A stretch of DNA of 20,660 bases from a virus. Below the pieces are notes generated by a model. That model saw nothing but the letters and a program-made list of their open reading frames with translations. It was not told the origin of the DNA and made no database searches. Positions 1 through 20,660 of the stretch are shown one piece after another (position 1 is the stretch's first letter; each line of letters starts with the position of its first letter). Where the stretch lies: positions 1-20,660 of IMG/VR virus record IMGVR_UViG_3300031576_001278; one strand, written 5' to 3'. The position numbers were made by a program, and so were the translations under genes.

Positions 1-780
1 TCATGGTTCCCTTGTTTCGATCAGCCGGGTCAAAAGATCGAAGGCAGACTCCTGCAACGAGAGCTTTGTGGGTTCGAGCGCGGCCCCGGCGGCGGCCCGG
101 GCGGCGTCCCCGGCGGCGTCCCCGGCGGCGGCCCGGGAGGCGGCCCAGGCGGCGTCCCGGGCGGCGTCCCCGCCGGCGGCCCAGGCGGCGTCCCGGGCGG
201 CGTCCCGGGCGACGTGCCAGGCGGCGTCCCGGGCGGCGTCCCCGGCGGCGGCCCGGGAGGCGGCCCAGGCGGCGTCCCGGGCGGCGTCCCGGGCGGCGTC
301 CCCGGCGGCGGCCCGGGCGGCGTCCCCGGCGGCGTCCCCGGCGGCGGCCCGGGAGGCGGCCCAGGCGGCGGCCAAAGTCGGCCGGGATGCTTTGAATGTT
401 CCAAGATCCACGATTGGTGGCAAGCATTCGAGTGCGTCCGCCTGTTCATCGAGCTTGGCCAGCCGCAACCAGGCCGGGATATGGACGCGCAACAACCAAT
501 CGGCGATCAGCCATCCCCGCCGTTCTTTGACCGTCGGCGTCGCCCGCGTGCCTACGAGTTTCGGGATATAGGGCTTCAGACGCTGCCGTCCGGCATCATC
601 GAGATCATCGTTCCAGCGGCGGCAGAAGGCTGAGATGATCGGACAGGCGCAAGCCGGCGAATCGGTGTGGGGCTCGCCGGCAACGAAGGCGACGGCTTCC
701 ATGACGCAGAGGCCATCATTGGCCGGATGACTTCCGCGCTCCAGGACCAGGCCGTCGAGATCGAGCACGCGCGGTGTCAT
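1..780 (-). CDS. Unrecognised phage-type protein with Ala-rich tetrapeptide-repeat C-terminal region
   Basis: Predicted 259 aa; the stop is at the window edge (1-3) and the ATG at 778-780 overlaps the upstream regulator stop as ATGA, so the two genes are translationally coupled. Residues 1-136 form a globular-looking domain with four Cys (25, 44, 46, 53) and many Trp. Residues 137-234 are a strict four-residue repeat, mostly x-D-A-A with x = G, R or W, including two copies of WAASRAAAGDAA plus variants. The last 25 residues return to ordinary sequence. Ala-rich four-residue spacing suggests one long helix with a slowly rotating Arg/Trp stripe. I have an unverified impression of similar N-terminal domains with Ala-rich tails in other uncharacterised phage proteins. 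The function is unknown. That it is coding is supported by the coupling and by normal sequence on both sides of the repeat. Confidence 0.75.
   Translation of the reverse strand: MTPRVLDLDGLVLERGSHPANDGLCVMEAVAFVAGEPHTDSPACACPIISAFCRRWNDDLDDAGRQRLKPYIPKLVGTRATPTVKERRGWLIADWLLRVHIPAWLRLAKLDEQADALECLPPIVDLGTFKASRPTLAAAWAASRAAAGDAAGDAARAAAGDAARDAARDAAWAASRAAAGDAARDAAWHVARDAARDAAWAAGGDAARDAAWAASRAAAGDAAGDAARAAAGAALEPTKLSLQESAFDLLTRLIETREP
79..372. repeat. 12-bp minisatellite within the Ala-rich gene
   Basis: About 24 degenerate GC-rich 12-bp units (consensus near gcggcgtcccgg on the + strand) encode residues 137-234 of the 1-780 protein. Higher-order copies are exact. Bases 84-153 and 300-369 are the same 70 bp, offset 216 bp (18 units). 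Bases 121-170 and 241-290 are also identical, offset 120 bp (10 units). All offsets are multiples of 12, so unit gain or loss keeps the frame. This pattern points to expansion by slippage or unequal recombination. Confidence 0.9.
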
Positions 781-1322
781 CGTTCTTCCTTGCCCTTCTT
801 CGCGGGCTTGGGCTTGGGCTCGGCCTGTGCTGGCGCATCCAGCCTAGCCATCTCACGCTCGATCAGCGCTGCAACGATCGGCGCCTTAGCTGGCTTGCCT
901 TGGCCAAGCGTGTGCTTTCGTTTCACGGCTTGAAGATCAAGCCACTCGACGCATCGGCGGGGCAAGACCAGCGTAATCGTCACCCCCTCCGAGATCATCA
1001 TTGGGGCCGTACTCACAGCGACCAAAGTAGGCCGAGAATACCCATAAGGCAATGATTCCTTTGAAGTTTTGGTTACGCCGCCACCAGTGGCGGCCGAGGT
1101 TACAGCGATAGTCCGCGGCTCAGATGTGACGGCGTCATCAGACGTGACAGCGCCACTCGTCAGACCATGGCGGGAGGGCTCAGCAAGGATGCGATGAAGA
1201 TGCTGTCTACTGAGCCCCAACAACTTAGCGGCATTCGACTTATTGCCTTCCGCAATTTGCAGGGCCTCCACGAGTGCCGCGTGTCGCTGGGCTGTCCCCC
1301 TGCAGTCACGCCACAGTCTCAT
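777..1322 (-). CDS. Putative transcriptional regulator with Fis-type HTH and ribbon-helix-helix-like segment
   Basis: 181 aa. Residues about 16-46 match the Fis/HTH_8 helix-turn-helix pattern: an A-L-x-x-A-x-G-N helix, then AAKLLGLSRQHLHRIL. Residues about 50-108 are a Ser/Thr/Ala-rich linker. Residues about 111-162 look like a ribbon-helix-helix fold: a short strand (GVTITLVL), a helix with W127, a second helix (IVAALIEREMARL), then a Lys/Pro-rich tail. The ATG at 1320-1322 has no Shine-Dalgarno. A TTGACA/TGTAAC promoter sits so close upstream that the mRNA may be nearly leaderless; a GTG at codon 18 is the alternative start. It is the first gene of a two-gene operon with 1-780 and is divergent from the 1412 gene. 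I infer that it autoregulates through the 11-bp inverted repeat at 1325-1391. Confidence 0.7.
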   Translation of the reverse strand: MRLWRDCRGTAQRHAALVEALQIAEGNKSNAAKLLGLSRQHLHRILAEPSRHGLTSGAVTSDDAVTSEPRTIAVTSAATGGGVTKTSKESLPYGYSRPTLVAVSTAPMMISEGVTITLVLPRRCVEWLDLQAVKRKHTLGQGKPAKAPIVAALIEREMARLDAPAQAEPKPKPAKKGKEER

Positions 1323-1324
1323 TG

Positions 1325-1391
1325 GCGCGTATGTTACATCCTCGCGTGCTCGCGTGTCAAGGACTTAACCCTCGCCTTGAAACATACGCGC
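1325..1391. promoter_or_regulatory. Divergent operator region: perfect 11-bp inverted repeat
   Basis: The arms gcgcgtatgtt (1325-1335) and aacatacgcgc (1381-1391) are exact reverse complements separated by 45 bp. The left arm covers the -10 of the leftward promoter; the right arm covers the end of the -35 of the candidate rightward promoter. Between them lies a tandem duplicated 8-mer, ctcgcgtg (1341-1348 and 1349-1356). The right arm extends into an imperfect palindrome, acatacgcgcgaatgt (1384-1399 region). Spacing of two like half-sites fits looping or cooperative binding by a regulator encoded next door; the binding is inferred. Confidence 0.65.
1333..1360 (-). promoter_or_regulatory. Predicted sigma70-type promoter of the leftward regulator
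   Basis: On the minus strand there is a perfect TTGACA (1360-1355), a 16-bp spacer and TGTAAC (1338-1333, 4 of 6 to TATAAT). The expected start of transcription falls within a few bases of the ATG at 1322, which would give a leaderless or nearly leaderless transcript. The left arm of the inverted repeat overlaps the -10. Confidence 0.5.
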
Positions 1392-1405
1392 GAATGTGCC
1401 ATTCT
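1377..1405 (+). promoter_or_regulatory. Weak candidate promoter of the rightward RHH gene
   Basis: TTGAAA (1377-1382, 5 of 6) with a 17-bp spacer and a poor -10, CATTCT (1400-1405, 3 of 6). Transcription would begin near the ATG at 1412. The right operator arm overlaps the -35 and spacer. The -10 is weak, so this is tentative. Confidence 0.3.
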
Positions 1406-1411
1406 CCCGCC

Positions 1412-1594
1412 ATGGGAAGCGAACGAAAGAAGAAGCCACCCATGAAAAATGGGCCAGACGATCATGTTGGGGTGCGAATCAAGAGATCGCTGCGACGACG
1501 GCTCAACACCTATGCGTCGAGCCAGGACCGCGAGAAGCAAGGTGTCCTCGACGAGGCCGTCGAGGAATATCTGGTGAAGCGCGGCGCTCAGTGA
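1412..1594 (+). CDS. Small ribbon-helix-helix (CopG/Arc-like) DNA-binding protein
   Basis: 60 aa from the ATG at 1412, or 50 aa from the ATG at 1442. The core from about residue 15 reads as an RHH fold: strand HVGVRIKRS, helix LRRRLNTYASSQ, turn and second helix GVLDEAVEEYLVKRG. Arg/Lys on the strand would enter the DNA major groove as a dimer. Neither start has a strong Shine-Dalgarno; 1412 fits the nearby promoter as a leaderless start. It is divergent from the Fis/RHH regulator and shares its control region, so the pair may form a small switch. An RHH antitoxin is possible, but no toxin-like gene adjoins it. Longer in-frame starts back to 1274 would cross the operator and look unlike protein. 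Confidence 0.6.
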   Translation: MGSERKKKPPMKNGPDDHVGVRIKRSLRRRLNTYASSQDREKQGVLDEAVEEYLVKRGAQ

Positions 1595-1681
1595 TCCCCG
1601 GCACGCCACCGGGAGGGGCCGGGCAGCGGAAGCGCCGGACAGTGGGATCTTCTACCCCGAGAGCGTTCCAAAAGGAAATAG

Positions 1682-1711
1682 TTGACATCACCGACAGCGC
1701 AGCGGTAGGCT
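1682..1711 (+). promoter_or_regulatory. Candidate promoter upstream of the exported-protein gene
   Basis: TTGACA (1682-1687) is perfect, but the -10 is only TAGGCT (1706-1711, spacer 18, 3 of 6). It lies in the 185-bp gap 1595-1779, in which I see no ORF or RNA gene, about 70 bp before the ATG at 1780. It would let that gene be expressed independently of the phage late operon. Confidence 0.3.
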
Positions 1712-1779
1712 CTGATCCTCCGGCCCTGAGGTAGCAAAAACGTTCAGCTTAGATCCGAGGTTCGGATAGGGAAGGCGCG

Positions 1780-2346
1780 ATGCTCCGAGTTCTTATCGCG
1801 ATCCTGAGCACGATTCTCCCTCGTGTGGCTGTCGCCGCCGACAAGCCGAGAGCCCCACAGACGGACGATGGGTCGTCGTCCGTGTTGAGAAGGGGATTCC
1901 CTTGCCGCTACCTCGAGCTACAAGCACCGCACTATCGGGTCACCTGGGCCAGAGCGATGGCCGAGCGAGAGCTGCGACAGCCCACTGCCGAAGAGATCAA
2001 GGCGGCGACCAGCCCCTTCTTGGTGGTCGCCTACTCGCACACGAAACCCTACGTCGGCACCGGCGGCTGGCGCTGCACCCATTCAGCGCCGCCGATAAAG
2101 GCAGTGATGAGGGTCGGTGACGAACGCATCGAGGCGGACATGACCGTGTCGCAACGGACGTGGACCAACCCCATGGGGGCCCAATGGAACACCTACGACG
2201 GAACCGCCGCGTTTCCACTAGAACAAGCAATGGCGCTGGTCAGCAAGGTAGACCGGAAATTGCAGGTCGCCGTCGCTTTCCGTGGAGCTGATCCGTTCGT
2301 GTTCGAGTTCCGGGCGAAGGATTTGGGCCTGCTAACCCCCCCCTGA
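1780..2346 (+). CDS. Unrecognised exported protein (possible moron/cargo gene)
   Basis: 188 aa with a typical Sec signal peptide: Arg near the start, a hydrophobic run (VLIAILSTILP) and a VAVAA stretch giving probable cleavage after residue 20. The mature part of about 168 aa has two Cys (42, 98) that could form a disulfide, and mixed alpha/beta composition. I recognise no domain or catalytic motif. A GGGAAGG Shine-Dalgarno lies just upstream of the ATG. It is transcribed opposite to the whole late operon, ends 28 bp from the convergent tail gene, and has a candidate promoter of its own. That layout is typical of accessory genes carried at the edge of phage late regions and expressed in the lysogen. 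It could equally be a host gene if the prophage ends nearby. I see no terminator hairpin in 2347-2374. Confidence 0.65.
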   Translation: MLRVLIAILSTILPRVAVAADKPRAPQTDDGSSSVLRRGFPCRYLELQAPHYRVTWARAMAERELRQPTAEEIKAATSPFLVVAYSHTKPYVGTGGWRCTHSAPPIKAVMRVGDERIEADMTVSQRTWTNPMGAQWNTYDGTAAFPLEQAMALVSKVDRKLQVAVAFRGADPFVFEFRAKDLGLLTPP

Positions 2347-2374
2347 GTTTCCCCAGACGATCAAAGCAGATGCC

Positions 2375-2704
2375 CTAGCCGGTTCCTTCTGATCTGATCC
2401 CCGCCAGCCGCGCCGCGTCACGGACGTGGGGGATCATCTCGGGCTGCCAGGGGCAGGTGGCCAGGCGCAGCATCAGGGCGAGCTGCTCCTCCCCTGTCAT
2501 GAGAAGCTCGCAGGGTTGCTTCAGCACGCGTCCCCCGCGGGGCGCCGGCTCGCTGAGCGCCAGCATCCTCAGCCGGAGGTCGGCCTCGGCGCGGAGCTGG
2601 TCATCGGGCACGTATAGCGGCTGGTCCAAGGCGATCCACCAGAGCTGGAACGCCTCGAAGGCTGCGTCGTCGTCGAGGATGACCCGGAGGTCACGCCCGC
2701 CTAC
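2375..2704 (-). CDS. Unrecognised small protein after the tail appendage gene; start unresolved
   Basis: About 108 codons of convincing protein end at 2375. It has a DDDAAFEAFQLWW-type helix, a second helix rich in Arg/Leu, a PRGGR-x-LKQPCELLMTG stretch and a C-rich LATCPWQPE motif. No ATG lies near its 5' end. The in-frame ATG at 3046 runs deep inside the upstream gene, where the frame is clearly a shadow. In-frame alternatives are TTG at 2629 and GTG at 2611, but both would remove the well-formed first helix. The frame is -1 relative to the upstream appendage gene and opens at its stop codon (2701-2703). Expression could therefore use a non-canonical start, reinitiation or readthrough by frameshifting; a sequence error is also possible. 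By position, last in the tail operon, a tail-fibre assembly or tip role is plausible but unproven. Confidence 0.5.
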   Translation of the reverse strand, partial: VGGRDLRVILDDDAAFEAFQLWWIALDQPLYVPDDQLRAEADLRLRMLALSEPAPRGGRVLKQPCELLMTGEEQLALMLRLATCPWQPEMIPHVRDAARLAGIRSEGTG

Positions 2705-3306
2705 TTGATCGTGCCGTTGCCCCGGATGGCCTCGACGCTGTATTCGGCCATCTTGAGATCGTCCGTAGCGCCACCCTGTCCGGTCAGCTTGCTCGTCTGC
2801 GACGAGCCAAAGTTCAGTGAGCTCAGGCCGAAGTTGACCGCGATGATCGTGGGTGCCGCCGCTGGCGCGGCATCCTTCAGGTAAAAGCCCTGGACCGCAC
2901 ACACCGTGCTTGAGCGACGCGTCAGGATGAGATCGAACTGGCCGATGTTGCTCGCTACCGCAGCCGCAGAGGCGAGGATCGTGTTGAACTGCGTCCCGAT
3001 GTAGAAGCGCAGGGTCTTGGCGTTCGTGTTGTTCGCTAGCGTGCACAGACCGCGTAGGCGAAGCGCATCCCCGTCAGCGAGCAGGTTCGCCGCGATCGTG
3101 AATGAGTAGCCTGCCAGATCCGTCTCGCCCGTGCTGACGTTGCCCGCCCCGACCGAGAATCCGACTCCGAAGTGCTGGGTCTTGAGCAACCCGTTGTCGT
3201 CCATGGCTGTCTTCAGGACGTTCTCGTTATCCCGAATGTGCGTGTTCAGAAGAGCGGCGCTCACGACCTCCAGCGGGACCCACGTCCGGGGCGTTGTCCA
3301 GGCCAT
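2701..3306 (-). CDS. Tail appendage / receptor-binding-region protein
   Basis: 201 aa. The first 30 residues (MAWTTPRTWVPLEVVSAALL then NTHIRDN) match a short N-terminal module common in phage tail appendage proteins, probably used for attachment to the tail tip. Residues about 45-200 are Gly/Ala/Thr-rich with alternating hydrophobic strands, suggesting a trimeric beta-structured head. A GAGGAG Shine-Dalgarno overlaps the stop region of the upstream hub gene, 9 bp away. Its place directly after the hub at the end of the tail operon fits a tail fibre or host-recognition protein. The assignment rests on the N-terminal motif and location; the C-terminal part is not recognised. Confidence 0.6.
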   Translation of the reverse strand: MAWTTPRTWVPLEVVSAALLNTHIRDNENVLKTAMDDNGLLKTQHFGVGFSVGAGNVSTGETDLAGYSFTIAANLLADGDALRLRGLCTLANNTNAKTLRFYIGTQFNTILASAAAVASNIGQFDLILTRRSSTVCAVQGFYLKDAAPAAAPTIIAVNFGLSSLNFGSSQTSKLTGQGGATDDLKMAEYSVEAIRGNGTIK

Positions 3307-3315
3307 TCTGTCTCC

Positions 3316-6300
3316 TCAGTACAGGGCGATGCCGTTGCCGCCATTCCAGAGCAGCGCGCGCATCGCTTCAGTAAGCGTCGCCTTGCCGAAGCCAAGCTCG
3401 TCGATCATCCCATCCCAATGATTCAGGGCGTTGACCGCGCCGATCGCGAAGTCCTGCGTAGTGTCGGTCGGTGGCCCCGTGGTAGGCGCAGACTCCACAG
3501 TCCCGTTGTTGACCTGGAGATTCACCTGGTTCGCGGTCGGATCGTGCCACCCCACCAAGAAGTGCCAGGCGCCGGCCGTCAAGTTCACCGACCCTACGAT
3601 GCCGAGCGAGGCGCCGGCCGCGTCGTAGACCTCGTAGCGACAGCGTCCCGAAGCGTCGTCCGTATACAGGGACCACTCCCGGCGCTTCCCAGCGATGATC
3701 TGGCTGCCGGCGACGAAGGCCTCGGGCTTCACCCAGCAGAAACAAAAATGGTGGATGTCGCCGGTGGATAGGTCGGCATTATCGGCAACCGACAGATATT
3801 GCGAGCTTGATCTTTCGAAGTCGTTGCCCATCCCGACCTGGCCGGCTGAGGCAACCGGGGCATTCGTCGGAGCGAGATGGCTCTGCTTGGCCCGGTCGTA
3901 GCGAATCCCCGCATCCTTTTCATCGAGCGGCCAGTACCCACTGAGGAGTGCCCTGACGTCTTGGGCGAGAGCAGGAGACAAGAAGCTGCCAAAGCCCAGG
4001 CGTGTCGAGGAATCGAGTTCGCCGAACCCAGCGGTCCCAAGAATCCAGAATGTCTCGGTGTCTGCCGGGATCAGTCGCCAGGTACAGCGGATGCTCCCGG
4101 CGGTGCGCATGTCAAACGCGATCTCGTTGATGTAGAAGCCGGCCGGCTCGACGAGCGCACTGACGCCCGTCACGCTTTCCGAGAACCCAACGCGGTCCGA
4201 GATTTCACGCGCAAGGGCTTGCGTCATGAGCGTATCCGACTCATTCGCCAGGAAAGTCACGGCTTCGACCTTCGTCGCCGGAAGCTTGCTGCGGTTCAGG
4301 ATGTAGTGGGCGATATCGAGGCCGACCTCGAGGCTGTTCTGGTAAGGCATGTCGTAGGCAACGACCGCCTCGCCGTAGATTCTCTTCCGGATCGTATCGT
4401 CGCTCGCTTCGAGGATCATTGGCTCGAACGAGTAGACACCCTTGCCCCTGAGCTGAAGCTTGGTCAACCAGCCATCGAAGACGGTCCTGTTCGTGCCAGC
4501 CGTACCGCTGTTGAGCACCTCGACCGCGGCGGTGTTGGAACCGTAATCGGCCGTCACCGCGAGCTGCGCCGTCCTATCCTCCCCAGTTCCGTCGCGGTTC
4601 TCGAAGAAAAGGTAGTCGGTCGTCGGCTCTGGCACGACGAGCTCCGTGCCTCCCACGCGGATCGCTGGCTGCGAAGGATCACGGTACGGGCAGATAAACA
4701 CAGGCGGCATCGTGAAGCGTGGGATGAACTGAGGCGAGCCTAGGCTGAATAGCACCGTCGTTGCCGACGGATCGATCCTGCGAGGGCGTACCTGTACCTT
4801 GACGCGATTGGCCATGTCGTCGCGAGTTCGGCGTACCTGTACGGCCAGGCTCTCCGCATCCGTCACGTCGATCGAGTTCGTGGTCTTCAGGCCGCGCGAG
4901 CGTCGGCCCTCGAACGTCAGGGTCTCGCCCTGCGTGGTGTTCCCCTTGACGAAGACCGACGCAAACTCCGAGGCCGCGAGCTTCTGGAATTCGCTCAGCA
5001 GCGTGGTCGATTCGTCGAAGGCGTTATCGAAGGCCGCTGCGAAGCGGTCCGTATCCGTATCGATCGACGTTGCGGCCGGCTGAGAATCGATTGCGGCGAG
5101 CAGGAGCGAGAAGAGCTGGTCGGCCCGCTGCTCAATCTGCACCGTAAGGCCACGCGGCTTCGTTCGGGCGGCCTCATCCATCCAGTCTACGCACCGAATC
5201 GCGACGATCCGACGTTGCTTCCCCGGCACCACGGCGATGTCGGTGACCTTGCCACGCCACTTGTAGTAGGTCACGCCACCATAGACGATCGCGACGCGAA
5301 CCTTGACCCCCACCTCGAACCCAGCCCGGCACTTGGGATTGTCGGGAGAATAATAACCGGGGTTGCCGGCGGAATCGTAGTTGATCAGTGACAATTCCAG
5401 CGTCCCGGCCTCTGCCACCCTGTCGAGGTCTCCGGTCCCAGCGATGCCATAGCGAAACTGGATCTGGTCCTCGCCCGACACGTCGACAACGACAGAGGTC
5501 CATTCGTCGGGCGGGATCGTGATCTCGCGGCTTACCGGCGCGGAATCTTGGCCACCTGACACCGCGAAGTCCTCTGTCACCAGCAGGCCATACTTGAGCG
5601 CGAGGTAGTACCCTACGCGTCGTCTGTCGGCCTGCGATAGCCATGAGCTGTAAACGATGATCTCGGCGATGCAGCCGTCGAAGGCGTTCCCGACCGAGCC
5701 CGCGCCAACTTGCAGCGTCCCCGTGAGAAGCGTCGTCGTGCCAGACACAATTGAGGCTATCTGCGAATCATCGAAGACGTTCTCGCCGATGTAGAGGTTC
5801 GTTGCGTCGTGCCCCCACATCGCGATGCGCGGCTGCCCGGGGATCGTAGGATCGTAGGCTCGGTCGGCGCCGCCGCTGTCCGTGTTCAGGACGGAGATCC
5901 GCCGCACGGGAGTCGTGTCGAAGTTGTAGAACACGCCAACGATCCCGTTGGTGTCTACGAAGAGATAGCGTTCCGTGCTCGTCTGCGTCGGGTCCTGGAG
6001 GAAAACGACGAAGATCGTACCTACCCCGTTCGCACCGAGGACCTGGGCCAGCGTGGCGCTCGAATCCAGGCGGTCATTGCTGCCGTCGAACAGCACGCAC
6101 GGCCGGCGCACCGGCCATTTCGCGACGACCAACTCCTTATCGGCGATGAACACGGGACGCTGAGAAGCCGTGCCCTGCGTAAGGTCGCGGCCGTTGCCGG
6201 AGGAATCCGCCCAGGTCGTGACCGGGGTGCCGTCCGCCAGGGTGATCGATCCCGCGTGCCACCAGGCCGTGGGCGAGAGGATCGACGGAAGGATAGGGAG

Positions 6301-6339
6301 GACCATCTGCACGTCGACGCTGGTCGGAACGACCCCCAT
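3316..6339 (-). CDS. Large tail-tip hub-like protein with LamG-like domains at both ends
   Basis: 1007 aa, starting at the ATG that overlaps the tape measure stop (TGATG). Residues about 22-255 look like a concanavalin A/LamG fold: WADSSGNGRDLTQ, LFDGSNDRLD, a FDGCIAEIIVYS strand and an RVGYYLALKYGL helix, as in glycan-binding LamG_3 domains. Residues about 260-790 form a long beta-rich body; YKWRGKVTDI and IRCVDWMD resemble siphovirus baseplate hub (Tal/gp27-like) proteins. Residues about 800-1000 are a second LamG-like domain (GYWPLDEKDA, DFERSSSQYLSV, WHFLVGWHD, DGMIDELGFG). No separate Dit-like or lambda L/K/I genes are seen, so this protein probably serves as most of the tail tip. The two lectin-like ends may bind host-surface glycans. 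The hub assignment is inferred mainly from position and size. Confidence 0.65.
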   Translation of the reverse strand: MGVVPTSVDVQMVLPILPSILSPTAWWHAGSITLADGTPVTTWADSSGNGRDLTQGTASQRPVFIADKELVVAKWPVRRPCVLFDGSNDRLDSSATLAQVLGANGVGTIFVVFLQDPTQTSTERYLFVDTNGIVGVFYNFDTTPVRRISVLNTDSGGADRAYDPTIPGQPRIAMWGHDATNLYIGENVFDDSQIASIVSGTTTLLTGTLQVGAGSVGNAFDGCIAEIIVYSSWLSQADRRRVGYYLALKYGLLVTEDFAVSGGQDSAPVSREITIPPDEWTSVVVDVSGEDQIQFRYGIAGTGDLDRVAEAGTLELSLINYDSAGNPGYYSPDNPKCRAGFEVGVKVRVAIVYGGVTYYKWRGKVTDIAVVPGKQRRIVAIRCVDWMDEAARTKPRGLTVQIEQRADQLFSLLLAAIDSQPAATSIDTDTDRFAAAFDNAFDESTTLLSEFQKLAASEFASVFVKGNTTQGETLTFEGRRSRGLKTTNSIDVTDAESLAVQVRRTRDDMANRVKVQVRPRRIDPSATTVLFSLGSPQFIPRFTMPPVFICPYRDPSQPAIRVGGTELVVPEPTTDYLFFENRDGTGEDRTAQLAVTADYGSNTAAVEVLNSGTAGTNRTVFDGWLTKLQLRGKGVYSFEPMILEASDDTIRKRIYGEAVVAYDMPYQNSLEVGLDIAHYILNRSKLPATKVEAVTFLANESDTLMTQALAREISDRVGFSESVTGVSALVEPAGFYINEIAFDMRTAGSIRCTWRLIPADTETFWILGTAGFGELDSSTRLGFGSFLSPALAQDVRALLSGYWPLDEKDAGIRYDRAKQSHLAPTNAPVASAGQVGMGNDFERSSSQYLSVADNADLSTGDIHHFCFCWVKPEAFVAGSQIIAGKRREWSLYTDDASGRCRYEVYDAAGASLGIVGSVNLTAGAWHFLVGWHDPTANQVNLQVNNGTVESAPTTGPPTDTTQDFAIGAVNALNHWDGMIDELGFGKATLTEAMRALLWNGGNGIALY

Positions 6340-9149
6340 CAGTTCACCGCCAGCAAGACTCCATCACGAACAGCGCGAGCGATCATGGCGGTCTGGCGAT
6401 CGAGCGCGGCCTCGAAGCGTCGCTGATCGAAACCGCCAGCGACGGAGCTTCCTGCGGGCCCCCTCTCTCGCACGACGGCTTCTCGGCCGTGGAGCATGGC
6501 AAGCGTGCCAGGGCCGAAGTCCCGGAAGCCACCCGAACCGTGCTGGAACTCCGGGATGTGGGGCCCGGGGATGCCAGGCGAGCCAGTGCTCACCGGGATG
6601 TGGATGCCAGCGCTTGCTATCCCCTGCGTCCGGAGGAGGGCCTCCACCAGGCGGTTGATCGCCTCGATCGCGCGACCCAGCCCCTCCTCGAGGGTCTCGG
6701 CGAACGTCAGGCCCGCGTCCTCGACGGAGCTGAACGCCTCCCCGTTCTCGTCGAGCAGCAGCCCCATCTCGATCATGCGCTCGATCTGCGGCCGCATCGC
6801 CTCGGGGATGGAAGCACCGGCGGCGAGCGCTTGGTCCACGTACTCCTGCATCGCCGGGCCCATCGCCGTGATAACCGCACCGTGCTCGGCCCCGGCTGCG
6901 GTCAGGAGCCGGTAGTCCCTGAGGAGCTGGGCGGCTTGCTGATTCAACTCCTGCTGCGCCCACTTCGGACCCATCTGCTCGATCGTCAGCCCGTAGCGGT
7001 CCATGGCCTCCTGGACGGCGGCGATCGCCTCATCGTGCAGCGCCAGCGCGTCCTCGATCTCCTTGATCGCCTTCTTGGCGGCATCTGGATTGCGGGCCGC
7101 GAACAGCGCATCGAGGGACAAGCCGGCCTCCCGAGCCGCGAACTCCAGCTCGGCCAGACCGCCGGCAGACTGGATGAACTCCTTTCGCAGCTTTTCGGCC
7201 TCCTTCGCTAGGTTGGGGCCGAAGAGGTTTTTCAGCGCCCGGCCGAGCCCGACGACACCGCCGATGATGGCGCCAATGATGTTGCCCTTGGTGAGTTGCT
7301 CGAACACACCGCGCGCCGTGTCCCCAAGCTCGCGCATGAACGTGACCGCCCTGCCGAGGGCCGACTCCGCCGAAACGCCGAGGATCTCGAATATCTCCTC
7401 GATGCCGGCGAGGGTGTCGCCGAAGAACCCGGCGACATCGGCAAGCGCTGACATCTTCCCGGCATGCTTTTCCGCGGCGCGCGCTGATTCCTCCTGCTGG
7501 TGCTGAAAGGCCGCGCCCTCCGCGAGGGCCTGCTCCTGCATCTCCTGGTACTCCGCTGCAGCCAGCGTCGCGCCGCTCAGGCTCGTGGCCAGATTGTCGT
7601 ACGACTCGATCGACGTGGGCCTCGGGGCGTTCGCCAGGACCTGGAGCGCGCCGGCGAGCCCGGTGGCGACTACCCCGAGCTCATCCGCCTGCTCGGCGAG
7701 GGCGCGCGCTCGGTCAAGGATGGCCGCGTTCAGTTCCTGGCCCGCGATAGCGTCGTTGAACTCCCTGAGGTCCGCCAGGAGATTGGCGCCGGTCAGCTCG
7801 GCGCGCAGCGCCCTGACGCCCTTCGCGTACTCCTCGCTGGCCTTAGCCGCCTCCGCCTCCGCGATGCTGAACGACTTGACCGAACCGAACGCCTTCTTGA
7901 GCGCGGCGTCGATGTCGGCCGTTACCTTGGCCCCCTTCTCCGTGGCCACGTTGGCGGTCTGCTGCACCGCGTTGAACGCGGTGAGGTTGGCGCGATAGGC
8001 CTTCACCGCTTCGTCGCCGCCCTGGATGAAAGCGAAAAGCATGCCCAGTTTGTCGGTGAGCGATACGGTACCGCCCTCGAACAGCTTCATCTCGCCGATC
8101 TTCTTCCCGATTTCCCAAGAGGCCCAGGCCACCGCGACGACTGCCAGGATGGAGGCAAGCAATCCGAGGTGGCCCATGATGAGCGGAAGTAGGGCACGCA
8201 CGGCGTTGAAGGCGGCCATCGCCGACCCGATAGAGGACGTCAGCATGCCGAAGACAACGAGCAGCGGCCCGATCGCGGCGGCCAGGCCCGCGACCACCAC
8301 CACCGCCATCTTCACGGGCGGAGACAGTTCCGCAAACCACCTCACCGCTGCCTGGATGTGCGGGAGCGCCGCCTGCACCGCGTTCAGCATCATCCCGGCC
8401 AGCGGAAGGAGGGCGGTGCCCAAATCGCGCACGGCGAAACCGACCTCGTCCTTGATCGTGGACCAGCGACCCAAGAGGGTCCTGGACTGCTGCTCCATCA
8501 TTCCGCCAAACTGCGCGTTCATGCCCGCGAGGATGCCCGGGATAGCGGCGGACGCCGAGATCGCCCCGCTCTCCGCGAGCTTCATGGCCGTGGGGATGTC
8601 TGTCCCGATCGCATCGGCCAGGAACCTCCAGGCGGGAATCCCAGACTCGGCCAACTGGTTCATTTCCTGGGCGCTGACCTTGCCCTTCGCCCCCATCTGT
8701 CCCAGGGCGAGCGTCACGCGGTTGATTGTCTCGCCGCCACCGCCGAGTCCGGCGACGGCATCGCCGATACTGGTCAGCATCGGGACGACCTGCTGCGCAT
8801 TGAACCCCATCGCAAGAAGGCGGTTTGATCCCTCGACGAGATCAGGGAATTCGAAGGGTGTGCGCGCAGCGAATTCCTCGAGCTCCCCCAAGAAGGCGGT
8901 CGCCTGCTCGGCGGAGCCCAGCATCGTCGTGAACGCGATCTTGGTCTGCTCGAAGTCCCCGGCCAGCTTCAGCGCGGCGATGGCGGCTCCCGCCATTGGG
9001 AGGGTGATCCCGGCCGTCATACCGACGCCAACCGAACGAATGTCGGCGCCGACGCTCTTGAGCGTGGCACTGGCCTTCTTCAGTTCCGGAGACATCTCGT
9101 CCCGCAGTCTCAGGATCGCCTGAAGAATTCCTACGTCAAGCGTTGCCAT
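6339..9149 (-). CDS. Tail tape measure protein
   Basis: 936 aa, directly after the tail chaperone frame, which it overlaps by 14 bp; its AAGGGG Shine-Dalgarno precedes the ATG at 9149. The N-terminal 230 residues match the TP901/tape_meas_nterm family (LKLAGDFEQTKIAFTTMLGS, NQLAESGIP). Two long hydrophobic stretches (about 281-303 and 319-345) and a shorter Gly/Ile one (622-636) are candidate membrane-inserting segments. Helical charged regions around 400-560 and 640-740 could form the extended rod. The C-terminus ends in a GPGTLAMLHGREAVV motif seen in other tape measures. The protein sets tail length; at the usual ~0.15 nm per helical residue it predicts a tail of roughly 140 nm. It is chaperoned by the upstream gpG/gpG-T-like products. 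Confidence 0.93.
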   Translation of the reverse strand: MATLDVGILQAILRLRDEMSPELKKASATLKSVGADIRSVGVGMTAGITLPMAGAAIAALKLAGDFEQTKIAFTTMLGSAEQATAFLGELEEFAARTPFEFPDLVEGSNRLLAMGFNAQQVVPMLTSIGDAVAGLGGGGETINRVTLALGQMGAKGKVSAQEMNQLAESGIPAWRFLADAIGTDIPTAMKLAESGAISASAAIPGILAGMNAQFGGMMEQQSRTLLGRWSTIKDEVGFAVRDLGTALLPLAGMMLNAVQAALPHIQAAVRWFAELSPPVKMAVVVVAGLAAAIGPLLVVFGMLTSSIGSAMAAFNAVRALLPLIMGHLGLLASILAVVAVAWASWEIGKKIGEMKLFEGGTVSLTDKLGMLFAFIQGGDEAVKAYRANLTAFNAVQQTANVATEKGAKVTADIDAALKKAFGSVKSFSIAEAEAAKASEEYAKGVRALRAELTGANLLADLREFNDAIAGQELNAAILDRARALAEQADELGVVATGLAGALQVLANAPRPTSIESYDNLATSLSGATLAAAEYQEMQEQALAEGAAFQHQQEESARAAEKHAGKMSALADVAGFFGDTLAGIEEIFEILGVSAESALGRAVTFMRELGDTARGVFEQLTKGNIIGAIIGGVVGLGRALKNLFGPNLAKEAEKLRKEFIQSAGGLAELEFAAREAGLSLDALFAARNPDAAKKAIKEIEDALALHDEAIAAVQEAMDRYGLTIEQMGPKWAQQELNQQAAQLLRDYRLLTAAGAEHGAVITAMGPAMQEYVDQALAAGASIPEAMRPQIERMIEMGLLLDENGEAFSSVEDAGLTFAETLEEGLGRAIEAINRLVEALLRTQGIASAGIHIPVSTGSPGIPGPHIPEFQHGSGGFRDFGPGTLAMLHGREAVVRERGPAGSSVAGGFDQRRFEAALDRQTAMIARAVRDGVLLAVN

Positions 9150-9474
9150 TGGGCCCCTTCTGCGCCTCCCGCCTTTCCTTGGCTAGCGCGAAGGCATTGA
9201 CTTCCGCCTCAGCCGCCAGGCGCGATGACCCTACGAGCGCGTTGCGCGCATTCTGGTCCCGCGCTTGGTCATAGGCCGTCTTGGCGTCGGCGTATTGGAG
9301 CATCTCGGCGCAGACCAGAGACAAGCGCTCGGGGTCTTCGTTCAGATCGCGGGCCACGACCGTCGGCAGCACCCCGAACGTCCTCGCCACCACCGCCAAC
9401 GCCCACATCCCTCGGACTCGTGGGTCCTCGACCGGCTCCTCTTCGTCTAGGAATCGATGGAGGGCCCTGAGTCG
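9136..9474 (-). CDS. Frameshift-dependent C-terminal part of the tail assembly chaperone (gpT-like)
   Basis: After the A AAA AAC heptamer the -1 frame is open without a stop from 9474 to 9136, giving 112 residues that would be fused to residues 1-134 of the upstream chaperone (246 aa in all). The internal ATG at 9406-9408 would give a free 90-aa protein, but no good Shine-Dalgarno precedes it, and the coding-like stretch before it (RFLDEEEPVEDPRVRG) supports a fusion. The sequence is helical, with Ala/Arg/Glu-rich segments and a YADAKTAYDQARDQNARNAL stretch. In lambda the gpG-T product binds the tape measure through G and recruits tail-tube subunits through T; the same is inferred here from gene order. 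Confidence 0.8.
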   Translation of the reverse strand, partial: RLRALHRFLDEEEPVEDPRVRGMWALAVVARTFGVLPTVVARDLNEDPERLSLVCAEMLQYADAKTAYDQARDQNARNALVGSSRLAAEAEVNAFALAKERREAQKGPNGNA

Positions 9475-9480
9475 TTTTTT
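9422..9480 (-). promoter_or_regulatory. Programmed -1 ribosomal frameshift signal (A AAA AAC heptamer plus downstream stem)
   Basis: The heptamer is at 9480-9474 on the minus strand, in the X XXY YYZ phase of the upstream gene (CGA AAA AAC). Six bases further on, GGGCCCTC (9467-9460) can pair with GAGGACCC (9429-9422), seven of eight pairs, with a 30-nt loop that could hold further structure. The geometry is right for -1 frameshifting; the stem itself is only inferred. Confidence 0.8.
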
Positions 9481-9875
9481 CGGGCGGTCTCCGCGATGGC
9501 GGCCGGCGGGTCGGAGAGGTCGACGATCTCACCGTAAATCTGCTCCGCGGCCCATTCCTCCAAGTCATCGACGGCATCGAGGAAGCCCCGCGCGCCGGGG
9601 GCATCGAACCCGGGGAGGCTCATGATCCCCTCGCGAAGCACGATTCGGCGATCGTATTTCCTGGTCTCCCGCCTCTCGGTCACATGGGCGGCCTTGGTCT
9701 CGGGCAGATCGTCCCGGAATGCCCTGAGGATCTCTGGGCCCATCCCTCTGGTCATTGCCGCGACGGAGAGCTGCCTCACCTCCAAGGCCTTCTCGAGCTG
9801 AGCCGCAGAGAGCTTCCGAATGCGAACCGGGTCGCTTCCGACCGTGATCTCCTTGGTGATCTTCGACGCGAACAT
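9447..9875 (-). CDS. Tail assembly chaperone, gpG-like
   Basis: 142 aa, close to lambda gpG in length, lying between the tail-tube genes and the tape measure. The ATG at 9873-9875 has a GGAGG Shine-Dalgarno. The first strands (SKITKEITVGSDPVRIRKLS) precede helical segments (QLEKALEVRQLS, FLDAVDDLEEWAAEQIYGEI), a layout usual for this chaperone group. Codons 132-134 read CGA AAA AAC, which sets the slippery heptamer exactly in phase; after it only eight residues follow before TAG. The product should coat the tape measure during tail assembly and be absent from the virion. A longer in-frame start at 10022 crosses the tail-tube gene and has no support. Confidence 0.85.
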   Translation of the reverse strand: MFASKITKEITVGSDPVRIRKLSAAQLEKALEVRQLSVAAMTRGMGPEILRAFRDDLPETKAAHVTERRETRKYDRRIVLREGIMSLPGFDAPGARGFLDAVDDLEEWAAEQIYGEIVDLSDPPAAIAETARKNDSGPSIDS

Positions 9876-9954
9876 GGCGCTTCCTCCAGGGCGGCGCCCG
9901 AGGCGCCCCGGTGCGGGGCAGCGAACTGGGCGCCGCCGGGTTTTGTGCTGGCCT

Positions 9955-10377
9955 CTAGACTTCCGTGACGGCCCCGGTCGGCTGCAGCTCCACTTCGTAG
10001 TCCTGGATCTTGTTCCTCTCACCGAGCCGGTCGTAGCGCATGACGAAGGTCTCCACGCTCGTCGTCTTCGTGCCGCCCCAGGTGAACTTCAGGGTCCTGG
10101 TGGTCGAGGCCGGCGTCTCCGGTGTCGTGCGGATGAACAGCGCGTCCGGCCCGGTCGCCGCCGTGTCGTCGAACTTGCCGCCGAGCACCACGGGCTTCAT
10201 CCGGCCGACGCCGATCGGCAGGTGCTCTTCCCACTGGTCGCCGAAGCTGCGCACCTCTTCGAGGATCTGCTCGATGGACACCCCGTTCATCGTGAGCACG
10301 TGCTGCGTGATGCTCACGGGCGTGCCGCCGGAGTTGTCGTAGTCGATGGCCAGACTGGCCGGGCCATATTTCGCCAT
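9955..10377 (-). CDS. Tail-tube (major tail) protein paralogue, short form
   Basis: 140 aa, starting MAKYGPASLAIDYDN. It shares MAKYGP, a WEEHLPIGV motif and a G-x-(F/Y)-DD motif, in the same order, with the 245-aa protein at 10546-11283, so the two are paralogues. The beta-strand pattern (RTLKFTWGGTKTTSVETFVM, QDYEVELQP) fits a tail-tube fold. It lies immediately upstream of the gpG-like chaperone, the usual place for the major tail protein. One of the two paralogues is presumably the main tube subunit, the other a minor or first-ring/tip-proximal subunit; which is which cannot be read from sequence. A GGGAGG Shine-Dalgarno lies about a dozen bases before the ATG. Confidence 0.65.
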   Translation of the reverse strand: MAKYGPASLAIDYDNSGGTPVSITQHVLTMNGVSIEQILEEVRSFGDQWEEHLPIGVGRMKPVVLGGKFDDTAATGPDALFIRTTPETPASTTRTLKFTWGGTKTTSVETFVMRYDRLGERNKIQDYEVELQPTGAVTEV

Positions 10378-10382
10378 TGGAC

Positions 10383-10541
10383 TTACCTACCTCCCCCCAA
10401 CTGATCCAACTTCCGTCTGAGGCCGACCGCGAGCCGCAGAATCACGCGCCCTTCCAAGACCTCGGCCTCGGTCTCGGCGCTTCCCACGAGCTGATAGGCG
10501 AACCGTTCGACCTCTCTGACGTCCTGGCGAGCCTTCACCAT
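10383..10541 (-). CDS. Unrecognised 52-aa protein between the tail-tube paralogues
   Basis: 52 aa from the ATG at 10539-10541, four bases after the stop of the 245-aa tail protein, so probably translated by coupling. An in-frame ATG at 10601 would overlap the upstream gene by some 50 bp and is less likely. The sequence is one charged, probably helical stretch (DVREVERFAYQLVGSAETEA, then LRLAVGLRRKLDQLGGG). No family is recognised. Position in a tightly packed operon argues that it is real; length and lack of motifs leave its role open. Confidence 0.5.
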   Translation of the reverse strand: MVKARQDVREVERFAYQLVGSAETEAEVLEGRVILRLAVGLRRKLDQLGGGR

Positions 10542-10545
10542 TCGT

Positions 10546-11283
10546 TCAGCCCCGATTGACGACCACGTAGGGGACGATGCTCTGACCGCTACCTGCGCCA
10601 TTGAACAACCAAGACATCGCCAAATGTCGGTTCACTGTTCCGCTGACCGTCGCCCGTTGTGCGCCGATTGCTGTCACGGCCGAGAACGTGATGAGGTCGG
10701 CGTAGGTGATGTCGTCGGTGCTGTGTCGCACCTTCACCGTGACGCTGGTGAAGCCGCCGAGCGTCAGGGCCGGCACGTGCAAGTCCGCGGTCGCCCCGTT
10801 GGCGCTGGAGGCGCCGTTGTCCACCGAGGGGCCCTCGGTGTTGCCGGAGGTGGCGGTCTCGGCGTTCAGCCCGTGGATGATCTTGCCGCGCTTGTAGTCG
10901 CCGGTGACCGTGTATTTGGCGTCCGCCTTGGTCAGGCCCTCCTTTTGCGCGATACGATCCCAGACGGCGGCAAACGCGCCATCGAGCAGCATGGCCTCGG
11001 CGCCGGTGATGCTGCTTGATAGGCCGAAGCTCACCAGTTGTCTCGTGGCGCCCTGGCCCTGTAGAGCCTCCACGATGCCAGCTACTGCATCGTCGTAGAA
11101 CCCGCCTCCGGCTTCGAGGCCCACGCTCGCGACGCCGATCGGCAGGTGCTCTTCCCAGGTCTTGCTCAGGCCATTCGTCTGGTTCAGCATGTGCCGGACC
11201 GATTCCTTGAGCGTGAACGTGTCGCTCGAGATGTTCTTCCCGCCCACGAGAAGGAATGCGCTCGATGGCCCGTACTTCGCCAT
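10546..11283 (-). CDS. Tail-tube (major tail) protein paralogue, long form
   Basis: 245 aa; its ATG overlaps the stop of the preceding gene (TGATG). The N-terminal half carries MAKYGPSS, a TWEEHLPIGV motif and GGFYDDAV, shared with the 140-aa paralogue downstream. Residues about 155-245 form an additional domain of alternating strands (TSVTVKVRHSTDDITYADLI, QRATVSGTVNRHLAMSWLFN, GSGQSIVPYVVVN). Together they resemble phage tail-tube proteins that carry an extra surface domain. The position after the tail-terminator-like gene and before the chaperone matches lambda gpV. I favour this as the main tail-tube subunit because of its fuller domain set, but that is inference. Confidence 0.65.
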   Translation of the reverse strand: MAKYGPSSAFLLVGGKNISSDTFTLKESVRHMLNQTNGLSKTWEEHLPIGVASVGLEAGGGFYDDAVAGIVEALQGQGATRQLVSFGLSSSITGAEAMLLDGAFAAVWDRIAQKEGLTKADAKYTVTGDYKRGKIIHGLNAETATSGNTEGPSVDNGASSANGATADLHVPALTLGGFTSVTVKVRHSTDDITYADLITFSAVTAIGAQRATVSGTVNRHLAMSWLFNGAGSGQSIVPYVVVNRG

Positions 11284-11492
11284 CAGTCCGCCTCCGCCTC
11301 TTCTGGCCCGATCTGGCCAGTCCGCCGCGGTTTGCGGCCGCCGGAACCTGCCACCGGCTCGATGTAGCCTTCGGCGATGAGCCCGGGGGCCGCGACCTCA
11401 GACACCTCGATGACCTCGCCGACCAGCCGCTCGACGAGCTCGTTGCCCTGCCGCTGGCTGATCCCGTCTTTCAGCACCCGGTACTTGGTCAT
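11283..11492 (-). CDS. Small phage protein, 69 aa, unrecognised
   Basis: 69 aa from the ATG at 11490-11492, which overlaps the stop of the zinc-ribbon gene as ATGA. It reads MTKYRVLKDGISQRQGNELV followed by GEVIEVSEVAAPGLIAEGYI and a Gly/Arg/Glu-rich tail. This resembles the short phage proteins with a strand-turn-helix and an AAPLIAAGYVEP-like ending that lie in head-tail gene clusters. A start at 11621 would overlap the upstream gene without support. Function unknown; the position suggests a neck or tail-assembly accessory. Confidence 0.65.
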   Translation of the reverse strand: MTKYRVLKDGISQRQGNELVERLVGEVIEVSEVAAPGLIAEGYIEPVAGSGGRKPRRTGQIGPEEAEAD

Positions 11493-11677
11493 CGGGCCTC
11501 GGCCGCCGCGTCGCGCCCCTCGTTTAGGGTGTAGCCGCAGAGCATGCAGAGCCTTGTCCAGTGCCCGCCGAAGCCCGTGGTCTCCTCGTGGTCCTTCGGC
11601 GGCGAGCCGCACCGAGGACACGTCTTGTCATGCGCGGCTGCCTTCATGGGCCGACCGCTGGCGTCGAGGAGCGTCAT
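11489..11677 (-). CDS. Zinc-ribbon miniprotein in the neck/tail region
   Basis: 62 aa; the ATG follows the upstream TAA directly (TAAATG) and the stop overlaps the next ATG, so it is locked into the operon. Two CxxC knuckles, CPRCG (residues 20-24) and CMLCG (44-48), are spaced like a four-Cys zinc ribbon. His at 28-30 and 39 lie between. No other domain fits in this length. Such ribbons bind nucleic acid or protein; the target here is unknown. An in-frame ATG at codon 11 would still keep the ribbon. Confidence 0.65.
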   Translation of the reverse strand: MTLLDASGRPMKAAAHDKTCPRCGSPPKDHEETTGFGGHWTRLCMLCGYTLNEGRDAAAEAR

Positions 11678-12094
11678 TTAGACCGCCACGGAAAGGTTTT
11701 TTTCCAGCAGAAAGTTGCAGGCGATGACGACCCGCTCCGCATCATCCCGGGCGAGCAAGAAGGGCGCCTGCTGCGGATGGATCCACCGATAGAACGTGCC
11801 GCTCAAGAGCCTTACCTCGACTGCCGCCAGCGCCCTGTACGCCGTTTCCGCCTTCGCCCTGGGGCCAGCGTAATCGTGCGGGGCACCACGGAAGACGATT
11901 TGCACAGCGGGCGTCTCAAACTGGATGCCGGGGGCCCCGAATCCGAGGTCGGGAGGCACGCCGCCGTACTCGTAGACCGCGCCGCACGCATCGGGGTCGT
12001 TCGGCAGCTTGCCGACGATGAGGTCGATCCCGACAACGCCGAGGCTCTGGGGGGAAGCGGCCAGGAACGCGGCAATCTCCTTCAGGGTGCTCAT
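11678..12094 (-). CDS. Tail terminator / minor capsid-like neck protein
   Basis: 138 aa, overlapping the preceding gp10-like gene by ATGA. The pattern resembles the phage 'minor capsid protein'/tail-terminator group (PF12691-like): a starting helix (TLKEIAAFLAAS), a strand set around residues 20-75 including PAVQIVFRGAPHDY, then helix AETAYRALAAV and final strands IHPQQAPFLLARDD and RVVIACNFLLEKN. Gene order (gp10-like, this, tail tube) is that of lambda Z-U-V, so gpU-like capping of the tail tube is the likely role. An A AAA AAC heptamer lies near its 3' end (11702-11696). Confidence 0.65.
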   Translation of the reverse strand: MSTLKEIAAFLAASPQSLGVVGIDLIVGKLPNDPDACGAVYEYGGVPPDLGFGAPGIQFETPAVQIVFRGAPHDYAGPRAKAETAYRALAAVEVRLLSGTFYRWIHPQQAPFLLARDDAERVVIACNFLLEKNLSVAV

Positions 12095-12480
12095 AGCGCC
12101 CGCCTGAGGTCGATCTTCTTGATGATGTCCTGCCCGATCGTGGGCTTGGCCTCCAGGATCACCGACTCCAAGAATTTGGCCCGGCGGCCACCCCCGTGCC
12201 TGGCCTCGAGGTCTTCGTGGACTCGGATGGCATAAGGCGCGTCGGGCCCGCCGTACGTGATCGTCAACATCACCTGCTTCTCGCCGACTCGTACGCTGAA
12301 CCGGCCGCTGTCGTGGAGCTTCCCGGTTTTGTATGGGACGCGCGGGCTCGTGAGCGCGAGTTTCTCGGCACCTATTTCCTTGAGGGCCTCACGGGTAATC
12401 TTTGGGAGTTCCTTGCTCATACTCTCGAGCTTCTTCGCCAGTTCCTTGTCCCCGCTAAACGAGCTCGTGATCGCGGTCAT
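12091..12480 (-). CDS. HK97 gp10-like / lambda gpZ-like tail completion protein
   Basis: 129 aa. It shows the family layout of HK97 gp10: an N-terminal helix (DKELAKKLESMSKELPKITR), the VPYKTGKLHDSGRFSV motif, a YAIRVHEDLEARHGGGRRAK segment and FLESVI near the end. These proteins sit at the neck and finish tail attachment. It overlaps the upstream head-closure gene and the downstream terminator gene by four bases each, so all three are translated together. Confidence 0.8.
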   Translation of the reverse strand: MTAITSSFSGDKELAKKLESMSKELPKITREALKEIGAEKLALTSPRVPYKTGKLHDSGRFSVRVGEKQVMLTITYGGPDAPYAIRVHEDLEARHGGGRRAKFLESVILEAKPTIGQDIIKKIDLRRAL

Positions 12481-12869
12481 TTGAGCCAGAAGACGCTGAC
12501 GTACGGATGGCCAGTGCTCGGGTCGATGCCCGCGCCCGGCGCATCGACGATGGGGCCGGTGAGGCCGCTTGGTAGGGTGATCCGGTCTCGGGGGTCGATC
12601 GGGTCACGACGACCGCTGGCTCCGTTCGATGGCACCGGGGAGTAAAAGGTCACGCACGCACGCGTGGTGATGACATCGCCGGTCGGCAGTCGACGCTGGG
12701 TCGTGCCTTCGTGGATCAGCGCGGGCCGACCGACGGGGGCTGCATACCTGGGCACACCGTAGTCGTCCTGACCGATCCAGGCTTCATGGACGACATTCGC
12801 CTGGAGGGTAGTCGTCTGCGCGTTGACCGCCTCCACCGTCGAGCGGATGCTCGCAGCGAGACCGCCCAT
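12477..12869 (-). CDS. Head-closure / head-tail adaptor-like protein
   Basis: 130 aa with a GGAGG Shine-Dalgarno close to the ATG. The N-terminal helix (LAASIRSTVEAVNAQTTTLQ) is followed by a beta-barrel-like region. That region holds WIGQDDYGVPRYA, RPALIHEG, TTRACVTFYSP and a closing DRITLPSGLTG...PYVSVFWL pattern, similar to phage head-closure/stopper proteins (lambda FII or SPP1 gp16 type role). It is placed between the capsid decoration gene and the gp10-like gene, as expected for a neck protein. The family is inferred from pattern and order. Confidence 0.6.
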   Translation of the reverse strand: MGGLAASIRSTVEAVNAQTTTLQANVVHEAWIGQDDYGVPRYAAPVGRPALIHEGTTQRRLPTGDVITTRACVTFYSPVPSNGASGRRDPIDPRDRITLPSGLTGPIVDAPGAGIDPSTGHPYVSVFWLK

Positions 12870-12885
12870 CCCACCTCCAGGCTCG

Positions 12886-13236
12886 CTAGGCCAGGGCCGC
12901 GCCCAGGTTCACGCCGGCCAGAACCACCTTACCCGTGGCCGTGGGATTGGCAGCGACCGCGGCCGCGACGCCGGCGCGGAAGTTGCCGGTGGTCACCGTC
13001 GTGAACCGCTTGTTGGTGTCGTCCCAGTTGACTTGCTGACCCTCGGTCCACGCCTGCGCGGAGAGCTTGGCGTGTTCGACCAATCCCGTGCGCTGCCCGC
13101 GGAACTTCGCGGTCGCGACCGCTGTGTCCAGCGCGATGACCAGGATGTCGCCGATCTTCACCCCGGTGCCGGACGTCACGCCGCCCGCGGGGGCGACGAA
13201 CTCGAGGACATCGCCCTCGCTCACGAAAGTCTTCAT
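12886..13236 (-). CDS. Capsid decoration protein, DUF2190 family
   Basis: 116 aa from the ATG at 13234-13236 (AAGGAG Shine-Dalgarno). It opens MKTFVSEGDVLEFVAPAGGV and has GTGVKIGDILVIA near residues 25-40, VEHAKLSAQAWTEGQQVNWD around 60-80, and a Gly/Ala-rich end (GVAAAVAANPTATGKVVLAG). This is the typical DUF2190 pattern; members are small beta proteins on the capsid surface, encoded directly after the major capsid protein as here. The upstream extension to 13446 is out of phase with the capsid gene and not supported. Confidence 0.85.
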   Translation of the reverse strand: MKTFVSEGDVLEFVAPAGGVTSGTGVKIGDILVIALDTAVATAKFRGQRTGLVEHAKLSAQAWTEGQQVNWDDTNKRFTTVTTGNFRAGVAAAVAANPTATGKVVLAGVNLGAALA

Positions 13237-13259
13237 GGCATCGTCTCCTTGGCGTTCCG

Positions 13260-15314
13260 TTACGCGCCGGGGTTCTTCCAGAGACCTCTGAAGTCGATCA
13301 CCTTCGCCGCGAAGTCCTCGCGGCACTTCACCTCGAGGCCGTCGATCTCGAATCCGACGCGGCTCTCCACCATCGGGCCTTCCTCGCCCTCCAGGTAGGC
13401 GTACTCGATGATATCGATCTGGTCGGGCGTGGCGGCCAGATACCACGACACGAGGCTGCCGGTGTCGAGCCGCGGCTCCGCGATGACCTGGAGCCTTCCC
13501 GCGAACGGGTTCACCGAGCTGGACGCGCTGGCCAGCAGGTTGGTGCTCACGAACTGGTCGGCGATCGTTTCCTTCGCGGCCGGGACGATCAAGTAGAGCG
13601 GGAAGATGTTGAGGAGCGTCACGAGGTCGACGCCCTTCTGGACACGCATGCCCGCCCGGCCGGCGCCGATCGCCGCCACCGAGATGGCGTCGCTCGTGGC
13701 CGACAGGTTGTTGTGGCCCGTGGCGAAAAGCGCCACCCCGTCACCCATCAGCGGGTTGGTCGTGATCTGCTGCCAGACGAGGTCGGACTCCAGGTTCCGG
13801 GCGGCGCGGCCGAACAGGGTCGGCACCCGAGAGAAGGCGTCCGTGTCGTCGTTGACCAGGGCCTTGCGCGTGATGGCGAACCGGCGACCGTAGGTGGCGA
13901 GCTGGAACTGCTCCTTCCCCTCGCCGATGGTCCCGAAGGTGAACTCTCCGTGCTCGCCGACTTCGAGGAGTGCCGGCGCCTCGCCGATCTGAAGCCGCTT
14001 GACCGGCTTGAAGTCCGGCAAGGTGGTGCGGCGGGAGATAGGCCCCCAGGTCTGGGGCGCTTCCTCGTAGGCGCGTCGGAGCGTCTTGTTGGCGACGTCG
14101 GCCAGCAAGTTCGCGAAGTCCGAGGTCGTGTGCATCCCGGCCGTCCGTGTCTCGAGACCGAGGGCGAGCCCGGCGATCTTCATCTTGCCCAGGGCGGTGG
14201 TACGGACACCGACCTGGTTCAGGTACGCCTCGGCGATCCGCAGCATGGTCATGCCGCGGTACTGGCGCCCCACGTCCGCCAGCTCGAATCCCTTGGGGTC
14301 GTTCCCGGTCTTGGGTCGCACCCGGTGGAGGAGGGCGTTCTCGATGCCCTCGCGGACGTGGATGAACGGATCGTCGCCGGTGACGCGAACGTCGGAGCCA
14401 CGCGAACTGCCACGGGGCACGTCGACGTCGCGCGCCGCCAGCTCCTTGAACACGCGGCTCTGGGCCTCGACCAACGACACCTTGTCCTGGATCAGCCTGT
14501 CGGCGGTCGCCTGGGGGAGGCGAGCGGCGCGGCAAGCCGCGAGGATGCCCTGGATGCGTGTCCGCTCGGCGTCCGCGCCCTCGTCCCGCTCGTTCGGCTC
14601 GGCCGGGGCGAGCGTCCGCCCAGCGGGCGGCGCCAGGGGGTCGGTCTCCACGATGGTCTCCGAGCGAGGATCGTCTTCCATTTTCGGCTCCTTCTTGGGC
14701 GGTTCTCCTGTGCGCGTCACGATCTCGCAGGAGTTGGTACCAGCGGGCTTCTCGCCCCGAACCTTGGCGCCGGCATCCGCCGGCATCGAGACCATTGAGA
14801 CCTCGAACGGCTCCCAATCGGTCGCCTTGCGCACCGGCAGCTTGTCCCCGTTGCCTGCGATCTCCTCGAACTTGTAGACCCGATAGCCAACGCTCACGCT
14901 CCGGATGATCCCGTCGCGCACGTCCTGCCACACGGGCTCGACCGCCTCGCGCTTCGAGAAGCGCACGGTCGCCCGGGCTTCCTTCTTGGTGAGGTTCACG
15001 CTACCCGGCACCACCGCGCCGAGCTGGTCGGCCACCGACCAGGCGCTGTGCGAGTCGAGGAGCGGACCACCCTCGTTCAGCCGGTCGATGCGAACCGACT
15101 CAGGGTCGAGGGAGAGGATCTCGAGATACCGCGTACCGCTCATCCAGTCGTAGCGCTGGACCGCGGCGCCGGTGCTAAACACCAGCTCCACGGTGCGGGC
15201 CTCGTCATTGAGGCTCTTGAGGGCTACGTCGGCGCGCAGCGAGAGCGGCGACATCTCCACGACGCGTGGGGCAACAGGGACGGGCTCTACGGCGCGGGTG
15301 CGCTTCGCAGCCAT
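13260..15314 (-). CDS. Fused prohead protease / major capsid protein
   Basis: 684 aa from the ATG at 15312-15314 (GGTGGAG just upstream); the ATG at 15326 is an alternative without a ribosome site. Residues about 25-195 are an HK97-type prohead serine protease: ARTVELVFSTG, catalytic-His candidate H89 in LLDSHSA, and Ser candidate S141 in IIRSVSVGY. Residues about 195-300 are a charged, Pro/Glu/Arg-rich linker with a helix, resembling a scaffolding or delta segment. Residues about 315-684 are the capsid domain (SDFANLLADVANKTLRRAYE, TYGRRFAITRKALVNDD, NLESDLVWQQITTNPLMGDG, ATGHNN). No stop interrupts the junction. Fused protease-capsid proteins are known in phages; maturation should cut within or near the linker. 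No separate scaffold or protease gene is present. Confidence 0.9.
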   Translation of the reverse strand: MAAKRTRAVEPVPVAPRVVEMSPLSLRADVALKSLNDEARTVELVFSTGAAVQRYDWMSGTRYLEILSLDPESVRIDRLNEGGPLLDSHSAWSVADQLGAVVPGSVNLTKKEARATVRFSKREAVEPVWQDVRDGIIRSVSVGYRVYKFEEIAGNGDKLPVRKATDWEPFEVSMVSMPADAGAKVRGEKPAGTNSCEIVTRTGEPPKKEPKMEDDPRSETIVETDPLAPPAGRTLAPAEPNERDEGADAERTRIQGILAACRAARLPQATADRLIQDKVSLVEAQSRVFKELAARDVDVPRGSSRGSDVRVTGDDPFIHVREGIENALLHRVRPKTGNDPKGFELADVGRQYRGMTMLRIAEAYLNQVGVRTTALGKMKIAGLALGLETRTAGMHTTSDFANLLADVANKTLRRAYEEAPQTWGPISRRTTLPDFKPVKRLQIGEAPALLEVGEHGEFTFGTIGEGKEQFQLATYGRRFAITRKALVNDDTDAFSRVPTLFGRAARNLESDLVWQQITTNPLMGDGVALFATGHNNLSATSDAISVAAIGAGRAGMRVQKGVDLVTLLNIFPLYLIVPAAKETIADQFVSTNLLASASSSVNPFAGRLQVIAEPRLDTGSLVSWYLAATPDQIDIIEYAYLEGEEGPMVESRVGFEIDGLEVKCREDFAAKVIDFRGLWKNPGA

Positions 15315-15351
15315 GATCTCCACCATGCGGCGGACTGATGGTCGGGCGTAA

Positions 15352-15368
15352 CCCGCTATTTTCGCGGG
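15352..15368. other. Short hairpin in the gap before the protease-capsid gene
   Basis: cccgc (15352-15356) and gcggg (15364-15368) form a 5-bp GC stem with a 7-nt A/T-rich loop, in the 68-80-bp gap between the winged-helix gene and the capsid gene. This is the largest gap within the capsid block. No T tract follows on the minus strand, so it is not a standard terminator; an mRNA processing or attenuation role is only a possibility. Confidence 0.3.
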
Positions 15369-15394
15369 GTGGTTCGATGTTGAGGGGCTTGGAG

Positions 15395-15628
15395 TTAGCC
15401 CGGCACGTGCGGGCAGCGAAGGCCGCTCGGATCGGGCGTGCGCAGCCACCCCTTGCGGTACAGCGCCTCGAGATGCTGGCTGATCGTCTTGGGGTGCACG
15501 CCCAGGCGGCGGGCTATGTAGTAGACGGACGGGGTCTCGCCGGTCGCCTCGTAGTACCGGGCGATCAGCATCAGCACGGCGCGCTGGCGCACGGCCAGGG
15601 GCGCTACGACATGGCCCCGTTCGGTCAT
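15395..15628 (-). CDS. Small winged-helix DNA-binding protein (LexA N-terminal-like)
   Basis: 77 aa. It closely follows the LexA DNA-binding domain layout: VRQRAVLMLIARYYEATGET (helix 1), PSVYYIARRLGVH (helix 2), PKTISQHLEALYRKGWL (recognition helix and wing start). There is no peptidase/dimerisation domain, so it cannot self-cleave like LexA. The start overlaps the preceding stop (TGATG) inside the structural operon, between portal and capsid. A DNA-binding regulator in this place could feed back on late transcription, or bind phage DNA during packaging; both are inference. MarR/ArsR-like winged helices are alternative families. Confidence 0.75.
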   Translation of the reverse strand: MTERGHVVAPLAVRQRAVLMLIARYYEATGETPSVYYIARRLGVHPKTISQHLEALYRKGWLRTPDPSGLRCPHVPG

Positions 15629-15873
15629 CCGCCCTCGCCCTCGATCAGGCGCAGCGCGGCATCGCGGCCGCGGCGCCAGCAGTCGGCGCAGTGCAGCTCG
15701 GCGCCCTGGGGCTTGATGGCGTGAGCGGCCTCGATCCGTTCCCGGACGGCTCGCAGCTCGGCCGCCGACGAGCCTTCCCGCTGGCTCCCTTGCTTCGCAT
15801 CGGGCGCCGGCCGGCGGGTCGACAGATCCAGGGCTCGCTCCGGATTCTCCAAGGTCTCTGGTCTGACGCTCAT
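15625..15873 (-). CDS. Unrecognised 82-aa protein with CxxC motif
   Basis: 82 aa with a GGAGG Shine-Dalgarno that overlaps the portal end; the stop overlaps the next ATG. The first 35 residues are polar and probably disordered. Residues 37-80 form a helix (AAELRAVRERIEAAHA) followed by HCADCWRRGRDAALRLIEGE, with a single CxxC that may pair in a dimer or bind metal together with nearby His. I do not recognise the family. Tight coupling on both sides supports expression. Confidence 0.6.
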   Translation of the reverse strand: MSVRPETLENPERALDLSTRRPAPDAKQGSQREGSSAAELRAVRERIEAAHAIKPQGAELHCADCWRRGRDAALRLIEGEGG

Positions 15874-15875
15874 TT

Positions 15876-17396
15876 CTAAACCTCCGCTCCGTCGCCTGTG
15901 GTCCCGGGCAACACGGTTCCGGCCGGCCGCATTTGCGTGAGCCCCGCCTGCGAAACCTTGCTGGGATCGCAGTCCAAGATCAGCCCGAGCTTGTCGAGCA
16001 TCTCGAAGTCGGCGGCCAGCTCGCCCAAGAGCTCCTTGGGGTCATACCCGCGCTCGCGGATGGCTTCCGACAAGCTCATGATCCCGGTCCTGATGTTCCG
16101 CTGGTAGGCCAGCCCCTCCTTGTCCGGCTCGATCATCGGCAAGGGGGGCGCCGTCCAGACCGCCGCCGGGGCCTCCGGGACAATCCCCATGATGGCGGCC
16201 GCCTCCATCGCCCATCCCCACACCGGATTGCAGAGCTGCGGGATCAAGGTAACCCACCGCCAGTCCTCGACCCGTGCCCAGTGGCGCAACCGCGACATAC
16301 GGGCAGCCGAGAAGGGCAGGTTCGTGTAGTTGCCCGTGAGGTCTTCGTACGTCACGCCCAGGCCCGCAGCGATGGATCGGAGCGTGATCTCCGAGTAGAC
16401 GGCGTAGTCGCCGACGTGCGGAGGGTCCACCACGGTCACCGAGCGCCCCGGCGGTAGGTTCAGCACCATCCCGGGCTCGAGGCTGTCGACCGGGGGCTCC
16501 TGGGTCTCATCGGCCGTGCCCAACGCGGGCGCCGTGCCGTCGACATCCGACGTCAGCACGGCCAGGCACGCCGCGATCTTCTGCTTCATGAGCTGCGCGT
16601 CTTCGTACTCGTCGAAGTCCTTGAACCGCAGGATCACGGGCGCGAACCACGAGGGCCCGCGCACCTGGCCGGGGCGGGTCTGGCGGTAGACGTGGAGCAC
16701 GTTCTCGGCCGAGACCCGCACGGAAGCGCCTGCGGCGAACATGGACAGGGCCGCCCCGGGGTGCTCAGGGAACAGCCAGTAAGCGGCTCGCCGCCCGATC
16801 CCATCGAACTCCACGCCGTGGACGATCCGTCCTCCGCCCGACAGCCGAATCCCGGTACGCGCCGTGTCGATATAGTCGGGCTCGAGGACCTGAAGCTGGA
16901 GGGGGAGGGGCAGGCCGTCCACCGGGAGCCGGCGGCGGCGACGGATGAGGACCTCTCCGACCTCTACGACGCTGCGCATGGCCAGCTTCTGCAGCCCGGC
17001 GAAGTCGTGCCGGCCATCGGCGTCGCAGGCTGGCGTGCCGGCCCACTCGGCCCAGATGTCGGACGCGCGGCGATTGGTCGGATTCGGCTTGGCCACGATG
17101 CCCCACCCTACCGTGTGATCCGCGATCGTGCTCAGAGCGCTCTCGGCGTGGGGGTTGTTACGCACCAAGTCGCGGGCCACGTCGCGGAGACGGGACAGCC
17201 CTGAGCCGACCGCGGCGTTCGCGTCACCCGCCGAGCGGTTCCAACCCCGAGTCCTCCGTCCGCCGCCAGCCGCCTCGTAGTGGCGGATGAGCATGTCGGC
17301 GGCGACGCGCGCCCGGAGGCGACGGAGCCCGGTCTGCGGGGCGAACCAGCCCACCGCCCGGTCGAGCCAGGAACCGCGCGTCGCCCGTTCCGCCAT
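15876..17396 (-). CDS. Portal protein, lambda gpB family
   Basis: 506 aa from the ATG at 17394-17396, which overlaps the gpW-like stop (TGATG) and has an AAGGGGG ribosome site; the longer start at 17498 overlaps gpW and is rejected. The family pattern of lambda-type portals (PF05136) is clear: an Arg-rich start, RHYEAAGGGRR near 38-48, DLVRNNPHAESALSTIADHT, RSVVEVGEVLIRRR, the RPGQVRGPSWFAPV block at about 241-254, LEPGMVLNLPPG near 306, and SIAAGLGVTYEDLTGNYTNL at about 341-360. The protein forms the dodecameric DNA channel and binds terminase. Its C-terminal tail past residue 450 is Pro/Gly-rich. Confidence 0.95.
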   Translation of the reverse strand: MAERATRGSWLDRAVGWFAPQTGLRRLRARVAADMLIRHYEAAGGGRRTRGWNRSAGDANAAVGSGLSRLRDVARDLVRNNPHAESALSTIADHTVGWGIVAKPNPTNRRASDIWAEWAGTPACDADGRHDFAGLQKLAMRSVVEVGEVLIRRRRRLPVDGLPLPLQLQVLEPDYIDTARTGIRLSGGGRIVHGVEFDGIGRRAAYWLFPEHPGAALSMFAAGASVRVSAENVLHVYRQTRPGQVRGPSWFAPVILRFKDFDEYEDAQLMKQKIAACLAVLTSDVDGTAPALGTADETQEPPVDSLEPGMVLNLPPGRSVTVVDPPHVGDYAVYSEITLRSIAAGLGVTYEDLTGNYTNLPFSAARMSRLRHWARVEDWRWVTLIPQLCNPVWGWAMEAAAIMGIVPEAPAAVWTAPPLPMIEPDKEGLAYQRNIRTGIMSLSEAIRERGYDPKELLGELAADFEMLDKLGLILDCDPSKVSQAGLTQMRPAGTVLPGTTGDGAEV

Positions 17397-17587
17397 CACA
17401 CCCCCTTCTTCGTGGCCGCGACCCGATACGCTGGCGGCTTGCCCACCTCTCGCTCCATCCGGGCGAGCAGCTCGAGGCCCTCCGTGAGCGAGTGCCACTC
17501 GAACTCCTGGTCCGCGAACTGGATTCTCCGCATCCCGGTCTTCAGCGCCGCCTTCAGCGCGTCGATGTCGGCTTGGGTCCAGGCCAT
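17396..17587 (-). CDS. Head-tail joining protein, gpW family
   Basis: 63 aa, close to lambda gpW (68 aa) and in the same place, between large terminase and portal. The family pattern is clear: WTQADIDALKAALKTGMRRI, then QFADQEFEWHSLTEGLELLA and RMEREVG. gpW-type proteins plug the portal after packaging and create the site for the neck. An AAGGAG site lies in the last codons of the preceding 41-aa gene. Confidence 0.9.
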   Translation of the reverse strand: MAWTQADIDALKAALKTGMRRIQFADQEFEWHSLTEGLELLARMEREVGKPPAYRVAATKKGV

Positions 17588-17592
17588 CGGAG

Positions 17593-17718
17593 CTACTTCT
17601 CCTTCTTCGGCTTCTCCGGCTTCTCCATCTGGCTCGGATCGGAAATCGGATTCGGGGTCTGAACCGGAGGTGTCTCCACCGGGTCCATCTCCTCGTCGTC
17701 CTTTCTAGCCTTTTCCAT
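17593..17718 (-). CDS. Unrecognised 41-aa acidic/Lys-Pro-rich protein
   Basis: 41 aa from the ATG at 17716-17718, which has an excellent AAGGAGG Shine-Dalgarno eight bases upstream. The sequence is highly charged and Pro-rich (MEKARKDDEEMDPVETPPVQ... ending KPEKPKKEK), with no hydrophobic core, so it is probably disordered. The longer frame to 18024 is a shadow of the preceding gene. The strong ribosome site and its place ahead of gpW argue that it is translated; the function is unknown. Confidence 0.6.
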   Translation of the reverse strand: MEKARKDDEEMDPVETPPVQTPNPISDPSQMEKPEKPKKEK

Positions 17719-17735
17719 GCTTCCGTCCTCCTTGT

Positions 17736-18191
17736 TTATGGGGCCACAAACCCGCTGATCGTAGCCGAGTAGCTTGTGGCCGCGGATGGCGTCACGCATA
17801 CGGCCAAGCCAGCCGCCGCCGGCTGCAGCGGCGTGTGAAATGAGCCGAGGTTGACGTTTCCGACCGCGGCCGCGAACTGGACGGCATGCGTCAGGTCGGC
17901 GGTGCCCGTCCCGCAGTTGGTGCCAGTGCCGGTGACGAGTTTGAGGGTCTGGGCCGTTCCGACGTTGTTGCTCACGAGGCCATCGGTCACGTAGGTCTTC
18001 AGCCCGGCCGTCAGAGCTTTGCATTGCTGGGTGGTGCTCTGGGCGACCAGGAGGCAGGTATAGGGCACTACCCTTCCGTAGTTGTAGGTCTCCGTCGCCT
18101 GGCCTTGTAGTAGCTGCGGACCAGATACGACCACCACCGTAGCTACTGTCGCGATCGCCGCGACCAAACCCGCTCCCACTTTTCGCGTCAT
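17736..18191 (-). CDS. Small protein with signal-peptide-like N-terminus between terminase and gpW
   Basis: 151 aa from the ATG at 18189-18191, preceded by AAAGGAGG; the longer frame start at 18242 lacks such a site. Residues 1-3 are TR/K-type charged, followed by a hydrophobic stretch (VGAGLVAAIATVATVVVVSG) and a plausible cleavage after GQA (residue 32). The rest is a compact, Thr/Ala/Gly-rich beta-type domain with four Cys (46, 57, 93, 132), suggesting two disulfides and hence an oxidising location. A secreted or membrane-anchored protein is unusual in the packaging gene block. Possibilities are a capsid-surface or infection-related exported factor, or a membrane-anchored exclusion protein; no family is recognised. 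Confidence 0.65.
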   Translation of the reverse strand: MTRKVGAGLVAAIATVATVVVVSGPQLLQGQATETYNYGRVVPYTCLLVAQSTTQQCKALTAGLKTYVTDGLVSNNVGTAQTLKLVTGTGTNCGTGTADLTHAVQFAAAVGNVNLGSFHTPLQPAAAGLAVCVTPSAATSYSATISGFVAP

Positions 18192-18252
18192 GCCGTCCTC
18201 CTTTGTTCTTGGTGCCGAACGAGATAAGCGATGATCGTGCAAGTCTTCTCCT

Positions 18253-20136
18253 TCATCGCAGCCACCCGCCTCGCCGCGGGCCCAGCCACCGCTCCCGGGC
18301 CGGCTTCGGAGGCGGAGGGGGCGCCGCCGGATTCCTCAACCGTTGGGCCAGTAGTCCAAGGTCCGGGTGCAGCAGCCGCAACGCGGCGAGCGCGTACACC
18401 GCGCAGTCCAGGGCATCGTTCCGCGGTCGGATCTTCTTCCAGATTTGCGAGGGCACGCCCTTCGAGAACTTCGTCACCAGCCGTTCGCTCGTGAGCTGCG
18501 CAGCCAATTCCTCGTCCGCCCAGTCCACGTGCGGGACATGCACGTACCCCGGCCCCTTCTGCGTCAGGGCTAGGCGGGAGACGAGGAGTGCCTTCGCCGC
18601 GTCCACGCCGACCGTGTAGAGCGGGACCTGGCGCTGCTGGCGCCCCCACTTCCGGGGGGAAGGCGAGGAGACGATGGGGCGCTGCCCATCCCGGCCGATC
18701 ACCGCGTATACCCGACGCGCCGCCTGCCGCGCGGCGTAGTCATAGACAAGCGTCGTCCGGTGGCCCGCGGAGTCGATGCACGTGGCCTGGACCGCGAGCC
18801 GCTGGTCGCTGGCGTGCCGATACTGGTGGTCGAGGCCTTCGTCGAGCATCTTCCAGGGCTCTGGCTGCGACGTGTCGCCCGGCAGCGTCTGGCGGTCCAC
18901 GAGCCACGACTCCTCGCCCGGGCCCCAGCCGATCACCAGGACCTCGAGCCGGTCGTCCTGGACGTCCACGCCCATCGTGAGACAGCAGGCGCCGGCGGGC
19001 ATGTCCAGGTCCCCGTATTCCTCGCGGCGCATGATGAGCACGTGGGGCTCCACGCCCTCGCCGGCGTCGGGCTCGATCGGCTCCCCGAGCGTCGTGTTCT
19101 CCCACGTGTGCATTTCGCTACGATCTCCGGCCTTCTGCAGCTCCCTCGCCCGAAGGAAGCCGGCCACGATCTCGGCGAGTGACGACAGCGGCGAGTAGGC
19201 TTCCCAGAGGTGGAAGGAGATGATGGACTGATCGCGCCGCTCCGCCTCGGGGCGCCACTCGCCGCGCCCGAGGATGGCGATCCTCTCCGCATCCGCGATG
19301 CCGTAGTCGCAGGACGTCGCGGGGCAATGAATCCGCGCCGTCTTCGGATCGTCCTTCTGCCACCTCACGCTGGCCCAGGTGAACGCGAACATGAGACCGC
19401 ACGAGGGGCAGGGCACGTAGTACCGCCGCTGGTCGCCGCGCCTGAACCAGGTGTCGATGGCCGCACCCTTCAGCGTCGGAGACGACAGCATCAGGACGCG
19501 GCGCCGGCGCCTGTAGGCGGCCGTGCGCTTGAGCGCTATCGCCATGGTCGAGCCCTCGCCGGGCAGCTCCGGGGGATAACGGTCGATCTCGTCGAGAACG
19601 AGGAGCCGCGTCGAGCGAGCGGCGAGCGACGCCGCAGAGTTCGCCCCGCCGATCGCCAGCGATCCGCCCTTGAAGGTCTTCTGAAGAGTCGTGTTGCTCG
19701 AGTCCTTCGCCCGCTTCTTGCTGACGCGGTCACGCAGGACTGGGCTGGCGGCGATGATCGGTTCGAGTCGGTTCCGGGCGAAGTCCTTGGCCATCGGGTC
19801 GACGGTCGGCTCGACCACGAGAATGGGGCAAGGGTCGTGCGCCATGTGGTAGGCCACCACGTTCACGGCGCAGGCGGTTTTTCCCCACTGCGAGGACCCC
19901 ATCACGGCGGCGATCTCCACCCCGGGCTCGTGGAAGGCGTCGAGGATGCCGCGCTGGTATGGAGCGAAGTCCGTCTGCCAGTGCGTGCCGGCCAGGGGCC
20001 CGGTGGTGACCACGAGCTCGCGGTCGGCGAACTGGGACACCGTGAGGTCGGGAGGCGGCAGAAAGCCGGCGCGAACCCGCGCGAGCGAGGCCTGAAGCGG
20101 GGAGGGAGGCGCGCTGAGGGCTACGGCAGCACTCAT
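18253..20136 (-). CDS. Terminase large subunit, lambda GpA family
   Basis: 627 aa; the ATG overlaps the small-terminase stop (ATGA). ATPase part: Walker A MGSSQWGKT (residues 79-87), Walker B LLVLDEID (178-185), and a motif III-like SSPT (198-202). A four-Cys zinc knuckle follows (C243/C246 and C271/C276). Nuclease part: acidic candidates D391 and D394/D395 in MGVDVQDDRLEVLVIGWG, D455 in CIDSAGHR, and D574/D577 in RNDALDCAVYALAAL. The length and order match GpA proteins, which translocate DNA into the prohead and cut concatemers. The C-terminal tail is Pro/Arg-rich and would contact the portal. Confidence 0.95.
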   Translation of the reverse strand: MSAAVALSAPPSPLQASLARVRAGFLPPPDLTVSQFADRELVVTTGPLAGTHWQTDFAPYQRGILDAFHEPGVEIAAVMGSSQWGKTACAVNVVAYHMAHDPCPILVVEPTVDPMAKDFARNRLEPIIAASPVLRDRVSKKRAKDSSNTTLQKTFKGGSLAIGGANSAASLAARSTRLLVLDEIDRYPPELPGEGSTMAIALKRTAAYRRRRRVLMLSSPTLKGAAIDTWFRRGDQRRYYVPCPSCGLMFAFTWASVRWQKDDPKTARIHCPATSCDYGIADAERIAILGRGEWRPEAERRDQSIISFHLWEAYSPLSSLAEIVAGFLRARELQKAGDRSEMHTWENTTLGEPIEPDAGEGVEPHVLIMRREEYGDLDMPAGACCLTMGVDVQDDRLEVLVIGWGPGEESWLVDRQTLPGDTSQPEPWKMLDEGLDHQYRHASDQRLAVQATCIDSAGHRTTLVYDYAARQAARRVYAVIGRDGQRPIVSSPSPRKWGRQQRQVPLYTVGVDAAKALLVSRLALTQKGPGYVHVPHVDWADEELAAQLTSERLVTKFSKGVPSQIWKKIRPRNDALDCAVYALAALRLLHPDLGLLAQRLRNPAAPPPPPKPARERWLGPRRGGWLR

Positions 20137-20660
20137 GCCGCCCTCCCCTTCTTCGTCCGGCGCTTCGCCGGCGCCCGCTGCTCACCACCGCCGGCCAGTT
20201 CGCGGAGCACATCCCGTACCGCCGCGTCGAGAACACGCTCCACGCCAGGCTCCCCCTCGAGCGTGGCGGCTCTCGTGAGCCGATCGGAGAGGGTCGTGCG
20301 CCACGCCAGGAGCTTCGTCCTCGCCGCCGCGACCTCGGCAGACCATGCCTTCTCGGCCTCGAGCCTCGGGAGCAACTCACGCTCGCGCGTCTTGTGGAGC
20401 TGCTCGGCCAGGAGCCCCTGCCAGTGCTCCTTCCGCGCCCGCTCCTGGGACCAGTCGAGGCCGCCTGGCTGCTTCGCGGCCTCCTCTCGCGCCGCCACCC
20501 ATGCGCGAACGCCCGTCTCGTCATAACGCGACGCCCGCCCGCCCCGGCCGCGCGACGCGACGGGCAGCCCTTCCTCCTGCCACTTCGCGACGGTCCGCGG
20601 GTTGCAGCCGAGCGCCTTGGCCAGTTCCGGCCGTGTCAGCCCCTTCAGCCCCTTGCCCAT
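20133..20660 (-). CDS. Terminase small subunit, Nu1-like
   Basis: 175 aa with an ATG exactly at the window edge, so an earlier start outside cannot be excluded. Residues 7-30 form a winged-helix-type HTH (TRPELAKALGCNPRTVAKWQ EEGLPV), followed by a Gly/Arg-rich wing and a Y-D-E-T-G-V-RAWVAAREE helix. A long charged helix (RARKEHWQGLLAEQLHKTRE) fits the assembly part, and a Lys/Arg-rich tail ends the protein. Nu1-type subunits recognise the packaging site and stimulate GpA; the coupling to GpA here agrees. A cos or pac site would lie upstream, outside the window. Confidence 0.85.
   Translation of the reverse strand: MGKGLKGLTRPELAKALGCNPRTVAKWQEEGLPVASRGRGGRASRYDETGVRAWVAAREEAAKQPGGLDWSQERARKEHWQGLLAEQLHKTRERELLPRLEAEKAWSAEVAAARTKLLAWRTTLSDRLTRAATLEGEPGVERVLDAAVRDVLRELAGGGEQRAPAKRRTKKGRAA

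Follow-up and report, generated by a model that had tools for sequence, protein, structure and literature searches.

Two tail proteins of phage lambda, G and the fusion G-T, are made at a ratio of about 30:1 by -1 frameshifting (PMC5009743, where the lambda frameshift is cited to Levin 1993 and to Xu, Hendrix and Duda 2004, 2013), and the same G/GT arrangement occurs widely among long-tailed phages, even where sequence similarity is low (PMC5009743). The heptamer A_AAA_AAC has been reported, as cited in that paper, as the g-t shift site of the Haloarcula virus HCTV-2, and both -1 and +1 sites have been reported for g-t pairs of haloviruses (PMC5009743). Frameshifting at A_AAA_AAC has been proven in one IS cluster (PMC5009743, PMC4066793); in E. 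coli, according to a systematic study, the most efficient motifs are those that let the A-site tRNA re-pair cognately (PMC4066793).

The stretch of DNA analysed here, called the window, is the IMG/VR virus record IMGVR_UViG_3300031576_001278, positions 1 to 20,660 (20,660 bases). Sequence comparison makes it very probable that the tail assembly chaperone locus in it, G/T of a long-tailed phage, is expressed with a programmed -1 ribosomal frameshift in the manner of lambda G/GT. The first-pass annotation had proposed such a frameshift between a G-like and a T-like frame, and the comparison with homologues described below supports it strongly: slip site and direction are kept, the T frame is constrained from the slip point onwards, no T start codon is conserved, and the pair adjoins the tape measure gene.

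As in lambda, the two frames lie directly before the tape measure gene, the slip would occur near the 3' end of G and in the -1 direction, and the products proposed are G and a low level of fusion. In contrast to lambda, the heptamer of the window is A AAA AAC, and its G and T proteins, compared with Pfam, PHROGs and NCBIfam, have no significant match to any named chaperone family. The G GGA AAA found in several relatives is one base away from G GGA AAG, the site given for lambda in the first-pass annotation. HCTV-2 shares with the window the A_AAA_AAC site in a tailed virus, but HCTV-2 is archaeal, and the comparison made here covers the shift site alone. The site had been presented as a fresh instance; as a kind of site it is not, A AAA AAC being already reported for the HCTV-2 g-t pair as cited in PMC5009743. 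Nor can it be called particularly slip-prone, as had been suggested, at least in E. coli (PMC5009743, PMC4066793), which may not match the host: there A AAA AAC is not especially slippery, because re-pairing from AAC to AAA is not cognate (PMC4066793). The A AAA AAG and A AAA AAC sites of E. coli dnaX and of IS elements are similar to that of the window in being A-rich tandem lysine slip sites and, in some cases, in having a Shine-Dalgarno (SD)-like 5' element, but they serve different genes and a different purpose, and at dnaX the site has AAG as its last codon and is stimulated by a stem-loop (PMC5009743, PMC4066793).

Gene order and reading frames in the window

On the minus strand the genes follow the order terminase, portal, protease-capsid, neck and terminator, two related tube proteins, G-like ORF, T and tape measure (Table 1). 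As in lambda-type loci, G and T thus lie between a tube gene and the tape measure gene; the latter is directly 3' of T and its start is overlapped by the T stop codon, TGA at 9138-9136. The tape measure protein is the expected partner of G and G-T. Relatives of the locus, described below, have tube genes upstream in the same order as the window, and a tape measure gene directly downstream wherever the contig reaches that far and a match was found. The two tube-like genes of the window resemble each other, and cross-matching tandem copies are seen in most relatives. Elsewhere in the window, a single minus-strand ORF at 13260-15449 carries both a prohead protease (Peptidase_S78) and a capsid domain, being a protease-capsid fusion, and the C-terminal half of the minus-strand ORF at 1-780 is a low-complexity Ala/Arg/Asp repeat (AARDAAGDAAR...); ORF calls in this last region are unreliable, because the repeats keep several reading frames open over a long distance.

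Table 1. Features of the G/T locus, with positions in the window unless an outgroup locus is named
Feature	Position	Strand	Remarks
Tube (major tail protein) candidates, in tandem	10546-11283 and 9955-10377	-	upstream of G
G-like tail assembly chaperone ORF, 0 frame	9450..9875	-	142 aa; ATG preceded by GGAGG
SD-like GGAG, possible 5' stimulator (weak)	9489..9492	-	ends 8 bases before heptamer
Slippery heptamer A AAA AAC	9474..9480	-	0-frame codons 132 (last base)-133-134, CGA AAA AAC
T-like -1 frame, C-terminal part of the predicted G-T fusion	9136..9474	-	112 codons after slip, and stop
T frame before first possible start (ATG at 9408)	9409..9474	-	encodes RLRALHRFLDEEEPVEDPRVRG; expected to be reached by frameshift
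Possible hairpin	9420..9467	-	begins 6 bases after heptamer; not conserved as structure
Tape measure protein gene	6339..9149	-	Pfam TMP_3, E 1.5e-28; PHROG tape measure, 1.2e-64
Outgroup junction, L007 (L008 identical)	3940-4010		TTC TTT C CGG, UUU C
Outgroup junction, L009	1918-1958		CAA AAA AAG, A7 run

Read from 9480, the -1 frame is AAA AAA CGA CTC AGG ... and stays free of stops for 112 codons, down to the TGA, which gives a fusion of 132+2+112 = 246 amino acids. The phase of the heptamer, at codons 132-134 of the 142-residue ORF, the number of additional open codons and the fusion length all coincide with those of the first-pass annotation.

The best reading of G is that of a tail assembly chaperone, which we infer from its position before the tape measure gene, the G/T architecture and a weak similarity of fold. 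Its AlphaFold model is of moderate quality (pLDDT 73). When this was searched with Foldseek in BFVD, many of the named matches were tail assembly chaperones, from phages of Rhodococcus, Bacillus, Gordonia and others, none with an E value below 0.001; the corresponding structure search in the PDB returned nothing. Three of the 13 G proteins of the family, the window's not among them, weakly match phrog_344, "tail assembly chaperone" (best E 0.0057); no other PHROG has matches to more than one member. The labels gpG-like and gpT-like, assigned at first pass, are therefore appropriate by function and position, and are not a claim of sequence homology to lambda.

Conservation of the slip site among uncultured relatives

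Searches of IMG/VR with the single G, T or tape measure proteins found no homologue. A search with the tube protein led to a first homologous contig carrying the same module (L002), and the T frame of this contig led to further loci. The resulting family contains 13 loci, counting the window; the 12 diverged relatives are uncultured viruses on separate IMG/VR contigs. No G/T homologues were found in GTDB species genomes, plasmids or cultured phages, the last giving chance-level matches only. G proteins from the 12 contigs are 27-42% identical to that of the window, and the eight T frames that were aligned, beginning at the codon after the slip, 44-53%. Members are well diverged from one another (median end branch 0.62), two of them, L015 and L022, being near-identical.

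In all 13 loci T occupies the -1 frame relative to G, at the same position. Near the 3' end of G, as in lambda-type loci, 12 of them carry a full in-phase heptamer of the form X XXY YYZ, Y being A, at the homologous place; from it the -1 frame is open into T, and it is the sole slippery heptamer of the overlap. Its sequence is A AAA AAC in four loci (the window, L010, L020 and L023), G GGA AAA in seven (L012, L013, L014, L015, L021, L022 and L024) and C CCA AAA in L002. The remaining locus, L011, has GAC AAA A, with no full heptamer but with the A_AAA tetramer kept. G ends in each locus 1-8 sense codons past the slippery A-site codon. The comparison of heptamer and overlap among homologues, proposed at first pass as a check, thus finds a slippery site at the same place throughout the family. 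Homologues that keep both frames without the heptamer, which had been indicated as evidence against a frameshift, were looked for: the sequence changes but the slipperiness stays, L011 being a partial exception.

Codon usage singles out the same site. The lysine codon at the slip is AAA in 13 of 13 loci, while elsewhere in these G and T genes lysine is encoded by AAA in 13 cases and by AAG in 190 out of 203, an AAA share of about 6%. With the amino acids fixed, codon choice yields a slippery heptamer with a probability of 0.013 for the window alone, and of 0.005-0.10 per sequence; the product over the 12 members with a full heptamer, 1.8e-18, is overstated, the members being related and L015 and L022 near-identical.

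These data bear on two other origins of the broken frame. Homopolymers attract errors and the window is a metagenomic contig, both of which speak for a sequencing or assembly error that removed or added an A and split one gene in two. The homologues in effect refute this reading: the same frame break occurs at the same place in 13 loci on separate contigs, with different slippery sequences, and in each of them G ends at a nearby stop. Alternatively, polymerase rather than ribosome might slip, adding a base to the mRNA. There are six A in a row in the window and seven in L023, and long A-runs do slip in some bacteria; however, the bacterial cases cited are runs of nine A or T (PMC5009743), and the seven relatives with G GGA AAA and the one with C CCA AAA have only four A, direction and place being unchanged. 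All sites of the family fit slippage of tandem codons, not of the polymerase, and transcriptional slippage is regarded as extremely unlikely.

A single heptamer occurrence would have proved little, and homologues were needed, because the window has a second in-phase copy. A AAA AAC occurs twice in the window, against 0.3 expected, both times in phase within a gene. The second copy (11702..11696, minus strand) lies in the tail terminator gene, seven codons before its stop; it is absent from all of the 12 relatives, which have other codons there. A frameshift at this place was rejected: the -1 frame ends after 24 codons, and the heptamer, which no relative keeps, is considered a chance copy.

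Expression of the T frame

T could in principle be an independent gene, with translation starting at the ATG of position 9408 through re-initiation or coupling, the heptamer being a chance A-run. The GAGGG found just upstream of this ATG is in favour of such a gene, as is the fact that A AAA AAC occurs once more in the window by chance. That copy, however, is absent from 12 of 12 relatives, whereas the slippery site of G/T is kept. Moreover, the ATG at 9408 is not conserved, nor is any other T start codon across the family, and the T frame of L012, open from just five codons ahead of the slip, contains no ATG, GTG or TTG up to codon 44.

T shows protein conservation (RLRxLHxLLDxEEP) from the first codon past the slip, ahead of any start codon that the family shares. 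Differences at the three codon positions of the T frame just after the slip are 0.20, 0.23 and 0.55. Over the first 14 codons, amino acid identity is 63% in the T frame, as compared to 34% and 38% in the other two, and stops number 0, as compared to 3 and 10; between slip and ATG, conservation at the protein level is confined to the T frame. T, as in lambda-type loci, is conserved as a protein from the slip point, with no independent conserved start. Most likely, T is made as an extension of G, because the constraint on the protein precedes any usable start and no start codon is conserved, and its expression as an independent gene appears very unlikely.

In the frameshift favoured here, most ribosomes would translate G and stop at 9450, while a minority, with tRNA-Lys and tRNA-Asn on AAA AAC, would slip back by one base onto AAA AAA and continue with CGA CTC ..., producing the 246-residue G-T fusion. 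By analogy with lambda, the tape measure protein would be coated by many G and few G-T molecules, and the T part would recruit the tube protein, the tail thereby reaching its correct length, after which G and G-T would leave. Slippage itself, its efficiency and the chaperone role are what we infer; the observations behind them are a -1 frame free of stops, a slippery site and a frame that relatives keep, the coding constraint on T and the gene order.

Local signals and outgroup junctions

A possible stem starting six bases downstream of the heptamer had been noted at first pass. Such a stem can indeed be drawn, but its stability is ordinary: folding of 9472-9400 gives -26.1 kcal/mol, against -25.1 for dinucleotide shuffles (z = -0.30). 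RNAalifold, run on the 13 sequences for a conserved 3' structure, returned no pairs, and hence no conserved stem-loop. Individually strong hairpins are seen just after the slip in L010, above all, and in L020, L023 and L011; they have no common structure, and are possibly lineage-specific stimulators. Which sequences show a strong stem depends on the stretch chosen for folding. Loci with A AAA AAC had seemed to have the stronger local stems, but this link was dropped, as it failed when length and offset of the folded stretch were varied. Upstream, 8 of the 13 loci have a GGAG that ends 5 or 8 bases ahead of the heptamer (scan range 4-9 bases), against a mean of 4.4 in synonymous shuffles (P = 0.018); a looser SD-like motif is not enriched upstream of the heptamer in the 13 loci (P = 0.31). 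GGAG may be a 5' element like that of dnaX, or may simply reflect conserved glutamate codons.

More distant G/T homologues were found in L007 and L008, which are identical contigs, and in L009; a scan for close relatives of the latter found only L009 itself. For T these outgroups use the +1 (or -2) frame, and despite the other frame its first residues, LHRFLDGE, are kept. The chances seem even that the direction of recoding changed within one homologous G/T family, being -1 in the branch of the window and +1/-2 in L007/L008 and L009.

The locus adds a new case to a phage mechanism known for long, with a heptamer neither new for G/T nor, as far as is known, especially slippery in bacteria. For annotation this means merging T-like ORFs of this kind with G; calling them as genes in their own right would give them a spurious start. 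The finding extends the G/GT frameshift to a family of uncultured phages. Their chaperone proteins, as we read them, fall outside Pfam, PHROGs and NCBIfam, and the 13 aligned natural sites, with A AAA AAC, G GGA AAA and C CCA AAA among them, provide material on the exchange of slippery sites under a kept function. If the direction of recoding did change, the family would offer a single lineage in which gains and losses of frameshift direction can be traced.
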